53,062 nt of DNA, taken from Pseudomonadales bacterium. Its GTDB lineage: Bacteria > Pseudomonadota > Gammaproteobacteria > Pseudomonadales > Azotimanducaceae. Both the position numbers and the translations under genes were made by a program. The notes under the pieces were generated by a model. That model did no database searches and was not told the DNA's origin. It saw only the letters and a program-made list of their open reading frames with translations. This document shows, piece by piece, positions 1 through 53,062 of this stretch (position 1 is its first letter; every line of letters starts with the position of its first letter). The stretch is from NCBI GenBank assembly GCA_019090615.1, contig JAHRVQ010000034.1, positions 1 to 53,062 on the forward strand. Reading direction: 5' to 3'.

Positions 1-144
1 AAAAGCCCTTAGCGGTTCTTAAAAAAGCCCTTAGCGGTTCTAGTGTAAAAAGCCCTTAGCGGTTCTAGTGTAAAAAGCCCTTAGCGGTTCTAGTGTAAAA
101 AGCTCATAACGGCTCTAAATAAAAAGCTCTTAGCGGCCAGTTAA
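1..144. repeat. 25-bp tandem repeat array at contig edge, about six copies
   Basis: The first 144 bases consist of about six head-to-tail copies of a 25-bp unit (A5, then AGCCCTTAGCGGTTCT, then AGTGT). Copies start near 1 (shortened), 21, 47, 72, 97 and 121. The copies at 22-46, 47-71 and 72-96 are essentially identical and the last two have diverged. The unit length is not a multiple of three and the array is not coding. It lies just upstream of fabZ, and the assembly probably broke here because of the repeat, so the true copy number is unknown. Confidence 0.9.
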
Positions 145-211
145 AAGAACGCACAACAAGAATAACTACGTAAAAATTTAATTCAAACACAAAGAGGCAT
201 GGTAAAGCAAA

Positions 212-652
212 ATGATGGATGTTATGGAAATTTGGAAGTTGCTGCCTCATCGCTATCCGTTTTTGTTGATTGATAGAGTGATTGAACTTGAAGTAGAAAA
301 ACGCATCGTAGCCATTAAGAATATAACGATCAACGAACCTCAGTTTACCGGACATTTCCCTGCAACGCCGGTCTTTCCCGGCGTAATGATCGTTGAAGCT
401 ATGGCTCAGGCATCGGGCATTCTCGCTTTTAAAAGCCGTAATCGAACCCTGGATGATGGCTATATCTATTATCTTGCAGGCACGGATAAAACTAAATTTA
501 AGCGATCAGTGGTGCCTGGTGATCAACTTAGGCTTGAAGTAGAGATTGTCAATTTACGCAATCACTGGATGAAGGCATCCGGCAAGGCTTATGTTGACGA
601 TCAACTGGTCTGTTCCAGTCTGTTAACTTGTGCAGAGCAGAAAGTCGAATAA
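212..652 (+). CDS. fabZ: 3-hydroxyacyl-[acyl-carrier-protein] dehydratase FabZ
   Basis: FabZ removes water from (3R)-hydroxyacyl-ACP in each round of type II fatty acid elongation, in the cytoplasm. The 146-residue protein has the usual family length. The N-terminal LPHRYPFLLIDRV motif and the hot-dog active site GHFPATPVFPGVMIVEAM are visible, with the expected catalytic pair His48 and Glu62. The tandem ATG start (MMD) matches the usual start of pseudomonad FabZ. lpxB follows after only 10 bases, so the two are surely co-transcribed. In most gammaproteobacteria lpxA lies between them; here it does not. No lpxD is visible upstream because the contig begins there in a repeat array. Confidence 0.97.
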   Translation: MMDVMEIWKLLPHRYPFLLIDRVIELEVEKRIVAIKNITINEPQFTGHFPATPVFPGVMIVEAMAQASGILAFKSRNRTLDDGYIYYLAGTDKTKFKRSVVPGDQLRLEVEIVNLRNHWMKASGKAYVDDQLVCSSLLTCAEQKVE

Positions 653-662
653 AGGCATTTAA

Positions 663-1832
663 ATGTCGGATGATGGGACATTAATTGTTGGTATTGTTGC
701 TGGTGAAACTTCTGGCGATAATTTGGGCGCTGCACTGATGTCGGCCATGCAAAAACAGCAACCTCGACTGGAATTTGTTGGTATTGGTGGGCCTGCGATG
801 ACTGAAAATGGGTTGCGGTCCTGGATAGATATAGACCGTTTGGCAGTTAATGGTTTTGTAGAGCCGTTAAAACGTCTGCCTGAACTTATCAAAATACTGC
901 GCTCAACCCGGAATAAGATTATCGCAGCGAAGGTGAGTTGCTTTATTGGCGTTGATTTTAATTTCTTTAATTTGTTGCTGGCGGGCATGCTTAAAAAAGC
1001 CGGTATACCCACCGTGCATTATGTGTCACCAACAGTATGGGCATGGCGTAAGGGTAGAATCAGGAGTATTGCAAAAAAAGTAGATCTAATGCTGACTTTG
1101 TACCCTTTTGAGCTGGATATCTACCATGCAAATCATATCCAGGCAGTGTTTGTGGGCCACCCAAAGGCGGACCAGATCCAACCAAATGATGGGCCAAAGG
1201 GTAAAAAGCAGGCTCGAGATAAATATCAAATATCTCATGATGTAAGGCTAGTGGCCATGTTGCCGGGTAGTCGTAGCTCGGAAGTCAGTTATAGCGGGTC
1301 AGATTTTATTGCGGCGGCAAAAATTATTAGAGATACACAGCCTGCTGCAGAGTTTATTCTTCCGGCGGTAAACCCGAAGCGGCAGCAACAGATTGAAGAT
1401 CTATTGCAACAAAGTGATTTGAAAGCGGAAGATAAAAGCGCATACAGGGTTGTACCTGGAGATGCACAGACGGTCATGATGGCGGCCGATGTTGTGCTGG
1501 TTAATTCGGGCACTGCTACTTTAGAGGCGATGTTGTTAAAAAAGCCCATGGTGATGTCTTACCGTCTTGGTACGATGACCTATTGGGTTATTTCCAGGTT
1601 AGTTACCACGAAATATTTTGCGTTACCGAATATTTTGGCCAATAAGGCGTTGGTACCTGAATTGATACAGTATGAAGCGACACCCGAGGCGCTGGCAGCT
1701 GAAGTTTTGAAGTTATTAGAAGATGAAGCCAGTACTGCATTAAATGGTGAATTTGATCGAATACATCGATCGCTGCAAAAAAATTCTGCACAGGTCGCGG
1801 CAGCTGCAGTTTTTGAACTGCTGTCTCGGTAG
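663..1832 (+). CDS. lpxB: lipid-A-disaccharide synthase LpxB
   Basis: LpxB joins UDP-2,3-diacylglucosamine and lipid X (2,3-diacylglucosamine 1-phosphate) to form the lipid A disaccharide, at the inner face of the cytoplasmic membrane. The 389-residue protein is of family length. It opens with the GEtSGDnlGA glycosyltransferase motif (VAGETSGDNLGAAL), has VHYVSPTVWAW near residue 118, and a C-terminal nucleotide-sugar half with LPGSRSSEV and NSGTATLEAML. It sits in a tight fabZ-lpxB-rnhB operon (10 and 18 base gaps) with an AAAGG ribosome site. LpxB needs products that start with LpxA, whose gene is missing from this position. Confidence 0.97.
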   Translation: MSDDGTLIVGIVAGETSGDNLGAALMSAMQKQQPRLEFVGIGGPAMTENGLRSWIDIDRLAVNGFVEPLKRLPELIKILRSTRNKIIAAKVSCFIGVDFNFFNLLLAGMLKKAGIPTVHYVSPTVWAWRKGRIRSIAKKVDLMLTLYPFELDIYHANHIQAVFVGHPKADQIQPNDGPKGKKQARDKYQISHDVRLVAMLPGSRSSEVSYSGSDFIAAAKIIRDTQPAAEFILPAVNPKRQQQIEDLLQQSDLKAEDKSAYRVVPGDAQTVMMAADVVLVNSGTATLEAMLLKKPMVMSYRLGTMTYWVISRLVTTKYFALPNILANKALVPELIQYEATPEALAAEVLKLLEDEASTALNGEFDRIHRSLQKNSAQVAAAAVFELLSR

Positions 1833-1850
1833 GTTCGCGGGGTAGTAGTT

Positions 1851-2426
1851 ATGTATCGACTGGAAAATGTTGCTGGTGTTGACGAGGTGGGGCGGGGCCC
1901 CCTGGCAGGGGCGGTGATTGCTGCTGCGGTTGTCTTAAACCCCTTTAAAACTATTGGCGGTTTACGAGATTCGAAAAAATTGTCGCTGAAAAAACGCCTT
2001 GAACTAGATGTGATAATACGTGAACAGGCAATTGCCTATGCGATAGGACGGGCTGAAGTAGCAGAGATTGATGCGTTGAATATTCTTAATGCGAGTTTGT
2101 TAGCGATGCAGCGAGCGGTTAACAAATTATCAATAGAAGTGGATTTTGCATTGGTTGACGGTAACCGGACGCCTGAACTGCCATGTGCTTCAGAATGGCT
2201 AATTAAAGGCGATAATAAACACGACTCTATTAAAGCAGCGTCTATTATTGCTAAAGTCGCTCGGGATAAAGAAATGCAAGATCTGGACCTCAAATATCCG
2301 CAGTACGGATTAGCAAAACATAAAGGTTATCCTACTGCACATCATTTGTTGATGTTAGAACAGCATGGCCCAAGCCAGATTCATCGGATGTCCTTTGCCC
2401 CCTGCAGAAGGTTTGTGACTGGTTGA
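1851..2426 (+). CDS. rnhB: ribonuclease HII
   Basis: RNase HII cuts the RNA strand of RNA-DNA hybrids and starts removal of single ribonucleotides from DNA. The 191-residue protein carries the family signature [11 protein letters not shown], with catalytic Asp11 and Glu12, a further acidic residue in VDGNR, and the [16 protein letters not shown] helix. It ends with the typical HKGYPTAHH and H-G-PS-HR-SF region. It follows lpxB by 18 bases and precedes dnaE by about 150 bases, the usual gammaproteobacterial arrangement. Nothing is unusual about it. Confidence 0.97.
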
Positions 2427-2579
2427 TTTCCAAAGGCAATGTAGAAATATTGTTTTGTGGCAAATTATTCTGAGTAGATTACTGGTTGAGTCAATAATCT
2501 TCAGGTCGTAATATGCCAAGGTTAATATCTTAGTCATTATTACTTATTTTTAATTACCGACAGGCGACCAGATAGCTCG

Positions 2580-5500
2580 ATGAATCCCTCATTTATTCAC
2601 CTTAGAATTCATTCGGAATTTTCTCTAAATGATGGCATTGTGCGTCTTAAGCCGTTGGCCGCAACAGCCGCAGAGATGCGCATGCCGGCACTGGCAGTCA
2701 CGGACAACAATAACCTGTATGGGCTTATCAAGTTTTATAGTGCAGCTAGTAACGCGGGTATAAAGCCAATTGTTGGGGCTGATGTCTGGGTTAATCAACC
2801 AAATGCCGAGGCCACGCCGTTGGTATTACTCGCCCGGAACGAAACTGGCTATCGTAATCTAACAGAATTAATCTCTCGGGGTTATCAACAGGGTCAGGTT
2901 TTAGGCAAGGCTTTTTTAGAGCAGGCATGGGTCGCAGAAAAAGCTGAAGGATTGATAGCGCTTTCTGCCGGTATTACTGGTGATGTTGGCCGGGCACTGG
3001 CTGCGGGTAAGCTTGAACTTGCGAAGCAATTGGCATTACGTTGGATGGAAATTTTTCCAGATGCCTACTATCTGGAATTACACCGTACGAAGCGTACTGG
3101 AGAAGAGAAATATGTTAATCAGGCGGTAATACTTGCGGCAGATATTAGTTGTCCGGTGGTTGCTACAAATGACGTTCGATTTCAGCATCAGGAGCAGTTT
3201 GATGCTCATGAAGTCAGGGTTTGTATTCATCAGGGTTATACTCTTAACGATACCCGGCGCAAACGTGAATATTCAGATCAGCAATACCTTAAAACCCCAG
3301 CGGAGATGTGTGCGCTGTTTGAAGATATTCCTGAGGCTATTGAAAATACCCTTGAAATAGCCAGGCGTTGTAGCGTTGAGATCGATTTGGGGAATTATTA
3401 TTTACCTGCCTACCCGATTCCGGAAGGTATGTCAGAGGAATCGTATTTTTGTGAAGTGTCGGAAAAAGGTTTAGCGGCACGATTGGCGAAAATCCTTGAT
3501 AGCAGCGCTGATGATTATGCAGAACAGGTCAAGGCCTACGAAGCTCGTTTGACCTTCGAGTTGAAGGTGATCAACGATATGGGTTTTCCAGGATATTTTT
3601 TAATTGTCATGGAATTTATCCAGTGGGCTAAAGATAATGACATACCCGTGGGCCCAGGCCGGGGTTCAGGTGCTGGTTCGTTGGTCGCCTACGTGTTGGA
3701 GATTACCGACGTTGACCCATTGGAATATGATTTGTTATTCGAGCGTTTCTTGAACCCGGAGCGGGTTTCCCTGCCGGACTTTGATATCGATTTTTGCATG
3801 GATGGCCGTGACCGAGTGATTCAGCATGTGATGGATCGTTATGGTCGTGATGCGGTCTCACAAATTATTACCTTTGGTACCATGGCAGCTAAGGCAGTTG
3901 TTCGTGATGTAGCCAGGGTACAGGGTAAGTCTTATGGATTGGCGGATAAACTATCAAAACTGATTCCCTTTGATCCAGGCATGACCCTGAAAAAAGCGCT
4001 TGAAGAAGAGCCCTTATTAGGCGAATTTATTGCTCGGGATGAAGATGCCGATGAAATTATGGAAATGGCTTTCAAGCTTGAGGGTATTACCAGAAATGTC
4101 GGTAAACACGCGGGTGGTGTGGTTATAGCGCCGACCAAAATCACTGATTTTTCTGCGATTTACACGGATGAAAACGGGGGTAGCTTAATAACCCAGTTTG
4201 ATAAAGATGATGTAGAACGTGCGGGTCTGGTTAAATTTGATTTTTTGGGGCTGCGTACCCTGACTATTATTGATAATGCGGTTAAAAGTATTAATCAGCG
4301 TAATGCTAGCCAGGGCAGGGCAGATATTAAGATCGAAACCTTACCGCTTGATGACCCTGCGATTTATGCAGACCTCAGAGAAGCAAAAACTACCGCAGTG
4401 TTCCAGCTTGAGTCGAGGGGTATGAAGGATCTGATTAAGCAGGTTAAGCCTAATCGGTTTGGTGATATTGTGGCTTTGGTCGCGCTGTTTAGACCGGGGC
4501 CATTGCAACTTGCGCCAGATTTTATTAAGCGTAAAAGCGGTGAAGAGGAGGTTGACTATTTACATCCTAGTTTGAAGTCTGTTTTAGAAGGTACCTATGG
4601 CGTAATGTTGTATCAGGAGCAGGTGATGCAAATTGCCCAGATCCTGGCGGGCTATTCACTGGCCGACGCGGACCTGCTGAGGCGTGCTATGGGTAAGAAA
4701 AAGCCTGAAGAAATGGCTAAGCAACGGGGTAATTTTGTTGCTGGGGCATTAAAAAATGACGTCGAAGAAAAACAGGCGGATCATATTTTTAGTTTGATGG
4801 AGATGTTTGCTGGGTATGGCTTCAACAAGCCGCATTCGGTTGCCTACGCCTGGATAGCTTATCAGACTGCCTGGCTAAAGCATTATTATCCAGCCGATTT
4901 TATGGCTGCAGTGTTGTCAGCTGATATGCAGGCGACAGACAAGGTAGTCATCAATGTTGAAGAATGCCAGATCATGAAAATTGAACTAGCAGGTCCTGAT
5001 GTTAATAAAGGTCAGTTTCGCTTTGTAGCAGATGGTCCAACCAGTATTTCGTATGGTTTAGGTTCGATCAAGGGGCTGGGAGAGGGCCCTGTGGGTGCGC
5101 TGATTGAAAGCCGGGACAGTGGCGGACAATTTTCTGATCTGTATGACCTTTGCCAACGGGTTGACCTGCGTAAGTTGAATAAACGCGCCCTTGAGGCGCT
5201 AATTAGTGCGGGTGCACTAGATCGCCTGGTGGCTGATGATATTGAGTTAAACTGGCCAGCAACTGTTGATTATCAGCGAGCATTATTATTTGCCAATCAG
5301 GTTGAGGCTGTGAAAACCGCGGAACAAAAAAATCGAAGTCAGGATGGCGGCTTGATGGACTTGTTTGGCGATGATTTTAATATGGGTGCCAGTAAGGCTA
5401 CGCCTTATAATCATATTGATGGCTTGCGGAGCCTGACGATTAAGCAGCGTCTTAGGAAGGAAAAAGAAACTATCGGCTGGTATCACACCGGCCATCCACT

Positions 5501-6095
5501 GGATATGTATAAAGAGGAACTGAAATATCTGTCTAAATCCAGGATTGCGGAGCTTCGCGTGAGTAAAGATCCGCAGGTGATCGTCGGACTAGTGGTGGCT
5601 GTGCGGACTATGAAATCAAAAAAAGGCGAAACCATTGCCTTTGTTACTCTGGATGACCGTTCGGCGCGAATGGACGTGGCGATTTCAGCAGATTTATATG
5701 ATATGCATCGTGAACGATTGGCTAAAGATGCAGTGATTTTTTGTAAAGGATCTACTAGTTATGATGAGTTCTCCGGTGGTATTCGAATGCGTACATCCGA
5801 GGTTTATGATCTTACCCAGGCCAGAGAGAGAAGTATTCGCGCGTTACAGCTGAGCCTGGCCACGGTCGATCTGGAAGATGGTTTTACGCTGGATCTAGCG
5901 AAGATATTAAAGCCTTTTGTGCTGGGGCCAGGTCTTGGGTGTCGAGTATCAATTGCTTATAAGCACCCGCAGGCGCAGGCAGATGTTTTGCTTGGTGATG
6001 CATGGCGGGTATCACCGCATGATGACCTGATCCAGAACCTACGTGATCGATACGGAACAAAAAGTGTACTGCTTGATTATTCAATTGGCCGATAA
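2580..6095 (+). CDS. dnaE: DNA polymerase III subunit alpha
   Basis: This is the catalytic subunit of the replicative polymerase. At 1171 residues it has the usual DnaE1 length. The N-terminal PHP domain begins with HLRIHSEFSLNDG. The palm domain contains GPGRGSGAGSLVAY and SLPDFDIDFCMDGRD, in which Asp400 and Asp402 are the expected metal ligands. A beta-clamp binding motif of the form Q-x-x-x-(L)MDLFG lies in the sequence SQDGGLMDLFG, followed by an OB fold (VIVGLVVAVRTMKSKKGE). A single intact frame covers everything. tilS follows after less than 20 bases; accA, which usually separates the two genes, is absent. Confidence 0.98.
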   Translation: MNPSFIHLRIHSEFSLNDGIVRLKPLAATAAEMRMPALAVTDNNNLYGLIKFYSAASNAGIKPIVGADVWVNQPNAEATPLVLLARNETGYRNLTELISRGYQQGQVLGKAFLEQAWVAEKAEGLIALSAGITGDVGRALAAGKLELAKQLALRWMEIFPDAYYLELHRTKRTGEEKYVNQAVILAADISCPVVATNDVRFQHQEQFDAHEVRVCIHQGYTLNDTRRKREYSDQQYLKTPAEMCALFEDIPEAIENTLEIARRCSVEIDLGNYYLPAYPIPEGMSEESYFCEVSEKGLAARLAKILDSSADDYAEQVKAYEARLTFELKVINDMGFPGYFLIVMEFIQWAKDNDIPVGPGRGSGAGSLVAYVLEITDVDPLEYDLLFERFLNPERVSLPDFDIDFCMDGRDRVIQHVMDRYGRDAVSQIITFGTMAAKAVVRDVARVQGKSYGLADKLSKLIPFDPGMTLKKALEEEPLLGEFIARDEDADEIMEMAFKLEGITRNVGKHAGGVVIAPTKITDFSAIYTDENGGSLITQFDKDDVERAGLVKFDFLGLRTLTIIDNAVKSINQRNASQGRADIKIETLPLDDPAIYADLREAKTTAVFQLESRGMKDLIKQVKPNRFGDIVALVALFRPGPLQLAPDFIKRKSGEEEVDYLHPSLKSVLEGTYGVMLYQEQVMQIAQILAGYSLADADLLRRAMGKKKPEEMAKQRGNFVAGALKNDVEEKQADHIFSLMEMFAGYGFNKPHSVAYAWIAYQTAWLKHYYPADFMAAVLSADMQATDKVVINVEECQIMKIELAGPDVNKGQFRFVADGPTSISYGLGSIKGLGEGPVGALIESRDSGGQFSDLYDLCQRVDLRKLNKRALEALISAGALDRLVADDIELNWPATVDYQRALLFANQVEAVKTAEQKNRSQDGGLMDLFGDDFNMGASKATPYNHIDGLRSLTIKQRLRKEKETIGWYHTGHPLDMYKEELKYLSKSRIAELRVSKDPQVIVGLVVAVRTMKSKKGETIAFVTLDDRSARMDVAISADLYDMHRERLAKDAVIFCKGSTSYDEFSGGIRMRTSEVYDLTQARERSIRALQLSLATVDLEDGFTLDLAKILKPFVLGPGLGCRVSIAYKHPQAQADVLLGDAWRVSPHDDLIQNLRDRYGTKSVLLDYSIGR

Positions 6096-6114
6096 TCCGT
6101 AAGAGGGCTTGCTG

Positions 6115-7464
6115 GTGGAAATTTCTGAAGCTGAATTACAACCCATTTTGCAATGCAAGGGCCGGTTAGTGGTTGGCTATAGTGGTGGTCGAGATTCACA
6201 CGTACTGCTGCACTGGTTACATCAACTTAAACTTGAACAGTGCCTGGTTGCGGATATTTATGCCCTGCATATCAACCATGGTATTAGCTCTCAGGCTGAT
6301 CTATGGGAAACCCATTGTCGCAACATATGTCAGGGGTTAGGTATTCCGATAGCAGTTCAAAAGGTTAACGTTAGCCCAAAAGGCAGTCTTGAGGCAGCAG
6401 CAAGATCAGCCAGGTATCAGGGCTTTAATGATTTTTTGCGTAGCGATGATTTATTGTTGTTAGCTCATCATGAACAGGATCAGTTAGAAACCATCATGTT
6501 ACATCTATTAAGAGGTGATAGCCCAATGGGTTTGAAGGGTATGACGCGGCAAAGGCGGCTTGCAACCGCGCAGCTATTAAGGCCGTTGTTAAGCGTTACA
6601 GCTAAAGATGTTCAACTATATGCGGAAAAATATGCTTTGTTGTGGGTTGAGGACCAAAGCAATCAGGATGTTGCTATGGATCGCAATTATATTCGCAATA
6701 ATGTTATGCCAATATTGCATCAACGGTGGCCGCAGTTATCCACCACCTGGCTTAGCGCGTTAAAGCGAACCAATGAGGGCGTGGCGGAACTGGAGGCAAT
6801 AGCAGAACAAGATTTGCAGGCCGCCAGAGAAAATACGGGTGCTGACGGATCGATAAAAGTGAGCGTTATTAGGCTACGTAACCTGAGTCAGAGACGACAA
6901 ATTAACCTGTTCAGGTTGATGTTCAGATTGTCGGGTATGAGCAACTTTGCGCCGGAAAAATTGCTGGTTGCGGGTATCCATGATTTGCTCCAGGCAGACT
7001 CGGATAAAATGCCGATGTTGCAATGGCAAGGTATGCAGGTTCGCAGGTTTCGGCAATCTATCTATTTACTGCCCTGTTTTGCGGCAGTCAGTAGCAGGCG
7101 TCGGCTGCTTGCAGATTTATTGTCCGGTCCGCTGGCTAATGGCGGGCTATTTTCGTCCAGTGCAAGGCAAAGTGATCCACCAGGGCTGAAGTTGGAAAAT
7201 AGGCATCAACTAACCGTGGGTTATCGTCAGGGAGGGGAAACAATGCAGTTCGCGCGCAGGCGGTCTTTAAAAAATGTCTTCCAGGAAAATCAAATACCGG
7301 GATTTCTCCGAGATTATATACCGCTGATTTTCCATGGTGATGAACTGGTCGCTATCTGTGGCATGATCGAATGGGGTTTGCCTTTTATTGTTATTCCTGC
7401 CTATCAATCGAAGCTTCGAAGTCAGGTTTTGAACTGGCAGTTGAGCGGCCGTTTAGCCAGCTAA
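6115..7464 (+). CDS. tilS: tRNA(Ile)-lysidine synthase TilS
   Basis: TilS attaches lysine to C34 of the CAU-anticodon tRNA-Ile, changing its reading from AUG to AUA. The PP-loop ATP-binding motif YSGGRDSHVLL is at the N terminus. The following segments (HINHGIS, LEAAARSARYQGF, LLLAHHEQDQLETIMLHLLRG) are diagnostic, and a TilS C-terminal domain is present. The frame opens with TTG at 6109, but GTG at 6115 lies 7 bases after an AGAGGG ribosome site and is preferred. That gives 449 residues, slightly above the usual length. It lies directly behind dnaE and is probably co-transcribed with it. Confidence 0.94.
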   Translation: MEISEAELQPILQCKGRLVVGYSGGRDSHVLLHWLHQLKLEQCLVADIYALHINHGISSQADLWETHCRNICQGLGIPIAVQKVNVSPKGSLEAAARSARYQGFNDFLRSDDLLLLAHHEQDQLETIMLHLLRGDSPMGLKGMTRQRRLATAQLLRPLLSVTAKDVQLYAEKYALLWVEDQSNQDVAMDRNYIRNNVMPILHQRWPQLSTTWLSALKRTNEGVAELEAIAEQDLQAARENTGADGSIKVSVIRLRNLSQRRQINLFRLMFRLSGMSNFAPEKLLVAGIHDLLQADSDKMPMLQWQGMQVRRFRQSIYLLPCFAAVSSRRRLLADLLSGPLANGGLFSSSARQSDPPGLKLENRHQLTVGYRQGGETMQFARRRSLKNVFQENQIPGFLRDYIPLIFHGDELVAICGMIEWGLPFIVIPAYQSKLRSQVLNWQLSGRLAS

Positions 7465-7659
7465 TGAACTTGAAGCAGGTAGGGTTTGGGAAATGACGCA
7501 AGAAAAGATTCATAACGCCAGCCAGTGTAGAAGCAGAAGCGGATAAAATCCATGTCAAAACTCGGCTTAGGTCGATAGATTGGGTCGATAGAAGATCGTC
7601 AAATTCCAATATTCAGATTGAGCAGAGGCCGGTTCAGTGGTATCGTGCAACCCCATCTC

Positions 7660-7676
7660 GGTCAGCCTCTCTGACC
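7660..7676 (+). promoter_or_regulatory. short stem-loop in the pyrG leader
   Basis: GGTCAG and CTGACC form a perfect 6-bp hairpin with a 5-base loop. It ends 25 bases before the pyrG start codon and 15 bases before its GGGAG ribosome site. It could be a leader structure or a chance palindrome. The rest of the 237-base tilS-pyrG gap holds nothing I recognise. Confidence 0.35.
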
Positions 7677-7701
7677 TTTCATATTTCTTGATGGGAGTTG
7701 A

Positions 7702-9327
<1,626 letters not shown>

Positions 9328-9386
9328 TGGTTTGTGCACCAGGAAATTAGTTTAAGTGGCTTGTAGCAACATGAGTACTATTAGAG

Positions 9387-9427
9387 TGGCAATGATAAAA
9401 ATAAGTAGCATGGCAATGATAAAAATA
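9387..9427 (+). repeat. 17-bp direct repeat running into the kdsA start
   Basis: TGGCAATGATAAAAATA occurs at 9387-9403 and again at 9411-9427, a 24-base period. The last base of the second copy is the A of the kdsA ATG. No clear ribosome site is visible in this leader, so the repeat forms the translation start region. Confidence 0.85.
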
Positions 9428-10269
9428 TGAAACTAAATGAGTTTAAGGTCAGCGATAAGTCCACTTTCTTTTTGATTGCGGGTACCTGTGTGATTGAATC
9501 TGAACAAATGGCAATGGATACTGCGGGCAAGTTAAAAGAAATTTGTGCTTCGCTGGATATTCACCTTATTTATAAATCATCCTTCGATAAGGCCAACCGG
9601 TCGTCGCAAGACAGTTATAGGGGGCCGGGTATTGAAGCGGGTCTGAAAATTCTGCAAAAGGTAAAACAGTCGTTGCAGCTACCTATATTGACAGATGTGC
9701 ATGAGGACACGCCGTTGGACGAAGTGGCAGATGTAGTTTCTGTGCTTCAAACCCCGGCATTTTTATGTCGACAAACTAATTTTATTCAAGCAGTTGCTAG
9801 TACTGGCCTGCCAGTAAATATTAAGAAAGGTCAGTTTCTGGCACCGTGGGATATGAAAAATGTTTACGATAAAGCGGTCGCAACTGGTAACGAGAATATT
9901 ATGGTGTGTGAGCGTGGGGTTAGTTTTGGCTACAATAACCTGGTTTCTGATATGCGTTCGTTGGCGGTCATGAAACAAATTGGTTGCCCGGTAGTATTTG
10001 ATGCAACTCACAGTGTGCAATTGCCTGGTGGCCAGGGCGAGAGTTCGGGCGGCTTAAGGGAAATGGTGCCTGTATTGGCGCGTGCAGCTGTGGGTGTTGG
10101 TATTCATGGGCTTTTTATGGAGACCCACCCTGATCCTGATAAAGCACTATGTGATGGCCCTAATTCCTGGCCGTTAGACCAGATGTATGAACTGTTGTCG
10201 CTCCTGAAAGGGATTGACAGTGTCGTTAAGTCTAGCAATTTGCCTGAAACAATTTTGAATCCGCAGTAA
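9427..10269 (+). CDS. kdsA: 3-deoxy-8-phosphooctulonate synthase (metal-dependent type)
   Basis: KdsA condenses phosphoenolpyruvate with arabinose 5-phosphate to make KDO 8-phosphate for the lipopolysaccharide core. The 280-residue TIM-barrel protein has [36 protein letters not shown] and SFGYNNLV. The N-terminal segment reads IAGTCVIES, with Cys21 where E. coli-type enzymes have Asn. Together with His in FDATHSVQ, Glu in FMETHPDP and Asp in ALCDGPN, this is the ligand set of metal-dependent (class II) enzymes. It resembles alphaproteobacterial and Aquifex forms more than the pseudomonad KdsA expected in this gene order. The start is inferred because no clear ribosome site is seen. Confidence 0.95.
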
Positions 10270-10277
10270 TAAAGTTA

Positions 10278-10295
10278 GCTTTGCGTCCGCAAAGC
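10278..10295 (+). promoter_or_regulatory. stem-loop between kdsA and eno
   Basis: GCTTTGCG and CGCAAAGC are perfect 8-base inverted arms separated by two bases, so about 7 bp can pair around a four-base loop. The structure begins 8 bases after the kdsA stop and ends 17 bases before the eno ribosome site. There is no U-run after it. It could be an mRNA-processing or leader structure. Confidence 0.45.
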
Positions 10296-10300
10296 AATAA

Positions 10301-11611
<1,311 letters not shown>

Positions 11612-11617
11612 ATTGCC

Positions 11618-11914
11618 ATGACAATGCAGCCGCGGTCTGGTTTTATTCTGTTGCTAGTACTGATGTTGCTCGGTTTGCAGCATAGGCTGTGGTTTGGTGA
11701 GGGAAGTTATAGCGACTTGCAACGTCTCAGTCAGAAAGTGGCGCAGGCGCAAGTCTCTAATGTGGTCAGAGAACAGCGTAATCGAGTATTGCGAATCGAA
11801 GTACGTGATTTGAAAAGTGGTGATGCTGCTATGGAAGAAAAAGCCCGTTCAGAGCTTGGTCTAATTAAACCAGGAGAAACCTTTTTTATGTTGGTTGAAA
11901 AGGATACTCCCTGA
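11618..11914 (+). CDS. ftsB: cell division protein FtsB
   Basis: FtsB is a small bitopic membrane protein of the divisome that pairs with FtsL and FtsQ. The 98-residue protein has one N-terminal membrane segment (about residues 9-20), followed by a predicted coiled coil (DLQRLSQKVAQAQVSNVVREQR). It ends with the conserved EEKARSELGLIKPGETFF block. Its place between eno and ispD, with gaps of 6 and 3 bases, is the standard arrangement and makes the call secure. Confidence 0.95.
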   Translation: MTMQPRSGFILLLVLMLLGLQHRLWFGEGSYSDLQRLSQKVAQAQVSNVVREQRNRVLRIEVRDLKSGDAAMEEKARSELGLIKPGETFFMLVEKDTP

Positions 11915-11917
11915 AAT

Positions 11918-12805
11918 ATGTCTGCTGCAGCTAAAATTTCATTTATTGTACCGGCCGCTGGTAAGGGTCTGCGGATGGCGGCAAATGTGCCAAAACAGTA
12001 TTTGCGGTTGGCGGGACAACCGGTATTACAACATACCCTGGAACGGCTACTCGCCTGCAAACCCGATAAGTTGGTATTAGTTGTGGCAAAGGATGACATT
12101 GCCTGGCAAAAGATACCTTGCACTGAGCGTTGTATTATTGCCGAGGGCGGTGCTAGCCGTGCTGAATCTGTCCTGAATGGACTGCAGCACCTGGACGATG
12201 CTGTGGATAACTGGGTACTGGTTCATGATAGCGTAAGGCCCTGTGTGCGCGCTGCAGATATTCAACGATTAATTAGTTCTGTGGTCGCCAGTTCATCACA
12301 GGGTTTTTCTGCTGGCGGCTTATTGGGTACAGCTATTACAGATACTCTAAAGCATATTCAGTTGCATGAGAGTGAGCTGCATGAAAGTGAGCTGCATGAG
12401 AGTGACTTTGGCGATTCGGACCAGGTGGCGAAAACTTCCGGCGCAGCGGCCTCTAATGCAGCGGCTCCCAGCACGGTGGTTGCCAAAACTCTGCCCAGAG
12501 AGGCGTATTGGCTAGCTCAGACGCCGCAAATGTTTTCTACTCGGTTATTACGTCAGGCACTCAACGAGACTAAACGTCGCGCTATTACAATCACTGATGA
12601 GGCCTCGGCCATAGAACAACTTGGGCATCAGCCGCTGATGGTGGCAGGTAATCCTGATAATCTTAAGATTACCACCCAGCCCGATATGCTGCTGGCAGGG
12701 TTTTATTTACAGCAGCAACAATTAGAACTCGCCTTTGAGGGGCAATTAACACCGGCCAACGGGATTCAGACAATGATATCTAAGTCGTTAGGGGACTCAG
12801 ATTGA
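11918..12805 (+). CDS. ispD: 2-C-methyl-D-erythritol 4-phosphate cytidylyltransferase with a repeat-bearing insertion
   Basis: IspD makes CDP-methylerythritol from MEP and CTP in the non-mevalonate isoprenoid pathway. Conserved elements are the CTP-binding VPAAGKGLRM loop, PKQYLRLAGQPVLQHTL, EGGASRAESVLNGL, VLVHDSVRPCV, YWLAQTPQMF and TDEASAIEQLG. At 295 residues it is longer than the usual 225-240. The extra length is mainly about 40 residues inserted after DTLKHIQ (near residue 148), where other enzymes have a short loop. The insert begins with three copies of LHESE or LHESD and then an Ala/Ser-rich stretch. The catalytic core is intact, so the enzyme is probably active. It overlaps ispF by 4 bases. 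Confidence 0.95.
   Translation: MSAAAKISFIVPAAGKGLRMAANVPKQYLRLAGQPVLQHTLERLLACKPDKLVLVVAKDDIAWQKIPCTERCIIAEGGASRAESVLNGLQHLDDAVDNWVLVHDSVRPCVRAADIQRLISSVVASSSQGFSAGGLLGTAITDTLKHIQLHESELHESELHESDFGDSDQVAKTSGAAASNAAAPSTVVAKTLPREAYWLAQTPQMFSTRLLRQALNETKRRAITITDEASAIEQLGHQPLMVAGNPDNLKITTQPDMLLAGFYLQQQQLELAFEGQLTPANGIQTMISKSLGDSD
12362..12406 (+). repeat. 15-bp in-frame tandem repeat inside ispD
   Basis: Three copies of a 15-bp unit (consensus CTGCATGAGAGTGAG) lie at 12362-12376, 12377-12391 and 12392-12406, with one or two differences each. They encode LHESE, LHESE and LHESD, so the unit length keeps the reading frame. The array forms the start of the insertion in IspD. Confidence 0.95.
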
Positions 12806-13281
12806 GGATAGGTTCTGGCTTCGATGCGCACCGGTATGGTGATGTTTCCGCGGGCTATATAGTTATCGGTGGGGTTCAGGTTCCCTATCATCGGCAGGTT
12901 CTGGCACATTCGGATGGTGATGTGCTGCTGCATGCGCTTTGCGATGCTTTGTTGGGTGCACTGGCGCTTGGTGATATAGGGAAACATTTTCCGGATACTG
13001 ACGGCGAATATAAAAATGCCAATAGCCGAGATTTATTGCGGGCCACCTATGTAAAACTCGCTGCGCAAAATTATTTTCTTATTAATGCCGATCTTACCTT
13101 GATTGCTGAGGCGCCAAAAATAAGTCGTTACGTTGACATGATGCGGCAAAATATCAGTGCCGATCTATGTGTCGATCTGGATGCGATTAGTGTTAAAGCA
13201 ACGACTACTGAGAAACTGGGTTTTATTGGCCGTGAGGAAGGGCTGGCTGCGCAGGCTACGGTTTTGTTGGCACCAGCGTGA
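12802..13281 (+). CDS. ispF: 2-C-methyl-D-erythritol 2,4-cyclodiphosphate synthase
   Basis: IspF closes the cyclic diphosphate ring in the MEP isoprenoid pathway. The 159-residue protein has the zinc-binding GSGFDAHRY motif at its N terminus, LAHSDGDVLLHALCDALLGA, GDIGKHFPDTD and the C-terminal KATTTEKLGFIGREEG. Translation starts at a TTG that overlaps the ispD stop by 4 bases (TTGA), so the two genes are translationally coupled. truD overlaps its own stop by 4 bases in turn. Confidence 0.97.
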   Translation: MRIGSGFDAHRYGDVSAGYIVIGGVQVPYHRQVLAHSDGDVLLHALCDALLGALALGDIGKHFPDTDGEYKNANSRDLLRATYVKLAAQNYFLINADLTLIAEAPKISRYVDMMRQNISADLCVDLDAISVKATTTEKLGFIGREEGLAAQATVLLAPA

Positions 13282-14273
13282 GTTATTCAATTGATTTTAA
13301 ACGGGCCTACGGAGCCGTGCTTGGGCAGGGGTCTATTCGCCAGCAGCCCGAAGATTTTAAGGTGACTGAAATACTAGGTTTCGAGCCCTGTGGTGAGGGT
13401 GAACATCTTTATTTGTTGGTAAACAAAATTGGTGCAAATACGGGTTGGGTTGGTGAACAATTGGCTAGATTTTTAGGCCTAAGGCATTTTGATGTAGGTT
13501 ATGCTGGCAAGAAAGATCGGCATGCAGTGACTCAGCAATGGTTTAGTTGTTGGTTGCCAGACAGGCCGGAAATCGATTGGTCGAAATTTAGCGTTGAAGG
13601 CGTAGAAATATTAAAAGCGGTGCGGCACCTTAAAAAGTTACGCCATGGAGTTCATGTTGGAAATCGATTTGAGCTAAAAATTAAGGCGTTTGACTTTAGT
13701 GCACCAGGTTCGCCGGATCATCGAGGTACTGGACCTGATGAGTCTGCGTACGCGAGTGTCGAGGCCCACAATAAACAGCTATTAGAAGAACGATTGCGAT
13801 TAATCGCCGACCAAGGTTTCCCAAATTATTTTGGCCCGCAGCGGTTTGGCCATAACGGGCAAAATTTGCTTTGTGCCGATGAATTGTTTCGCGGAGATAA
13901 AGTTAATCGGAAAAAGAAAGGTTTATATCTGTCCGCCGCAAGATCTTATATATTTAATCGTGAATTGGAAAAAAAGATCCAGGCCGTTGCTTGGCAAAGA
14001 TCTGAATCTTTGTGGTTATATGGCCTGGCGCCACATCGAGACATTATTATCCCGCCCCTGGCTGCTGAGTTTTCTAATTGGGCTGACGGATTAGAACGAT
14101 TGGGTGTTAAAGCAATGCAACGGGACCTGGTTGCCTATCCCACAGAGATGGACTGGGCGTATACAGGCGATGTACTGGAACTTGAATTTTGTCTGCCTCG
14201 AAGTGCCTATGCTACTAGTCTGTTGCATGAACTTATCGACTATGTCGATGAGTCGGTTATGGCACACGGATGA
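13278..14273 (+). CDS. truD: tRNA pseudouridine(13) synthase TruD
   Basis: TruD makes pseudouridine 13 in tRNA-Glu. The 331-residue protein has QQPEDFKVTEILGFEP at the N terminus and the catalytic motif YAGKKDRHAVT with Asp80, the same position as in E. coli. It also has the family segment FPNYFGPQRFGHNGQNL and the late SAYATSLLHELI block. It starts with GTG overlapping the ispF stop. In pseudomonads surE would follow; here the next gene is pcm after about 70 bases. Confidence 0.96.
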   Translation: MSYSIDFKRAYGAVLGQGSIRQQPEDFKVTEILGFEPCGEGEHLYLLVNKIGANTGWVGEQLARFLGLRHFDVGYAGKKDRHAVTQQWFSCWLPDRPEIDWSKFSVEGVEILKAVRHLKKLRHGVHVGNRFELKIKAFDFSAPGSPDHRGTGPDESAYASVEAHNKQLLEERLRLIADQGFPNYFGPQRFGHNGQNLLCADELFRGDKVNRKKKGLYLSAARSYIFNRELEKKIQAVAWQRSESLWLYGLAPHRDIIIPPLAAEFSNWADGLERLGVKAMQRDLVAYPTEMDWAYTGDVLELEFCLPRSAYATSLLHELIDYVDESVMAHG

Positions 14274-14344
14274 ATCGTATGGATGAATACAGAAAACGGA
14301 GCCAAATTGTAGAATGAATCGCCTTAATGAAAAGGAGCATCGCA

Positions 14345-15007
14345 GTGGTTAATCCGCTTGACCTCAAAGGGAGCGGTATGACTTCGCAGCGCACCCGAAG
14401 CAGATTAGTGGCGCGTTTGCGAGAGCAGGGCATTACAGATGAACGCGTACTTGAGGCGATCAATTCGACGCCGAGGCATGTATTTGTTGATGAAGCACTT
14501 TCTCACCGCGCCTATGAAGATACGGCGTTACCCATTGGTTTTAATCAAACTATCTCCCAGCCTTATATCGTGGCTCGTATGACGGAAAGCCTGCTGGCCG
14601 GAGGTCCGCTTAAAAAGGTATTGGAAATTGGCACAGGGTCGGGTTATCAGACGGCGATTTTGGCGCAAGTCGTTGACCGAGTGTTCACTATTGAACGAGT
14701 ACAGGGATTATATGAACGAGCCAAATCTATATTAAAACTACTTAAACAAAAAAATATTGTTTATAAATATGATGATGGCAACGTTGGCTGGCAGGAGCGC
14801 GGGCCCTTCGACGGCATTATCGTTACTGCCTCGCCGCGGCTGATACCAGAGGGACTGGCTGCGCAGTTGGCCATAGGTGGGCGGTTGGTTATCCCAGTAG
14901 GGGATGAAACCCAGCAATTAAAATTGATCACGGCGACCGCCCAGGGGTTTGATACTGAGACGCTAGAGACTGTGCGGTTCGTACCGCTGCTTAGTGGCAA
15001 GGTCTAA
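14345..15007 (+). CDS. pcm: protein-L-isoaspartate O-methyltransferase
   Basis: Pcm methylates L-isoaspartyl residues in aged proteins so that they can return to normal aspartate. The family blocks are all present: [44 protein letters not shown], the SAM-binding [16 protein letters not shown], and GGRLVIPVG. An ATG at 14327 opens the frame. GTG at 14345 has AAGGAG 7 bases upstream and is the better start, giving 220 residues; an ATG at 14378 (MTSQRTR) would match the shorter pseudomonad proteins. It is part of the truD-pcm-nlpD-rpoS stress-survival neighbourhood. Confidence 0.95.
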
Positions 15008-15111
15008 TATCCAAGGTGTTTATCGTTGCCCTGAGACTTAATTTAAAATGGTTCGACTGGGGGTTGGTTACATTGCGGTGTGGTAGAGCAATTTCAAAAT
15101 AGAGTAGGTAT

Positions 15112-16053
15112 ATGCAGCAAAAGGTTCGTTTGTTTATCATTGGTATGGTCATGGGCGCAGCGGAAGTGGTGCCGGGTGTTTCGGGCGGCACGATTGCCTT
15201 TATCACAGGTATTTATGAGCGGTTGCTCAACGGTATTAAGTGTTTTAAGCCATCTATTCTACTCAATCTCAAAGATAAAGGGATAGTCAAAACCTGGCAG
15301 GAAGTGGATGCTACTTTTCTGTTGTTGCTGTTTGCAGGGATGGGGCTTTCGATACTTTTATTTGCCCGCGGGGTTGGTTATCTTTTGCTTACACAGCCAA
15401 TTTTTATCTGGTCATTTTTCTTTGGTCTAGTGCTTGCTTCGGTGTGGCTGGTGGGACGGCAAATTTCATGTTTTGGGTGGGATTTAGTACTTTGGGTTTG
15501 TCTGGGCGCTGGTTTTGGAATATTTATTACCTCTCTTGCGCCCCTGCAGCTTGCGCCTGGCAGCTTATTTATTTTTTGTGCTGGCGCGGTCGCTGTTTGT
15601 GCATGGATTTTACCAGGTCTGTCTGGCAGCTTTATTTTGTTAATCCTGGGTTTATACCATCACCTTATTGAAGCTATTCGTTCATTCGATCTGGTGTTCC
15701 TGTTTACTCTTGCTGCCGGTATGGTCATCGGGATTGTATCTTTCGCCCATGTTTTGTCCGATCTACTAGCTAAGTATAAAAACCAGACCTTAAGCGTTTT
15801 AACGGGCTTTATGTTGGGATCATTGGTTAAGCTATGGCCCTGGAAACAGACTTTAAGTTATCAGTTGAAACCTGATGGGCAAAAAATCCCGCTGATACAG
15901 GAGCCAATTTCTCCTTTGGTTTATGCGGATCTGACTGGCGGAAATATTGAGCCTTTGATGGCAAGTGTCGGTTTACTACTGGGTCTCATCAGTGTAGTCG
16001 GTTTGAATGTGCTGGCAAACTACAAAGCTGTTAGTAGGGCTACGGCAGAATAA
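15112..16053 (+). CDS. DUF368 membrane protein, PopT-type polyprenyl-phosphate transporter
   Basis: This 313-residue protein is strongly hydrophobic with about eight membrane segments. It begins with the DUF368 signature GMVMGAAEVVPGVSGGTIAFITGIYERLL, which I describe here in shortened form: E-x-x-PGVSGGT. A second internal copy of the motif, LPGLSGSFILLILG near residue 167, fits the inverted repeat of this family. DUF368 proteins have been reported as undecaprenyl-phosphate translocases (PopT) that return the lipid carrier across the inner membrane. The substrate here is inferred from family alone. It lies between pcm and nlpD, beside genes of envelope and stress function, with its own spacing on both sides (104 and 127 bases). 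Confidence 0.88.
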   Translation: MQQKVRLFIIGMVMGAAEVVPGVSGGTIAFITGIYERLLNGIKCFKPSILLNLKDKGIVKTWQEVDATFLLLLFAGMGLSILLFARGVGYLLLTQPIFIWSFFFGLVLASVWLVGRQISCFGWDLVLWVCLGAGFGIFITSLAPLQLAPGSLFIFCAGAVAVCAWILPGLSGSFILLILGLYHHLIEAIRSFDLVFLFTLAAGMVIGIVSFAHVLSDLLAKYKNQTLSVLTGFMLGSLVKLWPWKQTLSYQLKPDGQKIPLIQEPISPLVYADLTGGNIEPLMASVGLLLGLISVVGLNVLANYKAVSRATAE

Positions 16054-16096
16054 TTAATAATTGTCTCTAATAGGCGATAAAGCTTAGACCTTTTTG

Positions 16097-16112
16097 AACA
16101 ATATATATTGTT
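16097..16112. promoter_or_regulatory. perfect 16-bp palindrome upstream of nlpD
   Basis: AACAATATATATTGTT is a perfect palindrome, centred about 75 bases before the nlpD start. Its size and position would fit a dimeric regulator site, but AT-rich palindromes also arise by chance. No regulator is assigned. Confidence 0.4.
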
Positions 16113-16180
16113 TTATCATGCAAAAATAAGATAATGAAAAGGGTCGGGTCTAGAAAAATTGTGGAATTTGAGCGGAGAAC

Positions 16181-16912
16181 ATGCAGAGCAAGCGTCAATT
16201 TTTTGGAATACTTGTATTGACACAATTGTTGCTTAGCGGGTGTCAGTTAGGTGGCGGTTATGCCCCCGTAGCAACCATTGGGCAACGAGGTGCCGTGCAT
16301 CAGGTTGTTAAGGGCGATACGTTATACTCGATTGCGTTTACTTATGGCATTGATTTTAAGCGGTTAGCGGCTGCAAATGGCATAAAACCCCCCTATATTA
16401 TTCACCCAGAGCAAAATATCAGGCTGTTTATTAAAGGTGCCAGGAAGAAAAAGGAGCGTCAAAAAATTGTTGCCAAAAGGTCCTCGACAAATACCCGTGC
16501 GGCTACTAAAAGTGAAAGTCAATACTCAAATATAAACTGGCGATGGCCGATAGACGGTAAAGTCGTCAGGGGTTTTGCTTTGACTGGAAAGATAAATAAG
16601 GGTGTTGATATTCGGGCTAGATTAGGGGAATCTGTGAACTCAGCAGCCGACGGTGTAGTGGTTTACGCAGGCGGCGGTTTGAGAGGATACGGAAAGCTGG
16701 TAATCGTAAAACACAGTGATAGTTTCTTAAGTGCTTACGGTCATAATCGGATTATTCTTGTAAAAGAAGGAGATAAAGTTAAAGGCGGCGACATAGTTGC
16801 CGAAATAGGTTCTAGTGGGCTGAATCAACAAATGCTGCATTTTGAGATTCGGCGAGACGGCAAGCCAGAGGATCCAATGTTCTATTTGCCCAATAGAAGT
16901 GGAGCGCTCTGA
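16181..16912 (+). CDS. nlpD: NlpD-type lipoprotein, amidase activator with LysM and degenerate M23 domain
   Basis: NlpD is an envelope lipoprotein that activates the AmiC cell-wall amidase during division. A lipoprotein signal peptide ends in the lipobox LLSGC with Cys21. A LysM domain follows at about residues 40-85 (HQVVKGDTLYSIAFTYG to NIRLFI). A Lys/Arg-rich linker leads to a LytM/M23 domain at about residues 120-235. The catalytic M23 ligands look lost: the HxxxD position reads NKGVD and the HxH position reads MLH. That is expected of a non-enzymatic activator. A GGAG ribosome site precedes the ATG. rpoS follows, and in related bacteria the main rpoS promoter lies inside nlpD. Confidence 0.94.
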   Translation: MQSKRQFFGILVLTQLLLSGCQLGGGYAPVATIGQRGAVHQVVKGDTLYSIAFTYGIDFKRLAAANGIKPPYIIHPEQNIRLFIKGARKKKERQKIVAKRSSTNTRAATKSESQYSNINWRWPIDGKVVRGFALTGKINKGVDIRARLGESVNSAADGVVVYAGGGLRGYGKLVIVKHSDSFLSAYGHNRIILVKEGDKVKGGDIVAEIGSSGLNQQMLHFEIRRDGKPEDPMFYLPNRSGAL

Positions 16913-16921
16913 CAATCAAGG

Positions 16922-16941
16922 CAACTAGCGGGATCTAGTTG
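16922..16941 (+). promoter_or_regulatory. stem-loop in the nlpD-rpoS gap
   Basis: CAACTAG and CTAGTTG form perfect 7-bp arms around a 6-base loop (CGGGAT), starting 10 bases after the nlpD stop and about 100 bases before the rpoS ATG. There is no U-run, so it is more likely a feature of the rpoS leader than a terminator. Confidence 0.4.
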
Positions 16942-17043
16942 TCGTTGAAATGGCGAACCAGCGCGGTTCTTGTCTCGGTATTATATGCCGGTTAGATAAA
17001 CAGGAAGCGCTTGAATGGAACAACATTACACAGGACTAATGCA

Positions 17044-18039
17044 ATGGCACTACACACGGAAAACATAACGCAATCTGAAGAGCCCATAACCATAGCTCGA
17101 ATGCCCGAGGCTGATGTAAAAAAAGCTAAAAAGGCAGGAAGAAAAAAAACAGCGAGTAAAAAAAGTGAAGACACAACGACGACCTCTGGGGCAAAAAAGG
17201 TCGCAAAAAACCTTGATGCAACCCAGCTCTACTTAAATGAAATTGGATTTTCTCCCCTACTAACCCCCGATGAAGAAGTTTATTTTGCCCGCCAGGCACT
17301 ACGTGGTGTCGCGTCTGGTCGGAAACGTATGATTGAAAGCAATCTGCGTTTAGTGGTTAAAATTTCTCGACGATATCTTAATCGGGGATTGTCACTACTA
17401 GACTTAATTGAAGAAGGCAATCTCGGTTTAATACGCGCTGTTGAAAAATTTGATCCCGAACGAGGCTTCAGATTCTCGACCTATGCGACCTGGTGGATCA
17501 GGCAGACCATAGAGCGGGCCATTATGAATCAAACACGCACCATACGTCTGCCCATTCATGTGGTTAAGGAACTGAATGTCTATCTTCGAGCGGCAAGAGA
17601 GCTATCCCAGAAGCTGGATCATGAACCGAGCCATGAAGAAATAGCGGATCTGTTGGACAAGCCGGTTGCGGATGTTAAACGTATGATGGGGCTTAACGAA
17701 CGAGTCACGTCCGTTGATACACCATTAGGCCCTGATTCTGATCGTTCTATACTTGATACGGTGCCAGATGTGCGTCAGGCAGACCCTGCAGAAAAACTAC
17801 AGGACTCTGATCTAAGGGCGAATATAGACCATTGGTTAACGGAACTGTCTGAAAAACAGCGAGAAGTTATTTCCAGGCGTTTTGGTCTTCGCGGCTATGA
17901 AATGAGTACTCTTGAAGAAGTTGGCCATGAAATAGGTTTGACCAGAGAGCGGGTGCGCCAGATTCAGGTAGAAGCGTTGAAGCGACTACGGGATACTATG
18001 GAAAAACAGGGCTTGTCAGCCGATGCGATTTTTCAGTAG
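17044..18039 (+). CDS. rpoS: RNA polymerase sigma factor RpoS
   Basis: RpoS is the sigma factor for stationary phase and general stress. Region 1.2 begins with [17 protein letters not shown]. Region 2 contains the near-invariant [26 protein letters not shown] and the [20 protein letters not shown] core (each abbreviated by its key residues here: [18 protein letters not shown] and [14 protein letters not shown]). Region 4 ends with the helix-turn-helix [19 protein letters not shown]. The open frame reaches back to a TTG at 17011. ATG at 17044 (MALHTEN) has AGGA 8 bases upstream and matches pseudomonad starts, giving 331 residues. The N-terminal 60 residues are unusually lysine-rich. Its position after nlpD and before an sRNA and fdxA matches Pseudomonas. 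Confidence 0.97.
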
Positions 18040-18159
18040 TGCGGTGTTAAGCCAATGAAGTTGCAGGATGCCTGGTGTTACCTGATTTTTTAATTGCAGC
18101 ATTTTAATGTCAGGTTTTATGATGCTATTTCCTGGATAGTTGAGTGTAATTGTTAGAAA

Positions 18160-18181
18160 GTGGGGGTTAGTAGGCCCCCGC
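18160..18181 (+). terminator. stem-loop downstream of rpoS
   Basis: GTGGGGG and CCCCCGC pair over 7 bp (one G-U) around TTAGTAGG. TTTGAATAAA follows, so the U-run is weak. It starts 120 bases after the rpoS stop and is the best candidate for the end of the nlpD-rpoS transcript. Confidence 0.55.
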
Positions 18182-18302
18182 TTTGAATAAACCCCTCCTG
18201 CATATTCTAATTGGATGGTATGGCTGGCTAAGTTCCAGTCATACTTCTACGGTTTGAAACTGGTTCGTAGATACCGTAGAGCCTTTTGATTTGAAATTAT
18301 TC

Positions 18303-18340
18303 GTTACCAATTTCTTGTTACCAATTTCTTGTTACCAATT
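18303..18340 (+). repeat. 14-bp tandem repeat between rpoS and the sRNA
   Basis: GTTACCAATTTCTT occurs at 18303-18316 and 18317-18330, followed by a partial third copy at 18331-18340. It is non-coding and lies about 260 bases before the sRNA hairpins. The rest of 18182-18570 is AT-rich, and I see no gene in it. Confidence 0.9.
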
Positions 18341-18599
18341 ACTGCGGCAAATTAAGCTGGGGCAAACTTTTTTTATTCCCTGTGGACGTTATTGTCTAAA
18401 TTGTTTTAGCGCGTTTAGCTGAGGCTTCGGTGGTTAGTTGATAGATATGGCAGGTTTTTTGTGAGAGATATCTGTAATCCGTGTAGGACATTGACCATAG
18501 ATTAGGTTGGTGTTTGAGATAAGTTGTTGATTTTATAGTGGTTATTTTTTTGTCGAAGTTACTGTCAATCAAGGCTGGGTTTGTCCAGCCATTGCCATG

Positions 18600-18750
18600 A
18601 TAGACTGAAACCCCATACAGGATGTAGGGGTACCTAGGATAGGTAAGCTGAACTAACAGGTTTTACGTCAGCGTAGAGTAAACTTAGCAGGGATGCCTGA
18701 AGGGAGTCAGCAAACAGGAAGCGATTCGCCGGTCGTTTCCTGTTTTTTTT
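18600..18750 (+). ncRNA. rsmZ: RsmZ/CsrB-type regulatory small RNA (CsrA/RsmA sponge)
   Basis: Consecutive hairpins present GGA in the loop, the binding pattern of CsrA/RsmA. Hairpin 1 is at 18611-18630 (CCCC-A-UAC, loop AGGAU, GUA-GGGG). Hairpin 2 is at 18631-18645 (UACCU, loop AGGAU, AGGUA). A longer arm pair GCUGA/UCAGC at 18647-18672 encloses ACAGG. Hairpin 4 at 18687-18696 is GCA-GGGA-UGC, and hairpin 5 at 18697-18710 is CUGA, loop AGGGAG, UCAG. An intrinsic terminator containing a further AGGA follows at once. No open frame covers the region. The place, between rpoS and fdxA, is that of Pseudomonas rsmZ. Such RNAs titrate CsrA under GacS/GacA control. The 5' end is not fixed; a weak GacA-box-like TGTAAT-N6-AGGACA lies at 18473-18490. 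An inverted repeat GGCTGG/CCAGCC at 18573-18590 lies just upstream. Confidence 0.82.
18713..18750 (+). terminator. strong intrinsic terminator of the sRNA
   Basis: AACAGGAAGCGA at 18713-18724 pairs with TCGTTTCCTGTT at 18733-18744 over 12 bp (one G-U), with an 8-base loop and a run of eight or more T after the stem. This is a textbook Rho-independent terminator with no protein-coding gene just before it, which independently supports a small RNA gene. Confidence 0.93.
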
Positions 18751-18830
18751 GTAAAAAAATAATTGCTTGTGCTGTTGAGCAAATAAAGCGGTGGCCTACA
18801 TGGGTTGGCCTCCGCCGAATTGGGACTATT

Positions 18831-18882
18831 TAGCGTTCAATTAGCTATACCTAGCGTTCAATTAGCTATACCTAGCGCTCAA
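18831..18882 (-). repeat. 21-bp tandem duplication at the fdxA 3' end
   Basis: A 21-bp unit (plus strand TAGCGTTCAATTAGCTATAC plus one C) occurs at 18831-18851 and 18852-18872. A partial third copy, TAGCGCTCAA, at 18873-18882 is the last codons and stop of fdxA read backwards. The stop-codon region of fdxA therefore appears to have been copied downstream twice. Confidence 0.9.
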
Positions 18883-19195
18883 GGTGCTCCATTTTATCTT
18901 TCACTTCTGCCCAGTCTTCTGCATCGGGTAGTGGGTCTTTCTTTTCTGTGATGTTAGGCCAAACTTCTGCCAACTCTGCATTTAGGTCTAAAAATGGCTG
19001 TTCGGCCTCAGGTAGTTCATCTTCAGAAAAGATAGCGTCGATCGGGCATTCAGGTTCACACAGGGCACAATCAATGCACTCATCGGGATTAATAACAAGA
19101 AAATTTGGCCCTTCGTAAAAGCAATCAACGGGGCAGACTTCAACACAGTCTGTGTGTTTGCATTTAATGCAGGCATCACTCACAACAAAGGTCAT
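18872..19195 (-). CDS. fdxA: 7Fe ferredoxin FdxA
   Basis: This is a small cytoplasmic electron carrier with one 3Fe-4S and one 4Fe-4S cluster. The nine N-terminal cysteines are Cys9, 12, 17, 21, 25, 40, 43, 46 and 50, in the spacing of the Azotobacter FdI/Pseudomonas FdxA family ([20 protein letters not shown] and [17 protein letters not shown]). The C-terminal 50 residues are acidic, as usual. The frame extends to a TTG at 19201, but ATG at 19195 begins the conserved [12 protein letters not shown] and has AAGGA upstream, giving 107 residues. It lies downstream of mutS on the same strand, as in pseudomonads. Confidence 0.97.
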
Positions 19196-19320
19196 GGACA
19201 AGATCCTTTTTTAGAAAAGTTAATTAAAATAAAGTTTTTAGAAGCAGAATAATTTTGAAATAAGAAGTAGATCTATTAATAAAGAAAGTATTCTATCATC
19301 TTTTTTTGTCGGGACAAGAA

Positions 19321-21969
19321 TCAGCCTTCATCTTCGGCCTGAACTTTTAAATCATAGAGCAAAGTTAGGGCTTGTCTTGGTGATAGGTCGTCAATATCGA
19401 TGGATTTTAATTTGTCCAGCGCCGCTGATGGTCGATAGGGTGCTTCGACAAACATATCTTGCTGTAGTGGTTTTGCTGCGCCAACAGGTTTGGTGCCAGC
19501 AAGGGCGCGTAGTTCGTTTTCTTCCAGTTGGCGCAGTTTTGTTTGCGCGTTGTGGATGACAGCTTCTGGTACCCCGGCAAGCCTGGCCACTTGTAGTCCG
19601 TAACTTTGGCTGGCGGGTCCAACATTAACAGCGTACATGAAAATAATATTATCACCATGTTCTCTGGCCGCCATATGTACGTTGGCGGTTGCTGGCAGAC
19701 TTTCCTCAAGGCTGGTTAATTCGAAATAGTGGGTCGCAAATAGTGTGAGAGCGCGTGATGTTTCGGCAATATAGCAGGCGCAGGCCCAGGCCAGTGAAAG
19801 TCCATCAAAGGTAGACGTGCCACGGCCAATTTCGTCCAATAAAACCAGAGAGTGTTCTGTTGCGTTATTGAGGATCATTGCTGTTTCGGTCATTTCTACC
19901 ATGAAAGTCGACCGGCCGCTGGCGAGATCGTCGGATGAACCAATACGCGTGAAGATACGATCAATTGGGCCAATTTCGGCTGATCGGGCTGGTACGAATG
20001 AGCCGATATAGGCCATTAAAGTGATCAACGCCGTTTGGCGCATAAAAGTGGACTTGCCGCCCATATTGGGACCGGTGATTATCATCAAACGACGCTGGTC
20101 GTGTAGGTCAACGTCGTTAGCTACAAAAGGTTCTGTTAATACCTGCTCTACAACTAGATGCCGCCCTGCTTCAATTTGAATGCCTGCTGTCGTAGTCAGT
20201 ATGGGGCGACTTAATAATAATGCTATGGAGCGTTCGGCGAGATTACACAGGACATCCAGGGTGGCTATAGCAGTGAAGGTTTTTTGTAAGTCGGATAATT
20301 CTTCCATCAGTAAATCAAGCAGGCTTTCATATAGTTGTTTTTCACGTGCCAGGGCCCGACTTTTACTACTGAGCGCTTTGTCTTCGAATTGTTTTAGTTC
20401 TGGGGTAATAAAACGTTCGGCATTTTTCAGCGTCTGGCGGCGTACATATCGGTCTGGTGCTTTATCTGACTGGCTGCGCGATATTTCAATATAATAACCG
20501 TGTACTCGATTATAGCCAACCTTCAGGCTAGATAACCCTGTCAGATCACGTTCGTCGGTTTCTAGTTTTATCAGGAATGCAGCTGCGTTTTCACTGATGC
20601 CGCGTAGTTCGTCGAGTTCTGCATCATAACCGGTTTTGATAACGCCACCTTCGCGTATAACCACTGGAGGATTATCAATAATTGCGCTGTTTAGAATGTC
20701 GCTTAGTTCTGGATAAGGTTGGCTGTCTCGGCTTATATGCTGCAATAACTCGGTCGTCAGAGGGATTAGGTTGCTCGTTAGGGCAGGCAATACCAGTAAC
20801 GCATCCTTGAGTCGCGCCAGGTCTCGTGGCCGAGCGGAACGTAAAGCTACGCGGGCCAGAATACGTTCGATGTCGCCAATCTGCTGGAGGTCGCCTTGAA
20901 GTGTCTCATAGTTATAATCTGCGGCTAATAATTCGATGGTATCAAGGCGCTGGTTGAGTTGCTGCTGGTTTCTCAAGGGGCGATTAATCCAGCGGTTTAG
21001 TAGTCTGCTGCCCATTGCTGTAGATGTATGATCAAGTACGGCAAATAGTGTATGTTCTTCACCGCCACTAATGTTGGTGTCTAGTTCAAGGTTCCGGCGT
21101 GAGGCGGCATCTATGGTAATGGCTTCATTTCGATCGAGTAGGCTGATTGAATTGATATGTAGGAGTTCAGTACGTTGGGTTTGCTGTACATAACTGAGTA
21201 AACAAGCCGCAGCGGATACTGCCACTGTCGCATGTTCACAACCGAACCCGGACAGGTCACGGGTTTTGAATTGTTTGGTTAAAGTGATGACTGCCTGCTC
21301 ATAGTCAAACTCCCATAGTGATCGGTGCCGTGTTCCTGGACGTTGGCTGATGGCTTCTGGATAGGATATTTCATCGGCAATAATCAATTCTGCAGGACTA
21401 AGCCGAGAAACCTCTGCTACCAGTGAATCGTCGCCCAGGACTTCAAGTATTTCGAACCGACCACTGGATAGATCAAGGCTGGCGATGCCATAACAATTCA
21501 GGTGGCCTGCTTTAGGCTCAACTTTATCACTAACCTTCTGGCCGAGAATGGAGACAATAAGGTTATCGCGGTTGGCCTGTAATAAGGATTCGTCGGTAAG
21601 GGTGCCTGGTGTAATTATACGTACTACCTGGCGTTCTACCGGGCCCTTGGATTCAGCTGGATTACCAATCTGTTCGCAAATCGCAACAGATATGCCTGCC
21701 TTAACAAGTTTAGCCAGGTAACCGTCGGCAGAATGGTAGGGTATGCCACACATTGGGATGGGTTTACCGTCGCTGGTGCCGCGAGCGGTGAGTGTAATGT
21801 CCAATATCTGTGCTGCTTGTTTTGCGTCTGCAAAAAACAATTCATAGAAATCGCCCATTCGGTAAAATAAAAGGGCGTCTTTATGGTCAGCTTTGATGCG
21901 AAGAAACTGCTGCATCATAGGCGTATGTTGAGGCTGGTTTTTCTTTTTAGCTGTGCGTGTATTGACCAT
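19321..21969 (-). CDS. mutS: DNA mismatch repair protein MutS
   Basis: MutS recognises mismatches and small loops and recruits MutL. The 882-residue protein has the mismatch-binding domain with the Phe-x-Glu motif ([19 protein letters not shown], in which FYE contacts the mismatch). The lever and clamp domains follow, then the ATPase with Walker [14 protein letters not shown] near residue 633 and Walker [21 protein letters not shown]. The C terminus carries a likely beta-clamp binding motif, QQDMF. The start may instead be the Met pair near residue 18 (MMQQFLRIK), since the first 17 residues are not conserved. The frame is intact. Given how many short tandem duplications this genome shows, the presence of a complete mutS is relevant. 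Confidence 0.97.
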
Positions 21970-22244
21970 ATTTCCAGTAGCGATTGAGCGTCACCTGTTA
22001 ACTGTAGCGGTGAGCGAAATGTTGATTTGCAGGGTGTTGAGTCTATCAAATCTGGCAATTGCGCCACAAGGGTAGATGAGTAATCGGGTTGTTCGCGCCG
22101 TTGAATATTAGTCTGCATAGGGCGTAATGCATTCTCCAAATTGAATTGGCTTATTATCGGTCATCTTGTCTGACCAGTGATATTCCGGGTATGAAGTTTT
22201 TCTATGGGTTAGTTTGATGTTAGATAGTCGGCTAAAATAAACCT

Positions 22245-22943
22245 ATGAACGTACCGCATCCCTGCCGAGACAACCCGCTAATCATGCCAATTCTTGCATA
22301 TTTGCAAGGCTTGTTCGTTGATAACCGTACTGCGACCCTCATCGATTTGATTAATATTTGTGAGGCCCAGTTCGATTCTTTAATAGTGGCCGAGTCTTTA
22401 GAGGATAAATTGTTTCAAAAAAACTTTCTGATAATGAATGCACTTTACAATATACAGCAAGCTTGCGCCGAAGATGGGTTTTATCTGGTGGTTTCGGCAA
22501 TGGAGGTTCGGCTGATAATAGCGGGTCAGAAAGCTCAAAAGGAGAATTGCGCCAGTCACGAGTCAGCGCAAAACGCGCTGTCAAATAAAACCGGAAGTGC
22601 ACTCTCTAATCTAAGCGCGGTTGATGTTGAGCTCGCGGCCTATTATCTGGATTGGGAAAATCTTGATAATATCACTCATAGTGAAATTCAATTTTTACTC
22701 GACAGTTTTTGGCACAAATATAATGCTAATCAGGATGCATTGGCGGGTAAAAATCTGGCGGCGCTACATCTATTGGGCCTCGGTAAGTCTGCTACCTGGT
22801 TACAAATTAAAGCCAGTTATCGCCGTGAGGTTACCCGTTGTCACCCAGACAAGGGCGGTGATGCGGCTAGATTTATTGCTATTCGGGCAGCCTATGAGCA
22901 ATTATATATTCAATATCGGAACAGTGCGAAGAAGGTGGACTAG
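22245..22943 (+). CDS. DnaJ-related protein with C-terminal J domain
   Basis: The 232-residue protein has an N-terminal region typical of the DNAJ_related family (PLIMPILAYLQGLF, then DLINICEAQFDS). A C-terminal J domain at about residues 170-225 (HLLGLGKSATWLQIKASYRRE, with CHPDKGGD carrying the HPD tripeptide) would stimulate an Hsp70 ATPase. It probably acts as a co-chaperone for DnaK or a paralogue; the client is unknown. It is transcribed away from mutS. No strong ribosome site is seen before the ATG at 22245, so an internal start such as the Met at residue 14 is possible. Confidence 0.85.
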   Translation: MNVPHPCRDNPLIMPILAYLQGLFVDNRTATLIDLINICEAQFDSLIVAESLEDKLFQKNFLIMNALYNIQQACAEDGFYLVVSAMEVRLIIAGQKAQKENCASHESAQNALSNKTGSALSNLSAVDVELAAYYLDWENLDNITHSEIQFLLDSFWHKYNANQDALAGKNLAALHLLGLGKSATWLQIKASYRREVTRCHPDKGGDAARFIAIRAAYEQLYIQYRNSAKKVD

Positions 22944-23029
22944 ATGGGTTGATGAGATCGATACAGAGACTAGTAGGTAAGGGTTATATTTTCTATACTG
23001 GCTGAGTCTAAATAGATAGAGTAAACGCG

Positions 23030-23962
23030 ATGCGAAAAACAATAATGATGTTGTTGTGGTTGTTATGTTCTGGGTTTGCTGGTGCAGACGATATATGTAA
23101 GCCTTCTAGATGGGGTGCAGCTGATGAAATTGGCAATATCAATCTCATTAGCCCAACAACAGTACTAAAAGCAGCCCAGTTGATTAATACCGGCCGTACC
23201 TATGGGCTTGGCATGACCATAGATACGACCACGCCAGCCTTTGCACCGCGTAGCTTATCCCTTCAGGTGGTACAGCCAGGACAACAGGAGGGTGCAAGAC
23301 CTAACTTTGGTATGACTTATAATGACGATATATTTCAGGGTTGGTTTGGTATTGGATCGCAAATAGATGGTTTGGGACACCTGGGTTACCGAGGTATCTA
23401 TTATAATTGTAATGATGCGAAAGATTTTGCGGATATCACCGGGCTTAAAAAGTTGGGTATAGATAAGGTCCCGCCAATGGTTGCCCGTGGTATTGTTCTG
23501 GATGTAGCGGGTTATTTTGGCAAAACACATCTTGATGCGGGACAATACTTTTCGGTTGCTGATGTTAAAGCCATTGAAAAACAACAGGCTACGCCGGTTC
23601 GTGAAGGCGATGTTGTGTTGTTCCATACTGGCTGGACCGATGCGAAACTAAAAAGTGATCCTCAGGCCTGGGTATCAGGTGAGCCTGGATTGTCGGAAGA
23701 AGTGGCCAGTTATCTTGCCGCAAAAAATGTTATTGCGGTGGGTGCGGATACCTGGGGATTAGACGCAGTGCCAGCACAACATGCAGACAGGCCGTATCAG
23801 GGGCACATTATTTTGCTGAAAGAAAATGGTATCTATGTGTTAGAAACCATGAATACAGGTCCATTGGTAAAAGATAAAGTCTTTGAATTTATGTTTGTGC
23901 TTGGGCAAGCTAAAATTCGTGGTGCGGTGCAGATGTTTATTAATCCTATTGCCATCGATTAA
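23030..23962 (+). CDS. exported cyclase-family (kynurenine formamidase-like) hydrolase
   Basis: This is a 310-residue protein of the PF04199 metal-dependent hydrolase family, which includes KynB and isatin hydrolases. A clear Sec signal peptide (MRKTIMMLLWLLCSGFAGA) predicts export to the periplasm. The family metal site is seen as GSQIDGLGHLG, near residue 107. GDVVLFHTGWTD and the late VGADTWGLD and PAQHADRP...H segments are also conserved. The substrate is unknown: relatives open cyclic amides or lactones. It stands alone on the plus strand, convergent with the nrtS-like gene across a shared terminator. A link to the nearby ring-degradation cluster is possible but unproven. Confidence 0.8.
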   Translation: MRKTIMMLLWLLCSGFAGADDICKPSRWGAADEIGNINLISPTTVLKAAQLINTGRTYGLGMTIDTTTPAFAPRSLSLQVVQPGQQEGARPNFGMTYNDDIFQGWFGIGSQIDGLGHLGYRGIYYNCNDAKDFADITGLKKLGIDKVPPMVARGIVLDVAGYFGKTHLDAGQYFSVADVKAIEKQQATPVREGDVVLFHTGWTDAKLKSDPQAWVSGEPGLSEEVASYLAAKNVIAVGADTWGLDAVPAQHADRPYQGHIILLKENGIYVLETMNTGPLVKDKVFEFMFVLGQAKIRGAVQMFINPIAID

Positions 23963-24100
23963 ACCCGCTGGTAGGGAATTATTTGATAAAGGGGGAGGTT
24001 GTGGTTGAGCATCTGGTCAGGTGAAGTTTTGTTATTTGCTAATCAATAGCGGATTTAACCCGTTGACAGACTAGTTATTTTGTTAGTTTAGCTGGGTTAT

Positions 24101-24130
24101 CGGGCCATGCGTGTTTTAACGTATGGCCCG
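24101..24130. terminator. bidirectional terminator between cyclase gene and nrtS-like gene
   Basis: CGGGCCATGCG and CGTATGGCCCG form an 11-bp stem (one G-U) around an 8-base loop (TGTTTTAA). It lies between two convergent genes, 139 bases after one and 49 bases after the other. Confidence 0.75.
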
Positions 24131-24178
24131 TTTGTGCGAGGTAATATTAATCCTGTTAATTGTTGGGCTGGCAAGTTT

Positions 24179-24415
24179 TCAGCTTACAAATTTGCCGCCA
24201 AGAAAAACACAAAAGGGTACGCAGTAGCTTAGTACTGCAGGTAGCAAACGTAGTTTTTCCTGACCCATGAAAACGCCGAACTGGTTAATAACTAACAGTA
24301 CACTGCCTACAACCAGAGCAACAATTAGTGCTTTGAGTATCATAACTCGGTTAATAATTGGGTCATTTGGTATGGCCTGTTCTATCGACGCTGCATTTGC
24401 GCTTAACCTGTTCAT
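24179..24415 (-). CDS. nrtS: small two-helix membrane protein, NrtS-like nitrate/nitrite transporter
   Basis: This 78-residue protein has a polar N terminus of about 22 residues and two membrane helices (about 24-46 and 53-75). Its pattern, ALIVALVVGSVLLVINQ followed by LRLLPAVLSYCVPFCVF, matches the NrtS family. NrtS is a small cyanobacterial-type nitrate/nitrite transporter that also occurs widely in proteobacteria. A GGAGAC ribosome site lies before the ATG. The gene is just downstream of the glutaredoxin gene (45 bases) on the same strand, so the two are probably co-transcribed. The transport role is from family resemblance only. Confidence 0.68.
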   Translation of the reverse strand: MNRLSANAASIEQAIPNDPIINRVMILKALIVALVVGSVLLVINQFGVFMGQEKLRLLPAVLSYCVPFCVFLGGKFVS

Positions 24416-24460
24416 CTTATCGTGTCTCCAAAATAAACTAATGTAAAATGGCGGCTATGG

Positions 24461-24796
24461 TTATGCAGCCTGGTGATCCTGTTCGTTAGCTATACCTGTC
24501 AGGACAGCTTTAATTTCATTCACATTGTGGTGTAGATAACGAATGATATTTTCTGACTCATATAACCACTCTACCTGTCCTGATTTTGACTCGATTTTTA
24601 AACAGGGGACCTGGCCTTTACCACCGCCGTTCAACAAATCTTGCCGATGCTGTGAATCCAGTCGGATGTCGCGCTTTTCGATCTGTAGCCCAAGGTTGTT
24701 AGTTGCCTTTCGTGTCCGCGCACAATAAGGGCATGCTGCAAAGTGATATAAAGCAACAGACTTGATATTATTGGTTTCGAATGAAGTTGATTTCAT
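24461..24796 (-). CDS. glutaredoxin-family thiol protein (CPYC)
   Basis: The 111-residue protein has a thioredoxin fold with the dithiol active site Cys22-Pro-Tyr-Cys25 (YHFAACPYCARTR). The GSH-binding TVP-like turn is present as GQVPCLKI, and the C-terminal ESENIIRYLHHN helix is also seen. It should reduce protein or glutathione mixed disulphides in the cytoplasm. It resembles glutaredoxins that are related to the GST N-terminal domain. An AGAGGTG ribosome site precedes the ATG. It is transcribed divergently from the AraC-type gene across a 245-base region that holds a palindrome and a 14-bp array. Confidence 0.85.
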   Translation of the reverse strand: MKSTSFETNNIKSVALYHFAACPYCARTRKATNNLGLQIEKRDIRLDSQHRQDLLNGGGKGQVPCLKIESKSGQVEWLYESENIIRYLHHNVNEIKAVLTGIANEQDHQAA

Positions 24797-24902
24797 GGGT
24801 TGGCACCTCTGATGGTTGATTGATTTAATTGATAGCTATTATCCTGTACCAGGAAAAAGTGAATATGACATTTTGAAGGTTTTTCTTGTCATTTTTACCG
24901 AA

Positions 24903-24916
24903 GCTAGAATTCTAGC
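24903..24916. promoter_or_regulatory. perfect 14-bp palindrome in the divergent grx-araC region
   Basis: GCTAGAATTCTAGC is a perfect palindrome. It abuts the 14-bp array that starts at 24917 and has the same length as one array unit. Its place between divergent promoters would suit an operator. Confidence 0.5.
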
Positions 24917-24986
24917 GAATAATTATTTGCGAATAGTTTTTTGTGAGTAACTTCTTGGCAATAGCTTCTGGTCAATAACTTCTTGT
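24917..24986 (+). repeat. 14-bp tandem array, five units, upstream of the AraC-type gene
   Basis: Five consecutive 14-bp units follow a common pattern (consensus SAATARYTTYTTGK): GAATAATTATTTGC, GAATAGTTTTTTGT, GAGTAACTTCTTGG, CAATAGCTTCTGGT and CAATAACTTCTTGT. The start of a sixth (CAATA) follows. The units have diverged, so the array is not recent. It ends 55 bases before the regulator start codon. Confidence 0.85.
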
Positions 24987-25041
24987 CAATAAAAGTGCCC
25001 CATAAGCGACAAAATGTGGGTAATAAAAAGGGTTTTCAGTA

Positions 25042-26010
25042 ATGGTGGACTCGTCACCAGAAATAAAAGATGCTTTGACAGATGTTTTAAGGACGCTTCG
25101 GCTTCAGGGTACTACCTATTTTTGTAGCTATTTTGAATCACCCTGGGCAATGCTGGAGGAAAAGACTGACGCCTGTATGTTCCATGTTGTGCTAGAAGGA
25201 AACTGTTGGCTGCGGACCGATCAGGATAACCCGCCGATTCAACTTGTTGCCGGTGATATTATTGCATTTCCAACTGGGGCAGATCACTGGATGGGTGATG
25301 AACTTGAGTCAGCCAGCATGCCGGGCGATAAAGTGATGGCAGAGATACTTGCGGGTAAACATCCTTTCCAATCTTCTGCCGTCACCAAGGGTGGTAAAGA
25401 AAATAACGCGCAAATCAGTCAGCCTCGGACTCGGTTGATGTGCGGCTCATTTAGCTATGATTCATCCATCAACCATCCTTTATTAAAAGATCTGCCCTGT
25501 TATATTTTAGTAAATTCGAGGCAGTCTGAAGGTGGTTGGCTAAAATTACTGGTGGACGTTATGGCCTCCGAGACCCTTGAACCTGCGCCAGGCTCTGCAG
25601 TGATCGTGGACCGATTGGCTGAGGTGCTTTTTGTGCAGTTATTGCGTGCACATATTCAGACTACACCGGGCGCTATCCGTTATATGAATGCGCTGCTGCA
25701 TCCGCAAATTGGCAGGGCGTTAAATTTGATCCATAGTGAGCAGCAGGCAAATTTAACCGTTCAAACATTGGGCGAAAAGGTGGGGTTATCGCGTACCGTA
25801 TTTGCTGAAAAGTTCATCCAGCTGGTAGGTATATCGGTTAAAAATTATCTAACTGACTGGCGTATGCATAAAGCCAAATTGGCGTTGGCGACCTCTAACA
25901 GGTTAATGTTTTCTATCGCTGAAATGGCGGGATATTCATCAGAAGCTGCGTTTGCCAGGGCGTTTAAAAATTTTTTTGATATGACACCAGGGCAGGTTAG
26001 ACGTGGTTAG
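25042..26010 (+). CDS. AraC-family transcriptional regulator with cupin N-terminal domain
   Basis: The 322-residue protein has a cupin_6-type ligand-binding N-terminal domain (about residues 15-190; FHVVLEGNCWLRTD and QLVAGDIIAFPTGADH are typical). A C-terminal AraC double helix-turn-helix lies at about 220-320 (TVQTLGEKVGLSRTVFAEKF, then IAEMAGYSSEAAFARAFK). It ends with the usual MTPGQVRRG. It is convergent with the meta-cleavage cluster and divergent from the glutaredoxin gene. It may control either neighbour; the sequence does not decide. The inducer is unknown. Confidence 0.9.
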   Translation: MVDSSPEIKDALTDVLRTLRLQGTTYFCSYFESPWAMLEEKTDACMFHVVLEGNCWLRTDQDNPPIQLVAGDIIAFPTGADHWMGDELESASMPGDKVMAEILAGKHPFQSSAVTKGGKENNAQISQPRTRLMCGSFSYDSSINHPLLKDLPCYILVNSRQSEGGWLKLLVDVMASETLEPAPGSAVIVDRLAEVLFVQLLRAHIQTTPGAIRYMNALLHPQIGRALNLIHSEQQANLTVQTLGEKVGLSRTVFAEKFIQLVGISVKNYLTDWRMHKAKLALATSNRLMFSIAEMAGYSSEAAFARAFKNFFDMTPGQVRRG

Positions 26011-26011
26011 A

Positions 26012-26035
26012 GGGAGCAATGTTAGGTTTGCTCCC
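26012..26035. terminator. stem-loop between convergent araC-type gene and aldolase gene
   Basis: GGGAGCAA and TTGCTCCC pair over 8 bp around TGTTAGGT, directly after the regulator stop codon. There is no U-run on the plus strand, so termination is likely but not certain. Confidence 0.5.
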
Positions 26036-26060
26036 GCATGTTGGCGTCGGTTGCTGCTAT

Positions 26061-26088
26061 ATTGATTAGCTAGAATTGATTAGCTAGA
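26061..26088 (-). repeat. 14-bp duplication over the aldolase stop codon
   Basis: ATTGATTAGCTAGA occurs twice head to tail (26061-26074 and 26075-26088). The second copy contains the TAA stop and the last two serine codons of the aldolase gene read on the minus strand. The gene end has been duplicated just downstream, as at fdxA. Confidence 0.95.
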
Positions 26089-27111
26089 TGTTTTTCTTTC
26101 TTTGGCCATGGTTAATGCCATATCTTCGATCATATCCTCCTGACCGCCGACCATTCTGCGTCGACCCATTTCAAGTAGCAACTCGCGGGCGGGGATACCG
26201 TATTTCTCTTCGGCCCGTTTAGCGAACAGCAAAAAGGATGAATAGACACCGGCGTAACCGAGTGTTAATGCATTACGATCGATCCGTACGGGGAAATCCA
26301 TAATGGGTGTAACCAGTTCTTCAGCCACGTCGGCTATTTTGAACGTATCTACACCAGTTTCGATACCCATTCGATCACAGACAGCGATAAAAACTTCCAT
26401 CGGTGTATTGCCTGCGCCGGCGCCCATACCGCCACAGGCACAGTCAATTCGATTTGCGCCCGCTTCAACGGCGGCCAGAGAGTTTGCGATTCCCATGGAT
26501 AAATTATGATGTCCATGGAAGCCGAGTTCTGTTTCGGGTTGTAGTTTTTCGCGTAACAAACCAATGCGGGCAGTAACGTCATCCGGCAACATATAACCGG
26601 CTGAATCAGTGGCGTAGATACAATTTGCTCCATAGGATTCCATCAGTAGCGCCTGTTCAAGTAGCTGCTCTGGCTCGATCATATGTGCCATCATCAGAAA
26701 ACCTACGGTATCCAGGCCCATTTCTCTGCCAAGTTTGATGTGCTGGAATGCAACGTCTGCTTCAGTACAGTGGGTTGCAACTCGAATCGTGGATATGCCG
26801 CAGTCAGCTGCCATTTTCAGGTGGTCAACGGTTCCTACGCCGGGTAATAGCAGAGCAGAAACTTTAGTTTGTTTCAGGTGCGGGATAACTGCGCGTAAAT
26901 ATTCTTCGTCACTGGCGGCCGGAAAGCCCCAGTTGACCGATGCGCCGCCAAGGCCGTCGCCATGAGTGACTTCTATTAGCGGCACTCCTGCAGCATCCAG
27001 GCCCTGTGATATGGTTTGCATCTGCTCGATAGAAATCTGGTGTTGCTTGGCATGCATGCCGTCACGCAGGCTCATATCGTGTACGGTTATTTTTCTGCCT
27101 TTGAGGTCCAT
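26080..27111 (-). CDS. dmpG: 4-hydroxy-2-oxovalerate aldolase
   Basis: This enzyme (DmpG/BphI/MhpE/HsaF family) splits 4-hydroxy-2-oxoacids into pyruvate and an aldehyde, the last carbon-carbon cleavage of meta-cleavage pathways. The 343-residue protein has the HMGL-like TIM barrel with the metal-binding [12 protein letters not shown] at its N terminus and GFHGHHNLS in the second half. The communication domain is C-terminal ([13 protein letters not shown]). Partners of this family channel the aldehyde to an acylating dehydrogenase, whose gene lies 52 bases upstream in the same direction. An AAGGA ribosome site precedes the ATG. It is the last gene of the leftward cluster. Confidence 0.95.
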
Positions 27112-27163
27112 AGTGATTCCTTATGTCATGCCACCTTTACAAGGGGTATAGGGAGGTGTTTTA

Positions 27164-28081
27164 TTAGGGGGTGCTGCGAACGGGTAGTTCAATGCCGCCA
27201 TTGGCAGCTTCTTCGGCAAACATTTCGGCGGTGCGCAAACCTGCTGCGGTCATAATGTCGAGGTTGCCTGAATATTTTGGTAAAAAATCACCAAGACCTT
27301 CGACTTCCATAAAAACGGTCACCCGCTTGCCATCGAATATTGGGCCGTTTACCAGCTTGTATCCAGGCACATATTCCTGCACCGCTGCGACCATTTTATG
27401 TACTGAGCGGGTGATAGCTTCCTCGTCAGGTTTATCGGCGGTCAGGCAGTGGACGGTATCACGCATAACCATGGGTGGCTCCGCCGGGTTAATGATAATA
27501 ATTGCTTTGCCTTTTTTTGCCCCACCGACCTGTTCAACGCCCGCCGAGGTGGTGCGGGTAAATTCATCGATATTCATTCGTGTGCCAGGGCCAACAGACT
27601 GAGATGCAACGGTTGCAATAATTTCGCCATACTCTACAGCCTGTACCTGAGAAATTGCGGCGACCATTGGGATTGTGGCCTGTCCACCGCAGGTGACCAT
27701 GTTGACATTCATTTCTAGTTTTTTAGCATGGTTTTTAAGATTAACTGGCGGGATACAAAATGGGCCGATAGCTGCTGGCGTCAGGTCAATCATGATTACG
27801 CCAAGGGCATTCAGCTTGGCGCTATTCTCAGCATGCACGTAAGCCGAGGTGGCATCAAAGGCGATACGGATGTCGTCACTGATAACTTGATCCAACATCC
27901 CATTCACACCTTCGGCGGTAGTTTTGATGCCGAAATCTGCGGCGCGTTTGAGGCCTTCCGATTCGGGCTCGATACCCACCATCCATATTGGCTCAATCCA
28001 TTCACTGCGCATGGCCTTCATCAATAAATCAGTACCGATGTTGCCTGAGCCAATTATGGCTGCTCTCAATTTTTTGCTCAT
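27164..28081 (-). CDS. acetaldehyde/propanal dehydrogenase (CoA-acylating)
   Basis: This is a DmpF/BphJ/MhpF/HsaG-type enzyme that oxidises acetaldehyde or propanal with NAD and CoA to acyl-CoA. The 305-residue protein has an N-terminal Rossmann motif ([14 protein letters not shown]) and the nucleophile Cys131 in [11 protein letters not shown]. The NP-AEPP-MRDT block is typical. It forms a channelling complex with the aldolase encoded next. A GGGACA ribosome site lies before the ATG. The DNA just upstream is a 15-bp tandem array. In steroid catabolism the same enzyme handles propanal; which aldehyde is used here cannot be read from the sequence. Confidence 0.94.
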
Positions 28082-28090
28082 AAATGTCCC

Positions 28091-28180
28091 TTATTGTTAC
28101 AGGTGTTATTGTTACAGGTGATGGTGTTAAAGACGATGTTATTAAAGACAGTATTGTTACAGGCGGTGATTCTTACCGGC
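28091..28180 (-). repeat. 15-bp tandem array, six units, upstream of the acylating dehydrogenase
   Basis: Six consecutive 15-bp units on the plus strand begin with two identical copies of TTATTGTTACAGGTG (28091-28105 and 28106-28120). Four diverged copies follow, starting at 28121, 28136, 28151 and 28166. The array starts 10 bases upstream of the dehydrogenase ATG and would lie in its leader. The remaining part of the 474-base gap (28181-28512) is AT-rich, and I see no gene in it. Confidence 0.88.
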
Positions 28181-28512
28181 AATGGTTTTTACCAGCAACG
28201 GTGCAATTGGTGTTGTTCAGTATTATATTTGGCATTGTATGCGTTTTTGTCGATAGATAGACACGTTGCAGTTGATTTTTTGGTGATGGCTTGTTGGTTT
28301 GTTTCAAATATGGTTGGGAAAATTAAACATTTTCGAAACTGGGTTAACTGAATATAGCCGAGCTTTTTGGTAGCTTGATCTTAGTACCTTCGATAAATAG
28401 GCATTGGCATGAGGTAGATTGATTCCAGGCTGGATAAAGAAATAATCTGGCTGAGAATTTAAGTCCTGCGCCAATTTGACGATATTCAACGGTTGTTTGC
28501 TGGGATGTTTAT

Positions 28513-28542
28513 TCGGCGTCACCGAAATGTTGGTGACGCCGA
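28513..28542. promoter_or_regulatory. strong stem-loop downstream of the C-C hydrolase gene
   Basis: TCGGCGTCACC and GGTGACGCCGA are perfect 11-bp arms around an 8-base loop (GAAATGTT), beginning 14 bases after the hydrolase stop (minus strand). No U-run follows on the minus strand. It may stabilise the upstream message or reduce read-through to the downstream dehydrogenase and aldolase. Confidence 0.6.
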
Positions 28543-28555
28543 GTAAAGTCATTGC

Positions 28556-29416
28556 TTAATCGCGACCAAAGAAACCCATCACGGTAGATTCGAACTCATC
28601 TTTACGTTCGATCATTGACCAATGGCCAGAATCGTGGAAGGTATGTAGCTCTGCTTTGGGGATCAAACGCATAGGTATCAGGGCGCTGTCGAGCGGAGTT
28701 ACGCGATCATCTCGCCCCCAGAGAATCAGCGTTGGTGCCTGGATTTTACCCAGGAACTCAAGCCTTGCGATAGCGCCGCTACCGGTGGTCATTTTACCCA
28801 TCATTTTCAGTGCTTCTGGGGCATACATTTTTTGAATCGCCTGGTTGCCGTCTTTTTTGATAGCCTGGGCGAAACGCTCATCAACAAATTCGTCCGTAAT
28901 GAGGCTCTGATCGTGCACCATTGAGCGCATCCAGGTGATAATTTTTTCACGGGTGGGATCGGCTACGAACTCACCGAGTAATTTAATGCCTTCTGCAGGT
29001 GATGCGTTGAATATGGGCATGCCTACGCCGCCAATACAGGCCAGCCGAATAACCCGTTCTGGATGGCTAGAAGCTACTTTAGCTGCTACGCCGCCGCCCA
29101 TGGAGTTACCCAGGATGTTTGCCTTGTCAACGCCGACACCATCAAGGAAGCGCATTACTGCGCCAGGTGCGTTCATTATTGGGTGTCCTTCTACATCGTC
29201 AGAACCACCAAAACCGGGCATGTCGAGCAGCAGGCAACGGAATTTTTTGGTAAATGCGCCGAGATTTTCTCGGAAATTAGCCCAGCTACTAACACCAGGG
29301 CCTGAGCCGTGTAGACATAGCAGGACCGGACCCTCTCCTACGTCATGGTAATGCAAGTTGCCCTCAGGTGTTTCAAGTATCTTGCTAGTGGCTTCAAACG
29401 AAAATGCGTCTGTCAT
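28556..29416 (-). CDS. meta-cleavage product (C-C bond) hydrolase, HsaD/TesD/BphD-like
   Basis: This alpha/beta hydrolase should split the ring-cleavage product into a 2-hydroxydienoate and an acid. The 286-residue protein has the oxyanion motif LHGSGPGVSSWANF and the nucleophile elbow GNSMGGG (Ser105). The acid is in WGRDDRVTPLD (Asp237) and His265 is in DSGHWSMIE, a complete triad. The segment PAEGIKLLGEFVADPTRE and then LITDEFVDERFA resembles HsaD (steroid) and BphD (biphenyl). Those two cannot be told apart with confidence by eye. An AGGAG ribosome site precedes the ATG. The hydratase gene is 217 bases upstream, and no extradiol dioxygenase gene is next to it. Confidence 0.88.
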   Translation of the reverse strand: MTDAFSFEATSKILETPEGNLHYHDVGEGPVLLCLHGSGPGVSSWANFRENLGAFTKKFRCLLLDMPGFGGSDDVEGHPIMNAPGAVMRFLDGVGVDKANILGNSMGGGVAAKVASSHPERVIRLACIGGVGMPIFNASPAEGIKLLGEFVADPTREKIITWMRSMVHDQSLITDEFVDERFAQAIKKDGNQAIQKMYAPEALKMMGKMTTGSGAIARLEFLGKIQAPTLILWGRDDRVTPLDSALIPMRLIPKAELHTFHDSGHWSMIERKDEFESTVMGFFGRD

Positions 29417-29633
29417 AAGTTGTTACTCCTAAGCTGATCGGTGGTCGGTTGATGATTTATCTGGGCAAAAGCCTTCTTCTAGCCGTCTTGTTGATTGGGC
29501 ATTGTTAGCAATGACCACCTGACAAATTTTCAGGATCAAACTAGCGGTACCCCAAGTGGCACATTTGAATAACTATAACCTATTAAATATGCCTTCTGAT
29601 AGGCTTTCTTGGTGTCATAATTATGGAGAATTG

Positions 29634-30431
29634 TTAGTTGAATCTGACGCTACACTCACCAATGCCGCCAATTTCCATGCGGAAGAAATCGCCCGCTGTC
29701 GCATCGAGCATCGCTGACAGGGCACCAGAAAGTATAATTTCTCCAGCTTTTAACTCGATCCCTAAGGAACCCAGGGTATTGGCAAGCCATACAACTGCAT
29801 TAACTGGGCTACCCATAGTGGCTGCGCCGGCACCGAGGCCTGCGATTTGACCGTTTTTTTCAAGTACCATTCCGCAGCTATATAAATTGAGGTTTTCAAC
29901 CGGAACCAGTCGGTCAGATAGCACAAATACGCCGCATGAGGCGTTATCGGCAATGGTATCCTGTATTTTTATTTTCCAGTCCGCAATGCGGGAATCGACA
30001 ATTTCGAAGCACGCCATTACCCCTTCTGTTGCAGCTAGTACATCCGCCGCTGTAACCCCCGGGCCCTGTAGGCTCCTTTTTAGCACAAAGGCGATTTCTC
30101 CCTCTGCTCTTGGCTGAACCAGCGTGCTAGTGTCTATAGTGGCGCCACGTTCAAAGGCCATATCGTCAAATAAAGTGCCATAGTCAGGCTGGTTGACGCC
30201 CAGCATATCCATTACGGCCTGGCTGGTTACGCCTATTTTTCTACCAATGATTTTTGAACCTGCAGCGAGGCGTGATGTCTCCAGCATCTGCTGAATCCTG
30301 TAGGCTTCAGCAATACTCAAATCAGGATTAGTCTCAGTAAGTGGGGCGATTGTGCTGACGTCTTTCCAGGCGTTAAATAATGCTGAGCTGGTTTGTTCTA
30401 ACTGACTCTCATTCATAGAGTTTGTTGCCAT
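29634..30431 (-). CDS. 2-hydroxypenta-2,4-dienoate (2-keto-4-pentenoate) hydratase
   Basis: This enzyme of the DmpE/MhpD/HsaE/TesE family adds water to the dienoate released by the hydrolase, giving the 4-hydroxy-2-oxoacid used by the aldolase. The 265-residue protein has GRKIGVTSQAVMDMLGV, the metal-binding PRAEGEIAFVL (Glu-x-Glu pair), and the later EIVDSRIADW, ADNASCGVFVLSD and GAATMGSPVNAVVWLAN. The upstream DNA shows no ribosome site; on the transcribed strand it reads CCTCCTTA, the reverse of one. The Met at residue 6 (MNESQL) is an alternative start. Order and direction fit an operon with the hydrolase. Confidence 0.93.
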   Translation of the reverse strand: MATNSMNESQLEQTSSALFNAWKDVSTIAPLTETNPDLSIAEAYRIQQMLETSRLAAGSKIIGRKIGVTSQAVMDMLGVNQPDYGTLFDDMAFERGATIDTSTLVQPRAEGEIAFVLKRSLQGPGVTAADVLAATEGVMACFEIVDSRIADWKIKIQDTIADNASCGVFVLSDRLVPVENLNLYSCGMVLEKNGQIAGLGAGAATMGSPVNAVVWLANTLGSLGIELKAGEIILSGALSAMLDATAGDFFRMEIGGIGECSVRFN

Positions 30432-30725
30432 TTAAAGATAAGGAGGGGTTAGGGTATCGCTAATGGTGGGGGAAGCAAAGCCAGAAAAACGTTCGGCGCC
30501 GGTATATTTTGCCTGGATGTTCCGCCGTGTGGGCAAAATTGAGCTGGATCCCCTGTCGTCCGAGTTGCGCGTATCCTTAGATCTGACCTCAGCATATTAG
30601 GTTGTCTACAATTTTCCCTGGATGTATAAATGTTTTGAAAAATTAATGATGGGTACCGAGTAGGCATTTTATGCAGACAATATCTCGCTGCAATTTAGAA
30701 TAAATACAGGGTGCTCAGTATATTT

Positions 30726-30759
30726 CTCCGCCGATAAACGCGACAACTTATCGGCGGAG
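30726..30759. terminator. perfect 12-bp stem-loop downstream of the LLM oxidoreductase gene
   Basis: CTCCGCCGATAA and TTATCGGCGGAG form a perfect 12-bp stem around a 10-base loop, ending 39 bases after the LLM gene stop. There is no U-run on the minus strand. It is the only structured element I see in the 367-base gap 30432-30798, which has no convincing gene. Confidence 0.6.
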
Positions 30760-30798
30760 GGAATAGTTTTGCGGCGGTTTTTTTGCTGATTTGATTAA

Positions 30799-31659
30799 CT
30801 AGCCTGCTTTTACTGTTGCCACTGTTTCGGCTAACTTGTCTAGCATTGGCAGCACAGTGTCGGCATCGGCCGGTGGTAAACCGAATATTAGATCATCGCA
30901 TCCCTGGCTGATTCTGAACTGTATTTTTTCCACGTCGGGTGCTGCGCCGAAAAGTGTCAGATTGCAATCCTCGAGTGTACGGCCACGTGCCTCAAGGGAT
31001 GTTTTTAATTGCCCCATGCTGCTTGAGCCCAGACCGCCGAGTGGCATCCAGCCGTCACAATATTCAGCAATGCGGTCAAATGACCATTTTGACTGGGCAC
31101 CCATTAATATGGGTGGGCCGCCTTTTTGTACTGGTTTTGGCCAGGACCAGATTGGGTCGAAGTCGATAAATTCGCCATGGAATTCGGCCTCATCGTTATT
31201 CCAGATTTCCTTCATGGCGAGGATTTTCTCGCGCAGTATTTTCCATCTGTTGGTGTAGTCGGCGCCGTGATTTTCCATTTCTTCGCGATTCCAGCCAGCG
31301 CCGATACCTAATATTACACGGCCGTTAGAAATCATATCGAGCGAGGCTATTTCTTTTGCCAGTTGAATCGGGTCGCGCTCGATTACCAGGCAGATGCCGG
31401 TGCCAAGTTTGATTTTTGACGTGACAGCGGCACAGGCTGCTAGTGCAATCAACGGATCATGGCTGCGCCAGTACATCTCGGGCAGGTCACCGCCCTGAGG
31501 AAACGGTGTATCACGTGACACAGGTATGTGGGTATGTTCGGGGAAGAACAGGCTGTCGAAACCGCGTTCTTCTACAGCCCTGGCAAGTTCGACCGGCTGG
31601 ATTGATTTGTCGGTGGGAAACATATTAATGCCAAATTGTGGTGTTTTACTGTAAGTCAT
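30799..31659 (-). CDS. LLM-class (luciferase-like) flavin-dependent oxidoreductase
   Basis: The 286-residue TIM-barrel protein belongs to the luciferase-like monooxygenase superfamily. Its pattern is that of the families usually labelled F420-dependent: VELARAVEERGFDSLFFPEHTHIPVS at the N terminus, TSKIKLGTGICLVIERDP, LDMISNGRVILGIGAGWNREE and GGPPILMGAQS. The cofactor could be FMN or F420. F420 use is uncommon in gammaproteobacteria and no F420 biosynthesis gene is in the window. An AAGGT ribosome site precedes the ATG. It is the first gene of the leftward ring-degradation cluster, which suggests an oxygenase or reductase step there, but the substrate is unknown. Confidence 0.86.
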   Translation of the reverse strand: MTYSKTPQFGINMFPTDKSIQPVELARAVEERGFDSLFFPEHTHIPVSRDTPFPQGGDLPEMYWRSHDPLIALAACAAVTSKIKLGTGICLVIERDPIQLAKEIASLDMISNGRVILGIGAGWNREEMENHGADYTNRWKILREKILAMKEIWNNDEAEFHGEFIDFDPIWSWPKPVQKGGPPILMGAQSKWSFDRIAEYCDGWMPLGGLGSSSMGQLKTSLEARGRTLEDCNLTLFGAAPDVEKIQFRISQGCDDLIFGLPPADADTVLPMLDKLAETVATVKAG

Positions 31660-32256
31660 TTTGTCTACCTTCGTTTTTGATTTGCTGATGGGAGCATAAC
31701 CGGTTTATGTTACATTTATTGTGGTTACTCGGCTTGAATTCGTTCCTGTTTGATATGAAAGCCGGTAAAAGTGCTTTTATTGTGCGGGATAGTTGGGACA
31801 ATAAATCTAGACCAATAAGCTCAGAGGCCTTATGTAATACATAACCTAACATACAGGTAAAGTTTATATCATTGCCAAAACGCCGTATCGACTGTGTTTG
31901 GTTTTGTCGGACAGAGTATTGTTGTTATGGAGTGCTGATTGGTGCATTAAAAGGTGCCAAAAAGAATGATTCACGGCTGGTGATAGATGCTACGTGGATT
32001 ATCGACATAGCTGAGTAATACTTCAACCGATTGAAAAGTTAACCGCGGAAGGCAATACAATGTTGACAAAACTGTTGGAAAAGCAACTGGTTTAGGGCCG
32101 TTGGCTGTAAAGATCGGCAGAAAAACTCGGCTTCTTATAGCTTGCTGGTTAAAGGAGCTGATGTTTTTTGCGGTAGGGTTATAAACGCTTGTGTGTTATA
32201 AACGCGTTGGTTTTTTGTTCGGAGAAACGCTAGTCGTTTAATCTTGATTTTTATTA
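31660..32256. other. 600-base intergenic region between divergent genes
   Basis: The region separates the leftward LLM gene from the rightward pagL-like gene. It holds a palindrome, TTATGT-AAT-ACATAA (31830-31844), of operator size. GTTATAAACGC occurs twice (32178-32188 and 32195-32205), with a period of 17 bases. No gene with a ribosome site and codon pattern like its neighbours is seen. Confidence 0.6.
31830..31844. promoter_or_regulatory. operator-like palindrome upstream of the LLM oxidoreductase gene
   Basis: TTATGT and ACATAA are perfect 6-base arms around AAT. It lies 171 bases upstream of the LLM start codon. The form suits a TetR- or GntR-type dimer, but no such regulator gene is in the window. 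Confidence 0.35.
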
Positions 32257-32271
32257 TTGGGCCTTGTTTTT

Positions 32272-32859
32272 TTGAAAGTATTGAAGTTTAAAGTTAACTG
32301 GCTTTATCGTTTGGCCTGGGTTGTCTTATTGGTTTTACTATCGGCATCAGCACTAGCTGATCAGTCGCCAAAAAGTAATGGCTTTACGGTTGCGATGGGT
32401 AAAAGTCAGGCAAATACAACCGTGTTGCGGTTTGGTATTTCACGATCCATGACTCGTCGGTGGTTTTTTCAGGGCGATTGGCTAATGACTGGTTATTGGC
32501 TAGCTGAACTAGGTTACTGGCGTAGCAGGGCAGATAAAAGCAGTACGGGTGAGGATGAATTGGCGGAATTGGCGTTAACCCCCATTTTTCGCTGGCATAG
32601 GAGTGCGTGGGCAGGAAGTGGTTTCGCCCCATATTTTCAAGGCGGGGTGGGTTTGCGGTTGATTGGGCCAACTTCGTTGGCAGGTCGTAATTTTTCTACA
32701 GCGTTGCAATTTTCTAGTCAGTTCGGCCTAGGTGTTAGTTTTGGCCCTGGCGGGCGTTATCAGTTAGGTTATATTTTCGAACATATGTCCAATGGCAGTA
32801 TAAAATCGCCTAATAATGGTATGAATATGCACCTTATTCGGTTTGATTTGACGCATTGA
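32272..32859 (+). CDS. PagL-like lipid A 3-O-deacylase (acyloxyacyl hydrolase family)
   Basis: This is a small outer-membrane beta-barrel with a signal peptide (VVLLVLLSASALA). PagL removes the 3-O acyl chain of lipid A. The conserved C-terminal motif is present as FEHMSNGSIKSPNNGMN. His171 and Ser173 (counted from the TTG at 32272) match the catalytic His and Ser of Pseudomonas PagL. The third catalytic residue, Glu 12 positions after the Ser, is Asn here. Family members with Asn at this place are known to me, so activity is uncertain rather than excluded. No ATG start exists: TTG at 32257 or 32272 is used, and 32272 gives a cleaner signal peptide (195 residues). Confidence 0.8.
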   Translation: MKVLKFKVNWLYRLAWVVLLVLLSASALADQSPKSNGFTVAMGKSQANTTVLRFGISRSMTRRWFFQGDWLMTGYWLAELGYWRSRADKSSTGEDELAELALTPIFRWHRSAWAGSGFAPYFQGGVGLRLIGPTSLAGRNFSTALQFSSQFGLGVSFGPGGRYQLGYIFEHMSNGSIKSPNNGMNMHLIRFDLTH

Positions 32860-32981
32860 TTTAAAGCAGGGTTTGCGGCGGTGTAGATTAAATATTTATT
32901 GTAGGCATTATGCTCAATGTTAAAGCGAATATAATAGTGAGAGTGGGCTGACAGGATCTATTAGTTTGATCGTGCGCTGGA

Positions 32982-33031
32982 TAGACCAGCCTTCTCGTTA
33001 CAGATAGTAGTTAGAAGGCTGGTCTAATTTT
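32982..33031. terminator. bidirectional terminator between pagL-like gene and TonB receptor gene
   Basis: TAGACCAGCCTTCT and AGAAGGCTGGTCTA are perfect 14-bp arms around a 17-base loop, followed by ATTTTTATT on the plus strand. It lies between convergent genes and can serve both. Confidence 0.85.
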
Positions 33032-33053
33032 TATTCACATTGCGCTTTCGCGT

Positions 33054-35339
33054 TTAGTTGAATCGGTATTTGAATTCCATACCAATGCGACGACCCTTCG
33101 CCAAATTAGATAAATGAGCGCTATTTGCCAGTGAGCCAAGTACAGTGCTTTGGGTATATATCGCCTTGTCGGTTAAGTTACGGCCATACAGGGATACTTC
33201 CCAGGTGTCGTCGGCTGATATTAAGGTCATATTTGCATCAATCGTATCTACAGAACCTCTGTCTTGTGTGGCCTGTGAATTAACAACATTGTCTCGATGG
33301 GTGTAGATCATTTGCGAACTTAGGCTAAAACCGCTAATTTGAGTATCATGCAGCAAACCAAAGTTGTACATTAATTCAGGCGTATTCTGCACCGGCGTAT
33401 TAAGGTCGTTGGCATCAATAGTGCCGTCAGTATTAATATCGATGATGGCTTTGGTGTATTTAGCATCGTTATGACCAAAGGCGAAAGTTAAGGTTAACGA
33501 GTCTGTTAAAAAAGCGCGACCATCGACTTCCACCCCAACAAATCGGGCGTCAGCAGCATTAAGGCCAATCTGCGAAGCATCTTCTTCTGAAAAGGTCACC
33601 CGTTGTAAATCGGACGCTTCCAGGAAGAAAAAGGAGGTGTTCAAACGGAATCGTTCACTAATATCCCATTTGACTCCAAATTCAAGTTGATCCATGCGTT
33701 CTTCATCTACCGGTTGTCTTTGATCTGCAATATTAGTCCGGCGTAAGCTGTAGTTACCTGCCCGATAGCTGGTAGAAACATGAGCATAGAGCAACGTATC
33801 GTCGTTTCTCTTCCAGGAGGCCGCGACACGGTAGGATAGATTGCTCCATTTATGATCATCTTCAAAGTCGATGGGACATCTGCCGTCTCCTTTTACGTAA
33901 CCACAAGGACTTAAGTCTGGGCCTTCCTCAAGGGTTGTAAATGTTAAGTTCGGTCCGTTGTAGGCATAACTCCTGGTTTCCTTTTCTTCTTCGGTCCAGC
34001 GTAGTCCGGCTGATAAGGTCACCGTATCAGAAATATGGTAATCAACATTACTAAAGACACCCTTCGTTTCAGAATCCTGAAATCCTCCAGTACCGCGGTT
34101 CAAAAACTGAGTTGGCCTTGATGCTAGATTTAGCGACTGCTGGGTCTCGTCGACGATCTCTACGTCCAGATAGTAAATTCCTGTTGTCACATCGAAGGAA
34201 CCAAAAGTGCCGAAATAGCGCAACTCATTGCTCCAATGTTCGACCTCATTTGAATTGGATGACGGAAAGGTAGTGAAAGGTGTGCCGTCAACATCGGCTA
34301 AGCCTGCTTGTTCGACATCGCGCCAGCCGAAAATATTGGTGATCGTACCATCACCAAAGCCAATATCGTAGCTGGTAGTCAAGGTAAAAGAATTGACTTC
34401 GAGGTCCGCAAAAGCCTGTAATCCATAAGGGCCGCTACCATCCATTTCCGAGGAAACATCGTGGGTACCTTTTTCAAAAAACGGTGTGCTGCCGTCCCTC
34501 CATACATTTGTAGCTGCATTTCTGCCGGATCGTTCGTGGGCTTGATAAACGCCGCCCCATCCTTCCTGATCAAAGTATTCGTATTGTAAAGTGAACTTAA
34601 GATTATCGGTAGCGAGCCAGCTCAATGCGCCCCTTAAAATCAAAGTTTCACTATCGCCGATGTCGTCACCGTTAAATTCATTTTCGAACCAGCCGCCGTC
34701 ATCATTATAATAGACGGCAAGCTTGCCGTTTAAATCTTCCGTTAACGGCCCAGTCACTAACCCGGTATACGTCATATCTTCGCCTGTACCTTCCCAACGC
34801 GAATCGCCTCGGACACTCAGTTCTGCGCTAAACTCATCTGATGGCTGGGTTGTAGACATTAATACTGCGCCACCAACAACATTACGACCTTGTAATACAC
34901 CCTGCGGGCCTCGAAGAATCTCGACGCTGGCCAGGTCGAATGTATCGAATACAACGCCAGCACCGGTTGGCAGATATACACCGTCAATAAAAACGCCGAC
35001 AGAGGGGTCTACTGAAAGGATAGAGCTCGAAGGAGAAATACCCCGGATAGAAAAAAACGCAGTACCTTTTCTCGTAATAGGCTGCAAGTTGGCGTTAGGT
35101 ACTAGCATACCAATATCCTGCAAATCTTTGATTTTCAGTGCTTGTAATTGTGTACCGCTAAATGCACTAATGGCAATAGGCACATCCTGTACACCTTCGA
35201 CTACATTTTTTTTAGTTGCTGTGACCACAATTTCTTCCATTAGTGCTGACCGCGCCGATCGTGCCGGTTCAGCACTAGCACCTAAAGATGATGCCCACGC
35301 ACAAGCAACTGCGACTGAGCAGGTTAAAAATTTCTGCAT
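33054..35339 (-). CDS. TonB-dependent outer-membrane receptor with a dockerin/EF-hand-like loop
   Basis: The 761-residue protein has a signal peptide ending near ASA (residue 23) and a TonB box (EEIVVTATK) at about 35-43. The plug domain follows (VPIAISAFSG to ILRGPQGVLQGRNVVGGAV), then a beta-barrel ending in the typical aromatic residue (EFKYRFN). Residues encoded at 33406-33441 read DINTDGTIDAND, a near-perfect calcium-binding loop of EF-hand/dockerin type, in the barrel. The ligand is unknown; the plug resembles receptors common in sphingomonads and marine gammaproteobacteria that take up varied organic compounds. An AGGGGA ribosome site precedes the ATG. Confidence 0.93.
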   Translation of the reverse strand: MQKFLTCSVAVACAWASSLGASAEPARSARSALMEEIVVTATKKNVVEGVQDVPIAISAFSGTQLQALKIKDLQDIGMLVPNANLQPITRKGTAFFSIRGISPSSSILSVDPSVGVFIDGVYLPTGAGVVFDTFDLASVEILRGPQGVLQGRNVVGGAVLMSTTQPSDEFSAELSVRGDSRWEGTGEDMTYTGLVTGPLTEDLNGKLAVYYNDDGGWFENEFNGDDIGDSETLILRGALSWLATDNLKFTLQYEYFDQEGWGGVYQAHERSGRNAATNVWRDGSTPFFEKGTHDVSSEMDGSGPYGLQAFADLEVNSFTLTTSYDIGFGDGTITNIFGWRDVEQAGLADVDGTPFTTFPSSNSNEVEHWSNELRYFGTFGSFDVTTGIYYLDVEIVDETQQSLNLASRPTQFLNRGTGGFQDSETKGVFSNVDYHISDTVTLSAGLRWTEEEKETRSYAYNGPNLTFTTLEEGPDLSPCGYVKGDGRCPIDFEDDHKWSNLSYRVAASWKRNDDTLLYAHVSTSYRAGNYSLRRTNIADQRQPVDEERMDQLEFGVKWDISERFRLNTSFFFLEASDLQRVTFSEEDASQIGLNAADARFVGVEVDGRAFLTDSLTLTFAFGHNDAKYTKAIIDINTDGTIDANDLNTPVQNTPELMYNFGLLHDTQISGFSLSSQMIYTHRDNVVNSQATQDRGSVDTIDANMTLISADDTWEVSLYGRNLTDKAIYTQSTVLGSLANSAHLSNLAKGRRIGMEFKYRFN

Positions 35340-35835
35340 TATTTTCCCCTAATTAATTTGAAAGGCCGCCAATATTACTTTGTTTTATAACGGTCTTGTT
35401 CCCAACGATAACCAAGCTCGGCGACATCTACAAGTTGTTGTTGGAATATTTGTCGCTTGAATATGACTGGAGATGCCAATAAAAAAGGGTGTGTTTGTTG
35501 CGCCATAGCCAGGTTGGTAAGCGGTTTGGAGGTTGGCGCACATGTATTAATTCACGATAAATTTGATATTCGCAGAATAAATTTAGTGGGTCGATTCTTT
35601 CTTTGCGATACAAAGCGAAAAGAACAAGTAGCTTAAGTGTAGTAAATATGGCTGATATTAATCGGAATCATAAGAGAGGTTGGAATGATATTTGGGGTCT
35701 TTTTGAATGGTGCGGTTTAATTGTCGTTGGCTCGTGTAGCCCTTGAGCGTATTTTTTGCTTATTTTTAAGGACCAATAAGGTTTTAGCCATTGATTAGTC
35801 CTTAGCGGTTGAGCAGTTCAAGGTTTTATTTTGTG
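35340..35835. other. intergenic region, no gene seen
   Basis: This 496-base AT-rich region lies upstream of the TonB receptor gene and downstream of the GST-like gene (both leftward). An imperfect inverted repeat, AAGGAC-CAAT and ATTG-ATTA-GTCCTT (35768-35803), sits near the GST gene end. CCTTAGCGGTT at 35800-35810 also occurs in the repeat unit at the contig start. Nothing else stands out. Confidence 0.5.
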
Positions 35836-36600
35836 CTAAAAATTCAATGGTAATTCAAGATGTGTAGCAAATGTTTTATCACGTTGGTCGATTAATGCAG
35901 CATCGAACGGTTTAATGGATTTGGCTAAAATGGACCAGGTTTGTCTCAGTCCATTCGGCATGGGGTTTTGTTCGTTAGGTAGTGGTTGCAGCATATTGGA
36001 AAAATAAGCCCAGTAAACGTCTGCGGCAGTGAGGCTATTACCGATAAGATAATTAGAACCACTGAACTGTTGCGACTGGATGATAGCGGTCAGGTCAGCT
36101 AAAAAATCCTCGACTTTGGTTTTCATCTTGTCAATGGTTTGTGGATTATACTGGTAGTCTTTGTACATCGGGTTTTTTGCTACCGCGGCGGCCCCCTGTG
36201 CCTGATATCCCACATCAAGCATTAAATGTCGCGCGTTCCAGGCGAGGCCGCTTTCACCGGCAATTTCGTTTATTAAACCGATCATTAACATGCGCTCGCG
36301 TCTATCTGTTGGTACTAACGACTGTCCAGTTCCCAGGCGTTCAGCCAGGTCAAGAATTTCTAGCCAGCGGACCCTGGGGGCTTCGTCTTCATAGAGTGCG
36401 ATGGGTGCATTTCGATGTCGGGTCCATGCCAGTAATTCGATATTTCGCCCGCCGCCTTTTTGTTCAACGGCCGTATAGGCGACCTGGCGTAAGTGAAATA
36501 ACGCCTTGGCAGCTTCACTCCATGGGCCGGGTACACCTTTGGTAAGAACCAGGCGTAAGCCAGAATGATTTTTCGCTGTCTCTACATCGAGATAATCCAT
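35836..36600 (-). CDS. glutathione S-transferase-like protein
   Basis: The 254-residue protein has an N-terminal thioredoxin-like domain (LRLVLTKGVPGPWSEAAKALFHLR, then APIALYEDEAPR, where the GSH-binding Pro would lie). An all-helical C-terminal GST domain ends with GNSLTAADVYWAYFSNML, the usual N-capping motif. Ser in GPWSEAAK could be the catalytic residue. Substrate and role are unknown. It stands alone upstream of the TonB receptor gene. Possible roles are detoxification or glutathione-dependent steps in the aromatic or terpenoid catabolism suggested by other genes, but that is inference. Confidence 0.78.
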   Translation of the reverse strand: MDYLDVETAKNHSGLRLVLTKGVPGPWSEAAKALFHLRQVAYTAVEQKGGGRNIELLAWTRHRNAPIALYEDEAPRVRWLEILDLAERLGTGQSLVPTDRRERMLMIGLINEIAGESGLAWNARHLMLDVGYQAQGAAAVAKNPMYKDYQYNPQTIDKMKTKVEDFLADLTAIIQSQQFSGSNYLIGNSLTAADVYWAYFSNMLQPLPNEQNPMPNGLRQTWSILAKSIKPFDAALIDQRDKTFATHLELPLNF

Positions 36601-37070
36601 GATTTATTCGCCTGTTGTTGAGGGCTGATTGCTGTTTGGTGCGCTGATTTGTGTGCCTAGCGAGTTGAGTATCTCATACCAGGCGGTGTATATCGATTTG
36701 GCTGATGTAACTGGGTGGGGAGGTGGCTGGTGTTAGCCTACGACGCTTTCATTTGGTATCGGATTGATAAACAGGTATCAGCCCGACCGGATAACTGTTC
36801 TCAAGGCTTCTGACAGATTGCACCTAGCGGCTGATTCTAAAAACCGTTGTGGAATAATACCAAAAGATGGTCTCGACAATGCTGTTCAAGGTAGCTATAT
36901 TCACGTCAATGATAACAACATAAAGGGGGGTCAACAGGTAATTAGCTAAATAGTTAGGTAACTAACAGAATGTAGTAGCAAACCGTAGTAGATAGTTGAG
37001 ATTCAAATCGTCAAAAATAATATTAGTCACATAAAGTGATATTAAATAATAATGTATGAGGGGAAAATCA
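36601..37070. other. divergent intergenic region upstream of the large TonB receptor gene
   Basis: The region is 470 bases between the leftward GST-like gene and the rightward TonB receptor gene. It contains TGATA-AACAGG-TATCA (36765-36780) and GTTAG-GTAA-CTAAC (36953-36966), short inverted repeats that could be regulatory sites. No gene is seen. Confidence 0.4.
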
Positions 37071-40046
37071 ATGAAATTATTAATAGGGGGTATGGTGCGT
37101 GTTCTACGCTTTGTGCCGTTCGTGTTTTCGTTTGCCGCTTTTAATGCAGTTGCAGGCGAAGAAACTCGAGAAATCGAAGAAGTTGTTGTTACAGGTTCAT
37201 ATCTAAAGCGTTCCACTGCAGACTCGCCATCACCTTTATCAGTTGTTGATCAAGCTGATATAGCCAGCATTGGTGCCACTGAGATTACTGATGTGGTCGC
37301 TTCCATGACCTATAACTCGGGTAGTATTCGTGGTGCGGTTGCAGGTCTAGGCGGTGATAGCGGTATCGGTAATACTAATATTAATTTACGTAATCTAGGT
37401 AATGGCTCAACGCTGGTGCTGATTAACGGCCATCGAAATGTTGCTGCAGAATTTGATAATAGTGGTAATGCGTATGTCGATCTGGGCAGCATTGTACCCA
37501 TGATTGCGCTTAAGCGTGTTGAAATTGTTAAAGACGGGTCTTCGGCTCTCTATGGCTCTGATGCGATCGCAGGTGTTGTTAATTTTATTACGCAAAATGA
37601 TTTTGAAGGTTTTTCCTTTGATGTTACGCGGGCAACTGACGATGAAACAGGCAACCAGGATGATACAACCATTCAGGCCATGATGGGGGTAGCCAGTGAC
37701 AGGGGTAGTATTACCGTCGCCGTTAGCTGGTTCGATCGAGAAGAGCTAACTGTCGGTGACCGCTTCGATTATTTTGGTGGTGCAGGGGTTACATCATTTG
37801 GTAAACCGGGTAATTTCGATGCATTGGGGGCGATAGCAGCAGACCCCAATTCTCCTAACCCTTCTGATAGCTTCGGCAATAGAGCTGACCTTGACTGTAA
37901 TCTGGTCCGGGATATTGATGGTCGTGGCGCACTTGGCCAAATCGGTAGTTCCTGTTTTTACGATTTTTCTACTTTCTTTCCACTGTCGGGCGAGCAGACA
38001 CAGACTAAAATATTTACCTCAGCACGTTATCAGCTCTCTGATAATATAGAAATTTATGGTGATGCTGGGGCATCAGAAAACCAGTTTATTCGTAATAATA
38101 GCCTCTTCCCTGACGTTACTTTTGCGGTGATACCGGTTGGCAACCTGGGTTTGATTAATGATGCCAGCCGTAGAGGTATTTTGCCGGTGCCGTTATTGGC
38201 ATCGCAGCGTTTGTTAGGCGGTCATATTGGACAGGCTGAAACAGCTGCAAGGCCTGTGGATACGCACTCCAACTATAATCGTGATTTTTTTCGGGTATCG
38301 GGCGGCGTTCGAACGGATTTTGAAATAGGAAATCGTGAATGGAATGTTGATCTGGCATTTACGCGCAGTGAGAGAAAATACGCACAGAATATTCGCTCTG
38401 ATACCTTGACGAATAATACTAATGCAGCTTATCAGGGCCTGGGTGGGCCACTTTGTAACCCTGCAAGTGATACTGCAGGGTCAGGTAACCTGGGTACTGG
38501 GGATTGTTTTTACTTCAATCCCTTCGCCAGTTCACGTTTCAAACCCGATGGTTCGCCACAAGATGACCCATTGTTGTTAAACCCTGATGACCTGTTGAAC
38601 TGGATGGCTGGTGAAATCATCACCTTGACAGAAAACACTCAGACGGTAGTTGATCTGGTAGCTGCGGGCGAGTTATGGCAAACAGAGAAGGGGCCTATTC
38701 AAATGGCCATTGGTGCCCAATGGCGGCGTGATGAAATTGAACATGACCCGGATAAAAACCAGAATAATAATAATTTCAAGTTTTCCTTTGGTGAGCAGGA
38801 TTATGAAGCTGAAGAAAAAACTTTTGCTGTTTTTATGGAAACTTCCATTCCCCTTACGGAAAATTTAGAACTTGATATCGCCATACGATATGAAGATTTT
38901 GAAGAGTTAGATGATGATACGGTTGACCCAAAGGCAACTCTGCTATGGCGACCCGTCGATTCTCTGAGTCTGCGGGCTTCGGTCGGCACCTCATTTCGCA
39001 CCCCATCGCTGTTGCAATCATCTGGACAAACTACGAGTTTGTTAAACTCCTCAGACCCTTTTGGTAGTACTGGCGGGCTTGCTTTTAGGCCAACTTTGAC
39101 CGATGGTAATCCCAATTTAAAACCGGAAGAAGCAACTGCCTATAATATTGGTTTTTCCTGGGCGCCGGTAGATGGCATCTTAGAAGGGCTAAGTGTAGAT
39201 ATGGATTATTATAACTATGACTATGATGATATCATAACTCGAGAAGCGCATCAGGATCTAATTAATAAAGACAATGCCGCTCGTTGTCCACAAGGTGTGA
39301 GCGACTTTGGAGATAGTACTGGTAGTGACGCTTTTAATCCGGATATTCCTTTGTGTGGTGTGCAGTCCGTTAGCGGTATAACGCCAGATGGTACTGTAGT
39401 GACTAAAGGTCAAATAATATCCGTTGGTCCCGGTACTCCAGATAAAGTGATTCGAAATGCGGCAGGCGATTTATTGCGCACGCAGGCATCTTTCCTTAAT
39501 GCGCAATCGCTTGAAACTGACGGTATCGATTTGTCCATCAGCTATAAATTTGAGCTTGATAACTGGGGTCGGTTTGGCGTTGGTTTAACGGGTAGTTATA
39601 CGCTGAGTTATGATCTGGTTAATGCTGACGGTGTGAGTATTGATGGTGTCGGAAAACGAAATGAGAGCAATAGTGTTGGACGTCCGCTGCCTGAATACCA
39701 GGCAGTTGTCAATTTGACCTGGGCTAGAAACCGACATGATGTACAGGCTTTTGTGCGATACCTTGATGGTTATGAAGATGATACTGTCGGTGCTAGTGCA
39801 TTTCGTGCTGGTCTGATTGGTATTGACCCCAATGAAACTATAAATAGTTTCACTACTGTAGATTTTCAATACAACTATCAGGTACCAGGGTTCTCTGTGC
39901 TGGATGAAGGTGGTGTTATAACTTTAGGTATGAAGAACGCCTTTGATAGACTACCGCCTCATATGAATACCAGTAATCAGTTTGATGCGCGAACCCATGA
40001 TCCAAGAGGGCGAATATTATATGCGCGCTATAAGATAGATATGTGA
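37071..40046 (+). CDS. large TonB-dependent outer-membrane receptor
   Basis: This is a 991-residue receptor, with a signal peptide ending near NAVAG, a TonB box (EEVVVTGSYLKR), a plug domain (PSPLSVVDQADI to VEIVKDGSSALYGSDAIAGVVNFI) and a long barrel. It closes with GRILYARYKIDM. The YGSDAIAGVVNFIT plug type is frequent in receptors of Cellvibrionales, sphingomonads and xanthomonads for carbohydrates or other organic ligands. The ligand is not identifiable. The frame extends to an ATG at 37056, but that lies within the ribosome site region; ATG at 37071 follows GAGGGG by 8 bases. A strong terminator follows. Confidence 0.93.
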   Translation: MKLLIGGMVRVLRFVPFVFSFAAFNAVAGEETREIEEVVVTGSYLKRSTADSPSPLSVVDQADIASIGATEITDVVASMTYNSGSIRGAVAGLGGDSGIGNTNINLRNLGNGSTLVLINGHRNVAAEFDNSGNAYVDLGSIVPMIALKRVEIVKDGSSALYGSDAIAGVVNFITQNDFEGFSFDVTRATDDETGNQDDTTIQAMMGVASDRGSITVAVSWFDREELTVGDRFDYFGGAGVTSFGKPGNFDALGAIAADPNSPNPSDSFGNRADLDCNLVRDIDGRGALGQIGSSCFYDFSTFFPLSGEQTQTKIFTSARYQLSDNIEIYGDAGASENQFIRNNSLFPDVTFAVIPVGNLGLINDASRRGILPVPLLASQRLLGGHIGQAETAARPVDTHSNYNRDFFRVSGGVRTDFEIGNREWNVDLAFTRSERKYAQNIRSDTLTNNTNAAYQGLGGPLCNPASDTAGSGNLGTGDCFYFNPFASSRFKPDGSPQDDPLLLNPDDLLNWMAGEIITLTENTQTVVDLVAAGELWQTEKGPIQMAIGAQWRRDEIEHDPDKNQNNNNFKFSFGEQDYEAEEKTFAVFMETSIPLTENLELDIAIRYEDFEELDDDTVDPKATLLWRPVDSLSLRASVGTSFRTPSLLQSSGQTTSLLNSSDPFGSTGGLAFRPTLTDGNPNLKPEEATAYNIGFSWAPVDGILEGLSVDMDYYNYDYDDIITREAHQDLINKDNAARCPQGVSDFGDSTGSDAFNPDIPLCGVQSVSGITPDGTVVTKGQIISVGPGTPDKVIRNAAGDLLRTQASFLNAQSLETDGIDLSISYKFELDNWGRFGVGLTGSYTLSYDLVNADGVSIDGVGKRNESNSVGRPLPEYQAVVNLTWARNRHDVQAFVRYLDGYEDDTVGASAFRAGLIGIDPNETINSFTTVDFQYNYQVPGFSVLDEGGVITLGMKNAFDRLPPHMNTSNQFDARTHDPRGRILYARYKIDM

Positions 40047-40062
40047 TTTTTGTAAGAAAGTA

Positions 40063-40093
40063 AAAATAAAGGCGCCTACGGCGCCTTTATTTT
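40063..40093. terminator. strong bidirectional terminator after the large TonB receptor gene
   Basis: AAAATAAAGGCGCC and GGCGCCTTTATTTT form a perfect 14-bp stem around TAC. The A-run and T-run flanks make it work in both directions, for the receptor gene and possibly the convergent gene at 40203. Confidence 0.92.
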
Positions 40094-40202
40094 ATGGTTT
40101 GAAGTAGTAGTTTGATACAAAGGACATTCGTTTACAAAATTACTCAAAAAATAACTTCTCCTAATCGGATCGGACTGAATAAGTTCAAAGAATTTCCAGA
40201 AG

Positions 40203-40781
40203 TTATTTTACGCGTCTCACACGCACTTGATACGCCTGGCCTTCCACGCTGAGGAAGTACGAGCCAAAGGTACCGCCACGAATAATGGCAGCCAGATTTT
40301 TTCCACTCAATTGTACGCGATCTGTATCCACTACATGCCAAATCTCTCCATTTGACATATTCAGTTTATACTGGCCATTAAGCATTTCATGAGCGTCGGT
40401 TATAATCAGTTTAATTGTGTCCTTTTTTTCCGTCCTGACCTTTTTCTCATCTGGTGCACTACGAAAACCGAAGCCAAAGCGGTTGCGCCAACTAGTGGCG
40501 GGTTTAGTTTTTGTTCGGGCCGCGTCGGTTGCAGGAGAAGCCCGATTACTGACTATCTGCTCATCGTGTTCATCGTTCACAGCTGGCTGTTGAAGCATGG
40601 TTGCCTGTAGTTTTTTCGCCTGCTCTTCAAAACAGTGCAATCGAGCTTCCGCTGGGTTGATTTTCAGACAGTCCACTATGGGATTTGTACTGATAGTTTC
40701 ATCAGCAGAAAGTCCCCCTGATAATGTTGCCAGAACTAACAGCACAAAGTGTTTATTGTTTGCCAATTTTAGTTGCCCCAT
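40203..40781 (-). CDS. secreted hypothetical protein
   Basis: I do not recognise a named family. The 192-residue protein has a probable signal peptide (HFVLLVLATLSGGLSA). A short segment with two cysteines (DCLKINPAEARLHCFEEQAKKL) follows, then a polar, basic linker. The C-terminal domain at about residues 120-190 contains KLNMSNGEIWHVVDTDRV and GTFGSYFLSVEGQAYQVRVRRVK. This GSYFL-x-VEG-x-RVRR pattern recurs at the ends of uncharacterised proteobacterial envelope proteins. An AAGGCA ribosome site is present before the ATG. It is convergent with the large receptor gene. A periplasmic location is the only inference I make. Confidence 0.72.
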   Translation of the reverse strand: MGQLKLANNKHFVLLVLATLSGGLSADETISTNPIVDCLKINPAEARLHCFEEQAKKLQATMLQQPAVNDEHDEQIVSNRASPATDAARTKTKPATSWRNRFGFGFRSAPDEKKVRTEKKDTIKLIITDAHEMLNGQYKLNMSNGEIWHVVDTDRVQLSGKNLAAIIRGGTFGSYFLSVEGQAYQVRVRRVK

Positions 40782-41063
40782 ATACTGCCTTTACTAATGG
40801 ATGGTTGTTGAAATGGAATGTTGCTGAGTCTTTAGTAATATCAGATAATTGTCTGAATTGGAAAGTGATATTTGTTGCCACATGGGAAAATTTCGTCAGT
40901 CCTAACCACGGCTATTCATTTCGTAGTGTGATGCAGTGCGATTTGTTCCTCTATTAATTATAGAGCGTATCCTATTCGGTAATAGGCTTTCAACTTGTGT
41001 CGGCATTATTGCGTGCTTAGTGGCAGGTGTTGAAAATTGATGGTTAAAATTAAGTACAAAAAT

Positions 41064-41107
41064 GATCGTTGAGAATAAATCATTGAGAATAAGATCGTTG
41101 AGAATAA
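41064..41107 (+). repeat. 15-bp tandem repeat just upstream of cca
   Basis: GATCGTTGAGAATAA occurs at 41064-41078 and 41093-41107, with a one-base-shorter variant (ATCATTGAGAATAA) between them at 41079-41092. It ends 16 bases before the cca ATG. The rest of the 342-base gap (40782-41063) holds no gene that I can support. Confidence 0.92.
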
Positions 41108-41123
41108 CTAGTAGGTGATATTA

Positions 41124-42359
41124 ATGGGGTTTGAGGTATATCTGGTGGGCGGGGCGGTGCGCGATGATTTGCTTGGCATTGCAGTGGCAGACCGCGACTG
41201 GGTAGTCATTGGTGCGTCGGTGGATGAACTTCTGAATTTGGGGTATCGGCAAATTGGCAATGAGTTTCCGTGTTTTCTCCATCCGCAAACTAAAGAAGAA
41301 TATGCCCTGGCCCGTACTGAGATTAAATCGGGTATGGGGCATACTGGTTTTGTTTGCGATTTCGGGCCAGAAATCACCCTTGAAGAAGACCTTTCGCGAC
41401 GAGATTTAACGATTAATGCGATTGCAAAAAATGCAGCAGGTGAATACGTTGACCCTTATGGTGGTAGGCGTGATTTAAAAAGCCGTACCCTGCGGCATGT
41501 TTCTGCGGCATTTGTTGAAGACCCATTACGGGTATTGCGGGTGGCAAGGTTTGCAGCTCGGTATTCAGCGCTGGGTTTTACAGTACATGCAGATACCATG
41601 GCGTTGATGCAACAGTTAGTTACTCGGGGCGAGTTATCTTCATTAACACCGGAACGGGTCTGGAAAGAAATGTCTCGGGCATTGTTGGAGACCAGACCCA
41701 GCGAGTTTTTTCGGGTGTTACGCGCCTGCGGTGCGCTGGCTGTAATCCTGCCAGAGCTGGATCAATTATTTGGGGTGCCGCAGCCACCTTTGCATCATCC
41801 TGAAATCGATACCGGCGAGCACGTTATGCTGGCGATTGATTTTGCAAAACAGCAATTTAATTCGATCACAGTCAGCTGGGCGGTATTGTTGCATGATTTG
41901 GGTAAAGGGTTAACTGCAGCCGATGAATGGCCGAAACATATCAAACATGAGGTGCGCGGGGTGCCGCTGGTAGAGACGGTTTCAAAGCGATTTAAAGTGC
42001 CTAAGGAGCTGGCAGCAGTGGCCAGATTAGTCGTTGAGCATCATCTACGCTGTCATCGGTTATCCAGTGTAAAACCAGCTGCCATAATGCGCCTGCTGGA
42101 AGCGCTGGATGCGTTTCGCCGACCCGTTCGGGTTGAATATTTTACCCGTGCCTGTGAAGCAGATGCACGAGGGCGGCTGGGATTTGATGCTCGAAGTTAT
42201 CCTCAGGCTAAGTTGCTTATACACTGCATGCTCGAGGCTAAACAGGTAGAGATTAAATTATTGTTAGATCAGGGTTACAAGGGCATTAAGCTGGCAGAAC
42301 AAATTCGATTAATGCGAATAAAAGCCATTGCCGAATATATGGCCTCGATAAAAATTTAG
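41124..42359 (+). CDS. cca: multifunctional CCA tRNA nucleotidyltransferase
   Basis: Cca adds or repairs the CCA end of tRNA. The class II nucleotidyltransferase head is present as EVYLVGGAVRDDLLG with the catalytic Asp pair in ADRDWVV, then SRRDLTINAIAK and RVLRVARFAARY. A C-terminal HD phosphohydrolase domain (VSWAVLLHDLGKG, then VEHHLRCHR) matches the multifunctional E. coli type. At 411 residues it has the normal length. The frame opens at a GTG at 41115, but ATG at 41124 follows AGGTG by 6 bases and gives the canonical start. A 15-bp array lies immediately upstream. Confidence 0.96.
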   Translation: MGFEVYLVGGAVRDDLLGIAVADRDWVVIGASVDELLNLGYRQIGNEFPCFLHPQTKEEYALARTEIKSGMGHTGFVCDFGPEITLEEDLSRRDLTINAIAKNAAGEYVDPYGGRRDLKSRTLRHVSAAFVEDPLRVLRVARFAARYSALGFTVHADTMALMQQLVTRGELSSLTPERVWKEMSRALLETRPSEFFRVLRACGALAVILPELDQLFGVPQPPLHHPEIDTGEHVMLAIDFAKQQFNSITVSWAVLLHDLGKGLTAADEWPKHIKHEVRGVPLVETVSKRFKVPKELAAVARLVVEHHLRCHRLSSVKPAAIMRLLEALDAFRRPVRVEYFTRACEADARGRLGFDARSYPQAKLLIHCMLEAKQVEIKLLLDQGYKGIKLAEQIRLMRIKAIAEYMASIKI

Positions 42360-42375
42360 TTGGCGCTATTTAATA

Positions 42376-42400
42376 GGTGCTGTATAGCAGCTACAGCATC
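42376..42400 (+). terminator. stem-loop downstream of cca
   Basis: GGTGCTGTA and TACAGCATC pair over 9 bp (one G-U) around TAGCAGC, starting 17 bases after the cca stop. TACTGGTTTTGTTG follows. It lies between convergent genes. Confidence 0.55.
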
Positions 42401-42417
42401 TACTGGTTTTGTTGTGA

Positions 42418-43620
42418 TCATCCCTGGCTGTCTGCTGTGGGTAGGCTAAGTTGCTGTCTGTTTGCCTTGTGCATCTGCAACCATAATACCGGCACCAGAC
42501 ATAATAACCACGGTAAGCTGAAGCCCAGTACTCCCGTCCAGCCCCATTTCGCCAACACCAGGCCTGAACCAAGGGCAGCCATGGCCTGTGGGGTAAAAAC
42601 CAGGAAGTCGTTGAAAGCCTGTACCTTAAAACGTTCTGCAACCCGATAAGTTTGAGTTAACAAAGTGGTGCCGCCAAGAAACATAAAATTCCAGCCAATG
42701 CCCAATAATACCAGCGCCCACCAATAGTGCATCAGTTGTTGATCCATATAGGCAATCGCAATGCAGCCTAATAATATTACAATGCCTGCGGTAATGACTT
42801 TTTCGGCACCTAACTTCGCAATTAATAAACCTGAAAATAGTGACGGTAAAAACATCGCCATTATATGGCTCTGGATCACCCAGGTAGTATCTTCGAGACT
42901 ATGCTGGTCGCCATGGTGCATACTGACCGGGGTTGCAGTCATGATAAAACTCATCACACTAAAACCGACCGCACTGGCGCTAACTGCAAGAATAAACCGA
43001 GTATTACCGATGATCTCAAGTAGGGGTCGTTGCGGTTCGGTTGAGGCTTCAGTCTTTGTGCTGGTGCCGCGATAAAATAACAATATAAAAAGCGCCACGG
43101 CCATGAGCAGAGACAAGGCCATAAAAGACCCTGCAAATTCTCCCCAATGGGCGCTGTATTGGGTTCGTAGCGCCACCTCTGGGCCGATATATGCAGCCCC
43201 TACGCCAGCAAGCATCAAAATAGAAAGCGCAGGGCCTACTTTTTCCGCACTCACAGATTCAGCAGCTGCGAATCTGTATTGCTGGATAAAGGCGTTGTGG
43301 CTGCCGATCAGAAAAGTGGCCAGACAAAACAGGTAAAATGATTGCGTGGAAATTGCGTAGGCACCCAGCAGACCCGCGCCAGATGCATAGGCTGCGCCAA
43401 AAATAAAACCTGCCTGGCGGCCAATTTTGCTCATTAGCAAAGCGGCTGGAATGGCGGTAGCGGCGGTGCCGACAATCATCAGTGCCACGGGTAAGGTTGC
43501 CAGGTCAGTACTGGGTGCTAATTTGCTGCCAATGATGCCGCCCAGCAAAACCACAATTGGCGCCGCGCACTGGGCAAATATCTGTGCAAGGGTGAGAACA
43601 ACTAGTGGTTTATATTGCAT
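42418..43620 (-). CDS. MFS transporter
   Basis: The 400-residue protein is a major facilitator with about 12 membrane segments and a cytoplasmic linker near residues 185-205 (RGTSTKTEASTEPQRP). MSKIGRQAGFIFGA after the second helix corresponds to the MFS loop 2-3 signature. The substrate cannot be told. The gene begins 66 bases after the P450 gene on the same strand, so the pair is probably one transcript. The transporter may move the P450 substrate or product. Confidence 0.88.
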   Translation of the reverse strand: MQYKPLVVLTLAQIFAQCAAPIVVLLGGIIGSKLAPSTDLATLPVALMIVGTAATAIPAALLMSKIGRQAGFIFGAAYASGAGLLGAYAISTQSFYLFCLATFLIGSHNAFIQQYRFAAAESVSAEKVGPALSILMLAGVGAAYIGPEVALRTQYSAHWGEFAGSFMALSLLMAVALFILLFYRGTSTKTEASTEPQRPLLEIIGNTRFILAVSASAVGFSVMSFIMTATPVSMHHGDQHSLEDTTWVIQSHIMAMFLPSLFSGLLIAKLGAEKVITAGIVILLGCIAIAYMDQQLMHYWWALVLLGIGWNFMFLGGTTLLTQTYRVAERFKVQAFNDFLVFTPQAMAALGSGLVLAKWGWTGVLGFSLPWLLCLVPVLWLQMHKANRQQLSLPTADSQG

Positions 43621-43686
43621 GGTTCATGCTCGGCTGGTGTTAGGTTGGCTTATGTAGCTGTACTTCAGTGCCTATGTTGCAGGCGC

Positions 43687-44982
43687 TTAGTTTTCAATGT
43701 TCAGGTTAAGGCTGACCAGGCCGCGAAAAAAATCGTTGCTTCCCCACTGTGGTTTGCCAGCTACCAGGCTCAATTTCGGAAAACGCTGGAAAACCTTCTG
43801 TAAGGCAATTTTAGCTTCGAGTCTGGCCAGCGACATGCCAAGACAGAGATGGATGCCATGGCCGAAACCAAGATGATTAATCGCTTCACGATGTATATTG
43901 AAGGTATCTGGTTTGTGGTTAGCGTGTGGGTCGCGGTTAGCGGCAGCGATGGACAATAATATCATCTGGCCAGGTTTTAGCTGAACGTGACGAAATGCCA
44001 TAGGTTCGTGAACAAAACGCAGGGTGTTTTGTACTGGCGGTTCATATCGGAGGGTTTCTTCCAATGCTTTTACCAACAGGGTATCACTGTTGCGGGCAGC
44101 TAAACCCTGAGATTCGTGTTTGAGTAGCAGATAGAGGCAATTACCAATGAGTCGAGTGGTGGTTTCATGGCCTGCAGTTAACAGCAATATACAGGTCGAA
44201 TATAACTCGTTCAGGGTCAGTCGATCGCCCTCAGCTTCAGCCGCAATGAGTTGACTGATTAAGTCTTCTCCAGGGTTGAGGCGTTTTGCTGCAGTAAGCT
44301 GGGCAATATAATTACGCATATCGTTATTTGCCTGAACAGCCTTTTTAATCGCTTCTGGGTTGCTGATTTCCGACAGGCCTAATAAATCAGCTGACCAATG
44401 TTCAAATTGATGCTGGTCGGCTTCAGGCACCCCCATCATCTCTGCAATAACGATAGCCGGTAGGGGTTTTGCTAATAGGCTAATCAAATCGAACTGGGTG
44501 GCATGTTGCGGGATTTGCGCCAGTAACTGATCGGTGCGATGTTCAATAACAGGTGCCAGAGACTGGATATATCTGGACATGAAGCCTGAGGCCACCAGTT
44601 TACGCAGTCGCGTATGGTCTGGTGGATCCTGATTGAGCATCGTTGGGTTTTCCAGCATTGGAATTTCAATGCCGCCTGCAGCATATTTAATTAACCGCAT
44701 AATAAAGGTGTTTTTGCGTAGATCACTGCTGATGCGTTTGTCGCGCAACAAGGTTTCGATATCTTCATAGCCAGTTACGATCCACCCTCGATTGGATGCC
44801 GACGGTAAAATTGTGCCCCGTTTACGAAGAATATTGTAGGTCGGATAGGGATTGTCGTAGAAAGTTGGGTTGCGCAGATGCACAATGCTGTTGTTGACGT
44901 AGTAGTCATATCGGCGCAGAGACCATAGGGCTGCCTGCGTCGCACTGGTCATAATCTTGTTGACTGGTTTGCTGAGTATCAT
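43687..44982 (-). CDS. cytochrome P450 (soluble bacterial type)
   Basis: The 431-residue protein is a heme monooxygenase without a membrane anchor. Visible marks are the I-helix oxygen-activation motif TAGHETTTR, the K-helix ExxR in EETLRYEPPV, and the heme loop FGHGIHLCLG with the iron ligand Cys380. DPPDHTRLRKLV is the typical B'-C region of bacterial class I P450s, which take electrons from a ferredoxin and reductase. Neither partner gene is next to it; fdxA elsewhere in the window is not a usual partner. Substrates of similar enzymes include steroids, terpenes and fatty acids, and nothing here chooses among them. It is followed by an MFS gene. Confidence 0.94.
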   Translation of the reverse strand: MILSKPVNKIMTSATQAALWSLRRYDYYVNNSIVHLRNPTFYDNPYPTYNILRKRGTILPSASNRGWIVTGYEDIETLLRDKRISSDLRKNTFIMRLIKYAAGGIEIPMLENPTMLNQDPPDHTRLRKLVASGFMSRYIQSLAPVIEHRTDQLLAQIPQHATQFDLISLLAKPLPAIVIAEMMGVPEADQHQFEHWSADLLGLSEISNPEAIKKAVQANNDMRNYIAQLTAAKRLNPGEDLISQLIAAEAEGDRLTLNELYSTCILLLTAGHETTTRLIGNCLYLLLKHESQGLAARNSDTLLVKALEETLRYEPPVQNTLRFVHEPMAFRHVQLKPGQMILLSIAAANRDPHANHKPDTFNIHREAINHLGFGHGIHLCLGMSLARLEAKIALQKVFQRFPKLSLVAGKPQWGSNDFFRGLVSLNLNIEN

Positions 44983-45186
44983 AGGCTATGCATTCCGTAG
45001 CGCCTGGAAGGATTTGTGCAACTGGCCGTATTATCCTTGGGTCTTGCGTATCATAGCTAATTTGGTCTTCGATGTGTGTTTTTACGCCTTAAGTCAGCAT
45101 TAAAAATGGCCTTAAAATAATGTTGTAGATGAAGTTATTGAGAATGTCTTGCTCCTAAAGCGGTAGCTGAGGCTATAGTTTTAAGT

Positions 45187-45262
45187 GTCAGTAGTAGTCA
45201 GTAGTAAGAATTCTAAAGGTCAGTAGTAAGCGTTTTAAATATCAGTAGAAAGCGTCGTAAAA
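45187..45262 (+). repeat. 22-bp tandem array upstream of the YjbR-family gene
   Basis: Three 22-bp units start at 45197, 45219 and 45241, each opening with GTCAGTAGTAAG or ATCAGTAGAAAG and ending in an A-rich tail. A partial copy (GTCAGTAGTA) precedes them at 45187. The array ends 19 bases before the start codon, next to the GGGAGG ribosome site. The rest of the 299-base gap after the P450 gene shows no gene. Confidence 0.88.
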
Positions 45263-45281
45263 AACTTGGGAGGCAGGCAAA

Positions 45282-45722
45282 ATGCAGTCGATTAAAGACT
45301 ATTTGGGGGCAAAACCAGAGTCGGGAGAGGAATACCCCTTTGGTGATGATATTGCGGTATTTAAAGTCAGGCATAAGATGTTTGCCACTTTTTCCGAAAA
45401 CACCCAGAACTTACCATTATCGGCTGACTATAAAAAAATTATTCAAGCTAATGAAGTCAATGGTGTGTCTGTGGGATGTATCAACCTAAAATGTGATCCA
45501 CAGCAGGCTATAATGCTTAGGGATATATTTGTTGCAGTAATCCCTGGTTATCATATGAATAAAGTCCATTGGAATACGGTGGTACTTGATGGCAGCATTC
45601 CAGATGGAGAACTGCAAAGAATGATTGACCATTCCTATACCCTGGTGCTGCAAGGTATGCGCCAGGCAGACCGCCTACAGCTGGAAATGCACTATAGCAA
45701 AACTGAGCTGTATGGACCTTAA
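45282..45722 (+). CDS. MmcQ/YjbR family protein
   Basis: The 146-residue protein matches the YjbR fold family: EEYPFGDDIAVFKVRHKMFATF at the N terminus, VSVGCINLKCDPQQAIMLRD, and the signature PGYHMNKVHWNTVVLDG with the closing HSYTLVLQGM. The family has a CyaY-like, DNA-binding-like fold but no agreed function. A strong GGGAGG ribosome site precedes the ATG. It stands alone between a tandem array and rlmKL. Confidence 0.9.
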   Translation: MQSIKDYLGAKPESGEEYPFGDDIAVFKVRHKMFATFSENTQNLPLSADYKKIIQANEVNGVSVGCINLKCDPQQAIMLRDIFVAVIPGYHMNKVHWNTVVLDGSIPDGELQRMIDHSYTLVLQGMRQADRLQLEMHYSKTELYGP

Positions 45723-45762
45723 GCGGAGCTTGCCTGATTCGAAAATAGTTGTCTGGTGTGGT

Positions 45763-45796
45763 GTTGATTTCAGTTAAACGGGTTGATTCCAGTTAA
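45763..45796 (+). repeat. 15-bp direct repeat upstream of rlmKL
   Basis: GTTGATTTCAGTTAA (45763-45777) recurs as GTTGATTCCAGTTAA (45782-45796) with one change and a period of 19 bases. It is non-coding, about 65 bases before the rlmKL start. Confidence 0.8.
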
Positions 45797-45861
45797 GATA
45801 GCAAAACTCCACGATTCCCCGTTCCTGGAATTACGTTTACTCGACCAAAAAAGAAGATCTG

Positions 45862-48042
45862 ATGCATACAGAAACTAAATTTTTTGCCACCGCTGCAAAA
45901 GGTATTGAAACTCTATTGGCGCAAGAACTTGGCGATCTCGGTTTACAGGGCATAAAAGAAGGCCGCGCGGGGGTTCATTTTGAAGGTGATCTGGCCGCGG
46001 GTTATCTGGCCTGTCTCTGGTCGCGGCTGGCGAACAGGATCCTGTTACCTGTCGCCGAGTTTATGGCTGCGGATGCGGATGCGCTTTATAGTGGCATAAG
46101 AGACATCGATTGGTCAGAGCATATGGCTGTGGAGCAAACTCTGGCGATTGATGTCAGTGTGGCAAACTCGGCCTTGACCCATAGTCAATATGTTGCCCAG
46201 CGCGCCAAAGACGCGATTGTTGATCAGTTTCGTGATCGACTGGATCAGCGTCCATCTGTTGCTCCACAGCGGCCAGATTTGCAAATTAATATTTATATTA
46301 ATAATGATCTGGTTAAGGTTGCCATTGATCTGTCGGGTGAGAGTTTGCATATCCGTGGTTATCGTACCCGAGGTTCAGTCGCACCGTTAAAAGAAAACCT
46401 TGCTGCGGCTATTTTATATCGTGCCAGGTGGCCGGAGATTGCCCGCGAGGGCGGTGGGTTTGTAGACTTTATGTGTGGTTCTGGCACCTTGCCCATCGAA
46501 GCTGTGATGATTGCCTGCGATATTGCGCCGGGGCTGGCGCGATCCTATTATGGTTTCATGGGCTGGCGTCAGCATGATGAGTCGATCTGGCGGGATCTAA
46601 AGGCCGCGGCCAATAGACGTCGTGCAGAGGGTCTGGAAAACCCGCCAGCGGTGTTCGGTTTTGATCATCATGAGGCGACCTTACAACGCACCAGGCAACA
46701 TGTTAATCAGGCGGGTTTCAGTCATATTATCACTATTGGCCATGAAGACGTTTTCACCTTTGCAGAGAAAATACCTGGCGCAGGTTTGATTGCGTTAAAC
46801 CCGCCATATGGTAAGCGGTTAGGCCATGACGAGGATCTTGAGCCACTTTATAATGCCATTGGCCGAGTTTTGAAAAACCAGTTTTTAGGTTGGCAGGCAG
46901 CGGTTTTTACTGATGATAAATCAAAGGGCAAGGCCATTGGTATTCGGGCGAATAAAATTCATTCGCTATATAACGGCGCGCTGGCCTGTAAACTATTGCA
47001 TTTTAATATCGTCGAAGATGAGATATTTAAAAACTATCGGCTGCCTAAAATGCTGGCTGATGACGCCTTAAGTGAACAAAGTGCCGGGTTTCGGAATCGC
47101 CTGCTAAAGAACTGGCGCAGAAATACCGTCTGGTCGCGTAAAAATGATGTTAGTTGTTTTCGTGTCTATGATGCAGATTTACCGGATTATTCTGTGGCAA
47201 TTGATATCTATTATTGTCGTTTGAACGACGTAGATAGCCTTTTTGTAAATATTCAGGAGTATCAGGCACCAAAAACCATTGATCCAAAAAAAGCTCAGTT
47301 GCGGTTGCGGGAAGTCGTTACTATCACCAAAGATGTGCTTGAGCTAAATGATGAAAACATGTTCCTTAAGTCTCGACAAAGGCAAAAAGGCGCTGCCCAG
47401 TATGAAAAACTAGCCAGTGAAAATAATTTTCATATTACTGAAGAAAACAACTGCCAGTTCTACGTTAATTTTGAAGATTACCTGGACACAGGTCTGTTCC
47501 TCGACCATCGACCGGTGCGACGCAGAATAGCTGAGCAAAGTAATAATAAACATGTGCTTAATTTATTTGCCTACACCGGGGCCATTTCGGTGCAGGCGGC
47601 CAGCGGTGGTGCGGCAAGCATTTTAACGCTGGATATGTCTAAAACTTATCTTGACTGGGCCAGGCGAAATATGTCCCTTAACGGTTTTAATCAGTCGCAA
47701 TACCAGTTTAAGCAGGTTGATTGTCTTGACTGGTTAAGCCGGCCCGATAGCAATAAACAGTATGATATTATTTTCCTTGATCCGCCAAGCTTTTCTAATT
47801 CAAAGCGAATGCAACAGAGCTTTGATGTGCAGCGCCAACATGGGATATTGATCACGCAGGCAATGGCATTGTTGGCTGATGCAGGGGTACTCTATTTTTC
47901 GAATAATTTGCGTGGTTTTAAACTGGACCAGGCATTGTTGAGTGAATTTCAGATAAGCAATATTACCGCTGAAACTATTCCTCAGGACTTTAAACAGAAA
48001 AAGCATATCCATCAATGTTGGCAGATTCAGCATTTATCATAG
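45862..48042 (+). CDS. rlmL: bifunctional 23S rRNA methyltransferase RlmKL
   Basis: RlmKL methylates G2445 (N2, RlmL half) and G2069 (N7, RlmK half) of 23S rRNA. The 726-residue protein has an N-terminal THUMP domain (FFATAAKGIETLLAQEL onward) and a first methyltransferase with VDFMCGSGTLPIEA and ALNPPYGKRLG. A second methyltransferase has LNLFAYTGAISVQAASGGA and FLDPPSFSNSKRM. Length is close to that of E. coli (702). The frame is intact. The ribosome site is weak (AGAAGA). A stem-loop terminator follows, shared with convergent asnS. Confidence 0.96.
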   Translation: MHTETKFFATAAKGIETLLAQELGDLGLQGIKEGRAGVHFEGDLAAGYLACLWSRLANRILLPVAEFMAADADALYSGIRDIDWSEHMAVEQTLAIDVSVANSALTHSQYVAQRAKDAIVDQFRDRLDQRPSVAPQRPDLQINIYINNDLVKVAIDLSGESLHIRGYRTRGSVAPLKENLAAAILYRARWPEIAREGGGFVDFMCGSGTLPIEAVMIACDIAPGLARSYYGFMGWRQHDESIWRDLKAAANRRRAEGLENPPAVFGFDHHEATLQRTRQHVNQAGFSHIITIGHEDVFTFAEKIPGAGLIALNPPYGKRLGHDEDLEPLYNAIGRVLKNQFLGWQAAVFTDDKSKGKAIGIRANKIHSLYNGALACKLLHFNIVEDEIFKNYRLPKMLADDALSEQSAGFRNRLLKNWRRNTVWSRKNDVSCFRVYDADLPDYSVAIDIYYCRLNDVDSLFVNIQEYQAPKTIDPKKAQLRLREVVTITKDVLELNDENMFLKSRQRQKGAAQYEKLASENNFHITEENNCQFYVNFEDYLDTGLFLDHRPVRRRIAEQSNNKHVLNLFAYTGAISVQAASGGAASILTLDMSKTYLDWARRNMSLNGFNQSQYQFKQVDCLDWLSRPDSNKQYDIIFLDPPSFSNSKRMQQSFDVQRQHGILITQAMALLADAGVLYFSNNLRGFKLDQALLSEFQISNITAETIPQDFKQKKHIHQCWQIQHLS

Positions 48043-48073
48043 CTGAATCTTTTTTACTTGCCTGTTTTTACTC

Positions 48074-48104
48074 ACCTGTTAGAGAAAGTGCTTTTCTAAC
48101 AGGT
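48074..48104. terminator. bidirectional terminator between rlmKL and asnS
   Basis: ACCTGTTAGA and TCTAACAGGT are perfect 10-bp arms, extended inward by GAA/TTT pairs, around a short loop. It lies between convergent genes, 32 bases after each stop. Confidence 0.8.
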
Positions 48105-48135
48105 TTCAATGAGCAAACACGTCTAGTAAAGCTTT

Positions 48136-49533
48136 TTAAAAAGGCGCGTTGCCAGGGGTTCTTGGGAAGGGTATGGCATCACGGATATTTTCCATGCCGG
48201 TGATATAATTCAGTAGACGCTCAAAACCAAGACCGAACCCAGCATGGGGTACGGTGCCGTAGCGGCGTAGATCCCGATACCACCAGAGTTCTTCTTTCAG
48301 TCCAGGCATGGTCATACGTTCATCCAGGATATCGAGGCGCTCTTCGCGTTGGCTACCACCAATAATTTCACCAATACCGGGTGCCAGTACATCCATCGCA
48401 GCGACTGTTTTACCGTCGTCGTTCAGGCGCATATAGAAAGCTTTAATTTCTTGCGGGTAGTTCATTAAAATGACTGGCCGGCCGACATGTTTTTCCGTCA
48501 GATAACGCTCATGTTCCGATTGTAAATCGAGGCCAAAAGACACTGGGAATTCGAATTTTTGTTTGGTTCGACTCAATATGTCGATGGCTTCTGAATAATC
48601 CATACGTTCAAATTGATTGTCGATAACTGATCGGACTCGGCTCATTACCTGTTTGTCGATCCGCTGGGTAAAAAATGCCATATCGTCTTCGCGCTGGTCG
48701 AGCACAGTTTGTAGTACAGTTTGCAGCAGGTTTTCTGCCAGATCGGCATTATCCTGTAGATCAGCAAAAGCGATTTCTGGTTCTACCATCCAGAATTCCG
48801 CCAGATGACGGCTGGTATGAGAATTTTCTGCGCGAAATGTCGGGCCAAAGGTGTAGACCTTTGACATCGCCAGGCAATAGGATTCAACGTTTAATTGTCC
48901 TGAGACCGTTAAAAATGAGTCGCCAGCAAAAAAATCCTGTTCATGATCAATTTTACCCTGTTGATTCAATGGCAGGTTGGCTAAATCAAGGGTGCTGACG
49001 CGGAATAACTCGCCCGCACCTTCGCAGTCGCTGGCAGTAATGATTGGGGTATTGATCCAGTGGAAGTCGCGCTCAAAAAAATAGTTGTGGATTGCATTGG
49101 CAAGGCTAGTTCTGACGCGAGTAATAGCGCCAAAGGTGTTGGTTCTTGGTCGCAGATGCGCGACCGTGCGTAAATATTCAAAACTATGGCGTTTTTTAGC
49201 AATGGGATAGGTCTCAGGCTCATCTACCCAGCCGACTACCTGCAATTGCGTGGCCTGTATTTCTACGGTTTGGCCCTTGCCTTCGGATTCAACCAGTATG
49301 CCGCTAACAATTACCGCTGCACCGGTGCTGATTTTTAGCACTTCTGATTGATAATTATCGAGATCGTTAGGGATAACCGCCTGGATTGGGTCGAAACAGC
49401 TGCCATCATGGATGGCGATAAAAGAGATGCCAGCTTTTGAATCTCGTTTGCTGCGTACCCATCCCTTGACGGTGACTGTTTCGCCAGGGGTTATATCGCC
49501 CTTGAGGGCTGAAGCTATGATTATCTGGGCCAT
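48136..49533 (-). CDS. asnS: asparagine-tRNA ligase
   Basis: AsnRS is a class IIb synthetase that charges tRNA-Asn. The 465-residue protein has an N-terminal OB-fold anticodon-binding domain ([20 protein letters not shown]). The class II core has motif 2 [20 protein letters not shown] and motif 3 [15 protein letters not shown], with the usual end [12 protein letters not shown]. The [11 protein letters not shown] segment supports Asn rather than Asp specificity. An AAAGGCGAC ribosome site lies before the ATG. If GatCAB is also present in the genome, the cell may have both Asn-tRNA routes, but no such gene is in this window. Confidence 0.97.
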
Positions 49534-49635
49534 AAATGTCGCCTTTGAAGCTGTTCAGTGAATCATAGCAAAACTTAAAACATCATAAGTGGTAGTATTT
49601 TATTTTTTTCGTTAAATATCTATGGAATCAGCGCT

Positions 49636-50313
49636 ATGAGTGAAGAACTAATTATTGAACAAATACCCATCGGGCCGATGCAAAACTTCACCTACTTGCT
49701 GGGCTCAAAAAGTAACCGTGAAGTTATGGTGGTGGATCCAGCCTGGGATGTTGATGGTTTGTTAGCGCTTATAGAGGAACGTGGTTATCGTCTTACCGGG
49801 GCGCTCATTACTCATTATCACCCAGATCATTGTGGTGGTTCCTTTAGCGGGCAGAAGGTGCCAGGGCTGGCTGAATTATTAGCTATTAACCCGGTTAAGT
49901 CCTATGTGCATAAACTTGAAGCGGATGGTCTAAAAAAAGTTACTGGTATCTCGGATACGGATATTGTTCGGGTTGAATCCGGCGATAAGATCAAAATTGG
50001 CGAGGTTGAAATTGAAATGTTGCATACCCCAGGGCATACCCCTGGTTCGTTATGTTTTAAAATAAGAAAAGCGCTGGTAGCCGGTGATACCCTGTTTACT
50101 AGCGGTTGTGGTCGGGTTGATCTGCCTGGTTCTAGTTCAGAAGATATGTACTATAGCTTGCAAAAGCTGGCGGGCCTGCCTGATGATACAGTGTTATTAC
50201 CGGGACATAATTACGGCAATGTTCCCAGTGCCACAATGGCAGATACCAAAAAAATGAATTCCCATCTGCAAATCGATAATCTTGCAGCGTGGAAAATGAT
50301 GATGGGGGAATAA
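49636..50313 (+). CDS. MBL-fold metallo-hydrolase (glyoxalase II-like)
   Basis: The 225-residue protein has the metallo-beta-lactamase fold with the metal motif THYHPDHCGG (His60, His62, Asp64, His65), a further His in HTPGHTPGS, Asp in VAGDTLF and His in LLPGHNYG. The layout is that of glyoxalase II-type thiolester hydrolases and persulfide dioxygenase relatives; which one is not clear. The SMP-30 gene starts one base after the stop codon, so the two are translated from one transcript and probably serve the same pathway. Confidence 0.88.
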   Translation: MSEELIIEQIPIGPMQNFTYLLGSKSNREVMVVDPAWDVDGLLALIEERGYRLTGALITHYHPDHCGGSFSGQKVPGLAELLAINPVKSYVHKLEADGLKKVTGISDTDIVRVESGDKIKIGEVEIEMLHTPGHTPGSLCFKIRKALVAGDTLFTSGCGRVDLPGSSSEDMYYSLQKLAGLPDDTVLLPGHNYGNVPSATMADTKKMNSHLQIDNLAAWKMMMGE

Positions 50314-50314
50314 A

Positions 50315-51151
50315 ATGACGTTAACAACATTAGTAGAAGGTTTGGCATTTTCAGAGGGGCCGCGTTGGCATCAGGGCAGGTTGTACTATTCAGATTTTTA
50401 TCGCCATGTGGTTGAGGCGGTAGATGTGGCGGGTTCGGTTGAACTGATTGCAGAAGTGCCGACCCAACCTTCTGGTCTGGGTTGGCTGCCAGATGGCAGG
50501 TTATTGATTGTTTCCATGTTAGATCGAAAATTACTGGTGCAGAATAAAGATGGCTCATTGGCGCAATATGCGGACCTACAGTCAATTGCGACCTTTAATT
50601 GCAATGATATGGTGGTGGATAGCAAAGGTCGAGCTTATGTCGGTAACTTTGGCTCTGATATTGATGCGAAACCGGTTAAACGTGTGCCAGCAGACCTTGC
50701 GCTGGTGGATACTGATGGCTCTGTTCGAGTTGCCGCCGAGGCGCTGGAGTTTCCTAATGGGTCGGTAATTACCCCAGATGGTAAAACCCTGATTGTGGCT
50801 GAGACTTTTGCTAAACGGTTAACTGGGTTTGATATTGCGGCAGATGGCAGCTTGAGCAACCGGCGCGTCTGGGCTGATCTGGGCGGGCACTATCCAGATG
50901 GTATTTGTCTCGACAGTGAGTTGGGTATCTGGATTGCTGATCCAGTGAAAAATTGTGTGGTGAGGGTTCTAGAAGGGGGTGAGATTAGTCGTGTTATTGA
51001 AACCGGCAGACCTGCATATGCCTGCGCCTTAGGCGGTGATGATCTCAAACGCCTGTTTATCTGTACCGGTGATGCAGGCGCAGCAAAAAGCTCGCGTACT
51101 GGTCGAATTGAAACTATCGACGTAGAAATTGCGAGTGCTAACGGATCCTGA
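50315..51151 (+). CDS. SMP-30/gluconolactonase/LRE-family protein
   Basis: The 278-residue protein is a six-bladed beta-propeller of the SMP-30 family, whose members hydrolyse lactones such as gluconolactone with a divalent metal. Typical segments are LAFSEGPRWHQGRLYYSD (with the metal-ligand Glu), FNCNDMVVDSKGRAYVGNFG, and LEFPNGSVITPDGKTLIVAET, then GHYPDGICLDSELGIWIADP. It starts one base after the MBL gene. A PQQ-dependent dehydrogenase gene follows after about 150 bases. Such enzymes make lactones, so a dehydrogenase-lactonase pair is plausible. Confidence 0.9.
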   Translation: MTLTTLVEGLAFSEGPRWHQGRLYYSDFYRHVVEAVDVAGSVELIAEVPTQPSGLGWLPDGRLLIVSMLDRKLLVQNKDGSLAQYADLQSIATFNCNDMVVDSKGRAYVGNFGSDIDAKPVKRVPADLALVDTDGSVRVAAEALEFPNGSVITPDGKTLIVAETFAKRLTGFDIAADGSLSNRRVWADLGGHYPDGICLDSELGIWIADPVKNCVVRVLEGGEISRVIETGRPAYACALGGDDLKRLFICTGDAGAAKSSRTGRIETIDVEIASANGS

Positions 51152-51203
51152 TGGGTCAATTTCTAAAGCGCTTCAATGAATTGCGTTAATCAAATGTTTA
51201 GCA

Positions 51204-51255
51204 GAGGTACCTGGTTGAGGTACCTGGTTGAGTTGCCTGGTTGAGTTGCTTTGCT
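51204..51255 (+). repeat. 13-bp tandem array upstream of the PQQ dehydrogenase gene
   Basis: Four consecutive 13-bp units: GAGGTACCTGGTT at 51204-51216 and 51217-51229, then GAGTTGCCTGGTT at 51230-51242 and GAGTTGCTTTGCT at 51243-51255. It is non-coding, and lies 48 bases before the next start codon. Confidence 0.93.
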
Positions 51256-51303
51256 AAAGCATCCTGCCAGGTGCATTAGATCAAAAATGTGAGGGCTATT
51301 GAT

Positions 51304-53005
51304 ATGAAACAGCAAATGCTGCTGGTGATGGGTTTATATTTGCCGCTGGTTGTTATTGGTGCCCCTGCCAATACAGTGCTTGAAATCGCAGCTTTGCAGT
51401 CTGATAGTATTGAATGGCCTGCTTATGGAGGTGCACCGGGTGGTGGCCATTATTCAAAAGCGATAGCTATTAACAAGGCCAACGTGCATACACTGGCGCC
51501 GGTGTGGTCTCATCGATCCGGTGATTTTCGCCCGGGTAAACAAAAGCTGGCGAAGGAGATGGATATTGCGGACTTTAAAACCCGTCCTTCGTCATTCATT
51601 GGCACGCCGATTATGGTGCGCGACAAATTGTATTATTGTACCCCTTTTAATCGGGTATTTGCCCTTAACCCCGCCACCGGTAAAGAACATTGGTCGTATG
51701 ATCCTGAGGTGGATATGGACCAGGAGGCGCTCACTAATTGTCGGGCCGTGAGTAGTTGGGTTGACGCTAAACAGCCCGATAGTTTCTGCGGACATAGAAT
51801 ACTGTTGGGCACTCTGGATGCTCGATTGATTGCCCTGGATGGTGAAACGGGTCGCCCTTGTGAGGAATTTGGCGATCAGGGGCAGATCGATTTGAGCGAT
51901 GGTCTGTCGGCCCATTCTGGCATTGAATACGGTGTCACCAGTGCGCCTGCGATTATTGGTGATCTGGTGGTAACCGGTGCCTTTGTGCTTGATAGTAATC
52001 GCCCTGATGTACCTTCAGGTGTTGTTCGTGCTTATAACATTCGCACGGGTGCCTTTGTCTGGGGATGGAATCCTGTGCATCCTGACCAGCCCCAGGTGGA
52101 TCAGGAGGGTAATTACCAGGCAGGTTCAACCAATGTCTGGTCAACAATATCCGTCGATGAGGCGCGGGGACTGGTCATAGTACCCACTGGGAATTCGTCA
52201 CCCGATTATTATGGCGGTGATCGCAAAGGCCATCTTGATTATTATTCCAGTTCGGTGGTTGCTTTGGCGGCCAATACTGGCGAGGTGGTGTGGCATTATC
52301 AGACGGTACACCATGATATTTGGGACTATGATGTGCCGGCTCAGCCTACATTGGTTGATATTAACATTAATGGTAAAACCAGTGCAGCAGTGGTGCAGGT
52401 AACCAAGATGGGTATGACGTTTGTTCTGGATCGGCAAAGCGGCGTTCCGTTGCATCCGGTAGAAGAGCGGCCAGTGCCACAAACAGGTTTGGTGGCGGGG
52501 GAATATTTAAGCCCGACCCAGCCCTTTCCTTTAAAACCTGAACCTTTGCATCAACTTGGCATGAGCCCTGAGGATGCCTGGGGGTTTACTCCCTGGGATA
52601 AGGGCAGTTGCCGAGAAAAATTAGCCGCAATGGAAACCGGACCGATATATACCCCGCCGAGCCTTAAGGGTACGGTGTTATATCCGTCAAATTTGGGTGG
52701 GCATAACTGGGGTGCCCCGGCCATAGACCTGGGGCGAAAAATAATGATCACAAATACCAAACATTTGCCGGTCGAGGTGAAGTTGGCTGTTCGGCAAGAT
52801 TGCCCTGAAGGTACACCATTTCCGCAAAATGGTTCGCCCTATTGCGTCATTATGCGCCCGGTATTGTCTTCCCTGGGCGCGCCCTGTTCAAAACCTCCCT
52901 GGGCGACTTTAGATGCGGTGGATCTTGTGAGTGGCGAGATATTATGGCGGGTTCCGTTGGGTAGTCTGAAGGGAATAGCGCCCTGGCCTATTTATCATTT
53001 TATCA
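51304..53005 (+). CDS. PQQ-dependent dehydrogenase, 3'-truncated by the contig end
   Basis: This is an exported quinoprotein with a signal peptide (MLLVMGLYLPLVVIGAPA) and an eight-bladed propeller of the glucose/quinate/shikimate dehydrogenase type. Family segments are EWPAYGGAPGGGHYSKAIAINK, TPIMVRDKLYYCTPFNRVFALN, SSPDYYGGDRKGHLDYYSSS, WHYQTVHHDIWDYDVPAQP and NLGGHNWGAPAID. It lacks the N-terminal membrane domain of E. coli Gcd. The frame opens at GTG 51289, but ATG 51304 has GAGGG upstream. Genuine sequence stops at 53005 after 567 codons. The next 15 codons and the stop are adapter. The end of the protein is missing. Confidence 0.92.
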
Positions 53006-53062
53006 CTGTCTCTTATACACATCTGACGCTGCCGACGAAGCTAGAAGTGTAGATCTCGGTGG
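53006..53062. other. Illumina Nextera adapter left at the contig end (artefact)
   Basis: The last 57 bases are not genomic. They begin with the 19-base transposase mosaic end CTGTCTCTTATACACATCT (53006-53024) and continue with GACGCTGCCGACGA (53025-53038). An 8-base index AGCTAGAA (53039-53046) and GTGTAGATCTCGGTGG (53047-53062) follow. This is the reverse complement of the Nextera i5 adapter; the index reads TTCTAGCT on the adapter strand. The reading frame through it gives the known artefact peptide VSYTHLTLPT. Confidence 0.98.

Follow-up and report, generated by a model that had tools for sequence, protein, structure and literature searches.

The neighbors of rsmZ include nlpD, rpoS, fdxA, and mutS, and Pseudomonas RsmZ, with a length of 133, has eight GGA motifs, three of them in loops, and one 18-bp UAS (PMC4353343, excerpt). 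IHF has been reported at the rsmZ promoter in P. fluorescens (PMC4682653, excerpt). Among the enterobacterial RNAs, CsrB (RF00018) is 369 nt long in E. coli. It has many more motifs, about 18 (PMC7652899, excerpt). In E. coli csrB, the repeat TGTGAGAGATCTCTTACA is followed 5 bp downstream by TGTAGGAGA, with a putative IHF site between two crosslinking sites; the corresponding repeat of Salmonella csrC is TGTGAGACATTGACCATT (PMC4682653, excerpt). The CsrA site selected by SELEX is RUACARGGAUGU, with an ANGGAN loop (PMC7652899, excerpt). Csr sRNAs of other marine Gammaproteobacteria are treated in PMC9927453 and PMC11882849. In the literature searched, on rsmZ with rpoS and fdxA, GacA boxes, CsrA sRNA prediction, and marine families, the RNA considered here was not described.

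The window, the whole stretch of 53,062 nt that was analysed, includes between rpoS and fdxA a segment of about 140 nt that very probably encodes a small regulatory RNA of the RsmZ/CsrB kind. Its features and those around it are as follows:

17044..18039, + strand: rpoS (NF004207, 514.9 bits, cut-off 394)
18460..18477, + strand: GacA/UvrY-type box 1, TGTGAGAGATATCTGTAA, which shares 14 of 18 positions with the inverted repeat of E. coli csrB
18482..18499, + strand: GacA/UvrY-type box 2, TGTAGGACATTGACCATA, 15 of 18 positions identical to the Salmonella csrC repeat, the best match in the window
18520..18532, + strand: IHF-like site, TAAGTTGTTGATT, an exact match to the consensus YAANNNNTTGATW
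18601..18606, + strand: probable -10 box, TAGACT, placed by eye and aligned with TAGACT, TATATT, TAAACT, and TAATAT in relatives
18607..18750, + strand: predicted sRNA of RsmZ/CsrB type, from the match to model R1 (below) and the lack of an ORF; 5' end uncertain by several bases
18611..18630, + strand: 5' hairpin with a GGA loop, AUACAGGAUGU, read in the sequence as CCCC-ATACAGGATGTA-GGGG, with one bulged A in the stem if the inner TAC/GTA pairs too
18631..18645, + strand: second GGA hairpin, UACCU(AGGAU)AGGUA, read in the sequence
18648-18673, + strand: arm pair GCTGA...TCAGC enclosing ACAGG, read in the sequence
18687..18696, + strand: third hairpin, GC(AGGGAU)GC, read in the sequence
18697..18710, + strand: fourth GGA hairpin, CUGA(AGGGAG)UCAG, read in the sequence
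18712..18750, + strand: intrinsic terminator, a 15-pair stem at 18712-18745 (GU allowed) with T's to 18750
18872..19201, - strand: fdxA (NF045490, 170.6 bits, cut-off 135)

From 18040 to 18871, no overlapping ORF of at least 60 aa was found with ATG, GTG, or TTG starts; the segment is non-coding and ends in an intrinsic terminator. This agrees with the initial annotation, which had noted no coding gene ahead of the terminator; the GGA hairpins and other elements it described can all be read where it placed them, and its terminator with a T-run is present, although the 12 bp it gave fall a little short of the 15 pairs found. The RNA has five GGA motifs in all, four of them in loops, and a CARGGATG core at 18688. 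AUACAGGAUGU resembles the SELEX site RUACARGGAUGU but is one base shorter, and AUACAGGAUGU and CAGGGAUG are each a near match or a match to the SELEX core with its ANGGAN loop (PMC7652899, excerpt). Two short repeats were seen elsewhere in the intergenic region: a direct repeat of TTACCAATTTCTTG in about two and a half copies, at about 18304-18340 between rpoS and the boxes, and an imperfect tandem repeat of AGCGTTCAATTAGCTATACCT, at about 18831-18876, which runs into the end of fdxA.

Like Pseudomonas RsmZ (RF00166), the window RNA lies between rpoS and fdxA, in the same orientation, and has a similar length, GGA hairpins, a GacA box, a terminator, and, by sequence, an IHF-like site. It differs in having two tandem boxes where rsmZ has a single UAS and fewer GGA motifs with more of them in loops (PMC4353343, excerpt), and the RF00166 score in the window's genome is not significant. 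With enterobacterial CsrB/CsrC it shares the repeat, the 4-5 bp spacing, the TGTAGGA half, the IHF-like site, and GGA hairpins, but it is much shorter than CsrB.

Taken as a single sequence, the GGA hairpins of the window are only modestly unusual against chance. Three GGA loops with stems of at least four pairs were matched in 65 of 2000 dinucleotide shuffles, and four with stems of at least three pairs in 102 of 2000; the GGA count is equalled in 2.7% of the window's 106-nt stretches, sampled every 5 bases. The fold of 18598-18752 has an energy of -50.8 kcal/mol (z -3.0; two of 200 shuffles as good), a stability due in part to the terminator. It is the comparative evidence from relatives that places the hairpins above chance.

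Public RNA models do not recognize the RNA, which is too diverged for them. The whole window had no match to Rfam at gathering thresholds; CsrB (RF00018) gave a sub-threshold match at 18543-18750, with 12.9 bits against a gathering cut-off of 71 (E 0.27), and PrrB_RsmZ (RF00166, cut-off 44 bits) had none in the window's whole genome, leaving the RNA below the score for membership in either family. That a sequence search would miss the RNA had been forecast in the initial annotation; the check it proposed, with these two covariance models, recognises the RNA with neither. Likewise, 12 loci of the family had no Rfam match at E up to 1. A blastn search against plasmids also found no match.

Relatives were found by other means. 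When 206 genomes of the family were searched at the DNA level, 15 had a match: that of the window, nine more with it at the fdxA locus, and five with it elsewhere (L084-L088), which were dropped because tblastn found no fdxA, nlpD, or mutS nearby. A pattern scan of named genomes gave 10 contigs, all metagenome-assembled; nine of them correspond to the nine above, and the tenth (L098) to G086. A covariance model, R1, was built from 11 RNA sequences including the window's. Against the 206 genomes it had 11 matches of at least 87 bits (G000, G005, G085, G086, G087, G165, G167, G168, G177, G178, and G181). All of these belong to the set used to build it, so that no strong member was gained; the window's match, at 18626-18750 with 87.4 bits, is one of these. 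R1 did add a diverged copy in G159, at 24 bits, where the order is nlpD-rpoS-RNA-fdxA-mutS as in the window and boxes and GGA hairpins are present. The resulting 12 RNA-bearing genomes span six genus labels (g1, g2, g8, g14, g24, and g25). In all 12 the RNA adjoins the 3' end of fdxA, with mutS next in 11 (the twelfth stretch, L115, ends before mutS).

Several weaker R1 matches were dropped, L125 and L126 because they coincide in part with the end of fdxA and the terminator of that gene, and L124 and L127-L132 because none of the four neighbor genes was found by tblastn. A second weak match in G177 (contig C62) has 19.6 bits. As an undecided case, G007 (L133, 18.6 bits), which adjoins fdxA and has GGA loops, was not counted; nor were three rpoS-fdxA gaps from other families of the order: L040 (21.8 bits, E 0.00024), L052 (12.6 bits, E 0.11), and L036, where R1 found nothing. 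The L052 gap contains two GGA-rich stretches, each with a terminator-like hairpin, which are possibly two tandem sponge RNAs.

The distribution of the RNA is patchy. By the initial annotation, hairpins not conserved in relatives would have spoken against such an RNA; they are kept in 12 genomes of the family, but the four other genomes of the window's own genus had no match to the RNA by DNA search or R1. In one of this genus, G004, rpoS is 36 nt from fdxA with no match to the RNA, while in G002 and G003 neither rpoS nor the RNA was found at the locus.

The 5' hairpins provide an independent test, since detection of the 11 RNAs relied chiefly on their 3' portion. Eleven of the 12 RNAs have, in their first 45 nt, a stem of at least four pairs with a GGA loop, and the stem of the twelfth has three; the window qualifies through its second hairpin, of five pairs. 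None of 2000 shuffled sets reached 11 (mean 4.1, maximum 9), with RNA starts placed by eye and shuffles that ignore the relatedness of the sequences. The four loop-proximal pairs show three to four pair types at each position, and the stem letters vary from genus to genus and also inside g8 and g14, and are alike in g24. Such stems do not align by letter, which is why the RNAalifold structure of R1 includes only the terminator and a 2-pair hairpin and why the hairpins were tested sequence by sequence. Over the 11 RNAs there are 53 GGA motifs against 36.1 in shuffles (none of 1000 reaching 53), and 17 in loops of stems of at least four pairs against 7.5 (two of 1000 reaching 17). Toward the 3' end, the alignment shows a GC(ARGGAW)GC hairpin in which GCA is invariant and the rest largely conserved, with alterations in L080 and L081, and a terminator strongly conserved across 11 sequences. 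Stems that change around GGA loops that stay are as would be expected of a CsrA ligand. They argue against a GacA-controlled sRNA of Hfq type that base pairs with mRNAs, its GGA loops being incidental; conservation of the terminator and, in part of the set, of a CUACCACGGC-like stretch could be explained by a pairing seed, but CUACCACGGC is absent from the window's RNA, which thus has no such shared seed, and this explanation is very unlikely.

Upstream, the predicted promoter is that of a Gac-controlled sRNA, with transcription probably starting at about 18612. The tandem boxes at 18460-18499, which are of GacA/UvrY type by sequence, consist of TGTGAGAGATATCTGTAA, 4 bp, and TGTAGGACATTGACCATA, and agree with E. 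coli csrB (PMC4682653, excerpt) at 23 of 28 positions; the highest score elsewhere in the window is 18, and that in 20 simulated windows 21. A strict box, TGTAAGNNATNNCTTACA, with three mismatches allowed, missed them and gave one unrelated match where 2.39 are expected. Box 1 aligns in relatives but is more degenerate, with TGTARG in only four of 11 sequences. In box 2, TGTARG is found in all 11, the window included, and also in L123, and in L076 the box is a perfect palindrome, TGTAGGACATGTCCTACA. A composite box pattern occurs once in the window's genome; as it was drawn from an alignment that includes the window, only this uniqueness is informative, and a further sponge RNA behind another kind of box may exist. 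The IHF-like site, judged against YAANNNNTTGATW, which we take to be the IHF consensus, is exact in three of 11 sequences, has one mismatch at the equivalent place in four more, and is weak or absent in four; counting both strands, the window has four exact occurrences of the consensus.

Two regulators expected for such an RNA, CsrA and GacA, are encoded in the window's own genome. CsrA, searched there, has one match (PF02599, 88.8 bits, cut-off 27), and GacA scores 306.5 bits against a cut-off of 280. The GacA gene is clustered with genes of 607 and 195 aa, presumably uvrC and pgsA as judged from their first residues. The sensor domain of GacS/BarA, PF09984, was not found in this genome, although the E. 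coli control was positive; many of its hybrid kinases resemble BarA, and the one that was scanned scored 395 bits, where the cut-off for BarA is 890, with only kinase and receiver domains in Pfam. Across the family, a GacA-family match (E up to 1e-60) is present in all 12 RNA-bearing genomes and in 105 of 194 others; 11 of the 12 and 50 of the 194 have one that exceeds the cut-off (Fisher p 0.0014 and 7e-6, respectively, in tests that ignore relatedness). Only G159, G165, G167, G168, and G178, among 117 genomes, have two GacA-family matches at this E limit, and all five carry the RNA; a stop codon interrupts one of the two in G165 and both in G168.

The place of the RNA was compared with that of recognized rsmZ genes. 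Only RF00166 matches over the cut-off were used, because at E up to 0.001 the model also matches two of 14 control genomes, neither over the cut-off. Of the 293 genomes of the order, 12 have such a match, each of them with family label f21. Within 1.5 kb of these loci, six have both rpoS and fdxA flanking in the window's orientation, three have fdxA only, two rpoS only, and one neither. The window RNA likewise is flanked by rpoS and fdxA and encoded on the same strand as rpoS, an arrangement that is usual for PrrB_RsmZ but does not define it. By this shared place and orientation it is an rsmZ ortholog by position, not a member of RF00166 by score.

RpoS itself exceeds the curated cut-off in only 22 of the family's 206 genomes. 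Among the RNA-bearing genomes it was found only in G000 and G159; in the other ten, which are drafts, no RpoS matched at E up to 1e-100, and the RNA there is between nlpD and fdxA. With RpoS not found in ten of 12, the tie between the RNA and rpoS seems to reflect a gene order that was inherited, not a requirement. That the stretch is only a 3' untranslated tail of rpoS with its terminator and chance GGA hairpins is extremely unlikely: the RNA's terminator is the first of two terminator-like sites on this strand from rpoS to the end of fdxA and the GGA density, within the top 3% of stretches, is not unique, but ten of 12 genomes have the RNA, with box and promoter, where no rpoS was found ahead of it, GacA-type boxes stand between rpoS and the RNA in the window, and the 5' hairpins are retained with changed stems.

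The window RNA is, with high probability, a GacA-activated, CsrA-sequestering sRNA that is rsmZ by position. The RsmZ/CsrB-type RNA that the initial annotation placed between rpoS and fdxA is upheld by the kept GGA hairpins, the tandem box, the presence of CsrA and GacA, and the position and orientation of rsmZ. From the sequence we infer its transcription, the binding of GacA and IHF, the sequestration of CsrA with its stoichiometry, and the physiological output, as follows. Phosphorylated GacA (UvrY) would bind the two tandem boxes, whose centers lie about 120 and 145 bp ahead of the predicted start, and IHF would bend the DNA that separates these boxes from the promoter. Transcription would stop at the terminator of 18712-18750; the four GGA loops of the RNA could bind about two CsrA dimers, and this sequestration would release the mRNA targets of CsrA.

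The lineage is known here mostly from metagenome-assembled genomes. The finding adds to the range of the rsmZ type a family of Pseudomonadales in which public RNA models miss the RNA, and the tandem-box promoter signature may find further members. As the RNA is present where RpoS was not found, the division of labor between RpoS and Gac/Rsm becomes testable across relatives. Tentatively, the Gac/Rsm switch of this lineage might consist of one short sponge RNA behind a csrB-like tandem box, the RNA might have outlived RpoS, and it is conceivable, if somewhat doubtful, that, where the sigma factor has been lost, the route from GacA through the RNA to CsrA alone runs the stationary-phase switch.
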